Shown in pieces: positions 1-64,000 of a stretch of 64,000 nt of DNA. Positions within the stretch are counted from its first letter, which is position 1, and each line of letters begins with the position of its first letter. Source of the stretch: Oscillospiraceae bacterium (lineage in GTDB: Bacteria > Bacillota > Clostridia > Oscillospirales > Acutalibacteraceae); contig JAIRXU010000028.1 of NCBI GenBank assembly GCA_031268095.1, forward strand, positions 19,209 through 83,208. The letters run 5' to 3'. The notes below the pieces were generated by a model. That model was not told where the DNA came from. It ran no database searches and was given only the letters and a program-made list of their open reading frames with translations. Made by a program: the position numbers and the translations under genes.

Positions 1-1764
1 CCCGTCTGTTACCTGTACATCCGCCAAAAATCCCGCCCGCAGGTATCCTCCCTCCAGAATATCATGGCTGAGCACCTGTTCCGGCGGAAATTCGTGCGCC
101 TGCGTCACCGCCGCGAAGGCCGCAACGTCGATGAGGCCTTTCCCGGCAAAGATCCCGCAGCCGAACAAATCCTGATACCGTTCCGCTACGCTGCTGTCGT
201 ATGGGCTGATCCCCCCCTCCCCTGCCATGCTGTGGGCAAAGGGCGTCGCCATGGTGCTTTCCACGTCCAGCCCCACCTGGGGCGCCAGAATCCCGTATCC
301 CCGCGTCACTCTGCCCAGCCGTTCGTCAAATACGGGCCGGTTGCACGGGTGCAGCGCCGCGCCCACCATGTCCGGCAGGGTGTCCAGCGGCAACTGCGTG
401 TCTGCGTCCAGCGCCAGCAGGAACTTCACCTCGCGCAGTTTTGCTTTGTCCCCGCAGAGGGCAAGGAATCCTTCCTCTCCCCCGCCCCGGATGCAGCGCA
501 CCAGTTCGGTAATTGCCCCGCGCTTGCGCTCCCAGCCTGTGTAGCTGTCCTGTGTCGGGGAATAGACCCGGGGCCGCACCGCCAGCAGGAATCCGCCTCC
601 GTGCGCCCGGTTGAGAGCCTGGATCTCTCGGCAGGCTGCCGCAATGTCTGCCCCGTCCTGCGCCAGCTGCGGCGTGTCCGCCCCCCGGAGGTCCGCCAGC
701 ACACAAACCGTCACGTTGGGGCCGCCGTTCGAAAAACGCAGCTCCTCCATCCGTTTGCGCAGCGTCGCCGCCTTTGCCGCCTCTGGCAGGAGTGTCGAAA
801 CCGTGATCAGGGTGCGCCCTTCCGGCGGGATTTTCCCCTGCAGCGCGAGTCTCGGCAATGGCAGCGGCACAACTCCGCGCAAGAACATCCCCTCCAGCAG
901 CACCCTGGCCAGTGCCCAGAGCGGCAAATAAAGCAGTACCGCGCAGGTCCATTGCCGCAGCAGCACCGCCGCGAAGATGCCCAACCCCAGCGGCAGCAGC
1001 GTTTCTGCCCAAAGCAGCGCCTTCCCCCGGCCGGGATGGTACGCCTCCGCCAAAAGATGCGTTCCCACGTGCCGTTCCGCCGTTCCTTCCGGCGCGCGTT
1101 TCGCCGCCTCCAACAGTCCCCGCGCCGTCGCCTCCATGCTTTGCCCCCGCCGCCGGGCCAAATTCGCCAGAAGCCGCCGGTAGTTCGCCCGGCTGCTTTC
1201 CTCCATTTTCAAATATGTTCCCGCCGGATCCTGCGCCAGTAGCCGCTCCGCCGGGCTCACTTGTTCCAGAATTTCGCCAAAATCCACATCCGGCAGCGTC
1301 CGGAACGACTGCACCGCGTTGCTCAACAGCCGCACCGCCGCTTCCGCAGGCGCGCCGACGCTCTCCGCCGCAGCCATCAGCAAGCTCCAGCGCAGGATCG
1401 GCGGCGTCCATTCCGCCGCTTCCGCCGACAAATTGGCGTCTTCCATAGCGCGCGTCAGCGCCTCTTGCGCCGGCAATTCCCCTTCCGGGCAAGCTGCCGC
1501 GCAAAATTCCCCCACCCGCCGGACGCTTTCCGCCGCCAAGCCGCCGTGCCGCACCATAGCGGTCAGCTCCTGCTGCACCGTCCGCGCCTCGCGCTCCAAC
1601 ATATAAAAATTGTCACATAGCCATTCGTCGTAGACCGCACTCCCCTGTTTCCCTGTTCGCCCGTCGCAGCGTCTCAGCGCTTCCCGGTAGCATTGCCGCA
1701 ACTGCCGCAATCCCCGCGAAAGTTGCGAATGGCAGTCTTTCGCCGTTTCATACTGCAATTTCAT
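1..1764 (-). CDS. Cyclic beta-1,2-glucan synthase-like (NdvB/ChvB, GT84/GH94-type) protein, N-terminal part; runs off the left edge
   Basis: Manual translation of the minus strand from ATG at 1764..1762 stays open to base 1 (588 codons): MKLQYETAKDCHSQLSRGLRQLRQCYREALRRCDG... and near the edge ...LLALDADTQLPLDTLPDMVGAALHPCNRP...GILAPQVGLDVESTMATPFAHSMAGEGGISPYDSSVAERYQDLFGCGIFAGKGLIDVAAF...VLSHDILEGGYLRAGFLADVQVTDG. Typical of the NdvB glycosyltransferase module. Not in the ORF track because it has no stop inside the window. Confidence 0.85.
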   Translation of the reverse strand, partial: MKLQYETAKDCHSQLSRGLRQLRQCYREALRRCDGRTGKQGSAVYDEWLCDNFYMLEREARTVQQELTAMVRHGGLAAESVRRVGEFCAAACPEGELPAQEALTRAMEDANLSAEAAEWTPPILRWSLLMAAAESVGAPAEAAVRLLSNAVQSFRTLPDVDFGEILEQVSPAERLLAQDPAGTYLKMEESSRANYRRLLANLARRRGQSMEATARGLLEAAKRAPEGTAERHVGTHLLAEAYHPGRGKALLWAETLLPLGLGIFAAVLLRQWTCAVLLYLPLWALARVLLEGMFLRGVVPLPLPRLALQGKIPPEGRTLITVSTLLPEAAKAATLRKRMEELRFSNGGPNVTVCVLADLRGADTPQLAQDGADIAAACREIQALNRAHGGGFLLAVRPRVYSPTQDSYTGWERKRGAITELVRCIRGGGEEGFLALCGDKAKLREVKFLLALDADTQLPLDTLPDMVGAALHPCNRPVFDERLGRVTRGYGILAPQVGLDVESTMATPFAHSMAGEGGISPYDSSVAERYQDLFGCGIFAGKGLIDVAAFAAVTQAHEFPPEQVLSHDILEGGYLRAGFLADVQVTDG

Positions 1765-2344
1765 AGTTTTATCCTTTCGTCTTCCCTTTCCTATGCTTCC
1801 AGCATTTCCCGAAATTCTCCGGATATGCGTCTGCCGGGCAAGCAATCCCACTTTTCTTGGCATCTGTAATAGTACTATATTAGGTATAGCGTATAAAAGA
1901 TATTTTTCGAGTTTTTCTTACTTTCATATAATCCGCGTTTCATCTCTTTTGTTTTCATATTTTTAATCCGTTTTTTCTGTTTTTTCATATCCCTTTTTCT
2001 CCCGCTGCCTCGCCCTCCAATTTGCGTTTTCCATATTACCGCTTTACCTCGTCGTTCCACAAGTAAAATAATCCCTGTTTTCATATTTTTTTCTCTATCT
2101 TTCTTCTATTTCCCTAAAATTTTAAAATTTTCTTGCCAATCCCCTATTCTTCGCCGATTTCCCCCATTGAAGTTTCGCCTTTTAAATCGCTATTCATTTT
2201 GTGTGCAATTGTAGATGCAAATCTGCTTAAAATCCCGGAAATTGGATCCTTGTTTTTGGGTATTTGTAGATAGCCGATTGGTGTTTATGATGCTGCGCAA
2301 AAAATAGGAGTATCATAGGAACCCTACGATAAAAATCAATGTCA

Positions 2345-2380
2345 AATATAAAAACGCCCCTGAATCCGAAAATTCAGGGG
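2345..2380 (-). terminator. Rho-independent terminator downstream of leuA
   Basis: CCCCTGAAT (2357-2365) / ATTCAGGGG (2372-2380) stem; on the minus strand followed by CGTTTTTATATTT. Confidence 0.8.
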
Positions 2381-2411
2381 AGCAATCCATCGGAGGCAGT
2401 CTGGCTCCGTT

Positions 2412-4097
2412 CTACGCTAAGCCTCGGTTAATCGCGCAGAGTACGCCTCTTACGGCGGCGTAGTTGATATTTTGACTTAGCCCAACACCGAACAGGGCTT
2501 TCCCTGTAGGAGAAGAGAGCTGAATATAGGCGACGCCCCGCGCGTCCGCGCCAACGGAAATTGCGTGTTCAGAATAATCCACAAACCGATAGCCAGTGAT
2601 TCCAACCATCTCCAGCGCATGGAAGAAGGCGTCGATAGGGCCATTGCCATCCCCCGTAATTTCCATCGCGGGATCCCCGTTTCTCTGAATTTTCCCCGAA
2701 AAGCGCACAAATCCCTCTTCGTTCGGGTCGCCTTCCTCGGAGAATTTATGGCTAAGCAGCGTATAGAGTCCTTCCCGTTCGGCATATTCCGAACGAAAAA
2801 TCGTCATCACTTCCTCTGGACTGATTTCGCGCCCCACCTTGTCGCAGTAACGCTTTACCGCTGCGCCAAACTCCGGATGCATTGCCTTGGGAATCCGGTA
2901 TCCGAACGCCTGCTCCATCACAAACGCCGCCCCGCCCTTGCCCGACTGGCTGTTAATCCGAACAACAGGCTCATACTGTCGGCCAACGTCAGCAGGATCC
3001 AAGGGCAAATACGGAATCTCCCAATAATCCCCCCCATGTTCCGCCATCCATTCGTGCCCTTTATTGATTGCATCCTGATGGGATCCAGAAAAAGCGGTGA
3101 AGACTAAGTCGCCGGCATAGGGATGTCGTTCGTGCACATGCATTTTTGTGACGCGCTCATAAAATTGCCTGATATTTCCAATATCCGTAAAGTCCAGCTG
3201 AGGATCGACCGCTTGGGTATAAAAATTCATTCCCAGCGTGATAATATCACAATTCCCCGTCCGCTCACCGTTACCGAAAAGCGTTCCCTCCACCCGCTCG
3301 GCTCCGGCCAGTAACCCCAGTTCTGCTGTTGCCGTCGCCGTCCCACGGTCGTTGTGCGGGTGTAGGCTAATGATTGCATGGTTCCGGTTTGGCAAATTGT
3401 CGCAAAAATATTCTATCAGGTCGGCAAACTGGTTTGGCAAACAATTTTCAACGGTGGATGGCAGATTCAGAATCAACTTGTTGTTCTCGTCCGCACCCAA
3501 TTCCTCCATGACTCGCCGGCAAATCCAAACCGCGTTGTCCGGTTCCGTTCCCATATAACTCTCCGGGGAATATTCATAGCGCAAATTTGCTCCCGTTCGT
3601 GCGCGAAATTCCTCCCCGAGCGCCCGGACCAACTTTGCTCCCTCGACAGCGATGTCCACAACGCCCTGCATGTCGGTCCGGAATACAACCTTACGCTGCA
3701 GCGTTGATGTGGAGTTGTAGAAATGCAGGATCACGTTCTTTGCTCCGTCAATCGCCTCGAATGTCTTACGTATCAAGTGTTCTCGTGCCTGAACCAGCAC
3801 CTGAATCGTCACATCATCCGGAATATGGCCGCCGTCGATCAATTCCCGCAAAATGGAATATTCTGTCTCCGAGGCCGAGGGAAATCCCACTTCGATCTCT
3901 TTGATGCCGATATCGCACAATAATTGGAATATCTCCAGCTTCTCGCTGAGGTTCATGGGGTTGATCAAAGCTTGGTTGCCGTCGCGCAAGTCAACACTGC
4001 ACCAAGTAGGTGCCTGCGTCAGCCGGTGGGAAGGCCATCGCCGGTCTTTCTTTTCGATCGGCGCAAAGGGAATGTACTTCTGATGTCCTGGCTTCAT
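2412..4097 (-). CDS. leuA: 2-isopropylmalate synthase
   Basis: MKPGHQKYIPFAPIEKKDRRWPSHRLTQAPTWCSVDLRDGNQALINPMNLSEKLEIFQLLCDIGIKEIEVGFPSASETEY...; start trimmed from the track ORF to ATG 4097 with GGGAG RBS. Confidence 0.96.
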   Translation of the reverse strand: MKPGHQKYIPFAPIEKKDRRWPSHRLTQAPTWCSVDLRDGNQALINPMNLSEKLEIFQLLCDIGIKEIEVGFPSASETEYSILRELIDGGHIPDDVTIQVLVQAREHLIRKTFEAIDGAKNVILHFYNSTSTLQRKVVFRTDMQGVVDIAVEGAKLVRALGEEFRARTGANLRYEYSPESYMGTEPDNAVWICRRVMEELGADENNKLILNLPSTVENCLPNQFADLIEYFCDNLPNRNHAIISLHPHNDRGTATATAELGLLAGAERVEGTLFGNGERTGNCDIITLGMNFYTQAVDPQLDFTDIGNIRQFYERVTKMHVHERHPYAGDLVFTAFSGSHQDAINKGHEWMAEHGGDYWEIPYLPLDPADVGRQYEPVVRINSQSGKGGAAFVMEQAFGYRIPKAMHPEFGAAVKRYCDKVGREISPEEVMTIFRSEYAEREGLYTLLSHKFSEEGDPNEEGFVRFSGKIQRNGDPAMEITGDGNGPIDAFFHALEMVGITGYRFVDYSEHAISVGADARGVAYIQLSSPTGKALFGVGLSQNINYAAVRGVLCAINRGLA

Positions 4098-4204
4098 GTT
4101 GTTTTTCTCCCGCCTCTGTTGTCTTTTTGTTGTTTTCTTCTGACCGCGTTGTCCTTTTCCGAAGTTCGGCCGTCCTTCGTTGTCTTTTCTCGGCGAAATG
4201 TTGT

Positions 4205-5317
4205 TTATTTCGACTGGCCCTCCGGAAAAATCGCTGCCTCTCTCAAGGAATTCGCGATCATGCAATCCGGCCGAACGTGTTTCTCATAATACGTATGGTT
4301 CGCCGTTTCCATGGCGTGAATGCGCGAAACGTCGCTCAGCAACCGCGCCGCTTCCGTCACGCAATCCTCCGGCGTACTAAAAGGAATGTAATTTTGCGCC
4401 GGCAGAAATTCGCCCGGCAACTCGTAAAACAACGGCTCACTCAGGATGGCTTTTGAGGCTGCCACCGCCTCGCCCAACTTCCAGCCCAAAGAGTGGTGCA
4501 GCCCTTCCGTTGCGATGCAGACAAATCCTTCCCGCATGCGGCGCATGTGTGCCGCCTTGCTGGCGGTTTCGGTCGGCAAAATCAGATCCCGCGCCAGCCG
4601 TTCCGCCAAAGGGGAGGCCTCCAGCCCACCAAAAAATTGGTCTCCTAGCCCTTCCTGTAGCGCGCGGAGGACTGCAATCCGGTTTCGGTTGCAGCCTTCC
4701 AGACTCTCCGTCCAACGTTCTGCCTCCGCTTTTGCCTGTGCCGCTGAAAAATACGGATACGCTTCTTGAATTTGCGCCGCACTGATTCCGGATGCGTCCC
4801 ATAGCCGACACACAAAAAGCGCCCTATACGCTTCAAAATGTTCATAAAATGCAAAGCATTCCGGATAATATGCCGTATAATAATGCAGGAGCCGCCGTTT
4901 TATTGTAGCAGGAACACTCTCTTTTGCCGGCTTATCGAAGGGATTTCTCGGGCATGAAATATGATAATTCAGCCCCAGAGGTCGAATTTTTGTGGCATTT
5001 TTCATTCCATTGTGGTAGTCCGTTCGGCAGCTGCGCTTAAAGTATGCGTCCAAACGGTCCAGCTGTGCATCCCAGACGTCAAACCGGTGGATACTCTGGT
5101 AGCCGTCCGCCGTATCGTAGGCCAGCCGTTTGCCCTCGATTTCCGCTTCTACGACCGACCGGTGTTCGTACTGTCCTGCTGCTTTCAAGTCCGTTTCCCG
5201 ATAGTCGGCGATCCGCAGCATCCCTCGCCGCTCCAGCATGCGAAATCCCGCGAGCACCTGGGAACTGTGTGTTTCCCGGTCCGCCAGTGTCAGGCGGCAA
5301 CGGATTTGCTTTCCCAT
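4205..5317 (-). CDS. Putative GT-B glycosyltransferase-like protein, first gene after the T-box
   Basis: ORF starting MGKQIRCRLTLADRETHSS...; C-terminal EGLHHSLGWKLGEAVAASKAILSEPLFYELPGEFLPAQNYIPFSTPEDCVTEAARLLSD resembles a GT-B donor-binding half. RBS AAAGGGG directly after the T-box terminator. Confidence 0.55.
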   Translation of the reverse strand: MGKQIRCRLTLADRETHSSQVLAGFRMLERRGMLRIADYRETDLKAAGQYEHRSVVEAEIEGKRLAYDTADGYQSIHRFDVWDAQLDRLDAYFKRSCRTDYHNGMKNATKIRPLGLNYHISCPRNPFDKPAKESVPATIKRRLLHYYTAYYPECFAFYEHFEAYRALFVCRLWDASGISAAQIQEAYPYFSAAQAKAEAERWTESLEGCNRNRIAVLRALQEGLGDQFFGGLEASPLAERLARDLILPTETASKAAHMRRMREGFVCIATEGLHHSLGWKLGEAVAASKAILSEPLFYELPGEFLPAQNYIPFSTPEDCVTEAARLLSDVSRIHAMETANHTYYEKHVRPDCMIANSLREAAIFPEGQSK

Positions 5318-5334
5318 GATTTCATCCCCTTTCC

Positions 5335-5667
5335 AAAAAAACACGCCCCCAAACCGCACACTCGTGCGATTTAGGGGCGAAGATTCCTACAGATCCTCCG
5401 CGGTACCACCCTAATGCGACGCAACATACCGATTTCGGCATGCCATGCCCTCAGCGAGCCTCCAACAAGGCCCCGACCGTTAACGCAGTCCACACGTCCG
5501 ACCTTACGAAGCGACCGTCTGGCGTTCGCTTGTTCCGACCGGCAGCTCCGGAATGAGCTATCCACACAAAAATGACCATCGGCTCGCAGCGGCCGCCGAC
5601 TCTCTGGAGGCGGCAGCGCCGCCAAGATCCCCTCTGTGTCTTATTTCCATCACAGCCTTTTGTTATT
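5335..5667 (-). promoter_or_regulatory. T-box leader (tRNA-sensing transcription attenuator)
   Basis: Exact T-box AGGGTGGTACCGCG at 5412..5399 (-), followed by the intrinsic terminator CGCCCCTAAATCGCAC-GAG-TGTGCGGTTTGGGGGCG-TGTTTTTTT (5379..5335). Upstream CCAGAGAGTC...GCTGCGAGCC resembles the stem I distal elements. Confidence 0.9.
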
Positions 5668-5673
5668 GATACC

Positions 5674-5702
5674 ATTATATGCGCTTTTCCCGCGCTTGTC
5701 AA
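5674..5702 (-). promoter_or_regulatory. Sigma-70/A-type promoter of the T-box transcript
   Basis: TTGACA (5702..5697) - 17 bp - TATAAT (5679..5674) on the minus strand. Confidence 0.85.
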
Positions 5703-5723
5703 GCCCTTGACTGAAAATTTTTC

Positions 5724-5752
5724 TTGACAATCCCTCCCTGGTCTGGTATACT
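5724..5752 (+). promoter_or_regulatory. Promoter of rpsF-ssb-rpsR
   Basis: TTGACA (5724-5729) - 17 bp - TATACT (5747-5752), divergent from the T-box promoter. Confidence 0.85.
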
Positions 5753-5829
5753 TACTTTTGCTGCGCCGTTGCGCGGCTATTCTTGCCGCAGACCACTGCG
5801 GCCATAGTCCAAAAGGAGGTGCGATCCCA

Positions 5830-6114
5830 ATGGCAGTCAACAACTACGAGGCAATGATGGTGTTTTCGATGAAGAACGGCGACGAAACTGTTGCGTCGCT
5901 CAAGGAGCGCTTTCAGGCGCTGATCGAGCAGAGCGCGACCCTCGAAGGCGTCAACGAATGGGGGCGGCGCTTGCTGCGCTATCCCATCCAAAAAGAAACG
6001 GAAGGCTACTACGTGCTTTACCTGTTCGCGGCCGATCCGGCGTTCCCGGCTGAATTCAACCGCGTAGCCGGCATCACGGACGGTGTGCTGCGCTCGCTCG
6101 TCACGTCGCGCTAG
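5830..6114 (+). CDS. rpsF: 30S ribosomal protein S6
   Basis: MAVNNYEAMMVFSMKNGDETVASLKERFQALIEQSATLEGVNEWGRRLLRYPIQKETEGYYVLYLFAADPAFPAEFNRVAGITDGVLRSLV; AAAGGAGG RBS; followed by ssb and rpsR. Confidence 0.97.
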   Translation: MAVNNYEAMMVFSMKNGDETVASLKERFQALIEQSATLEGVNEWGRRLLRYPIQKETEGYYVLYLFAADPAFPAEFNRVAGITDGVLRSLVTSR

Positions 6115-6129
6115 GAAGGAAGGTTCCCC

Positions 6130-6621
6130 ATGCTTAACTGCGCTATTCTCATGGGCCGGCTGACCTTCGATCCGGAACTGAAAAGCACCGGCAGCGGCAT
6201 TGCGGTCTGTTCCTTTACTGTGGCGGTGGACCGTCGCAGCAAGCAGGAGGAGCGGCAGACGGATTTTATCCGCTGCGTTGCCTGGCGGCAAACGGCGGAG
6301 TTTATCTCCCGTTATTTCCATAAAGGCTCCATGATCGCCGTGCAGGGCTCGATTCAAGTTCGCAACTATGAGGACAAAAACGGACAGAAACAGACGATGA
6401 CCGAAGTGATCGTGGACAACGCCAGTTTCTGCGGCGGCAAAAACGAGTCCGGCGGCGGGTACCGGGACGACGTTCCCCCGCCTCCTCCGCCCCCCAGCTA
6501 CCCCGGCGGCGGCAATGCCCTCGGCGGCGCCTCGGGCGCTTCGCAGCCCGCCCCATCCTTCGCCACCGGCGGCGCGGCCGACTTCGAGGAACTGCAGGGC
6601 GAAGACGACTTGCCCTTCTGA
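6130..6621 (+). CDS. ssb: Single-stranded DNA-binding protein
   Basis: MLNCAILMGRLTFDPELKSTGSGIAVCSFTVAVDRRSKQEERQTDFIRCVAWRQTAEFISRYFHKGSMIAVQG...; acidic tip ...GEDDLPF. Confidence 0.98.
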   Translation: MLNCAILMGRLTFDPELKSTGSGIAVCSFTVAVDRRSKQEERQTDFIRCVAWRQTAEFISRYFHKGSMIAVQGSIQVRNYEDKNGQKQTMTEVIVDNASFCGGKNESGGGYRDDVPPPPPPPSYPGGGNALGGASGASQPAPSFATGGAADFEELQGEDDLPF

Positions 6622-6690
6622 ATTCCCGCTCCAGGAAAAAACGGCAGCCAGCAGCCCCACTGAATTTTGATTTGATTGGAGGATATATTT

Positions 6691-6963
6691 ATGGCTTACG
6701 AAGCTCGTTCGGAGCGTTCTTCCGGGGACCGGCCGGAGCGCCGCCCCATGCGCAAAGGCCGCCGCAAGGTTTGTTCCTTTTGCGTGGATCACGTAGAAAA
6801 AATCGACTATAAGGACACCGTCCGCCTGCAAAAATTCCTGTCAGAACGCTCAAAGATCTTGCCCCGCCGCGTGACAGGCACTTGCGCCGCCCATCAGCGG
6901 GCCCTGACCGTCGCCATCAAGCGCGCCCGGCACCTGGCCCTGCTGCCTTATACCAGCGACTGA
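6691..6963 (+). CDS. rpsR: 30S ribosomal protein S18
   Basis: ...[67 protein letters not shown]. Confidence 0.97.
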
Positions 6964-6978
6964 TGCATGCCAGCCATC

Positions 6979-7010
6979 ATCCTCCGGACAGCCGTCCGGG
7001 GGATTTTTTT
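6979..7010 (+). terminator. Terminator after rpsR
   Basis: ATCCTCCGGAC-AGCC-GTCCGGGGGAT followed by TTTTTTT. Confidence 0.85.
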
Positions 7011-7035
7011 GACAGAACCGTCAGCGGCGCGGGAC

Positions 7036-8046
7036 TCACGAAGGCTCTCCTTTCGTTTCCCGGGGGATCCGAAGGTTCCGAAGGGCCAGCAGATCCGGGA
7101 GCTGGGCCAGCAAGACCGCGGCGAAGACCGCCGCCGCGCCGAGGAACTCCCGCCGGGTCATGGCCTGCCGCAGGAACAGCCAGCCTCCCAGCGCCCCGAA
7201 AACGGATTCGAGGCTCATCACCAGCGCGGCAATGGCGGGCTGGGTTTTGCTCTGGCCGATGATCTGCATGGTGTAGCCCAAGCCGCTGCTGAGGATTCCC
7301 GCATATAAAATATAGGGCAGGGCGGGGCGGAGCATGTCCCACGTCAGGCCCGGCTCCCGCAGCAGCGCGCCCGCGCCGGAAATCAGCGCCGCAACAAGCA
7401 TTTGGCAGGCGGAAAGCTGGATGGGATCCACCCGGACCGAAAAGTGGTCCACGCTGAGGATGTGGAACGAATACACAAAGGCGCAGCCGAGCGTTAACAT
7501 GTCGCCGGGATTCACGGAGAAATCGCCGCGCACACACAGCAGGTAAAACCCCGCAACGGAGATCAGGATGCAGGGCAGCAGGATGAGATGCGGCCGCTTG
7601 CCGAGGAACATGGAAAACAGCGGCACAAAGAGGATATAGAGCGCGGTGATGAAGCTGGACTTCCCCACGGTGGTGTAAAGCAGCCCCATCTGCTGGAGGA
7701 TAGAGGCAATGCTCATGCAGCAGCCGCACACCAAGCTGCCGGCCAGCAGTCTGCGCCTTCCTTGCCGCCGCTCCAGCGGAGACAGGGCCGCGGCAGCGGA
7801 AGGGAAAGCAGCGCGGCGCGCGCCTGCCCGGCGTTTCCCCCGCTGGGCCAGCAGCAGCGGCAGCAGCGCCGCAACCCCCACGAGCGAGCGCAGAGAATAA
7901 AACCACAGCGGCCCCATGTGCTTCATGGCGGCGGACTGGGCCGCGAAGGTGAAGCCCCAGACAATGGCGGTCGCCAGCAGGATCAGGTTGCCCAGAGCGG
8001 AACTGCGGGGCTGGGACGGCAGGGAAGCGGCGGGACGTTCGGACAT
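7036..8046 (-). CDS. EamA/DMT family transporter
   Basis: MSERPAASLPSQPRSSALGNLILLATAIVWGFTFAAQSAAMKHMGPLWFYSLRSLVGVAALLPLLLAQ...; ten-helix DMT pattern with terminal GGWLFLRQAMTRREFLGAAAVFAAVLLAQ. Confidence 0.88.
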   Translation of the reverse strand: MSERPAASLPSQPRSSALGNLILLATAIVWGFTFAAQSAAMKHMGPLWFYSLRSLVGVAALLPLLLAQRGKRRAGARRAAFPSAAAALSPLERRQGRRRLLAGSLVCGCCMSIASILQQMGLLYTTVGKSSFITALYILFVPLFSMFLGKRPHLILLPCILISVAGFYLLCVRGDFSVNPGDMLTLGCAFVYSFHILSVDHFSVRVDPIQLSACQMLVAALISGAGALLREPGLTWDMLRPALPYILYAGILSSGLGYTMQIIGQSKTQPAIAALVMSLESVFGALGGWLFLRQAMTRREFLGAAAVFAAVLLAQLPDLLALRNLRIPRETKGEPS

Positions 8047-8319
8047 GAAACAGCGAGCCTCCAGTCATAAAATAGTAAACCGCAACAGGGTTCTATTATA
8101 GCGGATTCCGGCGAAGGATGCAAGGGGGAAATGGGGAAACAGGAAGACCCCGCGACATTATTTGCATCCTCCGGAAGGCCACCGAACGCAGAAAAAAACA
8201 GTCCCGGACGAACCGGAACCGTTTTTTCTGGGACTATTCGCTCTCCTGCCGCCAGCGCCGGCGCGCTTGTTTTTTGGGAGCCAGGCCCAGCGCCGGGAGC
8301 CGCTTCAGAAGGGCTTGGA

Positions 8320-8895
8320 TCAGGTTTGCCGCACCGGTTCCGCCGGCGTCCACGGCGGGAGCGGCTCCATCCGTTCCCGGTTTTCCAGCTGCTCCATTTG
8401 TTCCATTTGCTCCATGATAAACGGCACAACTTCCTCCGGCGAGAGACGGAGCACATGCGCAAACTCTTCATACAGACGCTTCTCCGCCTCCTGGAGGAGG
8501 CGTTCGTCCGCAATGTGGAGCTTTCGGCCGACTGCTTTCTGTTCCTGCCGGCGCCGATAGAGGGATTTGATCATCCGCACCAGCGCCGTCCGGTCTCCGC
8601 TGGCCAGCGCCTGACGGTCCCGCTCCCGGCGGGTGGTGTCGTCGGCGACCCAAGCGCCCTCCTCGTCCGGCATGGAGCGGATCAGGCAGTGGATTTCCTC
8701 GGCGGAAAGCACCGGCCGCAACTGGGCAACGGCTTTTTCGTTGTCTATGGGCACATAGTGGATGGTATTTTTCTCCTGAAGCGGAATCAGCACAAAATAC
8801 TGGCGCGCCTGGCCATCCAGGCGCTTCTCCTCTATGCCGCTGACGCGGCACACGCCGTCCGCACCATATAGAACCGTATCCCCTACTTGAATCAT
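8320..8895 (-). CDS. CarD family transcriptional regulator
   Basis: MIQVGDTVLYGADGVCRVSGIEEKRLDGQARQYFVLIPLQEKNTIHYVPIDNEKAVAQLRPVLSAEEIHCLI... Confidence 0.88.
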   Translation of the reverse strand: MIQVGDTVLYGADGVCRVSGIEEKRLDGQARQYFVLIPLQEKNTIHYVPIDNEKAVAQLRPVLSAEEIHCLIRSMPDEEGAWVADDTTRRERDRQALASGDRTALVRMIKSLYRRRQEQKAVGRKLHIADERLLQEAEKRLYEEFAHVLRLSPEEVVPFIMEQMEQMEQLENRERMEPLPPWTPAEPVRQT

Positions 8896-9174
8896 ATTGC
8901 CACCTTCCAAATTTCAGATTCCAGACCGCAGCGTTCAGATGCCGAACGCCGCTGATTTCTCCTATCTAAATCTTTATTATTAGTATACCATGTTCTATGA
9001 CAAAAGTGCCCGCGGAAATGGCGGGAATTGGAAAGAATTTTCAAAAAATTCTCCGCCGGTCGCCGCGCAACCACCCGGGGAGGCAGCGCAAAGGCTGGAT
9101 GATTGCTTTTTCCGCGGGAATCCGGTATACTGAAACTGCTGATCAGCAAAATCAGAAGAACAGGAGTCACAGTG

Positions 9175-10242
9175 ATGAATTTGGAATTCGGCAGAAAACT
9201 CCGGACCCTGCGGGGTGCGCGGGGCATGACCCAGGAACAGTTGGCGGGCCGGCTGGGGGTATCGCCCCAGGCGGTGTCAAAATGGGAGACCGGGGCGGCA
9301 GCGCCGGACATCGGACTGCTTCCGGGGATTTCCGTCGCCTTTGGGGCGACGATCGACGAACTGTTTTGCCTCAGCGACGCGGAACACCTGGCGCGCGTCG
9401 GTCAGCTGCTGACCGACAGCCGGGACCTGGACGCACAAACCTTTTCCTCCGCGGAAACGCTGCTGCAGGGAATCCTGGCCCGCTGCCCGGACAGCGCACT
9501 GGCAGCCTTGCGGCTGGCGGAGCTTTATGAGCACCGGTCGGAGACGCTGACGCGCCAGGCGGTCCTGTATGCCAAGCAGGCCATCCGCATCGCGCCGGAA
9601 GAAAAAAGCGGGCACAGCGTCCTGACCCGGTTGCTGCGCGGCCACGGCGGGGACTGGACGCAGACGAACACACTGGAAATGGTTCGCTACTACCGGGGGC
9701 TGATGAAACGGGTCCCGGACTACCAGGAGGGCTGGCGCTGGCTGCTGGAGCAGCTGATCGGCAACGGATCGCTGGAAGAAGCCCGGGAAATCGTCGAAAA
9801 CAACCCGGTTGTGCGGCGGCATGTCCTCGCGAAAATGTGGCTGGGCGACATCGCCTACGCCCGGGGGGACGGCACGGAGGCCCTGCGGCTCTGGGACGAA
9901 TGCGTTGGCAGCGCGCCGGACGACTGGCGGCCCCGCGCCTTCCGGGCAGACCGGATGGTAGCAATGGGACGTTACGGGGAGGCAATCCGGGACTACGAAG
10001 CCTGGCTGGAGAAGCAGCCCGCCCCGCCCTACTGCGACCCATATATATGCATGGCGTTGCTGTATGAGGAACTGAGGGACCTGCCCAAAGCCATCGAACA
10101 GCGGGAGGCGCATCGCCGCCTGCTGCGCGAAATCGGGTTCGAGCAGGGCGAGGCAATCGACGGTGTGGACCGGGAGATTGCCCGGCTGCAAAGCGCGCTG
10201 GCGGAAACGCCTGGCGGCAAATCAACGGACCAGCCGACTTGA
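9175..10242 (+). CDS. XRE-family HTH regulator with TPR-like C-terminal region
   Basis: MNLEFGRKLRTLRGARGMTQEQLAGRLGVSPQAVSKWETGAAAPDIGLLPGISVAFGATIDELF... then helical repeats. Confidence 0.88.
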   Translation: MNLEFGRKLRTLRGARGMTQEQLAGRLGVSPQAVSKWETGAAAPDIGLLPGISVAFGATIDELFCLSDAEHLARVGQLLTDSRDLDAQTFSSAETLLQGILARCPDSALAALRLAELYEHRSETLTRQAVLYAKQAIRIAPEEKSGHSVLTRLLRGHGGDWTQTNTLEMVRYYRGLMKRVPDYQEGWRWLLEQLIGNGSLEEAREIVENNPVVRRHVLAKMWLGDIAYARGDGTEALRLWDECVGSAPDDWRPRAFRADRMVAMGRYGEAIRDYEAWLEKQPAPPYCDPYICMALLYEELRDLPKAIEQREAHRRLLREIGFEQGEAIDGVDREIARLQSALAETPGGKSTDQPT

Positions 10243-10327
10243 GCCACGACGCCAAAACACATTCCCCGGGAGAAAAGGAGGATGTGTTTTGGTTTTGCGC
10301 ATTTTCGGCGGGTGAACTTCGGAAAAA

Positions 10328-10387
10328 TGTTTCACATGTTTCACGGAAATCCGCGATTGTTTAACGCAAAACCCCCATTGTTTCACG
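10328..10387 (+). repeat. Phased TGTTTMAC(G) direct repeats
   Basis: TGTTTCAC at 10328, TGTTTCACG at 10337, TGTTTAACG at 10358, TGTTTCACG at 10379; the last three are spaced exactly 21 bp. Confidence 0.75.
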
Positions 10388-10590
10388 GAATTACCATCTT
10401 ATTGGAATTATTTCAGAGAGTCATTCTTGTCGCCACAGGCGTCAATTTCCCTCGTCGGAATTTTTTCAAAAACCTCTTTACAAATGCCATCGGATGTGGT
10501 AAACTATTTTATAATAATGCCGTTCCTCGGCCGTTGGACCCACCAACCGCGGCGGAGAAACCGGTGAATGAAAGGATACGGTGAAACCGC

Positions 10591-10854
10591 ATGACCCAAG
10601 CCGAAAAGCAAGAAATCTTGACCGCGTATGCCCTGCATGAGGGCGACACAGGTTCCCCGGAAGTGCAAATCGCATTGCTGACCAAGCGCATCAATGACCT
10701 CACCGGGCACCTGAAAATCCACAAAAAAGACCACCATTCCCGCCGGGGACTGCTGAAATTGGTCGGCCAGCGCCGGGGATTGCTGGCATATCTCCAAAAA
10801 AGCGATATTGAGCGCTACCGCGCCATCATCGCGCGGTTGGGTATCCGCAAATAA
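10591..10854 (+). CDS. rpsO: 30S ribosomal protein S15
   Basis: [87 protein letters not shown]. Confidence 0.98.
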
Positions 10855-10869
10855 GGCGGCAAGCGCCAA

Positions 10870-10910
10870 AGGCAGGAGGCGGGGAATTCCCTGCTCCTGC
10901 CTTTCTCTCC
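10870..10910 (+). terminator. Terminator/attenuator between rpsO and pnp
   Basis: AGGCAGGAG (10870-10878) / CTCCTGCCT (10894-10902) followed by TTCTCT. Confidence 0.6.
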
Positions 10911-10945
10911 GCTTTTGAGGACGTCCAAATATTTGGGCCGCACAG

Positions 10946-11039
10946 AGGAGAACTGTTTTAGCGGTAAATCGAGGACAGCGCGCGGATTTTACGGATGTTG
11001 CGCGCGGCTGGCCTGGATTTATTGCTAAATCGTTCTCCT
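10946..11039 (+). promoter_or_regulatory. Long stem-loop in the pnp 5' leader
   Basis: AGGAGAAC (10946-10953) pairs with GTTCTCCT (11032-11039); TTTAGCGGTAAATC (10957-10970) pairs with GATTTATTGCTAAA (11016-11029); the interior holds CAGCGCGCG...CGCGCGGCTG. Confidence 0.75.
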
Positions 11040-11081
11040 TTGGATGGGATATATTTTTGATAGACAGAAAAGGAGAATGGT

Positions 11082-13292
11082 ATGTTTTTCCAGGATTACC
11101 GGACGTTTGAAACCACCCTTGGCGGGCGGAAACTGGTGATCGAGACCGGCAAAATGGCGCAGCTGGCGGGCGGAGCCTGCCTTGTGCGGTACGGGGAAAC
11201 CAACGTACTGTGCACCGCGACGATGAGCGCGAAGCCCCGGGACGGGATTGATTTCTTCCCGCTGTCGGTGGACTTTGAAGAGAAGCTCTATTCTGTGGGA
11301 AAAATCCCCGGGTCGTTCCAGCGGCGGGAGGGCCGCGCCAGCGAAAAGGCCGTTCTGGCCTCCCGGGTAATCGACCGGCCGATTCGCCCCCTCTTCCCCA
11401 AGGACATGCGCAACGACGTGGGCGTCGTGGCGACGGTGATGAGCGTGGAGCAGGACTGCCCGCCGGACATGGTGGCGATGCTGGGCGTGTCCGTGGCGCT
11501 GTCGATTTCGGAAATCCCCTGGCGGGGGCCGATCGCGGGCGTATGCGTGGGACTGGTGGACGGCGAATATGTGATCAATCCCACCGCGGCGCAGCGGGAA
11601 AAGAGCCGCATGAGCGTCGTCGTGGCTTCAACGGCGGACCTGGTGGCAATGATCGAGGCCGGGGCGTCGGAAGTCAGCAACGATGAGATGTATGAAGGAA
11701 TCATGTTCGGCCACCAGGAAAACCGGCGGCTGGTCGAGTTCATCCAGGGAATTCAGGCGGAGGTCGGCAAGCAGAAGATTGACTTCCCTTCCAACGACCC
11801 GCCCGCCGAAATGTACGAAGCCATCAAAGCCTTCGCCATTGAGGACATCCGCCAGGCGCTGGACACAGACGACAAGCGGATCCGGGACGAGCGGCTCAAG
11901 CCCATCTATGAGCGGGTTCACGCGGAATTCGACGAAAAATATCCGGAGGATATCGCAAAGATTGAGGACTGCTTATATAAGACCCAAAAATATGTGGTGC
12001 GGCGCTGGCTGCTGGACGACGGCAAGCGCGTGGACGGGCGGGGGATCGATGAGATCCGGCCGCTGAACGCGGAAGTGGACCTGCTGGACCGGGCGCACGG
12101 CTCCGGGATGTTCACCCGGGGGCAGACCCAGGTGCTCACCGTCACCACCCTCGGGCCGATGAGCATGGAACAGATGCTGGACGGCATCGACGAGGACGAA
12201 AGCAAGCGCTATCTTCATCATTACAACTTCCCCTCCTTCTCCGTCGGCGAGACGCGGCCCGCCCGCGGTCCCGGGCGGCGGGAGATCGGGCACGGCGCGC
12301 TGGCTGAACGGGCGCTGCTGCCGGTCATCCCCGCAGTGGAGGAATTTCCCTACGCGATCCGGCTGGTATCGGAAGTTCTGTCTTCCAACGGTTCCACCTC
12401 CCAGGGCGCGGTGTGCGGCTCGTCTCTCTCGCTGATGGCGGCGGGCGTGCCGATCAAGGCTCCGGTGGCGGGGATATCCTGCGGCCTGGTCACCGAAGGG
12501 GAGCGGTTCATGACCATGGTGGACATCCAGGGCGTGGAAGATTTCTTCGGCGACATGGACTTCAAGGTTGCCGGAACCCACAAAGGGATCACCGCCATTC
12601 AGATGGACCTGAAGATCGACGGTCTGACCCCGGCCATCGTCCGGGAGGCGCTGGAAAAGACGTACAAAGCCCGTCTGTATATTTTAGACGATATCATGGC
12701 GCCGGTCATCGCGGCGCCCAGAGCGGAGTTGTCGAAGTACGCGCCGAAGATGCTGACGGTGACCATCCCGGTGGACAAGATCAGCGAAGTGATCGGCAAG
12801 CAGGGCAAGGTCATCCAGAAGATCTGCGCCGAATGCAACTGCAAGGTGGACGTGGAGGAGGACGGAAAGGTCTTCATCTGCGCGGTGGAGCTTGCTGACG
12901 CGGAGCGGGCGCTGTTCATGATCACGACCATCGCCAACGACCCGGAGGTTGGGTCAATTTATAAGGGCGTGGTGACGCGGCTGATGGACTTCGGCGCATT
13001 CGTGGAGATTGCCCCCGGCAAGGAAGGGCTGGTGCACATCAGCCACCTGGACGTCAAGCGCACCGAGCGGGTGGAAGACGTGGTGAGCGTCGGCGATGAA
13101 GTGATTGTCAAGGTTCGGGAAATCGACGACCAGGGGAGGCTGAACCTCTCCCGGCGGGACGCCCTGATTGAGGTGGAAGGCCTCAAGCCGGAGAACACCA
13201 TTTCTGACGCGCCCCGACGCCCCGCCCCGCCCCGCAGGGACGGCGGACGGCCCGGCGGCGGCAGGCCCGGCGGCCCTGGCGGCAGACGATAA
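11082..13292 (+). CDS. pnp: Polynucleotide phosphorylase
   Basis: MFFQDYRTFETTLGGRKLVIETGKMAQLAGGACLVRYGETNVLCTATMSAKPRDGIDFFPLSVDFEEKLYSVGKIPGSFQRREGR...; C-terminal KH and S1 domains. Confidence 0.98.
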   Translation: MFFQDYRTFETTLGGRKLVIETGKMAQLAGGACLVRYGETNVLCTATMSAKPRDGIDFFPLSVDFEEKLYSVGKIPGSFQRREGRASEKAVLASRVIDRPIRPLFPKDMRNDVGVVATVMSVEQDCPPDMVAMLGVSVALSISEIPWRGPIAGVCVGLVDGEYVINPTAAQREKSRMSVVVASTADLVAMIEAGASEVSNDEMYEGIMFGHQENRRLVEFIQGIQAEVGKQKIDFPSNDPPAEMYEAIKAFAIEDIRQALDTDDKRIRDERLKPIYERVHAEFDEKYPEDIAKIEDCLYKTQKYVVRRWLLDDGKRVDGRGIDEIRPLNAEVDLLDRAHGSGMFTRGQTQVLTVTTLGPMSMEQMLDGIDEDESKRYLHHYNFPSFSVGETRPARGPGRREIGHGALAERALLPVIPAVEEFPYAIRLVSEVLSSNGSTSQGAVCGSSLSLMAAGVPIKAPVAGISCGLVTEGERFMTMVDIQGVEDFFGDMDFKVAGTHKGITAIQMDLKIDGLTPAIVREALEKTYKARLYILDDIMAPVIAAPRAELSKYAPKMLTVTIPVDKISEVIGKQGKVIQKICAECNCKVDVEEDGKVFICAVELADAERALFMITTIANDPEVGSIYKGVVTRLMDFGAFVEIAPGKEGLVHISHLDVKRTERVEDVVSVGDEVIVKVREIDDQGRLNLSRRDALIEVEGLKPENTISDAPRRPAPPRRDGGRPGGGRPGGPGGRR

Positions 13293-13300
13293 ACACAGCG

Positions 13301-13334
13301 GCGCTCCCCTCCCAACGGAGGGGGGCGCGTTTTC
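13301..13334 (+). terminator. Terminator after pnp
   Basis: GCGCTCCCCTCC-CAAC-GGAGGGGGGCGC followed by GTTTTC. Confidence 0.7.
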
Positions 13335-13502
13335 GGGGGAGGCAGGACAGAGGAAGCATCCAATAGTTGGGAATTGGATCGGGAATTGCTCTGGAAAAGA
13401 CAAAAATTCCCCGCAGAGCCGCGGAAATCAGGAGAAAATTCCCGTTTTTGCCGGAAAATCTGAAACCATGGAAAAAATCGTGAAGTTTTTTGTAAAAAGT
13501 TG

Positions 13503-13531
13503 TTGACAAAAGGGCAGATGTGTTGTAATAT
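13503..13531 (+). promoter_or_regulatory. Promoter of the surface-protein gene
   Basis: TTGACA (13503-13508) - 17 bp - TAATAT (13526-13531). Confidence 0.7.
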
Positions 13532-13611
13532 GTTAAAGCGCTGTGGTTCAGCGGTTCAGTGCGGAACAAAAAGAGGAAAGCAGGCTACCTGCGAAAGGAA
13601 CGGGATCGAAA

Positions 13612-15210
13612 ATGAAGAAACGTCAAAAACCAAAGTGGCTCCTTGCGTTGGCGCTGTGCCTGACGGCCCTGACCACTTGCTTATTCAGTGTATTCAGCCC
13701 GACGCTGGCGCTGCCGGAAAACATTAACACCGAGACCTTCACGAGCTTGGAAGGCAAAAGCGAGATCCGGGTCGTCGCCTCGCCCAACGCGACCGGCGAC
13801 ATTGAAATCCCCGCCGCCATCAACGGGCAGGCCGTGACCGCTGTCGCGGACGAAGCGTTCAAGGGATGCACCAGCCTGCGGTCCGTCCGGTTCGGCGTGG
13901 GACTGAAGGCGATCGGCAGCAAGGCGTTTTCCGAGACGAGTTCTCTGGTGGCGGTGGCCATCCCCTCGAGCGCGACGAACATCAGCCTAGACGCTTTCAC
14001 GGGTACCAGCAGCCAGCTGAAAATCTACGGCCTGCCTGGCTCTTACGCGCAAACATTCGCGAACAGCCAGGGGATCACCTTCCAGGCGCTGGACGGCAGC
14101 GTGGATTATTGGGCGGCCAGCACAACGGTTGTGAGCGGCACGGTGGGCTCCACCGGGAGCGCGGTGACGCTGAAGCCCGTCGGCACGCCAAAGAACGTAT
14201 ATGAAGAGGTCAATGCGGACGGGAGTTCAAAGAGCCCCAAACGGTATGTCTACGATAACGACGACAGTATCAGCAACGGTGTACAGGGGCCCGCATACCT
14301 GAAAGACGGCGCGTACTATACGGCACTGCTCAATTACGGCGGCGTTTTCGCCCAGGTCAATGACAACGGGAGTCTGCTCAATACACCGGTTATCTGGCAC
14401 GGCCCGGACAAGACGTTCGGCACGGCGGATGATCAAGGCGTTGTGCTGATCGGCGGAAAATACTACATCAAAGGCGAAGGGGACGAGCAGCAGGTGATCG
14501 ACCCGGAGACGCCCAGCGCAAGCGCCACCGCGCAGAGTTCTTCCGCCGCTTCTACCGCGGCTGCCTCTACGGGCACTTCCGGCACCGGCAGCACCGGTTC
14601 GACGGCGACGACCGTGAACCTGAAGCCCGTCGGGACACCGAAGAATGTATACGAAGAGGTAAACGCGGACGGGAGTTCAAAAAATCCCAAACGTTATGTT
14701 TACGATAACGACGACAATGTCAGCAACGGCGTTCAGGGGACGGCGTATCTGAAAGACGGCGGATATTGGACCGAGCTAACCGCGTACCGCAGCGTCTATG
14801 TACAGATTGGCAACGACGGCAAACTGATCACCGCAATCGGCTTCTGGTATGGTGCGGATCAGATTTTTAATACGGCAGACGACGTCGCTGTTGTGCTGAA
14901 GGAAGGCAAATACGCCGTTTTGAATGAGGACGGCAGCGTCAAGGAGTGGATCACCCCGGAAGTCACCAGCACCAATCCCAGTTCCTCGGCGTCAGTTTCT
15001 TCCGCGGGAACGGGCAGCGGCACGGATACTTCGAACACCAAAGTTACGCTGAGCGACGATTTCTTCAACAGCACCGGAGGCAAAGACGGACCTGAAGTTC
15101 CGCCCACCGGCGGCCGCTTCTCCCCTGGCATGGCGGTCTGCATCTCCCTCCTTACCCTGGCCAGCGGCTACTGTGCGACGCAGCTGGTCCGGAAGCGGAA
15201 GGCGGCCTGA
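13612..15210 (+). CDS. Secreted cell-surface protein: BspA/LRR_5-like domain, two ~110-aa tandem repeats, C-terminal sorting-signal-like tail
   Basis: MKKRQKPKWLLALALCLTALTTCLFSVFSPTLAL signal; AFKGCTSLRSVRFGVGLKAIGSKAFSETSSLVAVAIPSS LRR_5-like; duplicated VxLKPVGTPKNVYEEVNADGSSKxPKRYVYDNDDxxSNGVQG; tail VPPTGGRFSPGMAVCISLLTLASGYCATQLVRKRKAA. Confidence 0.85.
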   Translation: MKKRQKPKWLLALALCLTALTTCLFSVFSPTLALPENINTETFTSLEGKSEIRVVASPNATGDIEIPAAINGQAVTAVADEAFKGCTSLRSVRFGVGLKAIGSKAFSETSSLVAVAIPSSATNISLDAFTGTSSQLKIYGLPGSYAQTFANSQGITFQALDGSVDYWAASTTVVSGTVGSTGSAVTLKPVGTPKNVYEEVNADGSSKSPKRYVYDNDDSISNGVQGPAYLKDGAYYTALLNYGGVFAQVNDNGSLLNTPVIWHGPDKTFGTADDQGVVLIGGKYYIKGEGDEQQVIDPETPSASATAQSSSAASTAAASTGTSGTGSTGSTATTVNLKPVGTPKNVYEEVNADGSSKNPKRYVYDNDDNVSNGVQGTAYLKDGGYWTELTAYRSVYVQIGNDGKLITAIGFWYGADQIFNTADDVAVVLKEGKYAVLNEDGSVKEWITPEVTSTNPSSSASVSSAGTGSGTDTSNTKVTLSDDFFNSTGGKDGPEVPPTGGRFSPGMAVCISLLTLASGYCATQLVRKRKAA

Positions 15211-15536
15211 GGCCCTTTCCTGAACCAACCTTCTTCTTGCCCTTTCGGGCATCTCCTCCCTCTCTCCCGCTCCCCATCCCCCAGGGGAGCGGGGGTTCCC
15301 TTTGCCTGGACGCGACGAAAGGCAGGGGGATATTTTTTTGAGCGGAAGCTTCGCCGCTTGTCTTTCCGTTGCTTTTTTGTGCATCGGCCCAGATTCTTCT
15401 TGCGGTTGCAAAATTCCAGTCTGAAAATTTTTCGCGCCGGCGCGAAAGCGGAAGCGTTCCGGTTTACATTTGGCGCGCCGTCTGCTATAATACTAGCGTA
15501 AAAGCACAAAATCATGCCAGAAAGAGGGCCGCGCCG

Positions 15537-16739
15537 ATGCATCTGGTCCGAGCCAACCCCGTGGACGCAATCATTGCCGACATCGAACAAAACATCGCGG
15601 CCGACGTTGATCTTACCGCGCTGGCGGCGCGCCACTACATTTCCCCCCGCCAGCTTTACCGGGATTTTTATGCCCGCACGGGCTATTCCCTGGCGGAATA
15701 TGTCCGCTGCCGCCGCGTATCCAATGCCTGCGAGCGGATCCGCTGTTCTGATGCGCCGCTCGCGGTCATCGCGGAGGAATGCGGCTGCCAGAGCCAAGCG
15801 GCGTTCCACAAGCTCTTCAAGAGCATGGTAGGCCTCACGCCCCGCGCCTACCGCCAGGGCTGCGGTTTCTTTTCTTTTTACCCCTTCCCGCAGGATGCAA
15901 TCAGTCTGCGCGTGAATGTGGGAAAAGAAACCCTGCCCGCGTGGAACATATGGCCCTACTACGACCCTTGCTTGCAAGGCATTGAGGACCGGGCTCTGGC
16001 CAGCCGGGGCAACGTGCGCGGCCGGCTATTCGGACGCAACGGCAAGCAGCTGGGCAACCGTCTGTGCTATGAACTCATGACCGAAGTTCCCGGCCCCGGC
16101 CGCGCGGGCACTTACGCCACCTGCGTGGCGCCATACCGGGAAAAGGATATCAACGCCGCATGGGATTATCTTTATAATATTTGGCTGCCAGCCAGCATGT
16201 TCGAGCAGTCCGACGAAGGCTATTTCGAAGAATATTTATTTCGGAATGGTGCGCCGCAGCGGCTGAAGCTGTTCTTGCCCGTGCAGAAACGCCGCGAGGC
16301 GCAGCACATTCGCATTGTGCGGGAGCCGGAGCGGATATTTCTGATTGCGCGGGCAACCGGTCCCCTGGCCGAGCGCCGCGCAGCCGAAACCGTAATGGAT
16401 TTTTTGCAGTCGCGGTATCCGCTGCTTGTGCGCAGTGCGCGGCGGTTTTATGTCTGCGAAACCCCCGGCCGGGTGGCCTGCGGCGTAGAGTGCCCCTCCC
16501 CCATTCCGTTGCCCGATGAAAACGGCACGGAATTCCTGCGCCTGCCCGCCGGGGATTACGCTGTGTTGCCCGACGACCGCCTGGGCGACCCCCGTGTCGG
16601 GGCGGCGAAGCTGACGCAGTGGGCACAGAGCAACAGCGTCGCTTGCGCGGACACGCCCGCTTTTGCCGTGTATGAGACCCCGCCGGGACAATACGACAGA
16701 GAAACGATCCGTATGAAGCTGTATTTGCAGCTGAAATGA
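15537..16739 (+). CDS. AraC-family regulator with GyrI-like effector-binding C-terminal region
   Basis: MHLVRANPVDAIIADIEQNIAADVDLTALAARHYISPRQLYRDFYARTGYSLAEYVRCRRVSNACERIRCSDAPLAVIAEECGCQSQAAFHKLFKSMVGLTPRAYR... Confidence 0.9.
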   Translation: MHLVRANPVDAIIADIEQNIAADVDLTALAARHYISPRQLYRDFYARTGYSLAEYVRCRRVSNACERIRCSDAPLAVIAEECGCQSQAAFHKLFKSMVGLTPRAYRQGCGFFSFYPFPQDAISLRVNVGKETLPAWNIWPYYDPCLQGIEDRALASRGNVRGRLFGRNGKQLGNRLCYELMTEVPGPGRAGTYATCVAPYREKDINAAWDYLYNIWLPASMFEQSDEGYFEEYLFRNGAPQRLKLFLPVQKRREAQHIRIVREPERIFLIARATGPLAERRAAETVMDFLQSRYPLLVRSARRFYVCETPGRVACGVECPSPIPLPDENGTEFLRLPAGDYAVLPDDRLGDPRVGAAKLTQWAQSNSVACADTPAFAVYETPPGQYDRETIRMKLYLQLK

Positions 16740-16832
16740 CGGGATTTTTAGAAAAGTTGGCAGAAATGGATAACAAATATGCCGCGGGGCGTGGTATAAT
16801 AGGGGCAGAATATGAGAAAGAGGTGCATTCGT

Positions 16833-18638
16833 ATGAACGAACCCTTGAAGAAACCCGACCCCGCAACTGCCCCGGAGAGCCACAGCCCCAAGGACAGGCC
16901 GGAGATCATCCAGCTGGCGGGGCAATTGCAGCAGCGAACAGAGGAACCTCCCCTGGCGAGCAGCGGCGGCAGCGGGATCATCCCGCTTGTCTGTCCGCTC
17001 ATCAAAGACGAGCGGGGCGAAAACTACTGGTTCAACGGCTGTGTGCGCTATGCCATGGAGGCCCTGGGCGAGCCGGACTATGACTACTGGTTTTTCGCGG
17101 GCCTCACCGGCGACATTTTTACGCAGATTTATTCCTTCCGTGAGGACTACGAGGCCTGCGCGGCGTCAGATTTTCTCATGGGGCCGGACTACGCGCTATG
17201 GGTATTCGCGCGGGTGGGCTACGATTGTACCTATGTGACGGAGCCGCAACTTCTGGCCAACCGGGCGCATTACCTGCAAAAAATCATGGACAGCATCGAC
17301 CGGGGTGTGCCGGTGATTCACTGCGGCTGGGGCGTGTTCGTGGGCTATGAGGACGGTGGGCAAACCCTGCTGTACCTTACGCGCGAACGCACCGAACCCA
17401 AGCGCCTGGCCCTGGGGACGGATCGCTTCATCGCCGAGCCCATTGCGCCCGACGAAGGGCAGCGCAGCATCACATTCCCCGTCTGCGACCTGATTTTCGT
17501 GGGCGAAAAAACGCGGCAGGTTCCCCTCGCGCAGCTTTACCGCGAGGCCTTTGAGCGCTTGCCCGCGCAGCTAACCATTCGGACAGATGATTATATCTTC
17601 GGGGCCGAGGCCTTCCGCGCTTGGGCCGATGACATCGAAAACGGGAGGATTTCCGCGCCAGCGCCCCGTGGGGGCGATGCCGCCTGGTGGTCGAATTACT
17701 CAAACTATGTCTGTGTGTTGGCAACCAACGGCTCGTGCTGCTTCCGTTTTCTGGACAAGGCCATGGAACTCAACCCGGACATGGCCTGGCTCCGGGAAGT
17801 CAGCGCGCTGTACAAAAAGATGGGCGATATGTGGATGCATGACAAGGACTGCCTGGAAAAGCTGGGCGGCGGGTTCAACGTGAGCGCAAAGACGCTGGGC
17901 AACCCCAAAAAGCGCGCCCGCATCGTGGCGAAAATCCGTCAATTCGCCGATTGCGCGGATGAAGTTTTGCGGATTTTGGAGAAATCGGGCACAAAAGGCC
18001 TGCGCGAACCCTTGAAGAAACCCGACCCCGCAACTGCCCCGGAGAGCTACAACCCCAAGGACAGGCCGGAAATTTTGAGGATGGCGGTGGAGTACACTGG
18101 CAGCCTGCGTCCGCTCCGCGCGCTGCGATCGTTCCAGGAAGCGTTCGAAATCTTCCGGTTGCCTGCATGCCGGGCCATCGGTGTGGAGCAGATTTACAAA
18201 ATGGGCGAAGGGGGCGAGCACGCGGCGGCCCCGCAGCGGGATCGTGTGCCGCGCTCGGAGGTCTGGCCCATTTTGTGGGCGCTGCCGAAGGTAATCCCGG
18301 AGGACAACTGCATCGGCTGGACTTGCGGCTGGGCGACGGAACCCAACGCGTTCTGCTATCTGGTGGCGGTGCTGTGTCCGGCGGGCACACCCGTGCCGGA
18401 AGGCTGCCAATACCGCGACGTCCCTGCGACAGAGGTGGCCGTTGGGCTCTGGGGCGAAGACATGGGCAAAGTCATCAAGCGCGCGAAAAAACAGGGCTAC
18501 GATACGCACTATAACGACGGGGGCTGCTGCTGGAATTTCGAGCTTTATCTGGACGCGGAAACGAAAGCGCTGCCACACGGCAACCAAGAATGGCGCTGGG
18601 CGGTCCCGGTGCGCGAAGCGAAAAAACACAGGAAATGA
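16833..18638 (+). CDS. Two-module fusion: N-terminal papain/BtrH-like module plus C-terminal GyrI-like effector-binding module
   Basis: MNEPLKKPDPATAPESHSPKDRPEIIQLA...GENYWFNGCVRYAMEALGEPDYDYWFFAGLTGDIFTQIYS...; the repeated EPLKKPDPATAPESYNPKDRPEI starts the second module ...VWPILWALPKVIPEDNCIGWTCGWATEPNAFCYLVAVLCPAG.... Domain naming is tentative. Confidence 0.7.
   Translation: MNEPLKKPDPATAPESHSPKDRPEIIQLAGQLQQRTEEPPLASSGGSGIIPLVCPLIKDERGENYWFNGCVRYAMEALGEPDYDYWFFAGLTGDIFTQIYSFREDYEACAASDFLMGPDYALWVFARVGYDCTYVTEPQLLANRAHYLQKIMDSIDRGVPVIHCGWGVFVGYEDGGQTLLYLTRERTEPKRLALGTDRFIAEPIAPDEGQRSITFPVCDLIFVGEKTRQVPLAQLYREAFERLPAQLTIRTDDYIFGAEAFRAWADDIENGRISAPAPRGGDAAWWSNYSNYVCVLATNGSCCFRFLDKAMELNPDMAWLREVSALYKKMGDMWMHDKDCLEKLGGGFNVSAKTLGNPKKRARIVAKIRQFADCADEVLRILEKSGTKGLREPLKKPDPATAPESYNPKDRPEILRMAVEYTGSLRPLRALRSFQEAFEIFRLPACRAIGVEQIYKMGEGGEHAAAPQRDRVPRSEVWPILWALPKVIPEDNCIGWTCGWATEPNAFCYLVAVLCPAGTPVPEGCQYRDVPATEVAVGLWGEDMGKVIKRAKKQGYDTHYNDGGCCWNFELYLDAETKALPHGNQEWRWAVPVREAKKHRK
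16838..16906 (+). repeat. 69-bp direct repeat copy A
   Basis: cgaacccttgaagaaacccgaccccgcaactgccccggagagccacagccccaaggacaggccggagat; about 66/69 identical to 18005-18073. Confidence 0.95.
18005..18073 (+). repeat. 69-bp direct repeat copy B
   Basis: cgaacccttgaagaaacccgaccccgcaactgccccggagagctacaaccccaaggacaggccggaaat; in frame with copy A, 1167 bp apart. Confidence 0.95.
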
Positions 18639-18722
18639 CATGATGTCCCCCCTCCCCGCAGGGTGCGGTATGCCGCAAGCAGCATACTCTCTCTGCGGGA
18701 GAGGGGGTTCTGCCGCCGGCAA

Positions 18723-18785
18723 GTTGTTTTTGGCGCGATTCCGTTGTTTTGACAACAAAAACAACAGGTCGCGCAAAAGAACAAC
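18723..18785 (+). repeat. Long imperfect inverted repeat upstream of the small EamA gene
   Basis: GTTGTTTTTGGCGCGATTCCGTTGTTTT / AAAACAACAGGTCGCGCAAAAGAACAAC, 7-nt loop. Confidence 0.8.
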
Positions 18786-18821
18786 AAATAACGGCAAAAA
18801 ACAACAAAAGGAGCCTTGACC

Positions 18822-19235
18822 ATGTGGATTCTATACGCGCTGCTTTCCGCGCTGTTCGCCGCGTTGACATCCATTCTCGCGAAATTGGGCATGCAACATA
18901 TGGATTCAACCCTTGCCACCGCCATCCGGACAGTTGTCGTGCTGGTGATGGCCTGGGGCATCGTTTTTCTCACGGGCAAACAGCAGGGGATTCCGGATAT
19001 CATCCGCAAAAGCTGGCTGTTCCTGGCGCTCTCCGGCGCGGCAACGGGACTGTCTTGGCTGTTCTATTTTAAAGCCCTACAAATCGGAGACGTTTCCAAG
19101 GTGGCGCCCATCGACAAATGCAGCGCGGTCATCTCCATGGTGCTGGCCTTCGCGTTTCTTGGCGAGAAGGTCAATGTCAAGAGCATCGTCGGCGGGCTGC
19201 TGATCACCGCTGGCGCGCTGGTGCTGACGCTCTAA
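18822..19235 (+). CDS. Small EamA-like (single-repeat DMT) membrane transporter
   Basis: MWILYALLSALFAALTSILAKLGMQHMDSTLATAIRTVVVLVMAWGIVFLTGKQQGIPDIIRKSWLFLALSGAATGLSWLFYFKALQIGDVSKVAPIDKCSAVISMVLAFAFLGEKV... Confidence 0.9.
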   Translation: MWILYALLSALFAALTSILAKLGMQHMDSTLATAIRTVVVLVMAWGIVFLTGKQQGIPDIIRKSWLFLALSGAATGLSWLFYFKALQIGDVSKVAPIDKCSAVISMVLAFAFLGEKVNVKSIVGGLLITAGALVLTL

Positions 19236-19304
19236 GCCGCAGCGTCTCTAAAGGGATTTTCTTTGTCAGCCGCGCCGTACTGCCAAATTCCAGCGGAAAA
19301 GCCC

Positions 19305-19333
19305 TTGATAATTCCTAAGCGCCGTGGTATAAT
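19305..19333 (+). promoter_or_regulatory. Promoter of the YD-repeat lipoprotein gene
   Basis: TTGATA - 17 bp - TATAAT. Confidence 0.75.
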
Positions 19334-19449
19334 ACGTTTGATCGGTGCTTGCCGGGCGATATATCTGCCGAAAGAATGGCCAGCGCCATATCAAAAATCA
19401 AAGGCGGCCTCGCTCCCGCCGAGTTATATTTTTGCCCGGAGGTCTTTTC

Positions 19450-20508
19450 ATGAAAAAACTCCTCGCTTCCCTCCTCGCCCTCGCCCTGCTGCTGTCCCTC
19501 TTCGCCTGTACACCGTCTGCGGACGGACCCCTGACCGCTGACGCCTGGATCGCCAAAGGCGAAAAATACCTGCTCGACCTCGACTACGAGCAGGCCATTC
19601 TGGCCTTCGACGAGGTCATCAAAATCGACCCGAAAAATCCCCGCCCCTGGGAAGACAAGATCGTCGCCCAGGAGATGGACAACGACCACGACGGCGCGGC
19701 CCAGACCAACCAGCAGGCCCAGGAGCAAGTCCCGGACTTCCCGGTGATTCCCATTGATCCCGCCAATCCCGACCCGGCAGCAACCTTGCCGCCGATTTTA
19801 AAATGGCTCGAGGACCACGGCCTGCTCGATTTCCTGCAAAAGCTGCTCGCGCGGCTGGCCGAGCGCTGGCCGGAGATCGCGCTGTTCCAGACGGAGCTGG
19901 CGCGCGTGAAGGATCTGAAACCGCAAGCCAGCGGCGCGGCCGCGGAAAAAACGACCGAAGCCCCCAAGAAAAAATGGCTGCTGGAGCGAACGGACACTTA
20001 TAATGCCGACGGAACCCTGACTTCCTATACCACATACCAATACGACGCGAACGGGAACCAAACCAGGTCTGATTATTATTTTTCTGACGGTAGCCATAAC
20101 TACGAAACGTATCAGTACGATGCGGACGGAAAGCTAACCAGGTCTGATGATTATCCTTCTGATGGTAGCCATCACTACGGAACGTATCAGTACGACGCGG
20201 AAGGAAAGCTAACCAGGTCTGATGATTATCCTTCTGACGGTAGCCATTCCTACGGAACGTATCAGTACGATGCGGACGGAAACATCAACCGATGGGATAG
20301 TTACGATTCCAACGACAATCATGCCTACGGAACACGCCAGTACGATGCGGACGGAAAGCGAAGCAGGGATGATTATTATTCTTCTGATGGTTCTCATGAA
20401 TATGCGACGTGCCAGTACGACGCGAACGGGAATATCAGCCGGCTAGATTCTTACGATGCCGACGGCAAACTTACCGGCTACACCCTCTATACCTACACCG
20501 AAGCCTGA
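19450..20508 (+). CDS. Lipoprotein with C-terminal RHS/YD-like tandem repeats
   Basis: MKKLLASLLALALLLSLFACTPSADG lipobox; one TPR-like segment; then YxTYQYDADGKLTRSDDYPSDGSHx repeats. Confidence 0.85.
   Translation: MKKLLASLLALALLLSLFACTPSADGPLTADAWIAKGEKYLLDLDYEQAILAFDEVIKIDPKNPRPWEDKIVAQEMDNDHDGAAQTNQQAQEQVPDFPVIPIDPANPDPAATLPPILKWLEDHGLLDFLQKLLARLAERWPEIALFQTELARVKDLKPQASGAAAEKTTEAPKKKWLLERTDTYNADGTLTSYTTYQYDANGNQTRSDYYFSDGSHNYETYQYDADGKLTRSDDYPSDGSHHYGTYQYDAEGKLTRSDDYPSDGSHSYGTYQYDADGNINRWDSYDSNDNHAYGTRQYDADGKRSRDDYYSSDGSHEYATCQYDANGNISRLDSYDADGKLTGYTLYTYTEA
20030..20500 (+). repeat. 75-bp (25-aa) tandem coding repeats
   Basis: tacgaaacgtatcagtacgatgcggacggaaagctaaccaggtctgatgattatccttctgatggtagccat... 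repeated with increasing divergence. Confidence 0.9.
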
Positions 20509-20524
20509 CGGGGCGCAAAAAATA

Positions 20525-20547
20525 CCGGCAAAGACGAACTTTGCCGG
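20525..20547 (-). terminator. Terminator of the 58-aa small gene
   Basis: CCGGCAAAG-ACGAA-CTTTGCCGG; minus-strand 3' side TATTTTTTGC. Confidence 0.8.
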
Positions 20548-20575
20548 CGAGATGCAAGACAGATGGATCCCTGAA

Positions 20576-20752
20576 TCAGTTGAATGCGTCGAGGACGTTG
20601 CTGAGCGTCTTCATGGTCTTGTGCAGCGTTTTCTGCGCGGTTTTCTGGTAGCCCGGCTTCTGCATCGCGCCGCCCACCAGGCCCACCGCGCCGCCCACCG
20701 CCAAGCCGATTCCCAGACCCTTCACCAGCTGCGTCGCCTGCCATTTTGCCAT
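20576..20752 (-). CDS. 58-aa Gly-rich small membrane protein (below the ORF-track cutoff)
   Basis: Minus-strand ATG 20752 with AAAGGAGG RBS: MAKWQATQLVKGLGIGLAVGGAVGLVGGAMQKPGYQKTAQKTLHKTMKTLSNVLDAFN*; followed by a terminator. Confidence 0.85.
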   Translation of the reverse strand: MAKWQATQLVKGLGIGLAVGGAVGLVGGAMQKPGYQKTAQKTLHKTMKTLSNVLDAFN

Positions 20753-20853
20753 TATGAGTGCCTCCTTTCGTCCCGTGCTTGACTGAACCTTGACTGAAAT
20801 CAGTCGGCCCCCTTATCTTGCCCACGCCGGGCCAAAAAAACGGAGCCAAACGC

Positions 20854-21390
20854 ATGGAAATTATTCCCTCTCCGATGTCCTCTCCTTGTGCACTTCACTT
20901 GGTGCTGGTGGAACCGGAAATTCCGCAGAACACCGGCAACATCGCCCGGACCTGCGCGGCCTTGGGCGCGCACCTGCACCTGGTGGAACCGCTGGGCTTC
21001 CGGGTGGACGACGCGAAGCTAAAGCGCGCCGGGCTGGATTACTGGCGCCTGATGGATATCACATATTATCGGGATTTGGATGATTTTTTCTCCCGAACGC
21101 CGGGGCCTTATTTCTATTTCACCACCAAAGGTGGTCGGGTTTTTTCGGATGTTGCCTATCCGTCGGCAGTATATTTTCTTTTTGGCAAGGAAACCGCCGG
21201 TCTGCCGGAACCGCTGCTGCTGGCACACCCCGAACGCGCGGTCCGGATCCCCATGATTTCCGCCGCCCGCAGCCTCAACCTTTCCAACGCGGCCGCGGTC
21301 GCGGCTTATGAGGTTTCCCGGCAGTGGGGATATCCGGGTCTGCTGGGAGAGAACGGATATCTTTGGGAGGAGAATGCACCACATGCGTGA
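20854..21390 (+). CDS. trmL: tRNA (cytidine(34)-2'-O)-methyltransferase
   Basis: LHLVLVEPEIPQNTGNIARTCAALGAHLHLVEPLGFRVDDAKLKRAGLDYW...FGKETAGLPEPLL...IPMISAARSLNLSNAAAVAAYE. Confidence 0.95.
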   Translation: MEIIPSPMSSPCALHLVLVEPEIPQNTGNIARTCAALGAHLHLVEPLGFRVDDAKLKRAGLDYWRLMDITYYRDLDDFFSRTPGPYFYFTTKGGRVFSDVAYPSAVYFLFGKETAGLPEPLLLAHPERAVRIPMISAARSLNLSNAAAVAAYEVSRQWGYPGLLGENGYLWEENAPHA

Positions 21391-22486
21391 ATTTTTTTAC
21401 CGGCTGTTTGCGCTGTCATTTTGCTTTTTTAGACTGTTTCCTCTGCAAAAAAACAAAGTCGTCCTCCTCCTGCCTCACCGGGCCGGCGGATCTCTGGACG
21501 TTCTGGAAAAAGCGCTGCGGCGGCGCGGCGGAATCCGGATTGTCCGGGTACCCGTCGCCGGTTTCGGCGATGGCGTCCGGGCAATGGCGCGGTTCTTCAC
21601 CGCCCATGCCATGCATTTGGCGACGGCCCGCTGGGTATTCCTCAACGATAATTTCATGCCGATGGCTGACTTGCCGTTCTCCAAAAAGGCCGATATTGTG
21701 CAGCTTTGGCACGCGGAGGGCGCGCTGAAGACCCATGGGCTGAGCTTGGACCTCCCCGCTCGACTGCGCCGCCGGGTGGCGAAGGGTATGGCCCGATACA
21801 CGGCGGTAATCTGCTCCTGCGAAGCGGTAATCCCCTACTACGCGGAAGCGTTTGGTTTGCCCCCGGCGCGAATTTTGCCGCTGGGATCCCCTCGGACTGA
21901 TCTCCTCCTGTCGCCTGCCGACCCCGGCGCACGGGCCCGATTTGACGCAGCTCACCCGGACTGCGCGGGCAAACGACTGGTCCTCTATGCCCCCACATTC
22001 CGGGACAACCCCGCGGCGGACGCCCTGCTGCTGGAGCACTTCGACTTTCCCGCTTTTGGGGCGGCTTTTCCAGAAACCGTACTGTTGCTGCGATTGCATC
22101 CGCAGGTTCATGCGTCCCGGGACTCGGCCGACCTGCCCGGCGGCACAGTGGACGTGACAGAGGAAGAGGATTTGGCAGGACTGCTGCGGCTGGCCGACGC
22201 GCTGATCACCGATTATTCCTCTATCTGCCTCGACAGTGCATTTTTAGATGTTCCAACTTATTTTTACTGGTTTGACGGCGAGGATTATTTTCAAGGCAGG
22301 AATTTTTATGTCTCGCTATCAGAACTGGCGCCGGGGCCCATCGTTCGGGATTTTCCGGCGCTGCTGGCGGCCCTGCGCACCCCGGATGACGCCCGGGACC
22401 GGCGCCTGGCCTTCGCGGCGTTTCATTTGGGGCGCGTGGACGGCAAAGCGGCGGACCGGGTAACCGCACGTTTTTTGGGGGAATGA
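21383..22486 (+). CDS. CDP-glycerol glycerophosphotransferase family protein (TagB/TagF-like)
   Basis: ...ADIVQLWHAEGALKTHGLSLDLP...LGSPRTDLLL...KRLVLYAPTFRDN...ADALITDYSSICLDSAFLDVPTYFYWFDGEDYFQGRNFY. Confidence 0.9.
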   Translation: MREFFYRLFALSFCFFRLFPLQKNKVVLLLPHRAGGSLDVLEKALRRRGGIRIVRVPVAGFGDGVRAMARFFTAHAMHLATARWVFLNDNFMPMADLPFSKKADIVQLWHAEGALKTHGLSLDLPARLRRRVAKGMARYTAVICSCEAVIPYYAEAFGLPPARILPLGSPRTDLLLSPADPGARARFDAAHPDCAGKRLVLYAPTFRDNPAADALLLEHFDFPAFGAAFPETVLLLRLHPQVHASRDSADLPGGTVDVTEEEDLAGLLRLADALITDYSSICLDSAFLDVPTYFYWFDGEDYFQGRNFYVSLSELAPGPIVRDFPALLAALRTPDDARDRRLAFAAFHLGRVDGKAADRVTARFLGE

Positions 22487-22487
22487 A

Positions 22488-22522
22488 AACCGGGGCAAAG
22501 CGCTGGCTCTGCCCCGGTTTTT
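22488..22522 (+). terminator. Terminator
   Basis: AAACCGGGGCA...TGCCCCGGTTTTT. Confidence 0.85.
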
Positions 22523-23057
22523 AGGTATCCGGCGACTCCTGCGTGATCCAATAGCGCTGGAATATTTTTTCACCCTCTTGGCGCTCGTCTTCCAATACCC
22601 CGCCATTTTTCCGGATGGTTCGGGCCGAGCCAATGTTGTCTTTATCGCAAGTCACCAGCACCCGCAGGATGCCCCATTCCCGGCATTTCTCCAGGACCAA
22701 GCGCAACTGCTCCGCCGCGCAGCCCTTGCGGCGCTCCGAAGGCGCAACCGCATACCCGATTTGGCCGCCCCGGTGCAGCAGCGAATCGTTGAGCCGCCGG
22801 CGAACATTCACCGCGCCGAGGATCTTGTCCTCCCGCTCATCCATCAAAAACCAGGTTTGGGCAGGCACCCACCCGGCGGGCACCGTTGCTTCTGAAGAAT
22901 AACGCCGGAGTTTGCGCAGGAAGGCGGCGTAGGTTTTATCCGCGCCGAGGCCCGGGATTTGGCGTTCGCCCGCAGCGAGGAATTCTTTACGGTAGCGGTA
23001 CCAAAGCCGCCGGTGCCGCAGCGCTGGACGGACGAGATGCAGAGATATGGAGGGCAT
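22521..23057 (-). CDS. GNAT family N-acetyltransferase
   Basis: MPSISLHLVRPALRHRRLWYRYRKEFLAAGE...GGQIGYAVAPSERRKGCAAEQLRLVLEKCREWGILRVLVTCDKDNIGSARTIRKNGG. Confidence 0.92.
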   Translation of the reverse strand: MPSISLHLVRPALRHRRLWYRYRKEFLAAGERQIPGLGADKTYAAFLRKLRRYSSEATVPAGWVPAQTWFLMDEREDKILGAVNVRRRLNDSLLHRGGQIGYAVAPSERRKGCAAEQLRLVLEKCREWGILRVLVTCDKDNIGSARTIRKNGGVLEDERQEGEKIFQRYWITQESPDT

Positions 23058-23206
23058 GCCAATCCTTCTTTCTGCCGTTCGACGATTTGCTTTTTATTAT
23101 AGTAGAACGGAAATCGTTTGTCAAGATATTTTTCAAGGCGGGATCGGCCGCGAAATTTGAAAAAAACGCGGATGCAGACGCGTTCACATAAGGAGCAATC
23201 CAAGCC

Positions 23207-23767
23207 ATGAGAACCACCGATATTTTTCCCCTTGGCGCGCTTGCTCTCGGCGCGGCCGGCCTGTTGTGTTTATTTCAATTTTTTTCCGCCAAGCGCCGCC
23301 ATGTCCGCGTCAAGATACCCCACCTGTTCTTCGTGCGCTTTCTCGGGCTGTGGTACGCGGCGGCGGCTCTTACGCTGCTATTTAAGCTCGTCACCATCCG
23401 CTTTGCGCTGCTGGGCAGTCCCGATCCCCGTTGGTATTCCATCGGCAATCTTGTGCCGTTTCATACGATTGCCCAGTACGCCCGGCAGCGCAACTGGGTG
23501 CAGCTGGGCGGGAACGCCGCGGTGCTGTTTCCGCTGCCCTTGTTGCTGCGTTTTAATTTTCCAAAGATGAAATACAAGCGTGTGCTATGGATTGCCCTTT
23601 GCGCGGCGCTGCTCATTGAACCGGCGCAGTTTCTTGTCAACTTTGCGCTGCGCGCGTCCACCAATGTGATTGACATGGACGATTTGCTGCTCAACGCGGC
23701 CGGGTGCCTCTTGGGATTGCTGGCGCTGAAATTGCTGCAGCGGCTCCGGCCAAAGCGCGCGCCCTGA
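23207..23767 (+). CDS. VanZ family protein
   Basis: ...LGLWYAAAALTLLFKLVTIRF...NLVPFHTI...NAAVLFPLPLLLRFNFPKMKYKRVLWIALCAALLIEPAQFLVNFALRASTNVIDMDDLLLNAAGCLLGLLA. Confidence 0.85.
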   Translation: MRTTDIFPLGALALGAAGLLCLFQFFSAKRRHVRVKIPHLFFVRFLGLWYAAAALTLLFKLVTIRFALLGSPDPRWYSIGNLVPFHTIAQYARQRNWVQLGGNAAVLFPLPLLLRFNFPKMKYKRVLWIALCAALLIEPAQFLVNFALRASTNVIDMDDLLLNAAGCLLGLLALKLLQRLRPKRAP

Positions 23768-23864
23768 TTTTTGGCCCGTCATTCTCCGGGCTAATTTTCC
23801 CTTGCACTTTTCCGCTGGCTGTGGTATACTTTTTTGGAATCCAACGGAATGCGGGGAACCGAAG

Positions 23865-25058
23865 ATGACGTTACAAATCATGACTCTTGTGCTGGCCCTC
23901 ACGGCGGCGGGCGGGGCGGCGCTGAGCTTTTTGGCGGTGCGGAGTCTCACCGCCCGGTTAGGAAGCCCTTCGGCGGAGCGGGAGGCGGCGGACAAACTGC
24001 GGGGGCAGGTCGCGGCGCTGGAAAAAGCCATGCATGTGCAGATGCAGACGCTGCGGGAAGACCTTGCGGCGGGTTTTGCTATGTCTCGCCGGGAGCAAGG
24101 CGAGCAGCAGTTCCAGTCCCGGGCGGAACAGCGGGAAGCCCTGCGGATGCTGCAACAGAGCAACGAACAAAAGCTGGAACAGATGCGGCACACGGTCGAT
24201 GAACGGCTACAGACAACCCTGAACGCCCGGCTGGCGGAGTCGTTCAAATCCGTCAGCGAGCACCTGGAAAGCGTTCAGCGGGGGCTGGGCGAAATGAAAA
24301 CCCTGGCCGCAGACGTCGGCGGCCTGAAGAAGGCGCTGACCAACGTTAAAATCAAGGGAACCTTCGGCGAAGTGCAGTTGGAGCGTATTCTGGAGCAGAT
24401 GCTGCATCCCGGGCAATACGAGAAAAATGCCGCCACCAAGCGCGATTCTGCCGACCGGGTGGAATTTGCCCTGCGCCTTCCGGGACAGGAAGACGGCCGC
24501 TGCGTCTATCTTCCCATTGACTCCAAATTTCCAACAGAGGATTATGAGCGCCTGCTGACCGGGTACGAGCTGGGGGACAAGGAACAGATCGAGATCGGCC
24601 GCAAGGCGCTGGCGGACCGGCTGCGCAAGTGCGCGCGGGACATTGCGGCGAAATACCTCGACCCGCCGGACACCACTGACTTTGCCATTCTCTTCCTGCC
24701 GACAGAGGGCCTGTATGCCGAGGTGGTTCAAAACACGGCGCTGTTCGAGTCTCTCCAGCGGGAATTCCGTGTCACCGTAACCGGGCCGACGACACTGTCC
24801 GCCTTCCTCAACGCCTTGCAAATGGGATTCAAGACGCTGGCCATCGAGAAGCGCTCGGTCGAGGTCTGGCGGGTGCTGGGCGCAGTGAAAACAGAGTTCG
24901 AGACCTTCGCCGCCGCGCTGGAAAGCGCACAAAGCAAGCTCCGCGCCGCAGACAAGGAACTGGACAAACTCGTCGGCACCCGGACAAACGTCATGGCCCG
25001 CAAACTGCGGGAAGTGGAGCGGCTCCCGGCGGAGGAAGCGGCCGGGTTGCTGGAGTAA
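23865..25058 (+). CDS. rmuC: DNA recombination protein RmuC
   Basis: ...GEMKTLAADVGGLKKALTNVKIKGTFGEVQLERILEQMLHPGQYEKN...FALRLPGQEDGRCVYLPIDSKFPTEDYERLL.... Confidence 0.96.
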   Translation: MTLQIMTLVLALTAAGGAALSFLAVRSLTARLGSPSAEREAADKLRGQVAALEKAMHVQMQTLREDLAAGFAMSRREQGEQQFQSRAEQREALRMLQQSNEQKLEQMRHTVDERLQTTLNARLAESFKSVSEHLESVQRGLGEMKTLAADVGGLKKALTNVKIKGTFGEVQLERILEQMLHPGQYEKNAATKRDSADRVEFALRLPGQEDGRCVYLPIDSKFPTEDYERLLTGYELGDKEQIEIGRKALADRLRKCARDIAAKYLDPPDTTDFAILFLPTEGLYAEVVQNTALFESLQREFRVTVTGPTTLSAFLNALQMGFKTLAIEKRSVEVWRVLGAVKTEFETFAAALESAQSKLRAADKELDKLVGTRTNVMARKLREVERLPAEEAAGLLE

Positions 25059-25068
25059 GCTGAAAAAA

Positions 25069-25107
25069 ACAAAAAGGCGGGACGCCGGAGCGCCCTGCTT
25101 TTTTATG
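25069..25107 (+). terminator. Terminator after rmuC (possibly bidirectional)
   Basis: AAAAAGGCGGGACGC-CGGA-GCGCCCTGCTTTTTT. Confidence 0.75.
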
Positions 25108-25755
25108 TTATGCTGAAAATTTCCGCACCGAAAGGCACGGGCTTTCTACATAAAATCGCCATGGAAATTCCCGCGCCGCCCCAGCGTAGTCGATGTTGAT
25201 TCGAGGGGAAGTATGGATCTCCTCTGGCGGAACAGCATCTCCCTCTGTGAGGAACAACACGTCTCCCAGCAGGTCCGCACCATAGCAGCCGCGGTCCACC
25301 GCCATCGCCTGACAAAGTTTCCCCGGTCCGCCGCAGAGCGCCCAATCCGTCGGCGGCTTCGCCGGGGGAGGCCGGTGCGGCCGCTGCCGCCGCGCCGTCA
25401 TCAGCGCCCGCCCTTCCAGCGGCTCCAGCGCCCGCAGCAGCACACAGTCCGGCTGTCCCGGCTCGTTGCAAGCGACGTTCAGACAGGCATACATCCCATA
25501 GATCAGATAGACGTAGGCGAAGCCGCCAGGGCCATAGAGAACCTCCGTGCGGGGGCTGCGGGGCTTGTAGCTGTGCGCCGCCGGGTCCGCGGGACCCAGG
25601 TACGCCTCCGTTTCCACGATCCGCCCCGCCGTCAGGCCCTCTTCCGTCCGCCGCCAAAGGACTTTTCCCAGCAGCGCCGGGGCAACGTCCAGAGCGGAGC
25701 GGTAGTAGAAGGCACGGGGAAGAGTCACGCCGGGGGAACGTGTGGGTGAATTCAT
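25108..25755 (-). CDS. DNA-3-methyladenine glycosylase (AAG/MPG family)
   Basis: LPRAFYYRSALDVAPALLGKVLWRRTEEGLTAGRIVETEAYLGPADPAAHSYKPRSPRTEVLYGPGGFAYVYLIYGMYACLNVACNEPGQPDCVLLRALEPLEG. Confidence 0.95.
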   Translation of the reverse strand: MNSPTRSPGVTLPRAFYYRSALDVAPALLGKVLWRRTEEGLTAGRIVETEAYLGPADPAAHSYKPRSPRTEVLYGPGGFAYVYLIYGMYACLNVACNEPGQPDCVLLRALEPLEGRALMTARRQRPHRPPPAKPPTDWALCGGPGKLCQAMAVDRGCYGADLLGDVLFLTEGDAVPPEEIHTSPRINIDYAGAAREFPWRFYVESPCLSVRKFSA

Positions 25756-25974
25756 GGCAGCCTCCCTGTGTTCATGATATCATATCAGCGCCAACCAGGC
25801 GCGAATCCCGCTCCAGACGCAGATTCCATTCGGACCGCGGGTCCGCTGGCTTCAGCTCCGTCAGAATAGTATTGTATTCCCTTTCCCCGCCCATGTCAAT
25901 AGGGAATGTCATCATCCCGGCCGCCGGCCGGCCGCTGGGCATGGAGGGACGGGGGGCTTGGCCTTCCCAAGGAA

Positions 25975-26012
25975 AACCGGGAGACGGAGAGAAATCCCTC
26001 CGCCTCCCGGTT
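25975..26012 (-). terminator. Terminator of the MacAB-like operon
   Basis: AACCGGGAGACGGAG...CTCCGCCTCCCGGTT; minus-strand 3' side TTTTCC. Confidence 0.75.
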
Positions 26013-26016
26013 GCTC

Positions 26017-26697
26017 TCAATGGTCTCCCGTGATCCGCCCATCCTCCAGCTGTACAATTCGCTGGGCCTTCGAGGCAACGTGTTGGTCGTGGGTGATCAT
26101 AATGATGGTTTTGCCCGCGCCGCTGTGCAGTTCCTGCATGAAACCCAGGACGTCTTCCCCGGTTTTTTTGTCCAGCGCGCCGGTGGGCTCGTCTGCCAGC
26201 AGCAGCGTCGGGTTGGTCACCAGCGCCCGGGCGATGGCCACCCGCTGGGCCTGACCGCCGGAAAGTTCCGCCGGTTTGCGTTTTAGCTTATCCCCCAGCC
26301 CCACCCGTTCCAGGGTGGCGGCGGCGTCCTGCTTGGCCTGCCCGTAGCTTTTTCCGGCCAGCAGCAGCGGCAGCGCCACATTATAGAGGACACTGTATTT
26401 GGCGATCAGGTTGTATTTTTGGAAGATAAACCCGATCTTCCGCCCCCGCAGCCGGGTCAGGGAGGCGTCATGGCTTTTCATGATATCCTGACCGTCCAGA
26501 AGATACTGTCCGCTGTCGGCCGTGTCCATCAGCCCGACAATGTTCATCAGGGTCGATTTTCCGGAGCCGGAGGCCCCGAGGATCGCGATGAATTCCCCTT
26601 CGTCAACATGCAGCGAGATATCGCTGAGCGCCCGGACGGCCCCATCGCCTTTGCCATAGGTCTTGCTGACTTCCCGCAGCGCAATGACGTTGTTCAT
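26017..26697 (-). CDS. ABC transporter ATP-binding protein (MacB/LolD-like)
   Basis: MNNVIALREVSKTYGKGDGAVRALSDISLHVDEGEFIAILGASGSGKSTLMNIVGLMDTADSGQYLLDG...LSGGQAQRVAIARALVTNPTLLLADEPTGALD. Confidence 0.96.
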   Translation of the reverse strand: MNNVIALREVSKTYGKGDGAVRALSDISLHVDEGEFIAILGASGSGKSTLMNIVGLMDTADSGQYLLDGQDIMKSHDASLTRLRGRKIGFIFQKYNLIAKYSVLYNVALPLLLAGKSYGQAKQDAAATLERVGLGDKLKRKPAELSGGQAQRVAIARALVTNPTLLLADEPTGALDKKTGEDVLGFMQELHSGAGKTIIMITHDQHVASKAQRIVQLEDGRITGDH

Positions 26698-26730
26698 AAA
26701 ACCGCCTCCATTATTTCGTTGTTCGGCCAG

Positions 26731-27528
26731 TTATTCCGCCGGTCCGCCGGCGACCACCATCGCACCGCCGTCCGGGACCGGAAAGACCTGCGCGCCATCC
26801 GGGATCTGTCCCGGATCCGGCATGCCTCCCTCCCCAGGAACGCCGCCGCCCATGAACATGCCGCCGCCCACCCAGCCGCTCATATTGATGATCTGCACTT
26901 CCTGGATGGTTGTGCCGTCGGCCTGATAAACAACATTGACGGTGTTGCCGTTTTTGATGTCCCCGATATCCGCGTCCTTGGTCTTCAGCTCCCCGTCCGT
27001 GAAGGAGATGCTTTTAATGGGCGTACCGATGGGAATGATAACCTCTTTTTCCTCGCCGGTGTAGCGCATGTTATTGACGTCCACGGTGACCGGTTCGCCG
27101 TTTTCATCGGTTTGCGGCTCCCGAGGCGTGAAGTTCGGCCGGCTGACCGGCGCGCCGTTCTCGTCAGTCACCGCTTCCCAGTTGCCGCGGCTCATCCCTT
27201 CGGGCAGCGAGAATTGCGCGCCGTCGGGCAGGCTGCCGCCTTCGCCCCGCCAATTGCCGCCGGAGACGGGTTCCCCGTTCGCGCCGGAAGGCCGGTTGTT
27301 CATGCGGTCGGCAATCTCTTGGGCATTGAAGGATCCCCGGAGCACCTTCAGCGTCAGCTGGTTGCCGACGATATCGCCGACCTCGGCATACAGGGCGTTG
27401 GCGGCGGCGCCGGAAGCAGAGGGATCCTCCTTGCCGCCGTTCGCCGCGGCGAGTTTGCCGCAGCCCGCCAGCAGCGCGGCCCAAACCAGCAGCGCAGTCA
27501 GGCACAGGGCAATTTTTTTCGTTTTCAT
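26731..27528 (-). CDS. Putative lipoprotein of the efflux operon
   Basis: MKTKKIALCLTALLVWAALLAGCGKLAAANGGKEDPSASGA... lipobox LLAGC; lies between the ATPase and permease genes. Confidence 0.8.
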   Translation of the reverse strand: MKTKKIALCLTALLVWAALLAGCGKLAAANGGKEDPSASGAAANALYAEVGDIVGNQLTLKVLRGSFNAQEIADRMNNRPSGANGEPVSGGNWRGEGGSLPDGAQFSLPEGMSRGNWEAVTDENGAPVSRPNFTPREPQTDENGEPVTVDVNNMRYTGEEKEVIIPIGTPIKSISFTDGELKTKDADIGDIKNGNTVNVVYQADGTTIQEVQIINMSGWVGGGMFMGGGVPGEGGMPDPGQIPDGAQVFPVPDGGAMVVAGGPAE

Positions 27529-27581
27529 TGGGATCTTCCTTTCTGTCGGTCAATGATATTCATGCCGGAAATGATTTCCGG

Positions 27582-28853
27582 TTACTCCGCATTCAGCGCT
27601 TCGATGGGCTTGAGGCGCGAGGCCTTCCAGGCCGGATAGAACCCGAAGAAAATCCCCGTTACCGCCGAAAAACAGAACCCGAGGATCAGGCCGTAAGCCG
27701 AGGCGGCATAGCTGATGCTGAAAAATTCGAGCAGCTTCGGCGCAACGAAGCTCAGGCCCATCCCCAGGAACCCGCCCATGACGCTGATGAATATGGCTTC
27801 CAGCAGGAATTCCATCAAGATCGCGGCCCGGCTGGCCCCAATGCTTTTGAGAATCCCGATTTCCCGCACCCGCTCGTTGACGGAGACCATCAGCACGTTC
27901 ATGATCCCGATCCCAGACACCACCAGCACGATGGCTGCCACGGCAATCAGCAGCGTAGACATGGTGTTTGCTGTTTGCAGCGCGGAGGACAGGGTGCTGC
28001 CCGCGTCGGCGACGGTATACATGCTGTCGCTCTGGACAATGCCGTAAATATAATCCTTGATTTCCTCGACGGCCAGATTGACGGAATCAATGTCGGTTGC
28101 CAGCACCACATAAGACGCGCTGCCTGCGCCTCCGGGGGCCATCCGCGCGCCCGCTGCGGTGGAACCGCCGGTGGTATACTTCACCGCCACGTCATAAGGG
28201 ACATAAACCATATCGTCCGGCGAGGTGCTGGCCTCGCTCCGGCCGCTCCCGGAACTCAGGCCCGCGCTGCCGCCGACGCGCGCCAGCACCCCTTCCACTG
28301 TAAAGGACAATCCCTTGAGTTTCACCGTTTCGCCGACGCAGCTTTCCCAGTCGTCGCCGAACATCTCGGCCGCCAGGTTATAGCCCAGGATACAGACCTT
28401 GCGCCGGGCGGCGCCGTCGTCGTCGGTGAAGTAGTCTCCCAGCGCCAGGTCAGCGTGCGTAATCTCCTGATATGCCTCGTTGACGCCCAGCACCGTAACG
28501 GTTTTGCTTGTTTGCCCATAGGCGACCGTCGTGGAGGTGGAAACGCTGATCCCAACGCTCTTGATGTGCTCCAGCGTTTCCATGTCCAGCGCCTGCTGTT
28601 TCGATAGGGTCGATTGGGACGAAGTTGCCCCGCCGCGGAACATCTGCATGCCGCCCGCCCGGGAAATGGTGATGGTTTCCACTGAAAGGCGCTTGTATTG
28701 CTCCGAAACGCTGTCTTCCCCCGCCTTGCCGATGCCCACCACCATGATAATGGTGAATGAACCAATGATGATGCCGAGGCTTGTGAGCAGAACACGGAAT
28801 TTATTGGCCCCGACGCTGTAGAACACGCTGCGCAGCAGCTCCGTCAGCCTCAT
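27582..28853 (-). CDS. ABC transporter permease (MacB/FtsX-type)
   Basis: MRLTELLRSVFYSVGANKFRVLLTSLGIIIGSFTIIMVVGIGKAGEDSVSEQYKRL...IGIMNVLMVSVNERVREIGILKSIGASRAAILMEFLLEAIFISVMGG. Confidence 0.95.
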   Translation of the reverse strand: MRLTELLRSVFYSVGANKFRVLLTSLGIIIGSFTIIMVVGIGKAGEDSVSEQYKRLSVETITISRAGGMQMFRGGATSSQSTLSKQQALDMETLEHIKSVGISVSTSTTVAYGQTSKTVTVLGVNEAYQEITHADLALGDYFTDDDGAARRKVCILGYNLAAEMFGDDWESCVGETVKLKGLSFTVEGVLARVGGSAGLSSGSGRSEASTSPDDMVYVPYDVAVKYTTGGSTAAGARMAPGGAGSASYVVLATDIDSVNLAVEEIKDYIYGIVQSDSMYTVADAGSTLSSALQTANTMSTLLIAVAAIVLVVSGIGIMNVLMVSVNERVREIGILKSIGASRAAILMEFLLEAIFISVMGGFLGMGLSFVAPKLLEFFSISYAASAYGLILGFCFSAVTGIFFGFYPAWKASRLKPIEALNAE

Positions 28854-30640
28854 GCGGTTTTCACCGTCCCTACCGCCACCGTATCGCCCTCCGCCAGGCC
28901 CGAAAGCACCTCGCTCTCTGTGCCGTTGGTCAGACCGCAGCTGACCTCCCGTTTCTCGTAGCCAGACTTGACGACAACGTTGACATACTGCTTCCCGTCC
29001 TCCAGGAATACCGCTTTATTCGGGACCAAGAGGACGTCTTTGTGCTCCAGCCGGACGAAGGTCAGCAGCGCGGCCATTCCGTCCTTAATGACGGAATCGG
29101 CCTGGTCCAGCTTCACGGTCACGGTATACGTGGTAATCCCGGAAGAATCCGTGCTGGGCAGGGAGGACACGGTCAGCACACTGCCGGAAAAGCTCTCTTC
29201 GCCGATGCTGTCGATTTGCACGCGGACGACCTGTCCGGCCTCGACGCCGACAATGTCTCCTTCCGTGATGTTCGCTGTCAGATAAATGGCCGACAGGTCG
29301 CACACCGTCACGACGGCGGAACTGCTGCCAGAGGTGCCGAAAACCGCCATGCCGCCAGCAGGATTGCTGGAAGCGCTCACCTTTTCGCCCTCTTTTTTGC
29401 TGACGTTGATCACAGCGCCGTCCAGGGGCGCGGTGATTTTGGTCTTCTCCAGCCGGTTTTTCGCCTCCTGGAGCGCCAGTTCCGCATCTTTAACGGCGGA
29501 AGCGGCATTGCTCACGGCAGTGGACCCTTTTTCGGCCTGTGCGTAACTTTCCAGCTGCAAATTATAAGCCGCCTGATCTTTGGAAAGCGTTGCGGTGAAG
29601 TCCTTCTTGGCCTTTTCCAGGTTCTTTTCCGCCTTGGTCAGGGCGTTTTGCGCATCGGTGACATTTTGCTGGGCCGTTGCGAGGGCGTCGTTCGCTTTTT
29701 TGGCGGCCTCGGTTTTCGCCAGGGCGATGTCCTCTTTGAGCCGCTGGAGAGACTGCACCGCGCTGTCGTAATTTTTTTGCGCCGTCTCCAGCTTGGCGCT
29801 GGCGTCCTTGGCGGCCTGGGTTTTGGCGCTGGCCATATCTTCCTTCAGCCGGGTCAGCTTGGTCTGCGCGGTATCCAGCGCTTTTTGTGCCGCTGAGACG
29901 GCCGTGCTGTCCCCTTCCGCTTTGGCGGTGGCCAGAGCCTTTGTCTTTTCGGTGACGTCCGCCGCCGCGTCGTCAATCTGCCGCTGGTAGCTGGTCGCGT
30001 CGAACGGATTGCGGGCGGTGGCGGTCGCGTCCGAAAGCTCTTTGAGCCGCGCGGCCAAGGTGGCGTTGGCGTCGGCCAGCTGCCGGTCGGAAGCCAGGGA
30101 GTCGTACGGGTTCTTTGCCGTCTTTTCCGCTTCCGCCAATTCCGTCTTCCGCTTCTCCAGGGTGCGCTTCGCTTCTGTTACGGCGTTGTCGTAATCGAAG
30201 CTGTCGAACCCGGAACTCAAGTTGGTCTTGGCGTTTTGCAGGCTTTGCTGGTCGCTCTTGAGGTTGTGGGAATAGGACCAGAGCGCGTCGGCGTAGTTGG
30301 TCTGGGCCTTGTCGAGGGTGTTTTGGGCGGTTTCGATGGCCAGCTGATAATCGGAATCATCCAGCTCCACGAGCAAATCGCCTTTCTTCACCGTGTCGCC
30401 TGCCGCGACATGCAGTTTGTTGACGGTGCCTTCCACCTCAAAATTGAGGTTCGTCACCGGCAGGGCGACGGTCCCGTCCGCCGTCAGACCAACGACGAGG
30501 TCTCCTTTGGCGACCTGCTTCGTCGCGGCACTGCCGCTGGCAGCTTGGTTTTTCTCCTCGCCGCAGCCCGCCAGCGGCAGAATCAGGGAAAGCAGCAGGG
30601 CCGCGGCGGCGGCGGCCCGCCTCGTTTTGCATGGTTTCAT
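28850..30640 (-). CDS. HlyD/MacA-like periplasmic-adaptor-type efflux protein with long coiled coil
   Basis: MKPCKTRRAAAAAALLLSLILPLAGCGEEKNQ...LVVGLTADGTVALPVTNLNFEVEGTVNKLHVAAGDTVKKGDLLVELDDSDYQLAIE...; ATGA overlap with the permease. Confidence 0.92.
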   Translation of the reverse strand: MKPCKTRRAAAAAALLLSLILPLAGCGEEKNQAASGSAATKQVAKGDLVVGLTADGTVALPVTNLNFEVEGTVNKLHVAAGDTVKKGDLLVELDDSDYQLAIETAQNTLDKAQTNYADALWSYSHNLKSDQQSLQNAKTNLSSGFDSFDYDNAVTEAKRTLEKRKTELAEAEKTAKNPYDSLASDRQLADANATLAARLKELSDATATARNPFDATSYQRQIDDAAADVTEKTKALATAKAEGDSTAVSAAQKALDTAQTKLTRLKEDMASAKTQAAKDASAKLETAQKNYDSAVQSLQRLKEDIALAKTEAAKKANDALATAQQNVTDAQNALTKAEKNLEKAKKDFTATLSKDQAAYNLQLESYAQAEKGSTAVSNAASAVKDAELALQEAKNRLEKTKITAPLDGAVINVSKKEGEKVSASSNPAGGMAVFGTSGSSSAVVTVCDLSAIYLTANITEGDIVGVEAGQVVRVQIDSIGEESFSGSVLTVSSLPSTDSSGITTYTVTVKLDQADSVIKDGMAALLTFVRLEHKDVLLVPNKAVFLEDGKQYVNVVVKSGYEKREVSCGLTNGTESEVLSGLAEGDTVAVGTVKTA

Positions 30641-30866
30641 CAGAATGACAACCTCCCTAAAGCATTTTTTACACCTGGGATCTGCCAATAGGATACCAGA
30701 CGAACATTGCAGTTTGCTTGGAAGGCGATGTATACTTTGTGAAAGTTAGGTGAAAAATGCATGCCCATATGCAGCCTAAGGCCTGCCCGGCAGAACAAAA
30801 AACGCCGCCGCAGAGGGAACCGCGGGTGCGGCTGTCCTCCACGACGGCTCGGTGGTCCAATATTTT

Positions 30867-32375
30867 CTATCCGCGCAGGCAGTCCACCGCCGCCCGCTCA
30901 ATCCCCAGCCCGGCCCGGTAGCGCTCCAAAAATGTTTCGAAGCCCGCCATGTCGGCGGGAGCCGGAGCAACGGTTCTTCCGTGCTCCGCCGCAAAGACCC
31001 GCCGCGCGAGGTAGTCCTCCAGTGGCTCGTCCCCCTCCCGGCGCAACAGAAAAGCCGCCAGCAGGGCAATGCCCCAGGCCCCGCCCTCTCCCGCTGTTTC
31101 CATGACGGCCACGGGGGTCCGCAACGCCGCCGCCATCAGCGTCTGTCCGGCGCTGCCCGCCTTGAACAGCCCGCCGTGCCCCAGCAGGCGATCCAGCCGC
31201 ATGCCGTCTGCGGTGAGGATATCCATGCCAATGCGCAGGGACGCCATGGCTGAGAAGAGCAGACAGCGGCAGAAATTCGGCAGCGTCAGGCGGCTCTCCG
31301 GCAACCGGCAGAAGAGGGGGCGCCCGGCCTCCAGCCCAGTGATATGCTCGCCGCCATAATAATTGTATGCCAGCAGCCCCCCGGCGTCGGCCTCGCCGGC
31401 CAAAGCGCTGCGGTAGAAAAGCGCATACGTCACCTCGGGGGAGGCGCCGCTCGCTTCCCGCAGCAACCCTGCCCAGGCGTCAATATCCGTCGTGCAGTTA
31501 TTGCAGTGCACCATGGCCACGGGGCGGCCCGCCGGGGTGGCAACGATGTCGATTTCCGAATGGACACGCGGGAGCGGCTGTTCCAGCACCGCCATGGCAA
31601 AAATGCTCGTTCCCGCCGAAATATTGCCTGTCCGCGCGGCCACGCTGTTGGTGGCAACCATGCCGGTTCCCGCATCGCCTTCCGGCGGGCAAAGCGGGAG
31701 GCCGGCGGACAGATTCCCGCCCAGCAACGCAGCGCCCTCCCGCGTCAGGCAACCCGCAGGTTCTCCCGCCGTGAGCACCCGGGGCAAAACGTCCCGCAGC
31801 CGCCAGCGGATTCCTTTGGCCGCCAGCAGCGCGTCGAACTGCGCCAGCATGCCCGGATGGTAGTCGCCGCCGTCCACGGGGAACATTCCCGAAGCGTCTC
31901 CGATCCCCAGAACCGTTTCCCCCGTCAGCCGCCAGTGGACGTACCCGGCCAGGGTGGTGAGATAGGCGACATTCTGCACGTGCGCTTCTCCGTTCAAAAT
32001 AGCCTGATAAAGATGGGCAACGCTCCAGCGCTGGGGAATGTTGAAGCCGAACAGGGCGGAGAGTTCCCCGGCCGCCTGTCCCGTGCAGGTGTTGCGCCAG
32101 GTCCGGAACGGCGCCAGCAGCCGACCGTCCCGATCGAACGCCAAATACCCGTGCATCATTGCCGAAATCCCCAGAACATCGGGGCCCGGCGCGGCATCCA
32201 GCCCCGCCAGCGCGTCCTGCAATCCCGTCCAGACGTCCTCCAAATGATAGGTCCACACTCCGTCTTCCAGCCGGTTTTCCCATCCGTGGGAACCGGACCA
32301 GACAGGCCTGTGGCTGCCGTCCACCAAAACCGCCTTGATCCGCGTCGATCCCAATTCCACTCCAAGCGCTCGCAT
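30867..32375 (-). CDS. FGGY-family carbohydrate kinase
   Basis: [53 protein letters not shown]...[12 protein letters not shown]...[45 protein letters not shown]. Confidence 0.92.
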
Positions 32376-32580
32376 GCGATCTCCTCCTTCGTGCTGCATC
32401 GGTTTCCTGTCCTCAGTATACAGGATGACGGGAAGGTTGTCAAGCGGACAAAGGGCGGCGGCCGAAAAAAGGCGGCGCGGCCGCAACAGTCTTCCTTGCG
32501 TTTCCGCCGGAATTGGGGACGTTTTGGGAACGGCTGCGGCTATGATTCCTCTGTCAAACCCAAGGCAAGGTCAAACGACA

Positions 32581-32620
32581 AAAACCAACCGCAGCAACAA
32601 GCCGCCGCGGTTGGTTTTTT
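32581..32620 (-). terminator. Terminator downstream of the GH32 gene (stem symmetric, possibly bidirectional)
   Basis: AAAACCAACCGC (32581-32592) / GCGGTTGGTTTT (32607-32618). Confidence 0.75.
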
Positions 32621-32640
32621 GTCATTGACTATGGGGTGCG

Positions 32641-33651
32641 TCACAGCTCCTCCCAATAGGCAAACGAGGCCGCGCCGCCGTCAACGAACCCTTCTACGAT
32701 CCCGGCATCGCATAGCAGTTCCGTGCCCGGTTCGCTTTCCCGCAGTAAATGCCGTGCCTCTTCCACGGGATACAGCGTCAGCCGCCCGTCGTCTTGGCAC
32801 CTCACTTCGCGCGGGACGGTCAGCGCCCCGTTATACGCTGCGCCGGGGTCTGGCCGGATGGACCAGGAATACAGCCACGCGATCAGAATGCGGCGGCCGC
32901 GGTCATCCAGAAAGGTTTGCGGCGCATAGAAATGCGGCCCGGCCTCCGGCATATACTCTTCCTTCGGCGTAAAGGTTTGCCCGTCGAAATCACCCATGAC
33001 GAATACCGCGCTGTGGCTGGCGCGGCCCATCCGCGAAAACAGCAGCACATACCCGTCGTTCAGCGGGAAAAAGTCGGGACACTCCAGCACGGCGCCGTGC
33101 GCCCCGTTTTGATAAAGCACACCGGCGTCATTCCAATGCAGCAAATCCGTCGAAGTATACCGCAGTATTTTGCCGACGCCGTCTTTGCCGGAGCCCAGCA
33201 CCATGTGCCAGGTATCTCCTATTTTCGTCACCTTCGGATCGCGAAAATCACCGCTGCCCTCTGCCGGGAAAGCACGGATCACCGGGTTGCGCTCATATTT
33301 CTCAAAATGAATCCCATCGGCGCTGACGGCGACGGAGACCGTCTGCCCCAGGTTATGCGAGACGGAAGTATAGAACAGCCACAGCATGCCGTCCTTTTCC
33401 GCCGCGCTGCCCGACCAGCAGCCGCCGTTGTCTTCGTACCACTGGTCCGGCGTGAGGGCGAGGGGCAATTCGTCCCAGTACAGCAGGTCTTCGCTCACGG
33501 CATGGCCCCAGTGCATCGGCCCCCACACAGCCGCGTGCGGGTTGTGCTGGAAAAATACGTGCGTTTTTCCCTGAAACCGGATCAGCCCGTTGGGATCGTT
33601 CATCCAGCCTTTCCGCGGGGTGAAATGATACCTGGGGCGAGCGCGCTGCAT
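32641..33651 (-). CDS. Glycoside hydrolase family 32 (sucrose/fructan hydrolase-like), short form
   Basis: MQRARPRYHFTPRKGWMNDPNGLIRFQGKTHVFFQHNPHAAVWGPMHWGHAVSEDLLYWDELPLAL...; WMNDPNG, FRDPKV and ECPDFF motifs intact. Confidence 0.93.
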   Translation of the reverse strand: MQRARPRYHFTPRKGWMNDPNGLIRFQGKTHVFFQHNPHAAVWGPMHWGHAVSEDLLYWDELPLALTPDQWYEDNGGCWSGSAAEKDGMLWLFYTSVSHNLGQTVSVAVSADGIHFEKYERNPVIRAFPAEGSGDFRDPKVTKIGDTWHMVLGSGKDGVGKILRYTSTDLLHWNDAGVLYQNGAHGAVLECPDFFPLNDGYVLLFSRMGRASHSAVFVMGDFDGQTFTPKEEYMPEAGPHFYAPQTFLDDRGRRILIAWLYSWSIRPDPGAAYNGALTVPREVRCQDDGRLTLYPVEEARHLLRESEPGTELLCDAGIVEGFVDGGAASFAYWEEL

Positions 33652-33783
33652 GGCAAAACCCTCTCTCTTCTGTCCCTTGGCTTCTCGTCCCCTCGCGGAC
33701 AAACCATTTCTCGCACCCCGTCCAAGCCTTGACTCGGTTCGGAACCATCGTTTTGTCGCCGTCGGCGGCTTCCGGGGGAAACG

Positions 33784-35433
33784 CTATCCGCGTACGCTTG
33801 CCGTCAGCGCCGCGAAAGCATCGACCAGCCGTTCGCCGCCGAGGGTGCTGGCAGCATTCACTTCCTCATTGCCGAACTGGACGAAAGGATGCACATCGTT
33901 TTTCAGCAGGTTGTATCCGCAGTGGTCGTTGGTCAGCCCGAAGACAATCAGCTTCCGTCCCGCGGGGACGTCGTCCTTCATCGGTGTGAAGGCCCAGTCC
34001 TCCCCCTTCCAAGCTTGCGCCGCCGTCAAACCGCCGCCGAAGGCCAGGGCCGGTTCTGTCTCGCCGGGGCAAATGGCAATCGACAGCTGGTCCCCCAGTT
34101 CCAGGTATCCGACCTCCGTAATCAGGTCCAGCTTTGTCCCCAGCAGGTTCGCGCGGGAGACCGTCGCTTCCACCGCGCCGAGCTTGAAAAACAGCAGGTG
34201 TAAGGGATTGTCGATGGGCATGGCATATTCTTTGTGCGCAATATTCAGCAGCGGCGTTACCGGTGTATCCTGGATCCCGGCCAGCAAGCCGCCCAGCGCT
34301 TCGCCGTAGAGCCTCAGCTTCTCCAGCGCCGTCTGATCCGGCTGGTCGATGGGGCTGGTATCCAGGGTAATCGCCAATTGCGCGCCCTGAATCAACAGAA
34401 AATTGGCGTTTGGTCCGGCGGGGTCGCTGATCACCTGTTCCATGTAATACGGGTAATCCCCCGTCAGCTCCCGACCGGCCGCGCCGTTGCCGGTGCAGTG
34501 AATGGCCAGGTTCGCTATCCAGGTTTCCCGGGGGGCAGGATCCTGCGCCGTCGGATCGGGGGTAAAACGCAGGCGGTGCAGATCCGAGTCAAAGACCAAG
34601 GGCTCCCGCTTGTCCCGGATGTATTCGGTCATATCCGCCGCGCCGTACGACAGTGTGCCGGGTTTCATGTCGGCCACCGCCGCCTTGACGGCGTCCGTCA
34701 CCGTGGTATACAGATGCTGCATAAACCCGGGATTCTTGCCGCTGTATGGCTGGAACAGCCCCGTGACATTGGCGACGGGGTTGAGGAATACCATCGGCAG
34801 GATCGGCCCGTTCATGCCCAGGGTGTCAATCTCGCTGTGCTGGTGCAGGACCGAAACGTTGATGCTGACAATATTGTGGGTCTTGACGTAGTCGTTTTCC
34901 GCCAGCTTCGCCCGCACCCTGCGCACGTCGGCGCTGGTGATCCCAAAGCCGTCGATCACCGCGAAAATCACCGTTCCCCGTGTGCCGCCGTCGCTGAGGG
35001 CGACCACCCGGACCAATTGATTGTCGATCAGTTCCGTCGGCGTTTTGGCGTCAATGACCGGCGTTTGCCCCGGGCCAACCAGCCCGCCGCCGACGTAATG
35101 CTTGCCGTCGAAAATATCGTCTGTCAGCAGCGGGGCCCGGGCGTAGCCCAGGTTCCAGCGGGCGCCGGCCTCCGGCGCGCTGCGGAAACCGTCCTGTCCC
35201 GGATAAAAATCCGGGCTTTGCTCATACTTGCAGACGGGCTTGCCCGGAATCAGCATACGGATGAGGTTGATCAGCCCGACGGCAGCCCAGTCCGCGACGC
35301 TGTAGAGCGTACGGTCCGTGGCGCTCGGCGCGACGGCGGCTCCGTCCGCCGCGAGGACGCTTGCCCCGCCGCTTCCCAGCAGCAGGCAAACGCACAGCAG
35401 CAGCGCCAACGGTCTCTTTGCTTTTTTCATCAA
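33784..35433 (-). CDS. Secreted neutral/alkaline ceramidase-like protein
   Basis: MMKKAKRPLALLLCVCLLLGSGGASVLA signal; LGYARAPLLTDD...VVALSDGGTRGTVIFAVIDGFGITSADVRRVRAKL...NIVSINVSVLHQHSEIDTLGMNG pattern. Confidence 0.6.
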   Translation of the reverse strand: MMKKAKRPLALLLCVCLLLGSGGASVLAADGAAVAPSATDRTLYSVADWAAVGLINLIRMLIPGKPVCKYEQSPDFYPGQDGFRSAPEAGARWNLGYARAPLLTDDIFDGKHYVGGGLVGPGQTPVIDAKTPTELIDNQLVRVVALSDGGTRGTVIFAVIDGFGITSADVRRVRAKLAENDYVKTHNIVSINVSVLHQHSEIDTLGMNGPILPMVFLNPVANVTGLFQPYSGKNPGFMQHLYTTVTDAVKAAVADMKPGTLSYGAADMTEYIRDKREPLVFDSDLHRLRFTPDPTAQDPAPRETWIANLAIHCTGNGAAGRELTGDYPYYMEQVISDPAGPNANFLLIQGAQLAITLDTSPIDQPDQTALEKLRLYGEALGGLLAGIQDTPVTPLLNIAHKEYAMPIDNPLHLLFFKLGAVEATVSRANLLGTKLDLITEVGYLELGDQLSIAICPGETEPALAFGGGLTAAQAWKGEDWAFTPMKDDVPAGRKLIVFGLTNDHCGYNLLKNDVHPFVQFGNEEVNAASTLGGERLVDAFAALTASVRG

Positions 35434-35541
35434 ATATCAAGACCTTTCCTGTCAAAATGCCCCAAAATACTTTGCGTTTAAAATCGCCCGACGATTACAC
35501 CAAATGTAACGGCAGTTCCATGCCCCGGTATACAGGCGGCT

Positions 35542-37308
35542 TTAGTTCTTCCGTTCCCCGATGTCATGCCAGTCCAAGATCTCCGCGCGGCCGTTCCCGC
35601 CTTCCAGTTCCAGGATAATCAGCTCGTTCTCTGCCTCCCCCCGGAGCCAGACGCCTGGCAGGTACAAAGACTTCTGCGGACCGATGGCCCAGTACCGGCC
35701 CAAGTTCCGCCCATTGACGAAAACGACGCCTTTGGTGAATCCGGGCAGATGGACAAAACAGTCTGTCCGCGCCGCCCGGAAGGTTCCCCGCAGGAACCGG
35801 GGCCGCGCGGGATCCGCCGCCTGTCCTACCGGCGAAAACCGCAGCTTTCCCAGGTCCTCCAGCGGGATGGGATACATCTCGAAATGAGACAGCAGCTGGT
35901 TATTGATCCGGATTTGCCTCGCGCCCTTGCGGTCCAGCAGGCTGGGGCCGTAGTTCACCCGCCCCATCGCCTCCACCAGCACGTCGATCCGCCCGCCTTC
36001 CGGCAGGATTCCCAGGTCTATATGGCTGCCTGGAGGATCGTTTCGATCCAGCCGGCCCTTGTATGCGCCGTCCAGAAACACGCCGGCCCGGTCCGCCAGC
36101 CCGTCGATATATAAATCGCACTGTTCCTGTTCCCCGGTCAGTTCATGCCGGTAGAGGATCAGCCCGGCGGTTTGCCCCAAAGCTTCCATCGTTTCCGGCC
36201 AGACGCCGCTTCGTTTCTCCCCCAATGCGTCCAGCTGGTCCAGGAGGTCCGCTTCCTCTGTCATCGCGACAGGGCCGACGCTTTGCAGCGGCGGATCCGC
36301 GGGAACAGGATACTCCTCTTCCGCCAGTCCCTGCGTCTCCAGCAGCAGACGGCGGACGGCCTGGTATTTGGGCGTGACCGCGCCCCATTCCGTCAGCAGC
36401 GCATCATCGTCATAGCTGGTGATGGCGGGCTCGTATTTGTCGTAGCAGTTGGCCCCGGCGGTAAACCCGAAGTTGGTCCCCCCGTGGAACATATACAGAT
36501 TGATGTGTCCGCCCTGATCCAGAACTTCCCGGACGGCCTGCGCCGCCTCCTGCGACTCCCGGGCATGGTGTTCTTCGCCCCAATGGTCAAACCAGCCGTT
36601 CCAGAATTCGCAGCAAACGTCTGGTCCGTCCGGCTGCACTTTCCGCAGCGCGGCGAAGTTTTTCAGCGCGTCGGAACCGAAATTGACCGTTTTGAATACG
36701 TCCGGCAGCGTCCCGCCGCTCAGCATATTTTCCCAGCCCCCGTCGGACGTGAAAAGCAATGCGTTAATCCCCTCTTGCCGCAGCAAGTCCCGCAGGAACG
36801 CGAGGTATTGTTTGTCGTTGCCGTAGCTGCCATATTCGTTTTCCACCTGCACGGCCAGCACGTTCCCGCCCCGGGAAACCTGACAAGGCGCGAGCTCCGC
36901 CAGCAGCCGCCGGTAGAACCCCCGCACCCGCTCCAGATAGGGTTCGTAGCAGCAACGCACCCGCAGCGCCGGATCCGCCAGCAGCCAGGCCGGCAGTCCC
37001 CCAAAATCCCATTCCGCGCAGATATAAGGACCCGGCCGAACGATGGCATACAGTCCCAATTCCTGCGCCAGACGCAGGAACGCCGCTAGGTCCAGGCCGC
37101 CGGAAAAGTCGAAGACGCCGGGCCTGGGTTCGTGGAGATTCCAGCTGACATACGTTTCTACCGTATTCAATCCGCAGGCCCGCAGTTTCCGCAGCCGGTC
37201 TTCCCAGTATTCCGGCGGTGTGCGGAAGTAATGCACTGCCCCGGACAGCAGCCGGAACGGGGTTCCGTCCAGTCGAAATTCTCCCTCTTGAACAAAAAAT
37301 TGTGCCAT
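35542..37308 (-). CDS. GH35 beta-galactosidase
   Basis: FRLLSGAVHYFRTPPEYWEDRLRKLRACGLNTVETYVSWNLHEPRPGVFDFSGGLDLAAFLRLAQELGLYAIVRPGPYICAEWDFGGLPAWLL. Confidence 0.97.
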   Translation of the reverse strand: MAQFFVQEGEFRLDGTPFRLLSGAVHYFRTPPEYWEDRLRKLRACGLNTVETYVSWNLHEPRPGVFDFSGGLDLAAFLRLAQELGLYAIVRPGPYICAEWDFGGLPAWLLADPALRVRCCYEPYLERVRGFYRRLLAELAPCQVSRGGNVLAVQVENEYGSYGNDKQYLAFLRDLLRQEGINALLFTSDGGWENMLSGGTLPDVFKTVNFGSDALKNFAALRKVQPDGPDVCCEFWNGWFDHWGEEHHARESQEAAQAVREVLDQGGHINLYMFHGGTNFGFTAGANCYDKYEPAITSYDDDALLTEWGAVTPKYQAVRRLLLETQGLAEEEYPVPADPPLQSVGPVAMTEEADLLDQLDALGEKRSGVWPETMEALGQTAGLILYRHELTGEQEQCDLYIDGLADRAGVFLDGAYKGRLDRNDPPGSHIDLGILPEGGRIDVLVEAMGRVNYGPSLLDRKGARQIRINNQLLSHFEMYPIPLEDLGKLRFSPVGQAADPARPRFLRGTFRAARTDCFVHLPGFTKGVVFVNGRNLGRYWAIGPQKSLYLPGVWLRGEAENELIILELEGGNGRAEILDWHDIGERKN

Positions 37309-37417
37309 GCCCCGCCGCCTTTCTCATGAAATGGACGGATACAGCATAGCACAACGCAGGAGAAAATGCAACCATTATTTTATGGGCAGTCGTTGTAGAG
37401 ATCAGGGCCCCGGCGAA

Positions 37418-38692
37418 TCACGCTTCTTTTTTCACCTGATAAACCGCGTCCAGCACATACCAGTTCTGCGGAAAAGAATGGTTGACTGCCCAGTAGCTGA
37501 CGCCGCCCAGACGATACTGCCGGACCAGCTCCAGTTTCGCCAGGATGCTGCGCGCGTCTTCGAACCAGACAACGTGCTGTTTTCCGGCAGCGTCAAAATA
37601 ATGGAAATAGGGCGTTTGGGCTGCTTCGTCGAACTTGATCTGCGCCCCTTGCCGGGCGGCGAGGAGAATGGCTTCGGGATGGTAAACCAGCTTGGCTTTG
37701 GTGCCTTCGGCATAGGGCAGCGTCCAGTCGTAGGCATAGTTCGGGATCCCCAGGAGGATTTTTTCCCGCGGAATCTCCCGGACGGCGTAGTCCACTACCC
37801 TGCGGACTTCCTGGAGCGGGGCGACGGCCATCGGCGGTCCGCTGACGTAGCCCCAGTCGTAGGTCATGAGGATCACGTAATCGTCGTAGCGGCCGTGCTC
37901 GGCGTAGTCGTGCCCCTCAAAAAGCAAGCCCGGCTGGTTGGCGGAGGTTTTGGCCGCCAAGGCGGCGCTGAGGACGAATCCCTCGTCGTGGAGCCGGGCG
38001 CGGGCCTTGGCCAGCAGGCAATTGTAGGCGTCACGGTCCGACGCGCGGACATATTCCAAATCCAGATCCAGCCCGGTATACCCCCGCGCTTTCATGAGGG
38101 CAATGGCCTGGTCGAGGAATGTATTCTGCGCCGCCGGATTCTGGAGCACGGCGGTGGCGATACCGGTCTGGAATCCCGCATCCTCCCGGAGATTGGCAAT
38201 AACCATGTGGGGCTGCACACTGTATTCCCGGCAGAGCGCAATGACCCGCTGATCGTCCATCGGAATCAGACTGCCGTCGGGCTGGAGGTTCGCGGAAAAA
38301 ACACTGAGGAAGGTCAGGTGGGGCAGGGCTTCCCGCAGGACCTCCGAGCGGGTGGACGGATAGGCGTAACCGTTGACGACGATGTCACCCCATTTCACCC
38401 AGGGAATCTGGAGCACCTGGCCGATCTGGAGGTTATTGGGGTTGACAATCTGCGGGTTGGCCAGCAGCAGCGCGTCGAGGCTGATTCCGTAGCGCTGGGC
38501 GATGCGGTAAAGCGTGTCTCCGGCCACAACTGTGTGGCTCCTCGCCGTCTGCGGAATGATCAGCGGCTGGCCGATAATCAGGCTGTTGGGGTTGGTGAGG
38601 ACGTTGGCGCTGATGATGGCGGCGGCGGAAACGCCGTACTGCTGGGCGATCTTATATACGGTGTCGCCGGGGCGGACAGTGTGGATGAACAA
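37418..38692 (-). CDS. LysM-GH18 spore cortex/germination-type glycosylhydrolase (YaaH/SleL-like)
   Basis: MFIHTVRPGDTVYKIAQQYGVSAAAIISANVL...HTVVAGDTLYRIAQRYGISLDALLLANPQ... two LysM motifs, then GYTGLDLDLEYV GH18 signature. Confidence 0.93.
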   Translation of the reverse strand: MFIHTVRPGDTVYKIAQQYGVSAAAIISANVLTNPNSLIIGQPLIIPQTARSHTVVAGDTLYRIAQRYGISLDALLLANPQIVNPNNLQIGQVLQIPWVKWGDIVVNGYAYPSTRSEVLREALPHLTFLSVFSANLQPDGSLIPMDDQRVIALCREYSVQPHMVIANLREDAGFQTGIATAVLQNPAAQNTFLDQAIALMKARGYTGLDLDLEYVRASDRDAYNCLLAKARARLHDEGFVLSAALAAKTSANQPGLLFEGHDYAEHGRYDDYVILMTYDWGYVSGPPMAVAPLQEVRRVVDYAVREIPREKILLGIPNYAYDWTLPYAEGTKAKLVYHPEAILLAARQGAQIKFDEAAQTPYFHYFDAAGKQHVVWFEDARSILAKLELVRQYRLGGVSYWAVNHSFPQNWYVLDAVYQVKKEA

Positions 38693-38769
38693 GGGGCATC
38701 ACGCCTTTCCCTGGGATCTCTGTGGTGCTAGCATCCTATGCAGCCAGGAGGAGAAATATGAAGGAAAGT

Positions 38770-41451
38770 TCAGACTTCCGCCGCCAGCCGGACGCCTTTC
38801 CTCCTTCGCCGCCGCCGGTCCAGCGCCGCCGCCATTTTTTCAACTTCCATCACCGCGAGCGGCATCAGCGAGAGCGCGGCGACGGTCAGCCATTGCAGAG
38901 CGCTCAGCGGGACGGCGCCGAAGACCACCGCCAGCGGCGGAATGCTTACCACCGCCAGCTGGAGCCCGACGCACAGGAGATTGGCAAAATTCATCCGGGG
39001 ATTGGAGAATGGGCCGATGGCCAGCAGCGAGCGGGGGGAACGCATGTTATTGGCGTGCGCGATTTCCACAAAGCTCAGTACGCAGAACGCCATGGTCCGG
39101 CCCAGGGGGATATCATCCGGTCCGCCCAGAACCCGGCGGCCCAGCACGAAAGCCAGCAGCGTCACCGCGCCCATCAGCAGGCCTTCCAGCGCCATGTGAA
39201 CCCCCAGCGCGCCGCTGAAGAAGCTCTGCTTGACGGACTTTGGCGGACGCTCCATGATGTGTTTATCCAGTTCCTCCGTCCCCAAGGCAATGGCCGGAGC
39301 GGAGTCGGTGACGACGTTGACCCAAAGCAGCTGAATGGGCAGCAGCGGCACCGGAAAACGCAGGAGCGAAGCGAAAAATACCGCCACGATTTCTCCGATG
39401 TTGGAACTGATCAGGAAGTGCACGGCCTTTTTAATGTTATCGTAAATACCCCTGCCCTGGGCCACGGCGCCGACGATGGTGGCAAAGTTGTCGTCGGTGA
39501 GGATCATATCCGCCGCGCCTTTGGCGACTTCCGTGCCGCTGCGGCCCATGGCGCAGCCGATGTCCGCCGCCTTGAGGGCCGGGGCGTCGTTGACCCCGTC
39601 GCCGGTCATGGCCACAACGTGCCCCTGCTCGCGCAGCGCCTTGACGATGCGCATTTTATGTTCCGGCGTAACGCGGGCGAAAACCCGGCATGTATCCAGC
39701 TTCTCCTTCAGCGCGCCGTCGTCCAGCCGGTCCAGCTGCGCTCCTGTCAGGCTCCCCCGGGTATCCCCCGCTTCCAGGATGCCCAGTTCCCGGGCGACGG
39801 CGTTGGCCGTCACGATATGGTCCCCGGTGATCATGATGGGAACGATGCCAGCCTTTTTGCAGGTGCGCACTGCCGCCTTGGCTTCCCTCCGGGGCGGGTC
39901 ACTCATCCCAATCAGCCCGCAGAAGGTCAGGTTATCCTCCGGCGCGAGGTTCGATTTTGTGTGCTCCGGGACTTCGCTGACCGCCACGGCGATCACCCGC
40001 AGGGCCCGGGAAGCCATCGCCTCGTTTTGGGCTAAAATTTGCTGGCGCAGACGATCATCCATCGGGACCAGCCTCCCCTGCCGCTCCGCCGAAGAACAGC
40101 GGACCAGCAGCACATCCGGCGCGCCCTTGACGATCAGCTTCCGCCCCTCCGGGAACCGGCAGACCACGCTCATCCGCTTGCGCTTGGCGTCGAACGGCTG
40201 TTCAAAAGAACGGGGGAAACTTTCCCTGTCCCGCATCACCGGAATGCGCTGCTCCGCCGCCGCGCCGACGATGGCGGTTTCCGTCGGCTCCCCGGTGAGG
40301 ACCGGCCGACGGCCGGAACCTTGAACGGAGGCGTTGCAGCAAAGCGCGGCGAGCTGAAGCACCCGCCGGGCTTCCGCTTCACTGAGGGGCCGTGTGCCGT
40401 CGGCGGTGGTCATCTGGGTGACGGTCATCTTGTTTTGGGTGAGGGTACCGGTTTTGTCGGAACAAATCACCGTAGCGCAGCCGAGGGTCTCGACGGCGGG
40501 GAGCCGCCGGACGATGGCATTTTGTTTGGCCATGCGCTGGACGCCCAGGGACAGCACCACCGTCACCATCGCGGGCAGCCCTTCCGGAATGGCCGCCACG
40601 GCCAGGCTGACGGAGAGCAGGAAACTGTCCAGCAGCGGAACATGCTGGAGCAGGCCCAGGGCAAACACCGCGCCGCAGATCAGCACCGCGCCGGTCCCGA
40701 GCTGTTTTCCAACCTTCTCCAGCCGCTGCTGGAGGGGCGTCTGCGGCGCGGTCTCCCGATTCAGCAGACCGGCGATTTTCCCCACGTGGGTATCCATCCC
40801 CGTCGCGGTAACGACAGCCCTGCCGTGTCCGGTCAGGACCACAGCGGAGGACAAAAGCATATTGCGCCGGTCGGCGGGAGCCGTGCCCGCCGGAAAAACC
40901 GCGTCAGCCTCTTTCTTGGCCGGCGTGGATTCCCCTGTCAGGGCGCTTTCCTGGCAGCTGAGCTGGACCGCCTCGAGTAGCCGCGCGTCCGCCGGGACCA
41001 AATCGCCCGTTTCCAGGAAAATCACGTCCCCGGGCACCACTTGCACCGCCGGGATCCGCAGCCGCTTTCCGCCGCGCAGAACTTCCGCCGCCGGGGCGGA
41101 GAGCTTCTCCAGCGCTTCCAGCGACCGTTCCGCGCGATTCTCCTGGATTACGCCGGTGATGGCGTTGACCACCACAATGCCTACGATGATCAGCGCGTCG
41201 AGGTATTCGCCGGAGCCGTCCAGCAGCGCGGTCACCGCAGAAATTCCGGCGGCAACCAGCAGTGCGATCACCATGAAATCCTTGAACTGAGCCAGAAACC
41301 GCAGCAGGAGATTGCTGCGCTTTTTCTGTTCGAGCTGGTTTTGGCCCTCTTTTTCCAGCCGCCGGGCGGCTTCGGCGGCTGGCAGGCCCTGCGAGGGATC
41401 GGAAGAGAGCCTGCGCAGCGTTTCCCCGCCGCTGATGCTGTGCCATTCCAT
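38770..41451 (-). CDS. P-type Ca2+-type cation ATPase
   Basis: VICSDKTGTLTQNKMTV, MTGDGVNDAPALKAADIGCAMG; cation ATPase N- and C-terminal domains. Confidence 0.96.
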   Translation of the reverse strand: MEWHSISGGETLRRLSSDPSQGLPAAEAARRLEKEGQNQLEQKKRSNLLLRFLAQFKDFMVIALLVAAGISAVTALLDGSGEYLDALIIVGIVVVNAITGVIQENRAERSLEALEKLSAPAAEVLRGGKRLRIPAVQVVPGDVIFLETGDLVPADARLLEAVQLSCQESALTGESTPAKKEADAVFPAGTAPADRRNMLLSSAVVLTGHGRAVVTATGMDTHVGKIAGLLNRETAPQTPLQQRLEKVGKQLGTGAVLICGAVFALGLLQHVPLLDSFLLSVSLAVAAIPEGLPAMVTVVLSLGVQRMAKQNAIVRRLPAVETLGCATVICSDKTGTLTQNKMTVTQMTTADGTRPLSEAEARRVLQLAALCCNASVQGSGRRPVLTGEPTETAIVGAAAEQRIPVMRDRESFPRSFEQPFDAKRKRMSVVCRFPEGRKLIVKGAPDVLLVRCSSAERQGRLVPMDDRLRQQILAQNEAMASRALRVIAVAVSEVPEHTKSNLAPEDNLTFCGLIGMSDPPRREAKAAVRTCKKAGIVPIMITGDHIVTANAVARELGILEAGDTRGSLTGAQLDRLDDGALKEKLDTCRVFARVTPEHKMRIVKALREQGHVVAMTGDGVNDAPALKAADIGCAMGRSGTEVAKGAADMILTDDNFATIVGAVAQGRGIYDNIKKAVHFLISSNIGEIVAVFFASLLRFPVPLLPIQLLWVNVVTDSAPAIALGTEELDKHIMERPPKSVKQSFFSGALGVHMALEGLLMGAVTLLAFVLGRRVLGGPDDIPLGRTMAFCVLSFVEIAHANNMRSPRSLLAIGPFSNPRMNFANLLCVGLQLAVVSIPPLAVVFGAVPLSALQWLTVAALSLMPLAVMEVEKMAAALDRRRRRRKGVRLAAEV

Positions 41452-41623
41452 AGATGGTCATCCGTCCTCTCCGGTTTTGTCCGTTCATGTATACAACGGG
41501 AGCCAGAAAATTATTACAGCGTTCAAAAATCCGGCTTCCCGCATAATATCTGCAAAATAGGGCTTGTAAATCCGGGCGCTATTGTGTATAATAAATAATT
41601 AGGATAATAGGGGGTGAGCGCCT

Positions 41624-42373
41624 GTGATCGACTTGCACTGCCATATTCTTCCCGGGATTGACGACGGCGCGGATTCTCTTCAGACGGCGCTGGACATGGC
41701 CCGCATTGCGTTGGACAACGGGATCACCGCCGCCGCCGCCACCTCCCATTTGGGGTACCCGTCCGAGCTGTGGGCGTTCTGCCGCCGGCGGGACCAGCGG
41801 CTGGAGCGGCTGCGGGAAGCACTGGCCAAGGCGGGACTGCCGCTGGAGCTTTATCCCGGCGCGGAAATTTACGTTGACGACGATCTGTTCTTTGCCCCGC
41901 GCCTGACGCCCGCCGCCCTGAACGGCAGCCGGTTTCTGCTGGTGGAATTCACGTTCGGCGTCCTAACGTACACCCAGCTGCGGCGGTATCTGGCCGAGCT
42001 GCGGGAGCGGGAGGCGCGGCCCATCATCGCTCACCCGGAACGGCTGCTGTGCTTCCGCCGCAACCCGAGCTGGATCAATGAACTGCGGGAGGAAGGCATC
42101 TTATTCCAGATCAATGCCGCCAGTCTCGCCGGTTACGGTAACCGGGACGAACATCGTCTGGCGGCGCAGATGGCGGTCAGTCAGGTGGCTGATTTCCTCG
42201 CGACAGACGCCCACGACCCGGTCCGCCGCCCGCCGAACTTCGCGGCGCTGCGCCGACGCTTTCCTGCCGCGCTGGACGAGGACCAGATCCGCTACATGAC
42301 CGAGACAGCTCCTGCGGCGGTGCTGGCAGACGAACTGCCGCCGAAGCGGGCATGGGACGAACTGATTTGGTAA
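41624..42373 (+). CDS. CpsB/YwqE-type PHP tyrosine-protein phosphatase
   Basis: MIDLHCHILPGIDDGADSLQTALDMARIALDNGITAAAATSHLGYP...; GTG start; promoter TTGTAA-17-TATAAT upstream. Confidence 0.92.
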   Translation: MIDLHCHILPGIDDGADSLQTALDMARIALDNGITAAAATSHLGYPSELWAFCRRRDQRLERLREALAKAGLPLELYPGAEIYVDDDLFFAPRLTPAALNGSRFLLVEFTFGVLTYTQLRRYLAELREREARPIIAHPERLLCFRRNPSWINELREEGILFQINAASLAGYGNRDEHRLAAQMAVSQVADFLATDAHDPVRRPPNFAALRRRFPAALDEDQIRYMTETAPAAVLADELPPKRAWDELIW

Positions 42374-42457
42374 GCAAACCGGGCGGGAACCGATGAGACG
42401 AACGGTAAAATTAGGATCCGTTTTTGGGGAACGCGACGAGAAGGGATGGAGGCAAAC

Positions 42458-44071
42458 ATGCAAGAACAAAACTATTATCATGACGGAATGATGGGCGGGC
42501 TGCCGAATATGCGGCTGCAAATCGACGTTGGGCGGCTGCTCCGCGCGGTGCTGCGCAGGTTATGGATGATCCTGCTGGTCGGGGCGGTGCTGGGCAGCGC
42601 GCTCTACTTCCAGGCAAAGACCAACGTCTACACCATCTACCGGACCACTACAACGCTGGCGTTCACCAAGGTCTCCTATGTAGAGCAGACGGAGATGCTG
42701 GACGACGGAAGCAAGCGCATCGTCAGCGTCCCGGTCAAAGCATACTATTCCACTGCGGAGCCGGAGCGGCTTTCGCAGCTGATGCACAGCGACGCGCTCG
42801 TTGCCCGGATGATGGAAGCCCTGAACAATAAATACCCGGAAGATCCGCTGCGCGCCTCCATCTCCATTGCGGAGGTCGCGAACGTCAAGGGATTCTTCGT
42901 CCTAACTGTAGAAAACGCAGACGCCTCGTTCTGCAACGAAGTGCTTGAAAAATTGGTGGTCGTCTATCCGGACTATCTGCGCCGCTTCGAATCGACGCTG
43001 GGCGTTGAAATCATCAACAGCCCCAAGCCCGCCCAGGTGGCCGTTAACAGCGACAATTCCAATCAGATGGCCATGCTGGGGTTCCTGGCGGGCAGCGGGG
43101 CGGTGACTGTGCTGATCTGTGTGCTGGAGCTGATGAAAAACACCATTCGCAGTGCCGGGGATATTCGCAGCAAAACCAGCGAAAAGCTGCTGGGGATGGT
43201 CCCGTATATAGTTCCCCGCGGGCGGAAGCAGAAGGGCAGCGAGCGCGCCCTGACCATCAACGACAAGCAGGCCGTCTCCTTCGACTTTGTGGAAAATGTC
43301 AAGGCCATCCGGACCAAGCTGGAAAACATTGCGGCGGAAAAAGACGCCAAGGTGTTCGCCGTCACCAGCACCTTCGAAAGCGAGGGCAAAACGACGTTGT
43401 CGATCAACCTCGCCTGCGCGCTGGCGCAGAAGGGGAAATCCGTGTTGCTGGTGGACTGCGACCTGCGTAAGCCCGCCGTGCTCAAGGGCCTGGGCATCAA
43501 GGACAGCGATTCTTACGGCCTGATCCCCACCCTGAACGGTAAATCCTCCTACGAAGATTCCGTCAAATACGTCAAGGCCATGCGGTTCTTTGTGCTCTCC
43601 ACCGGCGGGAGTTCCAACAACTCCATTGAACTGCTGGGATTGGATAAGATCAAAGCCATCTTCCAGAAAGCCCGGGAGGAATTTGATTATATCATCCTCG
43701 ACACCCCGCCCGCCAAGGTCGTGGCCGATTTCATGACGCTGGCGCCGCACATCGACGGTTTGGTGTATGCCATCCGCAACGACTATGCCAGGGCCAACCA
43801 CATCAACGAAACCATGGAGGAGATCAACAACGCGGGCATCCGTATCCTGGGTTCCGTGCTGACCATGGCCACCGCCGACGGCCGGATCATCGGCCGCAAT
43901 TCCTACCGCTACCGTTACCGCCGCCCGAGCAAATATTACGGCGGTTACGGTTACGGCTACGGCTACGGCGCGGAGCCGTCCTCCCGCGGCGGGTATGGGT
44001 ACGGGTACGGCGAGAACGGCGAACACACCTCCGGAACCAAGCGGAAGCGGTTTTCGCAGGAAGACGAATAA
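42458..44071 (+). CDS. Fused Wzz/CpsC-CpsD BY-kinase for exopolysaccharide biosynthesis, Tyr/Gly-rich tail
   Basis: Wzz-like N-terminus; VFAVTSTFESEGKTTLSINLACALAQKGKSVLLVDCDLRKPAVLKGLGI; tail YRYRYRRPSKYYGGYGYGYGYGAEPSSRGGYGYGYGENGE. Confidence 0.93.
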   Translation: MQEQNYYHDGMMGGLPNMRLQIDVGRLLRAVLRRLWMILLVGAVLGSALYFQAKTNVYTIYRTTTTLAFTKVSYVEQTEMLDDGSKRIVSVPVKAYYSTAEPERLSQLMHSDALVARMMEALNNKYPEDPLRASISIAEVANVKGFFVLTVENADASFCNEVLEKLVVVYPDYLRRFESTLGVEIINSPKPAQVAVNSDNSNQMAMLGFLAGSGAVTVLICVLELMKNTIRSAGDIRSKTSEKLLGMVPYIVPRGRKQKGSERALTINDKQAVSFDFVENVKAIRTKLENIAAEKDAKVFAVTSTFESEGKTTLSINLACALAQKGKSVLLVDCDLRKPAVLKGLGIKDSDSYGLIPTLNGKSSYEDSVKYVKAMRFFVLSTGGSSNNSIELLGLDKIKAIFQKAREEFDYIILDTPPAKVVADFMTLAPHIDGLVYAIRNDYARANHINETMEEINNAGIRILGSVLTMATADGRIIGRNSYRYRYRRPSKYYGGYGYGYGYGAEPSSRGGYGYGYGENGEHTSGTKRKRFSQEDE

Positions 44072-44110
44072 CTTGAAAAAAATGACCGCGCGGAAGAGAA
44101 AGGATTCTAT

Positions 44111-45292
44111 ATGAGCCGATTGGAATCCCGCATTTATCTTTCCCCGCCGCACATGAACGGGTTGGAACCGCTTGGTGTGCAGCAAGTTTTCGAGAGCAAC
44201 TGGGTTGCCCCCGCGGGGCCGCAGATCGGCCAATTTGAGCGGGACCTGATGCAATACGCGGCGCTGGACGGGTACGAAGCCTGCGCCCTTTCCTCCGGAA
44301 CGGCGGCAATTCACCTGGGCCTGCGGGCGCTGGGCGTCCAGCCGGGGGACCGGGTTTTCTGTTCCGATCTGACTTTCGCGGGCGGCGCCTTTCCCATTTT
44401 ATATGAATGCGCCGTGCCCGTTTTTATTGACAGCGGACCGGCGGACGGAGATTGGTGCGCGCAGATGGACCCCGCCGCGCTGGAGCGGGCGCTGCGGGAG
44501 CACGCGGCGGCAGGCATCCTGCCCAAAGCCGTGATTATTGCCGATCTTTACGGCCAGAGCGCGCCTTACGACCGGCTGCTGCCTCTGTTGGAAGCCTATG
44601 GCATTCCCGTGCTGGAGGACGCCGCGGAGGCCCTGGGCGCGCATTTTCGCGGCCAGCCCTGCGGATCCTTCGGGCGGATCGGGGCATTTTCGTTCAACGG
44701 CAACAAAATCATTACCTCCTCCGGCGGAGGCGCGGCCGTGACGGCGGACCCGGCACTGATGCAAAACATCCGCTGCTGGTCGAACCAGGCGAAGGCCGAC
44801 GCGCCGTACTATCTCCATGAAGCGCTGGGGTTCAACTACCGCCTTTCGAGCGTTTGCGCGGCCATCGGATCGGGGCAGCTGCGGACGCTGCGGGCGCACA
44901 TAGCCCGGCGGCGGACGATCCGCGCGCGCTATACCGAAGCGCTTGCGGGACTGCCGGGGCAGATCCTGGGCGATCCGCCGGGCTGTCAGTCCAACGCCTG
45001 GCTGAGTGTGCTGCGCTTGGAGCGTTCCTGCGGCGTCACGCCAGAAACGGTCGTAGCAACGCTGGAACGGGACAATATCGAAGCCCGGCGGGCCTGGTAT
45101 CCCATGCACTGCCAGCCGATTTTCCGGGACGCGCCCTATGTGACGGCGGAAGACGGCATCAGCCAGTCGGAGGAATTCTTCCGGCGGGGCGTCTGTCTGC
45201 CCTCCGGCTCAGCCATGCCAGACCAGGTGCTCGGCGAGGTCACCGACCGGCTGAAGGCGGTTTTGCGGCAGAACTGCGGGGTTCAGGGATGA
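44111..45292 (+). CDS. DegT/DnrJ/EryC1 PLP-dependent aminotransferase
   Basis: IYLSPPHMNGLEPLGVQQVFESNWVAPAGPQIGQFERDL...ALSSGTAAIHLGLRALGVQPGDRV...EDAAEALGAHFRGQPCGSFGRIGAFSFNGNKIITSSGGGAAVT. Confidence 0.96.
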   Translation: MSRLESRIYLSPPHMNGLEPLGVQQVFESNWVAPAGPQIGQFERDLMQYAALDGYEACALSSGTAAIHLGLRALGVQPGDRVFCSDLTFAGGAFPILYECAVPVFIDSGPADGDWCAQMDPAALERALREHAAAGILPKAVIIADLYGQSAPYDRLLPLLEAYGIPVLEDAAEALGAHFRGQPCGSFGRIGAFSFNGNKIITSSGGGAAVTADPALMQNIRCWSNQAKADAPYYLHEALGFNYRLSSVCAAIGSGQLRTLRAHIARRRTIRARYTEALAGLPGQILGDPPGCQSNAWLSVLRLERSCGVTPETVVATLERDNIEARRAWYPMHCQPIFRDAPYVTAEDGISQSEEFFRRGVCLPSGSAMPDQVLGEVTDRLKAVLRQNCGVQG

Positions 45293-45732
45293 CAGACGAT
45301 GATTTCATGCGCCGTGCGCTTTCCCTGGCGTCCGCGTCGGCAGCCGAAGGGGAAGTCCCGGTCGGCGCTGTGGTGGTCCGGCGGGGGGAAATCGTCGGTG
45401 AAGGGCGCAACCGCCGGGAGCGGGGAAAATCCGCCCTGGCCCACGCGGAACTGGAGGCGATTGCCGCCGCCTGCGCGCGGCTCGGGGGCTGGCGGCTCTG
45501 GGAATGCGAACTGTACGTTACGCTGGAGCCCTGCCCAATGTGCGCCGGAGCGGTTATCAACGCCCGGGTCCGGCGGCTGATCTATGGCGCGGCCGATCCC
45601 AAGGCGGGCTGCGCCGGGTCGGTAACAGACCTTTTCGCTCTGCCGTTCAACCACAGGCCGGACATCACTTCCGGCTGCCTGGGGAAAGAATCCGCCGCGC
45701 TGCTGAAGGGATTTTTCTCCAAGCTGCGATAA
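45289..45732 (+). CDS. tadA: tRNA(adenine34) deaminase
   Basis: MTDDDFMRRALSLASASAAEGEVPVGAVVVRRGEIVGEGRN...HAELEAI...LYVTLEPCPMCAGAVINARVRRLIYGAADPKAGCAGS; ATGA overlap with the upstream gene. Confidence 0.96.
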   Translation: MTDDDFMRRALSLASASAAEGEVPVGAVVVRRGEIVGEGRNRRERGKSALAHAELEAIAAACARLGGWRLWECELYVTLEPCPMCAGAVINARVRRLIYGAADPKAGCAGSVTDLFALPFNHRPDITSGCLGKESAALLKGFFSKLR

Positions 45733-45781
45733 CACCGCCATTCCCACAGGTCAATTCGTACATATATAAAGGGGAATCCGT

Positions 45782-48229
45782 ATGAACCAGTCCAGCAGCC
45801 GGAAAAAACGGCGAAAACCGGAAAAAAAACAAGCGCAGGCAGGTTCATTGCCGGGGGAAGTTCTGGCGCTGCTGGAAGCGCAAGGGCTGACCACCGTCGA
45901 TTTTCTGTTGGGAATCACCGGCGACATGGACGGCGAAGGCTGTTTTCGCAGCGCCTGGCTGGCCTTCGACGCCAAGGGCCTCTACCTTGCTTTCGGGACA
46001 GAGGCCCTCCGCCGGAAGAAACAAAGGGGGAAATCCCGGACTGCGGCTGTCTATACCTTGGAAGAGCTGCAAACGATTCCTTTGGAGGCCATCGCAAAGC
46101 TGAAAGTGGAGCAGTACGTGACCACCGGGCGGCTGATTGCGGAGATGCCTCCTGCCGGGACGGGCCGTGCTGACCTCACCGGATCTGTCGGCGATCCTTC
46201 CGGAACCGTTCTCCCGGGAAGCGACGACGTCGCGCTGACGCGATTCTCCGTCGGAAAGATCGGGGACTTCCAGCAGCTATGCAGCTGCTTCAACGCCTAT
46301 AAAGAGGGCCGGGACTGGGAAACCTATCTGCCGGCGAAAGACGAAGCGGCCTGCTGCCCCAAATGCGGCCAGCCCTTCCCGCCGGGCAAGCGGATCTGCC
46401 CCGCCTGCGGAAAACAGCAATCCACCGTCCGGCGGCTGTTCGCCTATTTTGGCAGCTACAAGAAAGAAATGGCGCTGGTGCTGCTGACGCTGCTGCTGGG
46501 CTCGGCGTTCACCGTCGCGATGCCAAAGGTCAGTACGCAGCTGCTCTTCGACCAGGTCCTGAACGAAGGCAACGCCAATCCCCTGGCCTGGCGGCTGGCG
46601 GCCCTGGGCTGGGTGGTGCTGGCGGCGGCGGGGATGCGGCTGCTGGACACGGCGATGCATATGCTCTATGATTACATCCTTGCCATCATCCTGCCCAAGA
46701 TGACTTACGACATCAAGCGGCGGATCTTCTCATCTATGCAGCGGCTCTCGGTGGGATTCTATTCCTCGAAGCAGACCGGTTCGCTGATGGAGCGGGTGAC
46801 GCGGGACGCGATGAGCATTTATCTGTTCAGCAGCGAGGACCTGCCGCGGCTGGTGATGAACGTGGTGATGCTGGCGGGAGAATTGGGGCTGATGGTCTTT
46901 CTCAGCTGGAAAATGACGCTGCTGGTGCTTTCGGTGCTGCCGCTGATGGTGCTTCTGCTGATATTCGGGGACCGGATTTTCCGCCGGGTGCACCACCGGA
47001 TCTGGACAGCCAGCGCAAAGCTCACTTCTCTTGTTTCGGATAACATCAACGGCCAGCGGGTGATCAAGGCGTTCGCCAAGGAACCGGACGAGCTGCGGCG
47101 GTTCGAGGGGTTGAGCGGCTCCATGGCCGGGGCGGAGATTGACCAGGCGCGGACGGAAAGCACCCTCTTCCCCTTCATAACGGCGCTGGTCTTCCTGCTG
47201 TCGATGGTCGTGCTGGCGGTGGGCGGGCTGGACGTGCTCGCCGGCAAGATGACAGTCGGGAAGCTGCTGAGCTTTACGATTTATCTGACGATGATCGCGG
47301 AACCGGTGGACTTCCTTTCTTGGATCTCGAACCATTGGGCCCGGGCGATGGACGCCGCCCACCGGGTGTTCGAGATCACCGACACGGAACCTGACCTTCC
47401 GGAAAAGGAAGATCCTGTCCAATTGACAGAAATCCGGGGCGACGTGGAACTGCGGGAACTGGAATTCGCCTACGAGCCGGCGCACCCGGTGATCCGGCAG
47501 GTGAGTCTGCGGGTCGGGGCCGGGCAGATGCTTGGCATCGTCGGCAAAACCGGCGCGGGCAAGACCACCATCGCCAACCTCATTTCCCGCCTCTATGACG
47601 CAAAGGCCGGGGCGGTGCTGCTGGACGGCGTGGATGTGCGGGACTTACCGATGGCGCAGCTGCGCAGGCACATCGGGCTGGTGTCCCAGGATATTTTTCT
47701 CTTCACCGGCAGCATCGCGGACAATATCCGCTACGCCAAACCCGCGGCGGGAATGGCCGAAGTGATGGCCGCCGCCAAAGCCGCCGCCGCGCACAATTTC
47801 ATCATGAAGCTTCCCGACGCCTATGAAACCCGGGTGGGATCCGGGGGCCAGGCCCTCTCCGGCGGGGAACGGCAGCGAATCTCCATCGCCCGGGCCATCC
47901 TCCAAAACCCGAAGATTCTGATCCTTGACGAGGCCACCGCCGCCATGGACACCGCCACAGAGCGGAGCATCCAGGCTTCCCTGGCCAAACTCCAGCAGGG
48001 CCGCACCACCATCGCCATCGCCCACCGGCTCTCAACGCTCCGGGACGCGGACGTCCTGGCGGTGATCGAAGACGGAAAACTGACGGAGTTCGGCTCTTTC
48101 CGGGACCTGCTTCAGCTGCGCGGCGCGTTCTACCGCCTCTATCAGATCCAGAGCCAGGCCATGGCGCAGATGCGGGGAATCGGCACGGACGGCGCGAAGG
48201 AAGAAGAAAAAGAAGAAGATCCATCCTGA
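45782..48229 (+). CDS. ABC exporter (fused TM-ATPase) with extra N-terminal domain and zinc ribbon
   Basis: CPKCGQPFPPGKRICPACGK linker; TM domain; GIVGKTGAGKTTIANLISRLYDAKAGAVLLDG; LSGGERQRISIARAIL. Confidence 0.94.
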   Translation: MNQSSSRKKRRKPEKKQAQAGSLPGEVLALLEAQGLTTVDFLLGITGDMDGEGCFRSAWLAFDAKGLYLAFGTEALRRKKQRGKSRTAAVYTLEELQTIPLEAIAKLKVEQYVTTGRLIAEMPPAGTGRADLTGSVGDPSGTVLPGSDDVALTRFSVGKIGDFQQLCSCFNAYKEGRDWETYLPAKDEAACCPKCGQPFPPGKRICPACGKQQSTVRRLFAYFGSYKKEMALVLLTLLLGSAFTVAMPKVSTQLLFDQVLNEGNANPLAWRLAALGWVVLAAAGMRLLDTAMHMLYDYILAIILPKMTYDIKRRIFSSMQRLSVGFYSSKQTGSLMERVTRDAMSIYLFSSEDLPRLVMNVVMLAGELGLMVFLSWKMTLLVLSVLPLMVLLLIFGDRIFRRVHHRIWTASAKLTSLVSDNINGQRVIKAFAKEPDELRRFEGLSGSMAGAEIDQARTESTLFPFITALVFLLSMVVLAVGGLDVLAGKMTVGKLLSFTIYLTMIAEPVDFLSWISNHWARAMDAAHRVFEITDTEPDLPEKEDPVQLTEIRGDVELRELEFAYEPAHPVIRQVSLRVGAGQMLGIVGKTGAGKTTIANLISRLYDAKAGAVLLDGVDVRDLPMAQLRRHIGLVSQDIFLFTGSIADNIRYAKPAAGMAEVMAAAKAAAAHNFIMKLPDAYETRVGSGGQALSGGERQRISIARAILQNPKILILDEATAAMDTATERSIQASLAKLQQGRTTIAIAHRLSTLRDADVLAVIEDGKLTEFGSFRDLLQLRGAFYRLYQIQSQAMAQMRGIGTDGAKEEEKEEDPS

Positions 48230-48272
48230 TTCTACGGGAATCACGATTTCTCCCGAAAGCGAGGGTATTGCT

Positions 48273-48788
48273 ATGACAGACGAAACGATCCCCGGCACGG
48301 ACTGGGTCACCCTGGCGGATCTGCCGGACGCGCGGTTTTACCGCAACCAAAACGGTTTCCTGGCCCTGAAGGCCGGGGGACGCGACTACCGCCGGGTCAC
48401 GCTGCGCCGTGCCCTGCCGTTCACCGACCCGGCAAAGTACATCTGCGTCATCGACACGGAGGAGCACGAAATTGCCGTGATTGAGGACTTGGCCGCGCTG
48501 GATGAAGACACCCGCGCGCTGATCGAAGCGGAATTGGCGGTGCGCTACTTTTGTCCGGAGATCAGCGAGGTTAAGCGCATCCAGGAGAAGCTGGGGACTT
48601 ATTACCTGGACGTAGCGATCGGCGCGTTCGAAAAGACCGTGGCGGTCAAGGACGTCGGCAAAAACCTCAAGCAGCTGGAGGACGGCGCGCTGCTGGTCAC
48701 CGATACGGACGGCAACCGCTACCGCATTGCGGACTTGGGTCATTTGGCCCGGAAGAACCTGCGGATGCTTGAGCCCTATCTGTACTGA
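48273..48788 (+). CDS. DUF1854-like small protein between two ABC exporters
   Basis: ...ADLPDARFYRNQNGFLALKAGGRDYRRVTLRRALPFTDPAKYICVIDTEEHEIAVIEDLAALDEDTRALIEAELAVRYFCPEISEVKRIQEKLG.... Confidence 0.8.
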   Translation: MTDETIPGTDWVTLADLPDARFYRNQNGFLALKAGGRDYRRVTLRRALPFTDPAKYICVIDTEEHEIAVIEDLAALDEDTRALIEAELAVRYFCPEISEVKRIQEKLGTYYLDVAIGAFEKTVAVKDVGKNLKQLEDGALLVTDTDGNRYRIADLGHLARKNLRMLEPYLY

Positions 48789-48867
48789 ATGCTCCCCCCA
48801 TGATTTCCCCCGTTTCTGCATTGCTTTGCATGACTTCATGGCCGTATTCCAGGAAGGAGGCCTTCCC

Positions 48868-51051
48868 ATGCCTATCACTGTTGCCTTTGACCTCAACCCG
48901 GCGGGAGAGCTCTGCCGGGGCGAACTCCAATGGGAGGGCGGGACACTCGCCGCCCGCACCGGAGAAGAACCGTTTTTCACCCGAGCGCTGGATGATATCG
49001 CAGAAGCCCGGGTGCATACTGACGTGGGCTGCGGGCAGCTGGAGCTGCTTGCGCGCGCACCGGACGGCGGGACCGGCGGGCCGGCGGAGGCGATCTCCGT
49101 CTGCCGCTTTTCCCTCAACTGCCTGGAGGCGCTGGGGGAGTTTTGCAAGTCCCTCAACCACTACCTGGAGACAGGCGAACTGGTTCCGCCGCAGACCGGT
49201 CAGGGAACTCACTGCCCGAAATGCGGACGCAGCCTCCCGCCGGGGATCCGTGTATGCCTGTTCTGCGTAGACACGCGGGCGATATGGCGGCGGGCTTTTG
49301 GCATGATGAAAACCATCTGGCCGTCGCTGCTGCTGGCAGGACTTTGCATGACGCTGTTTAACCTCAGCAAGCTGGCGATTCCCCTGGCCAACCGCTGGCT
49401 GCTGGATCATGTCCTGGCCCCCGCAGAGGGGATCGGCACACTGCCGTTCGGCTGGAGTCCCGCCGCCGCCATTCTTTGGATGGGCGGCGGAATGGCGCTG
49501 TGTTTCGCCGTAGGACAGGTGTTCCTCGGCCTGAGCGGCCACCTGGCCCGGCGGGGCAGTTCTCTCTTTTCGCATACCCTGCGCGGCACGGTCTACGACA
49601 AAGTACAGAATCTTCCAGTCGCGGCGATCTCTCAAAAAACCAGCGGGGACCTGATGAAGCGGGTCTTGCAGGACACCGACAAGGTCCGGGATTTTTGCAG
49701 CGAACTGGGGCGGGCGTCGGTTGAAAAGATCATCCTGCTGACGACGGTGGCGGTGGTGCTCTTTGTCACGCAGCCGCTGCTGGCCGTCCTGGCGCTGGTC
49801 CCCGTTCCGCTGACGATTCTCTTCTTCCGCCGCTTTTGGCGGTCAATCGGCTGGATTTACCACAAAATGTGGCAGTGCGCCTCGCGGGAAACGTCGGTGC
49901 TGCACGACATCATCAAAGGCATCCGGGTGGTGAAGACCTTCGGAACGGAGGAACGGGAGATTGCAAAGTTCTCCGCCGTCAGCCGCCGCCTGACGGATAT
50001 TTGTATCCGGGGCGACAAGCTTTGGGCGCTGATCAACCCCTTTCCCCGCTACGCAATGGTCGCGGGGGAGCTGCTGGTGCTCTATTTCGGCGGACGGATG
50101 GTGCTGCAAGGCACACTGAGCCTGGGGACGCTGGTGGCGTTCAATCTCTACCTGGCCTACCTCTACGAGCCGCTGCGCTGGATGGCCGCCCTGCCCCGCC
50201 GGCTGGCGGAAACAACAACCTGCCTGGTGAAAATCTTCGAAATCCTGGACGAGCCCCGGACCCTGCCGGCGACCCAGGATCCGATCCGGGAGGGGATCGA
50301 CGGGGCCATTGCTTTCGATGCGGTCCAGTTCGGTTATAAGCCCTACGAACCCGTGCTGCGGCAGGTCAGCCTGCAAATCCGCCCCCGAGAAATGATTGGC
50401 CTGGTGGGGCATTCCGGGGCGGGCAAGAGCACGATGATCAACCTGGTGATGCGGCTATATGACGCGGACCGGGGGCAGCTGCGGCTGGGAGACCGGGACA
50501 TTAAGGAATATGACTACACCTACTTGCGGGAAAACATTGGCGTGGTATTCCAGGAAACATTTCTCTTTGCCGGGACGGTTTATGACAATATTGCCTACGC
50601 CAAGCCCGGAGCTTCCCCGGCCGACGTCATCCGCGCGGCGAAAACCGCCAACGCCCATGAATTCATCGTTAAGCTTCCGGACGGATACAATACCCTCGTT
50701 GGCGAGGATGGGCACACCCTTTCCGGCGGGGAGCGGCAGCGGGTCGCGATTGCCCGGGCGGTGCTGAAGGATCCGAAGATCCTGATCCTCGACGAAGCCA
50801 CCAGCGCCCTGGACCCGGAGACGGAAAGCAAGATCCAGCAAGCGCTGGAGCGGCTGGTCAAAAACCGCACCACCATCGCCATCGCGCACCGGCTCTCCAC
50901 CCTCCGCCACGCCGACCGGCTGGCCGTCATTGAGCAAGGCCGCCTGGCGGAACTCGGCTCCCATAAGGAACTGCTGACCAAACGCGGGATCTATTATGGA
51001 TTGGTCATGGCGCAGAACGAGATGGGGAAGGCGGAGAAGGAGCGAGGATGA
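48868..51051 (+). CDS. Second ABC exporter with N-terminal domain and zinc-ribbon-like motif
   Basis: MPITVAFDLNPAGELCRGELQWEGG... CPKCGRSLPPGIRVCLFC; GLVGHSGAGKSTMINLVMRLYDADRG; LSGGERQRVAIARAVLKDPKILILDEATSALD. AAGGAGG RBS; start shortened from the track ORF. Confidence 0.93.
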   Translation: MPITVAFDLNPAGELCRGELQWEGGTLAARTGEEPFFTRALDDIAEARVHTDVGCGQLELLARAPDGGTGGPAEAISVCRFSLNCLEALGEFCKSLNHYLETGELVPPQTGQGTHCPKCGRSLPPGIRVCLFCVDTRAIWRRAFGMMKTIWPSLLLAGLCMTLFNLSKLAIPLANRWLLDHVLAPAEGIGTLPFGWSPAAAILWMGGGMALCFAVGQVFLGLSGHLARRGSSLFSHTLRGTVYDKVQNLPVAAISQKTSGDLMKRVLQDTDKVRDFCSELGRASVEKIILLTTVAVVLFVTQPLLAVLALVPVPLTILFFRRFWRSIGWIYHKMWQCASRETSVLHDIIKGIRVVKTFGTEEREIAKFSAVSRRLTDICIRGDKLWALINPFPRYAMVAGELLVLYFGGRMVLQGTLSLGTLVAFNLYLAYLYEPLRWMAALPRRLAETTTCLVKIFEILDEPRTLPATQDPIREGIDGAIAFDAVQFGYKPYEPVLRQVSLQIRPREMIGLVGHSGAGKSTMINLVMRLYDADRGQLRLGDRDIKEYDYTYLRENIGVVFQETFLFAGTVYDNIAYAKPGASPADVIRAAKTANAHEFIVKLPDGYNTLVGEDGHTLSGGERQRVAIARAVLKDPKILILDEATSALDPETESKIQQALERLVKNRTTIAIAHRLSTLRHADRLAVIEQGRLAELGSHKELLTKRGIYYGLVMAQNEMGKAEKERG

Positions 51052-51141
51052 CCAAAGCCGTCATGATCATGGCGCAAGCGCCGTTTTGAACCGTTCTCTC
51101 TTAACGATCAGGCGCTATTACACAAAACCAGTCCACAAATC

Positions 51142-51164
51142 AAGGCCGCCCCTCCGGGCGGCTT
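51142..51164 (+). terminator. Terminator after the ABC/DUF1854 operon
   Basis: AAGGCCGCCC-CTCC-GGGCGGCTTT. Confidence 0.75.
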
Positions 51165-51269
51165 TGTTCATATCAAAACACGGATGCAGCGATGCGGACG
51201 GCGACAGGGCCTTGAAATATTTGGAACTCACGGGGAGAATTTTTTTCCAAAAAATACAGAGTTGCCCTC

Positions 51270-51298
51270 TTGACTTGTCCTGTGCAGAAGTATATAAT
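51270..51298 (+). promoter_or_regulatory. Promoter of the acyl-ligase/ACP/acyltransferase operon
   Basis: TTGACT (51270-51275) - 17 bp - TATAAT (51293-51298). Confidence 0.8.
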
Positions 51299-51409
51299 TT
51301 AAAAAGTCAGGAAATGCCCAATGATGCCCAAATAAATTCACATTAGAAATTCGTGCGAACATTAAAAACAGTATATTTCCCTAGCCGCAACGAGAAGGAG
51401 GGCACCGCC

Positions 51410-53041
51410 ATGAAAAACAAACGCTACCCTTACTACGAGTTCGAACAGGCCGGAAGCATCTGGGATTTGCTTATGCTTTCAGTGCAGAATTACGGCGCCA
51501 AAGACGTCTTTGTTTTCAAGCGCGGCAAGGCTCTGCACCGCAAAACATATGCGGAATTATCCGGCGAAGCCCATGCTCTGGCCGCCTATTTTATCCAGGA
51601 AGGGTATGTGCGCCAAAAAATCGCCATATTGGGCGAAAATTCCTACGACTGGATTGTCTCATGGTTCGGTATTGTCCTTTCCGGAAATATTGCCGTACCG
51701 ATCGATAAATTGCTTCTTCCGGAACAGGTTGTGTTTATTCTAAATGATGTTAACGCTGCCGCCGTTGTGCACTCGAAACAATATACCGAAATTGTTCCCG
51801 AAACCCTCGAAGACGGGACGCCGCTGCGCAGACTGTGCATGGAAACCGACCTCACCGCTTGCGTGGAACAGGGCGCGGCGCGGCTGCAATCGGAAGGGCA
51901 AATAACGGTTGCCAATACCACCGGCAAAGACGAAACCGCGCTGATTATCTACACCTCCGGCACCACCGGTATTGCCAAGGGCGTTGCCCTCACGCAGGAC
52001 AACCTATGCGCCGACATGAACAGCCTGACCCAAGTCGCGCTGTTCGAGGGGAAGGGCCTGCTGGTGCTGCCGCTGAACCATGTTTACGCTTTCCAGAGCC
52101 TGCTGGTGTTCATGGCCGAAGGCGTAACGACCTACATCAGCGTGAGCCTGAAGCGGGTTTCGCAGGAGCTGAAGGAATACCAGCCCAGCGCCATGTGCGT
52201 CGTTCCGCTGTTTCTCGAAACAATGTACGGAAAAGTCATGGCCAGCGCCCAAAAGCAGGGCATCGAAAAACAGCTCAAGCTGCTGATGAAGCTGAGCCTG
52301 GCGCTTTTGGAGTTGGGCATCGACGTGCGGCGGCGCCTGTTCAAGCGTATTCTGGATGAATTTGGCGGCGGCCTGAGTACCGTTATTTGCGGCGGCGCGC
52401 CCATTGATATCGGCTATGTGCGGGCGTTTCGGGCCTTTGGCGTGAATGTGATGCCGGGCTACGGCATTACCGAATGCTCACCGGTGATCGCCGGCAGCCG
52501 TAACGAACATCACCGCGACGGCAGCGTCGGCCAGCCCATCCCCGGCGCGGAAATCAGGACCGACGCGCCCGACGGCGAGGGTGAGGGCGAACTGCTGGTG
52601 CGGGGCCGAATGGTGATGCATGGCTATTACAACAACGAAGCCGCCACCCGTGAGGCTTTTGACGGCGAATGGTTCAAAACCGGTGACATTGGATACCTGG
52701 ACAAAGACGGTTTTGTATACATCACGGGCAGGAAGAAAAACATTATTATCCTGAGCAACGGCAAAAATTTGTACCCGGAGGAACTGGAAATTCAGCTGAT
52801 GAAGATCCCGGCGGTAAGCGAGGTTGTCGTTTATGAATACGAGCGGCAGGTCGCGGCGGAGATTTTTCCCAACGCCGACTGGCTGGCGGAAAACGAAATC
52901 ACGGACACCCTGCGATACCTGGAGCAAGTGGTTGAGAAGCTCAACAAACACCTGCCCTTATATAAGAATATCACAAAACTGAAGCTGCGGGATATCGACT
53001 TCCCGAAGACTTCCACTCAGAAAATCAGGAGGAACAAGTGA
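51410..53041 (+). CDS. AMP-dependent acyl-CoA/acyl-ACP synthetase
   Basis: TALIIYTSGTTGIAKGVALTQDNL...MPGYGITECSPVIAGSRNEHHRDGSVGQPIPGAEI...WFKTGDIGYLDKDGFVYITGRKKNIIILSNGKNLYPEELE. Confidence 0.95.
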   Translation: MKNKRYPYYEFEQAGSIWDLLMLSVQNYGAKDVFVFKRGKALHRKTYAELSGEAHALAAYFIQEGYVRQKIAILGENSYDWIVSWFGIVLSGNIAVPIDKLLLPEQVVFILNDVNAAAVVHSKQYTEIVPETLEDGTPLRRLCMETDLTACVEQGAARLQSEGQITVANTTGKDETALIIYTSGTTGIAKGVALTQDNLCADMNSLTQVALFEGKGLLVLPLNHVYAFQSLLVFMAEGVTTYISVSLKRVSQELKEYQPSAMCVVPLFLETMYGKVMASAQKQGIEKQLKLLMKLSLALLELGIDVRRRLFKRILDEFGGGLSTVICGGAPIDIGYVRAFRAFGVNVMPGYGITECSPVIAGSRNEHHRDGSVGQPIPGAEIRTDAPDGEGEGELLVRGRMVMHGYYNNEAATREAFDGEWFKTGDIGYLDKDGFVYITGRKKNIIILSNGKNLYPEELEIQLMKIPAVSEVVVYEYERQVAAEIFPNADWLAENEITDTLRYLEQVVEKLNKHLPLYKNITKLKLRDIDFPKTSTQKIRRNK

Positions 53042-53268
53042 TGAAGAACGATTTGAGAGCAACCGTTCTGGGACTGCTGGCCGAGCACACGAACCTCGAC
53101 CCCATCACCATGGAAAGTGATTTTGTGAAGGATTTCGGCCTGAGCTCCCTGGAAATTGCGGAGCTGATCTGCTCCATTGAAGACGACCTGGATGTGGAAA
53201 TTTCCGAAAGCGCTCTGACGCATATCAAAACGGTGGGCGATCTCTGCAAGTACATCGACGCGATGTAA
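53041..53268 (+). CDS. Acyl carrier protein
   Basis: MKNDLRATVLGLLAEHTNLDPITMESDFVKDFGLSSLEIAELICSIEDDLDVEISESALTHIKTVGDLCKYIDAM; phosphopantetheine-site-like GLSSLE. Confidence 0.93.
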   Translation: MKNDLRATVLGLLAEHTNLDPITMESDFVKDFGLSSLEIAELICSIEDDLDVEISESALTHIKTVGDLCKYIDAM

Positions 53269-53291
53269 GGGCGAAAGAAAGGCGGTGAAGT

Positions 53292-54527
53292 ATGCCCCAG
53301 AAAAAACGCAAAAAGGCCGACCATACCTCGTTCTGGTATTATGGCGCGGGGCAGTTGATTTGTTCGGTCATCACGCGTTCGCACGACATTCACATTGACA
53401 ACGCCGAAACGAAAGACCTCCAGCCGCCGTTCATCGCCCTGGGTAACCACCAGGGCCAGTGGGATTGGGCCTATGCGGCCAAGGCGCTACTGCCGCATAA
53501 ACTGCGGATCATGCTCACCCGATACCAGCTGTTCCGCCCTGTCGCGGGCTGGCTGATGCTGAAAACGGGGGCGATCCCCAAAAGTCAATTTGCGGCGGAC
53601 GCGGCGGCGGTGCGAGAGGTGCTGCGTACAATCAAGCGCGGCGGCGCCGTATTTATGTACCCTTCGGGCCGGATTTCTCTGTTCGGCGAAGACGCGAAGC
53701 CCTTCCGGGGAACTTACGAGCTGCTCTGCCACCTCAAAGTGCCTGTGGTGATGGTGCGCCTGGACGGCAGTTACCGCACCGGCCCGCGCTACAATCCAGA
53801 GATCAAAAAAAGCGGCCGGGTGGACGTGAAGACCAGCGTACTGTTCACGCCTGAAGAACTGCAAACCCTGCCGGAGGAAGAAGCGCGCGCCAGACTCGAC
53901 GCCGCGTTCAGCCACGACGACTTCGCCTCGCCAAACCAGGGGCCCTATAAAAGCAAAAATTTGATTGCCGGGCTGGAAGATTTGCTGTATCTCTGCCCCC
54001 GGTGCAAAAGCGACTTCACGATGAAAACCGAAGGCACGGGCGTGATCCAATGCGAAAACTGCGGATTTTCGGCGACAATGGACGACCATTTCCGGCTCAC
54101 GGGGGACGAAGAATGCCCCGCGACCATTTCGGCATGGGGCCGTTTCATTCGGGCCGAAGAACGCCGGCGCGCCGACGCAAACCCGGATTATTCTCTGCAA
54201 AGTGAGATGCAGCTGTGCGAACATGTGAAGTGGAACGAGATGCTTTCGCCCGTTGGCACGGTACTGGCAACCTATGACGCGCAGGGGTTTCACCTCAAGG
54301 GCGACCGGCACGGCGAACCTTTCGAGCGTTTTTACAGCTGCGCGGAATATCCGGCCATTCACTTCCTCGACAAAATTTATATCATCGTGCCAGACAACGA
54401 GGACGTCATCTGCGCCATGCCTCCCACCGCCGCCCAGGTGTCAAAGTTCGCCGTCGTTTCCGAAGTGTTTTCCGACAGGGCGGCGGAAACCGCGGCTGAG
54501 GCAAAAACACCGGCACTGGCGCGGTAG
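53292..54527 (+). CDS. PlsC-like 1-acyl-glycerol-3-phosphate acyltransferase with C-terminal zinc-ribbon extension
   Basis: FIALGNHQGQWDWAYAA (NHxxxxD-like), VFMYPSGRISLFGEDAKPFRGTYEL; then CPRCKSDFTMKTEGTGVIQCENCGFSATMDDHF. Confidence 0.82.
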   Translation: MPQKKRKKADHTSFWYYGAGQLICSVITRSHDIHIDNAETKDLQPPFIALGNHQGQWDWAYAAKALLPHKLRIMLTRYQLFRPVAGWLMLKTGAIPKSQFAADAAAVREVLRTIKRGGAVFMYPSGRISLFGEDAKPFRGTYELLCHLKVPVVMVRLDGSYRTGPRYNPEIKKSGRVDVKTSVLFTPEELQTLPEEEARARLDAAFSHDDFASPNQGPYKSKNLIAGLEDLLYLCPRCKSDFTMKTEGTGVIQCENCGFSATMDDHFRLTGDEECPATISAWGRFIRAEERRRADANPDYSLQSEMQLCEHVKWNEMLSPVGTVLATYDAQGFHLKGDRHGEPFERFYSCAEYPAIHFLDKIYIIVPDNEDVICAMPPTAAQVSKFAVVSEVFSDRAAETAAEAKTPALAR

Positions 54528-54609
54528 TGTTTTTGCGACGCTGTTGTAGAGCTATTAAGAATAGGCCCATGGGAACCCCGAAAATAGGGGAACAACAAAA
54601 GCCGTCTGG

Positions 54610-55158
54610 TTACTGCACAAATTTTCGCTTGAATTGAGCAACAACTTGACCGCCCGGCTGGGCTTCGAATTTATAATCGCCCTTGAAGGCCACACCGAAC
54701 TGGTCCGTCACGAATAACGTATTATAGCGGGTATAGGTCAAGAATTCGATGGTTTGGCCGTTTTTGACCGGACCGATTTTCACGCCGTTGAGCCAAACCG
54801 ACTGCGCCACCGCCATGCCGTAAAAGCCGGACTTACGGGTGAAGACGATCTTGCAGGGAGCGGACAGCAGTTCCTCCGGCCGCGCCACCAGGGGCGGAGA
54901 CTCGAATTTCTTGCCGCAAGCGCCGCAGCGGTATTGCGTTGGCTCAAAGGTGTAGTCGTCCTGGGTCATGGAGTTCGCCACCAAATTGCCGACAGCGCCG
55001 AAAGCCAGCCCAACGCCAATGGATTTCCCCAGAGCGCCTTTCTTACCGAGGACCTGAAAATTTCCGCCGCCGCCGCAGTGCGGGCACTGCAAATAATACA
55101 GGCTGGGGAGAACAACGGCCGACTGCTGCGCCGGAACGGGATTGATCTGATTTTCCAT
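54610..55158 (-). CDS. Zinc-ribbon-containing hypothetical protein
   Basis: MENQINPVPAQQSAVVLPSLYYLQCPHCGGGGNFQVLGKKGALGKSIGVGLAFGAVGNLVANSMTQDDYTFEPTQYRCGACGKKFESP... Confidence 0.75.
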   Translation of the reverse strand: MENQINPVPAQQSAVVLPSLYYLQCPHCGGGGNFQVLGKKGALGKSIGVGLAFGAVGNLVANSMTQDDYTFEPTQYRCGACGKKFESPPLVARPEELLSAPCKIVFTRKSGFYGMAVAQSVWLNGVKIGPVKNGQTIEFLTYTRYNTLFVTDQFGVAFKGDYKFEAQPGGQVVAQFKRKFVQ

Positions 55159-55222
55159 GCGAAAGCCTCCTTTTTTCTCCATTATGCCACATTTTTTGGC
55201 CAACGTCAATCTTTTTTTGAAT

Positions 55223-55792
55223 TTATTCGGCCGCCGCTTCCCGCCAAAGGACATATTCGACCGCCGTCCGCGCCAGGAACGCTTCGGTCATCTCCGGCGG
55301 AAAGGCCCCCGAGGGCCCGATGCAATTTTCCCGGTGCCAGCGATGGTTCCTCTCGAGAAACGCCCGGACTTCTTCCGCCGCCGCGCCGCGCGTGACGCCG
55401 TAGTCCCGCAGCGGGACGTCTTCCATGGCCGCCCAAATTTCCGCTGCCCAGGAAGCCCGGTGAAACGCCCAGCTCCCGGCTTGGGCAATCTCCTCCCGGT
55501 AGGACGCGAACCAGCCGTTGCCCGCTCTCTGCTGGTAGGCCCGCAGGTATGTCGTATCCCAGCGCCAGTCCAGATAAAAATGCAACAGCGCGCCTTCCGC
55601 AAAATCGCCCGCGGTTTCCCGGGCGAGGGCCGAAAGCGCAGGCATGCGGTCCGTCAGGTCGCGGAAGTGCGAAGCGTCTTTCTCGTGCCAGCCGCGCACC
55701 GCATCCGGCGCGACAGTTCCCAGAAAAAACAGCGCACTGCCCGCCGGGCGGACCAGCCGCGCCAGCTGCAAATGGGTCATGGACCCAGGCAT
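55223..55792 (-). CDS. Hypothetical protein, possibly zinc-dependent phospholipase C-like family
   Basis: MPGSMTHLQLARLVRPAGSALFFLGTVAPDAVRGWHEKDASHFRDLTDRMPAL...FAEGALLHFYLDWRWDTTYL; good protein-like composition. Confidence 0.55.
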   Translation of the reverse strand: MPGSMTHLQLARLVRPAGSALFFLGTVAPDAVRGWHEKDASHFRDLTDRMPALSALARETAGDFAEGALLHFYLDWRWDTTYLRAYQQRAGNGWFASYREEIAQAGSWAFHRASWAAEIWAAMEDVPLRDYGVTRGAAAEEVRAFLERNHRWHRENCIGPSGAFPPEMTEAFLARTAVEYVLWREAAAE

Positions 55793-55833
55793 GAAAATCC
55801 TCCTTTTTTGGGAAACGACAAGGGGCGTCCTGG

Positions 55834-57198
55834 TTACCGTCCCTCCATATCCGCATACGGCCGGGCGTCCATAACGCTTTGGTAAGCCGGGCGTATGATT
55901 TTATCCTGATTGATCAGTTCTTCCAGTCGGTGGGCGCTCCAGCCGGCAATCCGGGCAATGGCGAAGACGGGCGTAAAGAGCTCCTGGGGAATCCCGAGAA
56001 TACTGTACACAAAGCCGCTGTAGAAATCAACGTTGGCGCTGACACCCTTATAGATCCGGCGCTTCTCGGCAATGATCTGCGGCGCAAGGCGCTCGACGAC
56101 GGAATACAGCTCGAACTCCGCCCGGCGGCCCTTTTCGGCGGAAAGCTGCTCGACAAATTCCTTGAAAAGCTCTGCCCGGGGGTCTGAAAGGGAATACACC
56201 GCGTGCCCCATGCCGTAAATCAGGCCGCGCCTGTCAAAGTTCTGCCGGTCCAGCAGCCCGGAAAGGTATGCCGCAATTTCGTCTTCATCTGTCAGGTCCC
56301 GGACGTTGCGCTTGAGGTCGTCGAACATCTGCACGACCTTAATGTTCGCGCCGCCGTGCTTCGGCCCTTTCAGCGAACCCAGCGCCGAGGCAATGACAGA
56401 GTACGTGTCTGTCCCGGAAGAGGAGACCACATGGGTGGTGAAGGTGGAGTTGTTGCCGCCGCCGTGCTCCATGTGCAGCACCAGCGCCAGATCCAGGATC
56501 TTCGCTTCCAGCGCGGAATAGGACTTATCCGGCCGGAGCATCCGCAGAAAATTTTCCGCAGCAGAAAGGCCGGGGTCAGGCTTGTGGATATACAGACTGT
56601 CATCACACTCGTAGTGGTTGTAGCAGTGGTACCCGTAAACCGCCAGCATCGGAAAGATGCTGATGAGGTGCAGGCACTGCCGCAGAACGTTGGGGATAGA
56701 GATATCGTCGCACTGCTTGTCGTAGGCCCCGACGGTCAGTACACTGCGGGAAAGCAGGTTCATCATGTCCTGCTGCGGGACCTTCATGATGACGTCCCGG
56801 ACGAAATGGGCGGGCAGCTGCTGGCAGCCGGCCAGGATTTTTTGGAAGCCGGCCAGTTGTTCCCGGTTGGGAAGGTCGCCGAACAGCAGCAGGTACGCCG
56901 TCTCTTCAAAGCCGAACCGGCCCGCCCGCAGGAAACCCGCGCAGATCTCCTTGATGTCAATGCCGCGGTAGCGCAGCACCCCGGGGCAGGATCGTTTTTC
57001 GCCGTCGATGGTCTCCGAGGATATGATGGTGGAAATCTGGGTCAGGCCCGCCCGGACGCCCTCCCCGTTTTTGTCGCGCAGGCCGCGCTTGACCTGATTG
57101 ATCTCGTACAGCGCCGGATCCATACCGTTTTTCTCCGCACAGAGCGCCGCCAGTTGCCGCATGCCGGGTTCATTGCCCAGATTGTTGATGTAGTCCAT
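55834..57198 (-). CDS. Citrate synthase
   Basis: GLTQISTIISSETIDGEKRSCPGVLRYRGIDIKEICAGFLRAGRFGFEETAYLLLFGDLP...LHMEHGGGNNSTFTTHVVSSSGTDTYSVIASALGSLKGPKHGGANIKV. Confidence 0.97.
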   Translation of the reverse strand: MDYINNLGNEPGMRQLAALCAEKNGMDPALYEINQVKRGLRDKNGEGVRAGLTQISTIISSETIDGEKRSCPGVLRYRGIDIKEICAGFLRAGRFGFEETAYLLLFGDLPNREQLAGFQKILAGCQQLPAHFVRDVIMKVPQQDMMNLLSRSVLTVGAYDKQCDDISIPNVLRQCLHLISIFPMLAVYGYHCYNHYECDDSLYIHKPDPGLSAAENFLRMLRPDKSYSALEAKILDLALVLHMEHGGGNNSTFTTHVVSSSGTDTYSVIASALGSLKGPKHGGANIKVVQMFDDLKRNVRDLTDEDEIAAYLSGLLDRQNFDRRGLIYGMGHAVYSLSDPRAELFKEFVEQLSAEKGRRAEFELYSVVERLAPQIIAEKRRIYKGVSANVDFYSGFVYSILGIPQELFTPVFAIARIAGWSAHRLEELINQDKIIRPAYQSVMDARPYADMEGR

Positions 57199-57241
57199 AC
57201 CAGTACCTCTCTCACCTCATGAAATATACGGCGGATATCTT

Positions 57242-57270
57242 ATTATCTCACAAAACGGCCGACTTGTCAA
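57242..57270 (-). promoter_or_regulatory. Promoter of the citrate synthase gene
   Basis: Minus strand TTGACA - 17 bp - GATAAT. Confidence 0.75.
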
Positions 57271-57367
57271 CAGGCGGCGCCGTACGGATTTCGCCGCTTG
57301 GCCGCAGTGCTCATACCCAAGCTTCGCCCCGCAGCCAAGAAAGGATCAGCAAAAAGAACGCCATAAA

Positions 57368-58042
57368 TCACCCCTCCGTTTCTTTCGTGTTTGGATTTCT
57401 CTCATGTCCGCCCCAGCCTTTCTGCCGGAAGCTCCGGGGGTCGTGCCCGTCCCTGTCTTGGGGACTGCCGTCCCGCAGCGGGTTCGGGCCAAAGCTCCGG
57501 CAGCCGCCGCGCGGACCGGAAAAATGCCCGCCGAAGGGGCCGTCGTGGAACTCTGCGAAACGTTCGCGCAGCGCCTGCCACTGCTCCAGACGGTCTTCGT
57601 CCCCGCCGAGGGCTTCCTGCATCGCCCCGCTGATGCGATCCAGCAAAGCGCCCAGTGTCTGCTGCTCTTCCGCCGTCAGGCAGGAGAACGGATCCTCTCC
57701 GTCGGCCGGTTCCGGCTGCTGTTCCTGCTTCCCTTTTTCGGTCAGTTTGACCAGCATCACGCGCTTGTCCTCCTCGGAGGGCTCGCGGACGATGAAGCCG
57801 CTCTTTTCCAGCTTGGCAAGCAATTCGTTGAGCGACGAAATCCGCATCCCCAGCAAATAAGACAAATCTTTGGTGCTGATGCCATCCCGCAGTTTGAGAA
57901 AGGCCAGCAGCCGCCCCTGCCCCCTGGTGACGTCGGCCATGGGGCCTCCCCGGGCCCAGCCGCGCAGGCGCTGTTTGTGGAGCAGCCATTGCAGCCGCGC
58001 CAATTTTTCGAGCAATTCTTGATGCATGTCATTATCCTCCAA
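57368..58042 (-). CDS. MarR family transcriptional regulator with Gly/His/Arg-rich tail
   Basis: MADVTRGQGRLLAFLKLRDGISTKDLSYLLGMRISSLNELLAKLEKSGFIVREPSEEDKRVMLVKLTEKGK; tail GGHFSGPRGGCRSFGPNP...GWGGHERNPNTKETEG. Confidence 0.88.
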   Translation of the reverse strand: MEDNDMHQELLEKLARLQWLLHKQRLRGWARGGPMADVTRGQGRLLAFLKLRDGISTKDLSYLLGMRISSLNELLAKLEKSGFIVREPSEEDKRVMLVKLTEKGKQEQQPEPADGEDPFSCLTAEEQQTLGALLDRISGAMQEALGGDEDRLEQWQALRERFAEFHDGPFGGHFSGPRGGCRSFGPNPLRDGSPQDRDGHDPRSFRQKGWGGHERNPNTKETEG

Positions 58043-58052
58043 TCAAATTCTA

Positions 58053-58120
58053 ACGGTACCGTCTAATTTTAGTATAGCAGGTACCGGCAGATTTGTCAAG
58101 TGTTTTTTGCAGGTACCGTC
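58053..58120 (-). promoter_or_regulatory. marR promoter with three GGTACC(G) operator-like sites
   Basis: Minus TTGACA (58099..58094) - 17 bp - TATACT (58076..58071); ACGGTACCGT 58053-58062, GGTACC 58080-58085 (inside the spacer), GGTACC 58112-58117. Confidence 0.85.
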
Positions 58121-58155
58121 AAAAAATTTTTCCGCGATTTTCCGCGATTTGCCCC

Positions 58156-58184
58156 TTGCTTTTTCCCGCCAAAACAGGTATAAT
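58156..58184 (+). promoter_or_regulatory. Promoter of phnXW
   Basis: TTGCTT - 17 bp - TATAAT. Confidence 0.7.
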
Positions 58185-58279
58185 TTGCGGGGGATTTCTC
58201 CAGCCGCCGGTTTCTGCCGGGCGCCCCTCCCCTTTTCCCCTGTGCTCCGAATCTCTTTGATAGAAAGCGGGCGGATCCC

Positions 58280-59059
58280 ATGCGAAACATCACAACGGTT
58301 ATTTTGGACTGGGCCGGCACTGCGGTGGATTATGGTTCCTTTGCTCCGGTGGAGGCCTTCCAGACAGCCTTTGCCGCCTTCGGCCTTGCGCCGACCCTCG
58401 GCGAAACCCGCGCTCCGATGGGGATGCAGAAGCGGGCGCACATTGCGCAAATGCTGCGGGGGGAGCGCTTGGCCGCCGCTTGGCAGACCGCGCAGGGCAG
58501 ACCGCACACCGAAGAAGACATTGACCATATTTACGCCGCATTTGAGCCCGCGCTGTTTGCAGTCCTGCCGCAGTTCGCCGAACCTTTGCCGGGGGTGCTG
58601 GATGTTATGGCGGCGCTGCGCGCGCGGGGAATCCGCATCGGTTCCACCACCGGTTACACGAAAGCCATGATGGAAGTGGTCGCGCCCTTGGCGGCGGCGA
58701 ACGGCTACGCGCCGGATTGTCTGGTCTGCCCGGACGACGTTGGCGGGACTGGCCGCCCTGCGCCCTATATGCTTTGGCGGAATCTGGAACTGCTCCGCGT
58801 CGGCTCCATCCATGAGGTTTTGAAAATCGGCGATACCGCTGCCGACATGCAGGAAGCCAAAAACGCGGGCTGCCGCTGCGTCGGCGTACTGGTCGGTTCC
58901 AGTATGGTCGGCCTTTCCGCGGAGGAACTGGCCGCGCTGAACGGAGACGCGCGCGAGGCTCTCTTCGCCCGGGCAAAAGAACAATACTTCGCTGCCGGCG
59001 CAGACGACGTGATTCCGGACATCGCGTCGCTTCCGGCCTTTCTCCGGTCCCTGGCATAA
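58280..59059 (+). CDS. phnX: Phosphonoacetaldehyde hydrolase
   Basis: MRNITTVILDWAGTAVDYGSFAPVEAFQTAFAAFGL...MGMQKRAHI...GSTTGYTKAMMEVV...KIGDTAADMQEAKNAGCRCVGVLVGSSMVGL. Confidence 0.96.
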   Translation: MRNITTVILDWAGTAVDYGSFAPVEAFQTAFAAFGLAPTLGETRAPMGMQKRAHIAQMLRGERLAAAWQTAQGRPHTEEDIDHIYAAFEPALFAVLPQFAEPLPGVLDVMAALRARGIRIGSTTGYTKAMMEVVAPLAAANGYAPDCLVCPDDVGGTGRPAPYMLWRNLELLRVGSIHEVLKIGDTAADMQEAKNAGCRCVGVLVGSSMVGLSAEELAALNGDAREALFARAKEQYFAAGADDVIPDIASLPAFLRSLA

Positions 59060-59086
59060 ACATAAAAAGGAGCGTTGCGTTTTATT

Positions 59087-60190
59087 ATGTATGAACATAT
59101 TCCTGAAAACCCCTATTTGCTTCTGACCCCCGGCCCGCTCTCGACCTCCAAGGGGGTGCGCGCCGCGCTGCTGCGGGACTGGTGCACCTGGGACGCGGAC
59201 TACAACGAAGAAATTGTGCAGCATATCCGCCGCCGTTTGGTTGCGCTGGCCACGGCGCAGACAGAGGACTACACCGCCGTACTGATGCAGGGCAGCGGAT
59301 CCTTCGGAGTGGAAGCGGCGATTGGCACAGCGCTGCCCCGCGCGGGCGGGAAACTGCTGGTTCTCGCCAATGGGGCCTATGGCCAGCGGGCGGCGACTAT
59401 GGCTCGCACCCTGGAAATTCCCCACACGGTGATCTCCCTGCCCGAGACACAGGCCCCTTCGGCGGCGCTGCTGGAAGACGCTCTGGCGGCGGATTCCGCC
59501 ATCACCCATGTGATCTTCGTGCACTGCGAGACCACCACCGGGATTCTCAACCCTCTGGAGGAATTGGCGGCGGCAGCGAAAGCGCACGGCAAGATCCTTC
59601 TGGTGGACGCAATGAGTTCTTTTGGCGGGATCCCCATGGATGCTGGCGCATGGGGGATTGATTTTCTGATCAGTTCCTCCAACAAATGCATCCAGGGTGT
59701 GCCGGGTTTCGCGCTGGTGGTCGCGAAACGGGACGTCCTGGCCCGGTGCGGGGACAATGCCCGGTCCCACAGCCTCGATCTTTATGACCAGTGGAAAGAA
59801 ATGGATTCCAGCGGAAAATGGCGTTTCACATCGCCCACCCACGTTGTCCGGGCGTTTTATCAGGCGCTGGATGAACTGGAACAGGAAGGCGGCGTGACGG
59901 CGCGGCACACACGCTACCGGGAAAATCACCGGCTGCTGGTGGAAGGCATGGCAGCCTTGGGCTATGAAACCCTGCTGCCCCCCGCGCTGCAATCGCCCAT
60001 CATCACATCCTTCCGCTACCCCTCGCCGGACTTCGATTTCCCGGCGTTTTACCAGTACTGCAAGCGGCAGGGATTCGTACTTTATCCGGGGAAAATTTCA
60101 CAGGCGCCCACCTTCCGCGTCGGCAATATCGGCGAAGTATATCCGGAAGATATGCGTCGCCTGCTGGAGGTCGTGGCCGCCTATCCATAA
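59087..60190 (+). CDS. phnW: 2-aminoethylphosphonate--pyruvate transaminase
   Basis: [46 protein letters not shown]...[19 protein letters not shown]...[37 protein letters not shown]. Confidence 0.96.
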
Positions 60191-60220
60191 TTTCGCATTC
60201 GTTTTGGGAGGGCTTCGTTT

Positions 60221-61750
60221 ATGCATTATATCAGCACCCGCGATCGCTCCCGCGCCGTGACTGCGGCGCAGGCCATCACGGACGGCATTGCTCCGGATGG
60301 TGGGCTTTACCTGCCGGCGTCGATCCCGGCTCTGACGCCGGAGGATCTGCGCCGCCTGGCCGGGCTGGATTATGTCGGCCGGGCAGAGGAACTGCTGTGC
60401 GCCTATTTGGTCGGGGAAGATGGCGTCTGGACGCGGGAGGAAGTCTCCCGCTGTGTCCGCGCGGCCTACACCGGGACGTTCACCGATCCGGCTGTGGCGC
60501 CGGTGAACGGACGGCTGCGGGATGCGGACGCCAACCAGCCCTATGTTCTTGAGCTTTTCCATGGCCCCACCTGCGCCTTCAAGGATCTGGCGCTGCAGTT
60601 GCTGCCCCATTTGCTCACCGTCTCCGCCCGGCAAACCCTGCTGGGAAAAGAGATCGTCATTCTTACCGCGACGTCCGGAGATACCGGCAAGGCGGCGCTG
60701 GAAGGATTCCGGGATGTGCCCGGAACCAAGATCGCCGTATTTTATCCCAGCGAGGGCGTCAGCCCCATGCAGAAACTGCAAATGGTTACGCAGGAAGGCG
60801 GCAACGTCCGGGTGGTGGCGGTGCGCGGGAACTTCGACGACACACAGAACGGCGTCAAAGCGATCTTCGCGGATCCTGCCCTGCGGAAGGCCATGGCCGC
60901 CAAGGGCCGGGTATTTTCCTCGGCCAATTCCATCAACTGGGGGCGGCTCGCCCCGCAGATAGTCTATTACGTCAGCGCGTACTGTGATCTTTCCGCCGAC
61001 GGGCGGATTACCCTGGGGGATCCGGTCGATTTTGTGGTACCCACCGGCAACTTTGGCAATATACTGGCAGGCTACTACGCCAAACAGATGGGGCTGCCCA
61101 TCCGGAAGCTGATCTGCGCCTCCAACCGCAACCGGGTGTTGACAGATTTTCTGCAAACCGGGCGCTACGACCGAACCCGTCCCTTTTATACCACCCTTTC
61201 GCCTTCGATGGATATCCTCATCTCCAGCAACCTCGAACGTCTGCTGTTCCTCGCGACGGACGGGAACGCGGCGGCGGTGTCCGGCTGGATGCGGCAGCTG
61301 CGGGAACAGGGGTGGTACGAAATCGGCCCGGACTGGCTGGCAAAACTGCGGGAAACGTTCACCGCCGGGACCTGCGGCGACGACGAGACACGGGATACCA
61401 TCCGCCGGGTCTGGGAGCGGACCGGCTGGCTCAGCGACCCACACACCGCCGTTGCGCTGCGGGTACTGGACGAAATTTCCGCTGCGGAAAACAGCTTTCC
61501 GACGCGGGGAGACGCTGTTCCCGCCGTGGTCGTTTCCACTGCCAGCCCTTATAAATTCCCCGCCAGCGTCCTGGAAGCCATCGAGCCTGCCCATCCTGCT
61601 CTGCGGAAAGATGAATTTGCGGCCGCAGCCGCGCTGGAGACCATGGCTGGGATTCCCTGTCCGCCCCAGCTCAAAACATTGCGCGGCAAAACACCCCGCT
61701 TCACGGACGTCTGCGACGCCGGCGACATGGCGGGATATGTGGAGTTTTGA
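60221..61750 (+). CDS. thrC: Threonine synthase
   Basis: MHYISTRDRSRAVTAAQAITDGIAPDGGLYLPASIP...LELFHGPTCAFKDLALQLLPHLL...ILTATSGDTGKAALEGF. Confidence 0.96.
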   Translation: MHYISTRDRSRAVTAAQAITDGIAPDGGLYLPASIPALTPEDLRRLAGLDYVGRAEELLCAYLVGEDGVWTREEVSRCVRAAYTGTFTDPAVAPVNGRLRDADANQPYVLELFHGPTCAFKDLALQLLPHLLTVSARQTLLGKEIVILTATSGDTGKAALEGFRDVPGTKIAVFYPSEGVSPMQKLQMVTQEGGNVRVVAVRGNFDDTQNGVKAIFADPALRKAMAAKGRVFSSANSINWGRLAPQIVYYVSAYCDLSADGRITLGDPVDFVVPTGNFGNILAGYYAKQMGLPIRKLICASNRNRVLTDFLQTGRYDRTRPFYTTLSPSMDILISSNLERLLFLATDGNAAAVSGWMRQLREQGWYEIGPDWLAKLRETFTAGTCGDDETRDTIRRVWERTGWLSDPHTAVALRVLDEISAAENSFPTRGDAVPAVVVSTASPYKFPASVLEAIEPAHPALRKDEFAAAAALETMAGIPCPPQLKTLRGKTPRFTDVCDAGDMAGYVEF

Positions 61751-61751
61751 T

Positions 61752-62381
61752 ATGCCCAAAAAATCCCTTCCCCCTGTATTTGAACCGTTGGAAGAGCACC
61801 TGCGGGCGCTCGGATTCGCCGCCATCTGCGGCGTGGATGAGGCGGGCCGGGGCCCTTTGGCGGGAGATGTCTACGCTGCCGCCGTGATCCTGCCGTCAGA
61901 CTGTGTCATTGAGGGACTCGACGACTCCAAGAAGCTGACGCCTGCCCGCCGGGAAACGCTCTGCGAGGTGATTTCGGAGCGGGCGCTGGCAGCCTACGTT
62001 GCCTTGGCGACAGTGGCGGAAATTGAGCGCATTAATATCCTCCGGGCAGCGTTGCTGGCTATGCGCCGGGCGGTGGACGGACTCAATCTCCCGGCGGACA
62101 TGGCGCTGGTGGACGGCAATCAGCCGCCCCCCTTGGAGATTCCGTGCCAGACCATCGTCCGCGGCGACGCGCGCTGCGCCTCCATCGCCGCCGCATCTAT
62201 CCTGGCAAAGGTGAGCCGGGACCGGGCGATGACGGCTCTGGAGGAGACATACCCAGGCTACGGCTTCGCGCAGCACAAAGGCTATGGCACCAAAGTCCAC
62301 TACGAGGCTCTCGCCCGGCTGGGGCCCTGCCCGGCGCACCGAATGAGCTTTTTGAAAAATTGGAACCGGCTGTTGGGATAA
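61752..62381 (+). CDS. rnhB: Ribonuclease HII
   Basis: AAICGVDEAGRGPLAGDVYAAAVILPSDCVIEGLDDSKKLTPARRE...SIAAASILAKVSRDRAM...YGFAQHKGYGTKVHYEALARLGPCPAHRMSF. Confidence 0.97.
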   Translation: MPKKSLPPVFEPLEEHLRALGFAAICGVDEAGRGPLAGDVYAAAVILPSDCVIEGLDDSKKLTPARRETLCEVISERALAAYVALATVAEIERINILRAALLAMRRAVDGLNLPADMALVDGNQPPPLEIPCQTIVRGDARCASIAAASILAKVSRDRAMTALEETYPGYGFAQHKGYGTKVHYEALARLGPCPAHRMSFLKNWNRLLG

Positions 62382-62419
62382 TCCCATCCGCCGGTTTTTG
62401 TTGTGTGTTTTTTATTGTG

Positions 62420-63322
62420 CTAGGACTGAAAAAAGGCCGCCGCGTTGTCCCAGAACATGCCATCCAGTGCCGCCGGCGGAACCCCCATTTCGGCCAGATC
62501 CCGCCGCAGCCCGGGCAGACGGTCGAGGCCCGCCAGGCTGGGGTGGACGGTGCAGCCGTCGAAATCGGTGCCCAGGGCGAGGTACGCCGCGCCGCCGAGA
62601 GTCAGGATATGCCGGATATGCCTGGCCGCCTCCTCCGCCGTTCCTTCTCCGCCCAAGAATGGCGGATAGAGATTCACGCCCACCAATCCGCCTGCGGCAA
62701 AAAGAGCCCGTAACTGATCGTCTGTCAGGTTGCGGGGATGAGGCTGCATCGCCGCGCAATTGGAGTGAGTGGCAATCACCCGGGCGCGGACCCCGCAGGC
62801 CGCCGCGTTCCGTTGCAGGCGAAGCACATCTGAAAATCCTGCCTCGTTCAGGTGCGAAACGTCAACCGCCACGCCCCGCTCGAACATGCGGCGCACACAA
62901 TGACAGCCCGCCGCCGTCAGACCGCAGGCAGGGTCACAGGCCGATCCGCACCCCAGCCCATTCGCGCCATTCCAGGTGACGCCCATGATTTGTATGCCCC
63001 GGTCCGCCAAGGCGTCAACCCGCGCAGGATCCCCGTCCAGCGAAACGCCGTTTTCCATCGCCAACAAGGGCTGACAATATTGCGCCAGCCCGCACCGCGC
63101 CGCTTCCTCGTCATAAAAGGCCAGCGCGCGGTCGAAGCTGGCGGCGGGATCAGGTGCGCCGTCTGGCACAAAAATCGCGAACGCCTGTGCCCAAGCCTTC
63201 AGCCCCGCCGCCCGCGCGGCCGCCCATTTTTCCAGAGAAATGTGGCCGCCGTTGGCCGCCAGGCCCTCGCCGCGCCCCAAACAAGCCGTAACGGTATCGC
63301 AATGCAAATCAAAAACGCGCAT
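62420..63322 (-). CDS. Membrane (renal) dipeptidase family M19
   Basis: MRVFDLHCDTVTACLGRGEGLAANGGHISLEKW...GVTWNGANGLGCG...GVAVDVSHLNEAGFSDVL...VIATHSNCAAMQPHPRNLTDDQLRAL...LGTDFDGC. Confidence 0.95.
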   Translation of the reverse strand: MRVFDLHCDTVTACLGRGEGLAANGGHISLEKWAAARAAGLKAWAQAFAIFVPDGAPDPAASFDRALAFYDEEAARCGLAQYCQPLLAMENGVSLDGDPARVDALADRGIQIMGVTWNGANGLGCGSACDPACGLTAAGCHCVRRMFERGVAVDVSHLNEAGFSDVLRLQRNAAACGVRARVIATHSNCAAMQPHPRNLTDDQLRALFAAGGLVGVNLYPPFLGGEGTAEEAARHIRHILTLGGAAYLALGTDFDGCTVHPSLAGLDRLPGLRRDLAEMGVPPAALDGMFWDNAAAFFQS

Positions 63323-63397
63323 CTCCGCGCCCCCTTCCACAGTATATCATATGGCGGCAGAGAATTTATGCGTAGTCGTAAAAAGGATCCGCAGACA

Positions 63398-63610
63398 GGA
63401 TCACCCCCGCATGCGCGGGGAACAGTCTTCAACACAAGCGATTTGCGATTGCGTTCAAGTAAATCACCCCCGCATGCGCGGGGAACAGCCCCGTGAAGAC
63501 CGTCATGCGCACGGTCGGATCAAATCACCCCCGCATGCGCGGGGAACAGACAAATCTTCCCATTTATTTTTCAACTCCTTTCAAATCACCCCCGCATGCG
63601 CGGGGAACAG
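63398..63610 (-). CRISPR. Small type I-E-like CRISPR array, 4 repeats / 3 spacers
   Basis: Repeat CTGTTCCCCGCGCATGCGGGGGTGATTT(G) on the minus strand at 63398-63425 (degenerate end), 63461-63488, 63522-63549, 63583-63610; periods 63, 61, 61 bp; three unrelated spacers. Confidence 0.93.
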
Positions 63611-63671
63611 TCACATAGGAGGTGCTGAAGCCGGTATGCATGGCAGGCCGAAAGGCAAAAATTGTCATAGC

Positions 63672-63706
63672 AAACCCCCGGAATCCCTATGGATTTCGGG
63701 GGTTGT
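63672..63706. repeat. Strong inverted repeat flanking the CRISPR array
   Basis: AACCCCCGGAATCC-CTAT-GGATTTCGGGGGTT. Confidence 0.75.
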
Positions 63707-63921
63707 TGATGTAATGGTACTCCGAAAAAGATGCAGGTTAGACGCGGGGGAGGACTTCCGAAAAGAAGGGCGCTGGAGGCGCGGTCTGCCTCCAGCGCAG
63801 CTGTAATGGTTGACTGAAAAAGATGCCTCTGCTTTACAGGCTTTCATCATACAGTCGCGCAACTCATTCACTCGCTGCTGAAAAGTATAGCACAAAGCGA
63901 TGAACATGTCAATCCCCAGCG

Positions 63922-64000
63922 CTAAAACTGCCCCATCTGAAGCCCCGGCGCTGCATCCGATTCCAGCGCCATTTCCGCGACGCATTCGTCCAGCCCCGCT
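63922..64000 (-). CDS. C-terminal fragment of an unidentified protein entering from the right edge
   Basis: Minus-strand frame open from the window edge to TAG at 63924..63922: ...AGLDECVAEMALESDAAPGLQMGQF*. Confidence 0.4.
   Translation of the reverse strand, partial: AGLDECVAEMALESDAAPGLQMGQF

Follow-up and report, generated by a model that had tools for sequence, protein, structure and literature searches.

Local repressors of the MarR, EmrR/MprA and SlyA type in Escherichia coli bind palindromic operators at their own promoters and are often linked to efflux. The protein analyzed here shares with them a winged-helix MarR domain, and its gene, as in the MarR family, has conserved palindromic dyads in the promoter spacer and on the start site. 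Unlike theirs, its operator is centred on GGTACC and the protein carries a long tail rich in Gly, His and Arg; its best relatives of solved structure (E. coli MarR) match at 7e-7 only. Compared with the marR-drrAB-like operons of other bacteria (G114, L100, L102, G134 and G202, and the Coriobacteriia-type L103 and L104), the locus has the same marR subfamily and promoter layout, but the gene next after marR here encodes citrate synthase, under a predicted promoter of its own, and not an exporter.

The gene lies in a 64,000-nucleotide stretch of an Oscillospiraceae genome (hereafter, the window), beside genes for the use of 2-aminoethylphosphonate (AEP). Such genes usually have LysR regulators, such as AepR, encoded divergently beside phnWX (PMC10574752). 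The initial annotation had linked phn genes to LysR and GntR regulators; that paper bears out LysR, and mentions neither GntR nor MarR. Like AepR, the window regulator is encoded divergently and adjoins the phn genes; unlike the LysR-type AepR, it belongs to the MarR family, and whereas AepR provides co-inducer-dependent phn expression, the mode of action proposed here is self-repression by promoter occlusion.

Methods

A protein search of 118 relatives returned five orthologs of the window MarR protein (31-60% identity), and a scan of public genomes with this single protein as the query added six more (53-67%), from uncultured bacteria labelled Oscillospiraceae, other Bacillota, Eggerthellaceae and Coriobacteriia. 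A protein-free search applied the layout TTGAC-N7-12-GGTACC-N14-26-GGTACC to 394 genomes of the order. Operator positions were compared over 17 promoters, comprising the window, the 11 orthologs and five from the layout search, whose pattern presupposes the O2/O3 layout described below. Searches for further targets in the window's own genome used sequence patterns only.

Results

The marR gene (57368-58027, minus strand) encodes a 219-aa winged-helix regulator (Pfam MarR, 6e-11) whose DNA-binding domain (PF01047) scores 42.5 bits (cut-off 24.6) and whose Gly/Arg/His-rich tail is C-terminal; no NCBIfam equivalog reached its cut-off on this protein, and HpaR, OhrR, BilQ, MprA and SlyA all fell far under theirs. 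The Shine-Dalgarno sequence and the starts of orthologs point to ATG 58027, behind GGAGG, as the likely start codon. The downstream neighbour of marR is the citrate synthase gene (55834-57198, from profile matches), ahead of which the consensus scan placed a promoter-like TTGACA-17-GATAAT (57242-57270, minus). Across a common intergenic region of 250 bp, the divergent plus-strand genes are phnX, encoding phosphonoacetaldehyde hydrolase (58280-59059; TIGR01422, 337 bits, cut-off 220), and phnW, encoding 2-aminoethylphosphonate-pyruvate transaminase (59090-60190; TIGR02326, 552 bits, cut-off 401), followed by thrC and the RNase HII gene. Farther along the window, a unit that includes ATCACCCCCGCATGCGCGGGGAACAG occurs four times at 63400-63616 (plus), at a spacing of 61-63 bp, which we read as a short CRISPR array whose repeat resembles type I-E; adjoining it, TGTAATGGT..GAAAAAGATGC occurs twice (63710-63734 and 63802-63826, plus), 92 bp apart.

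The marR promoter (58071-58099, minus) consists of TTGACA at 58099-58094, a 17-nt spacer and TATACT at 58076-58071, and the region reads TTTGACGGTACCTGCAAAAAACACTTGACAAATCTGCCGGTACCTGCTATACTAAAATTAGACGGTACCGTTAGAATTTGATTGGAGGATAATGACATG on the minus strand. A consensus scan retrieved this promoter independently, with 11/12 matches and a TG preceding the -10. Exact GGTACC copies lie at 58055-58060, 58080-58085 and 58112-58117. The distal operator, O1 (GACGGTACCTGC, 58112-58117), stands upstream, separated from the -35 by 12 nt and placed 18 nt above its first base; O2 (58080-58085) lies within the spacer, 3 nt from the -10; and O3 (58053-58062), the perfect palindrome ACGGTACCGT around the first of the three cores, lies on the expected start site and spans about +2 to +12 of the transcript. 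The distances between site centres are 25 bp and 32 bp. The initial annotation had described the same promoter, three GGTACC copies with the palindrome at 58053-58062, and sites in the spacer, past the start and above the -35; on re-reading, its coordinates were exact and all three placements agreed with them.

None of 20,000 dinucleotide shuffles of the 150 bp preceding marR produced three sites, and GGTACC is the sole palindromic hexamer in the window with three copies inside 70 bp, barring a 12-bp CGGCCG run. The hexamer is infrequent in the genome (351 copies in 2.56 Mb), the rest of which holds pairs 8-38 bp apart at two places only (C18 and C63); no promoter-like sequence was found between the copies at either, and no second promoter like that of marR was found in the genome. 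The GGTACC copies clustered at C63:22002-22091 form a tandem repeat and were discounted. The palindrome ACGGTACCGT alone is uninformative, having five exact genomic copies, equal to the reversed control.

The initial annotation had named the GGTACC motif at orthologous marR promoters as a check, and it is present at 11 of 11. These orthologs, for which protein similarity (31-67% identity) was the sole criterion, each have two or three copies within 100 bp upstream, as a rule one adjoining the -10 and one on the start site. The 12 marR genes including that of the window have 27 upstream copies, where 0.46 would be expected in 150 bp and 500 shuffles gave at most 3; a GGTACC pair within 40 bp occurs at 0 of 24 more distant MarR loci. 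The closest MarR proteins are at least 0.86 changes per site from the window protein, a distance over which promoter DNA free of constraint should have diverged.

The TTGACA and -10 hexamers and their spacing at the ortholog promoters are those of the window (TTGACATATCAGACGGTACCGTTTATACTTTGTTCAGACGGTACC in L099 and TTGACAAATGCAACAGGTACCGTTATAATATATGTAACGGTACC in G006 are typical). Measured from where the -35 begins, exact GGTACC falls at +13 to +15 (O2) in 16 of the 17 promoters and at +36 to +40 (O3) in 16, five of the 17 being pattern-selected. O1 occupies position -18 or -19 in 14 of the 17, nine of these with one mismatch, often TGTACC. Three perfect copies are found in the window, L102, L103 and G399, and incomplete sets in G042, which lacks O3, and G086, which lacks the spacer site. 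The G086 marR relative (L045 4661-5905) encodes 414 aa, of which about 200 form a long N-terminal extension, charged and repetitive, ahead of the MarR domain; its promoter is flanked by GGTACC. Operator half-sites in the 17 promoters follow two registers, ACGG/CCGT and ACAGG/CCTGT, which can combine in one site; the palindromes AACGGTACCGTT and AACAGGTACCTGTT both occur, as do mixed forms. The two registers may reflect flexible half-site spacing of the dimer.

The layout pattern matched 12 of the 394 genomes. A -10-like hexamer accompanies seven of these matches, each of which stands before a marR of the window's subfamily; the remaining five have neither such a promoter nor a marR. The GGTACC site is thus tied to MarR from both sides, the protein search finding the sites and the layout search finding marR.

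In 7 of 16 relatives (G114, G134, G202, L100, L102, L103 and L104) the genes immediately after marR encode an ATPase and an ABC2 permease that resemble DrrA and DrrB, respectively, most closely, with those tested scoring under the curated DrrA/DrrB cut-offs; in G246 an ABC exporter pair lies about 0.7 kb downstream. The marR-ABC operon and promoter of L103 and L104, metagenome-assembled genomes labelled Eggerthellaceae and Coriobacteriia, are the same as in Clostridia, which suggests transfer between phyla or misbinning. No DrrA/DrrB-like genes stand directly downstream of the window marR. The nearest match to the exporter permease in its own genome (94% complete) is 24% identical, and no GGTACC occurs in the surrounding 7 kb. 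A poorly resolved tree places the window MarR nearest a set that includes exporter-linked relatives; most of its forks are unresolved, and losses of the exporter link cannot be counted from it. The window marR appears to be an orphan without its exporter partner, and the likeliest history is that the partner was lost and an autoregulated marR left behind, although an exporter gene may be located in the missing part of the genome.

On the phn side, the promoter named in the initial annotation, TTGCTT-17-TATAAT (58156-58184, plus; hexamers at 58156-58161 and 58179-58184), is present as written, but its -35 matches the consensus at 3/6 positions and it did not pass the consensus scan. No GGTACC occurs inside or downstream of this putative promoter, and 38 bp separate its -35 from the end of the nearest site, against the roughly 45 bp first described. 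A direct repeat, TTCCGCGATT-TTCCGCGATT (58130-58150, plus), lies between O1 and the putative promoter and could be the site of another regulator.

Discussion

The region upstream of marR very probably holds a promoter at which a MarR-family repressor regulates its own gene, marR being the only evident target in this genome. The autorepression first suggested by the annotation is strongly favoured by the retention of sites and layout at orthologs and by promoter-like layout matches that belong to this marR subfamily only. A MarR dimer would bind GGTACC-centred palindromes, with a full site of about AACGGTACCGTT or AACAGGTACCTGTT; at O2 it would cover the spacer and the -10, and at O3 the start site, so that joint occupancy would exclude RNA polymerase and repress marR. 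O1 may contribute occupancy or cooperativity, its 32-bp distance from O2 being close to three helical turns and allowing contact on one face. MarR would be freed from the operator by a ligand that is probably a toxic small molecule. In relatives, the same promoter drives marR and the ABC exporter together.

Binding of MarR to these sites is a prediction, and they might instead belong to another regulator or reflect chance or KpnI-like restriction-site clustering. We hold this to be highly improbable, given the shuffling results, the fixed phase of the sites to the -35 and -10 hexamers, their retention across families and two named phyla, and a promoter-like layout found solely before this marR subfamily; the cis-trans co-occurrence of sites and marR makes another factor at the sites unlikely. 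That MarR also acts on unlinked targets elsewhere in this genome, for instance an efflux pump with degenerate sites, is a possibility of some substance, though a doubtful one. One-mismatch sites are kept at O1 in relatives, and 38 genomic places lie within 3 mismatches of TAACGGTACCGTTA, but the reversed control pattern matches more (147), so there is no enrichment, and a search for GGTACC with a -10-like hexamer gave no other clear doubly flanked promoter; at C38:68822 one GGTACC closely follows TATAAT without a flanking dyad.

The initial annotation had also raised control of phnXW by this regulator, with AEP or phosphonoacetaldehyde as ligand. The divergent genes do have one intergenic region in common, and the absence of the usual linked exporter means that the regulator could have been reassigned. 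Yet the three sites sit at marR-promoter positions that are kept in relatives without phnX, and 38 bp above the phnX -35 is an excessive distance for steric block. Synteny of marR with phn genes is found in 0 of 16 relatives, and no GGTACC occurs upstream of phnX in five other genomes (G006, G002, G008, G105 and G117, of which three are congeneric). For the most part, marR and phnX are found in separate genomes: G002 and G008 have phnX without a marR match, G114, G042, G058 and G086 have marR without phnX above the cut-off, and in G006, the only congeneric genome that has both, they lie on separate contigs. Control of phnXW by MarR is therefore unlikely; that MarR governs the operon in answer to either phosphonate compound we consider improbable, and quite improbable that an exporter-linked repressor was orphaned and then taken over for phnXW, a history that, if true, would place phosphonate use under a drug-efflux-type regulator. 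A side effect of MarR on phnX may exist in this strain.

Autorepression by promoter occlusion is an ordinary mechanism, standard for MarR autorepressors. Nothing relevant on GGTACC-type MarR operators was found in open-access papers, and an operator of about AACGGTACCGTT for this unnamed MarR subfamily is apparently undescribed so far. The locus also teaches that a divergent neighbour should not be presumed to be a target. For a MarR subfamily of mostly uncultured Clostridia and Coriobacteriia, the analysis assigns a specific predicted operator and a conserved three-site layout, and it predicts that MarR would control an ABC exporter in many of those bacteria.
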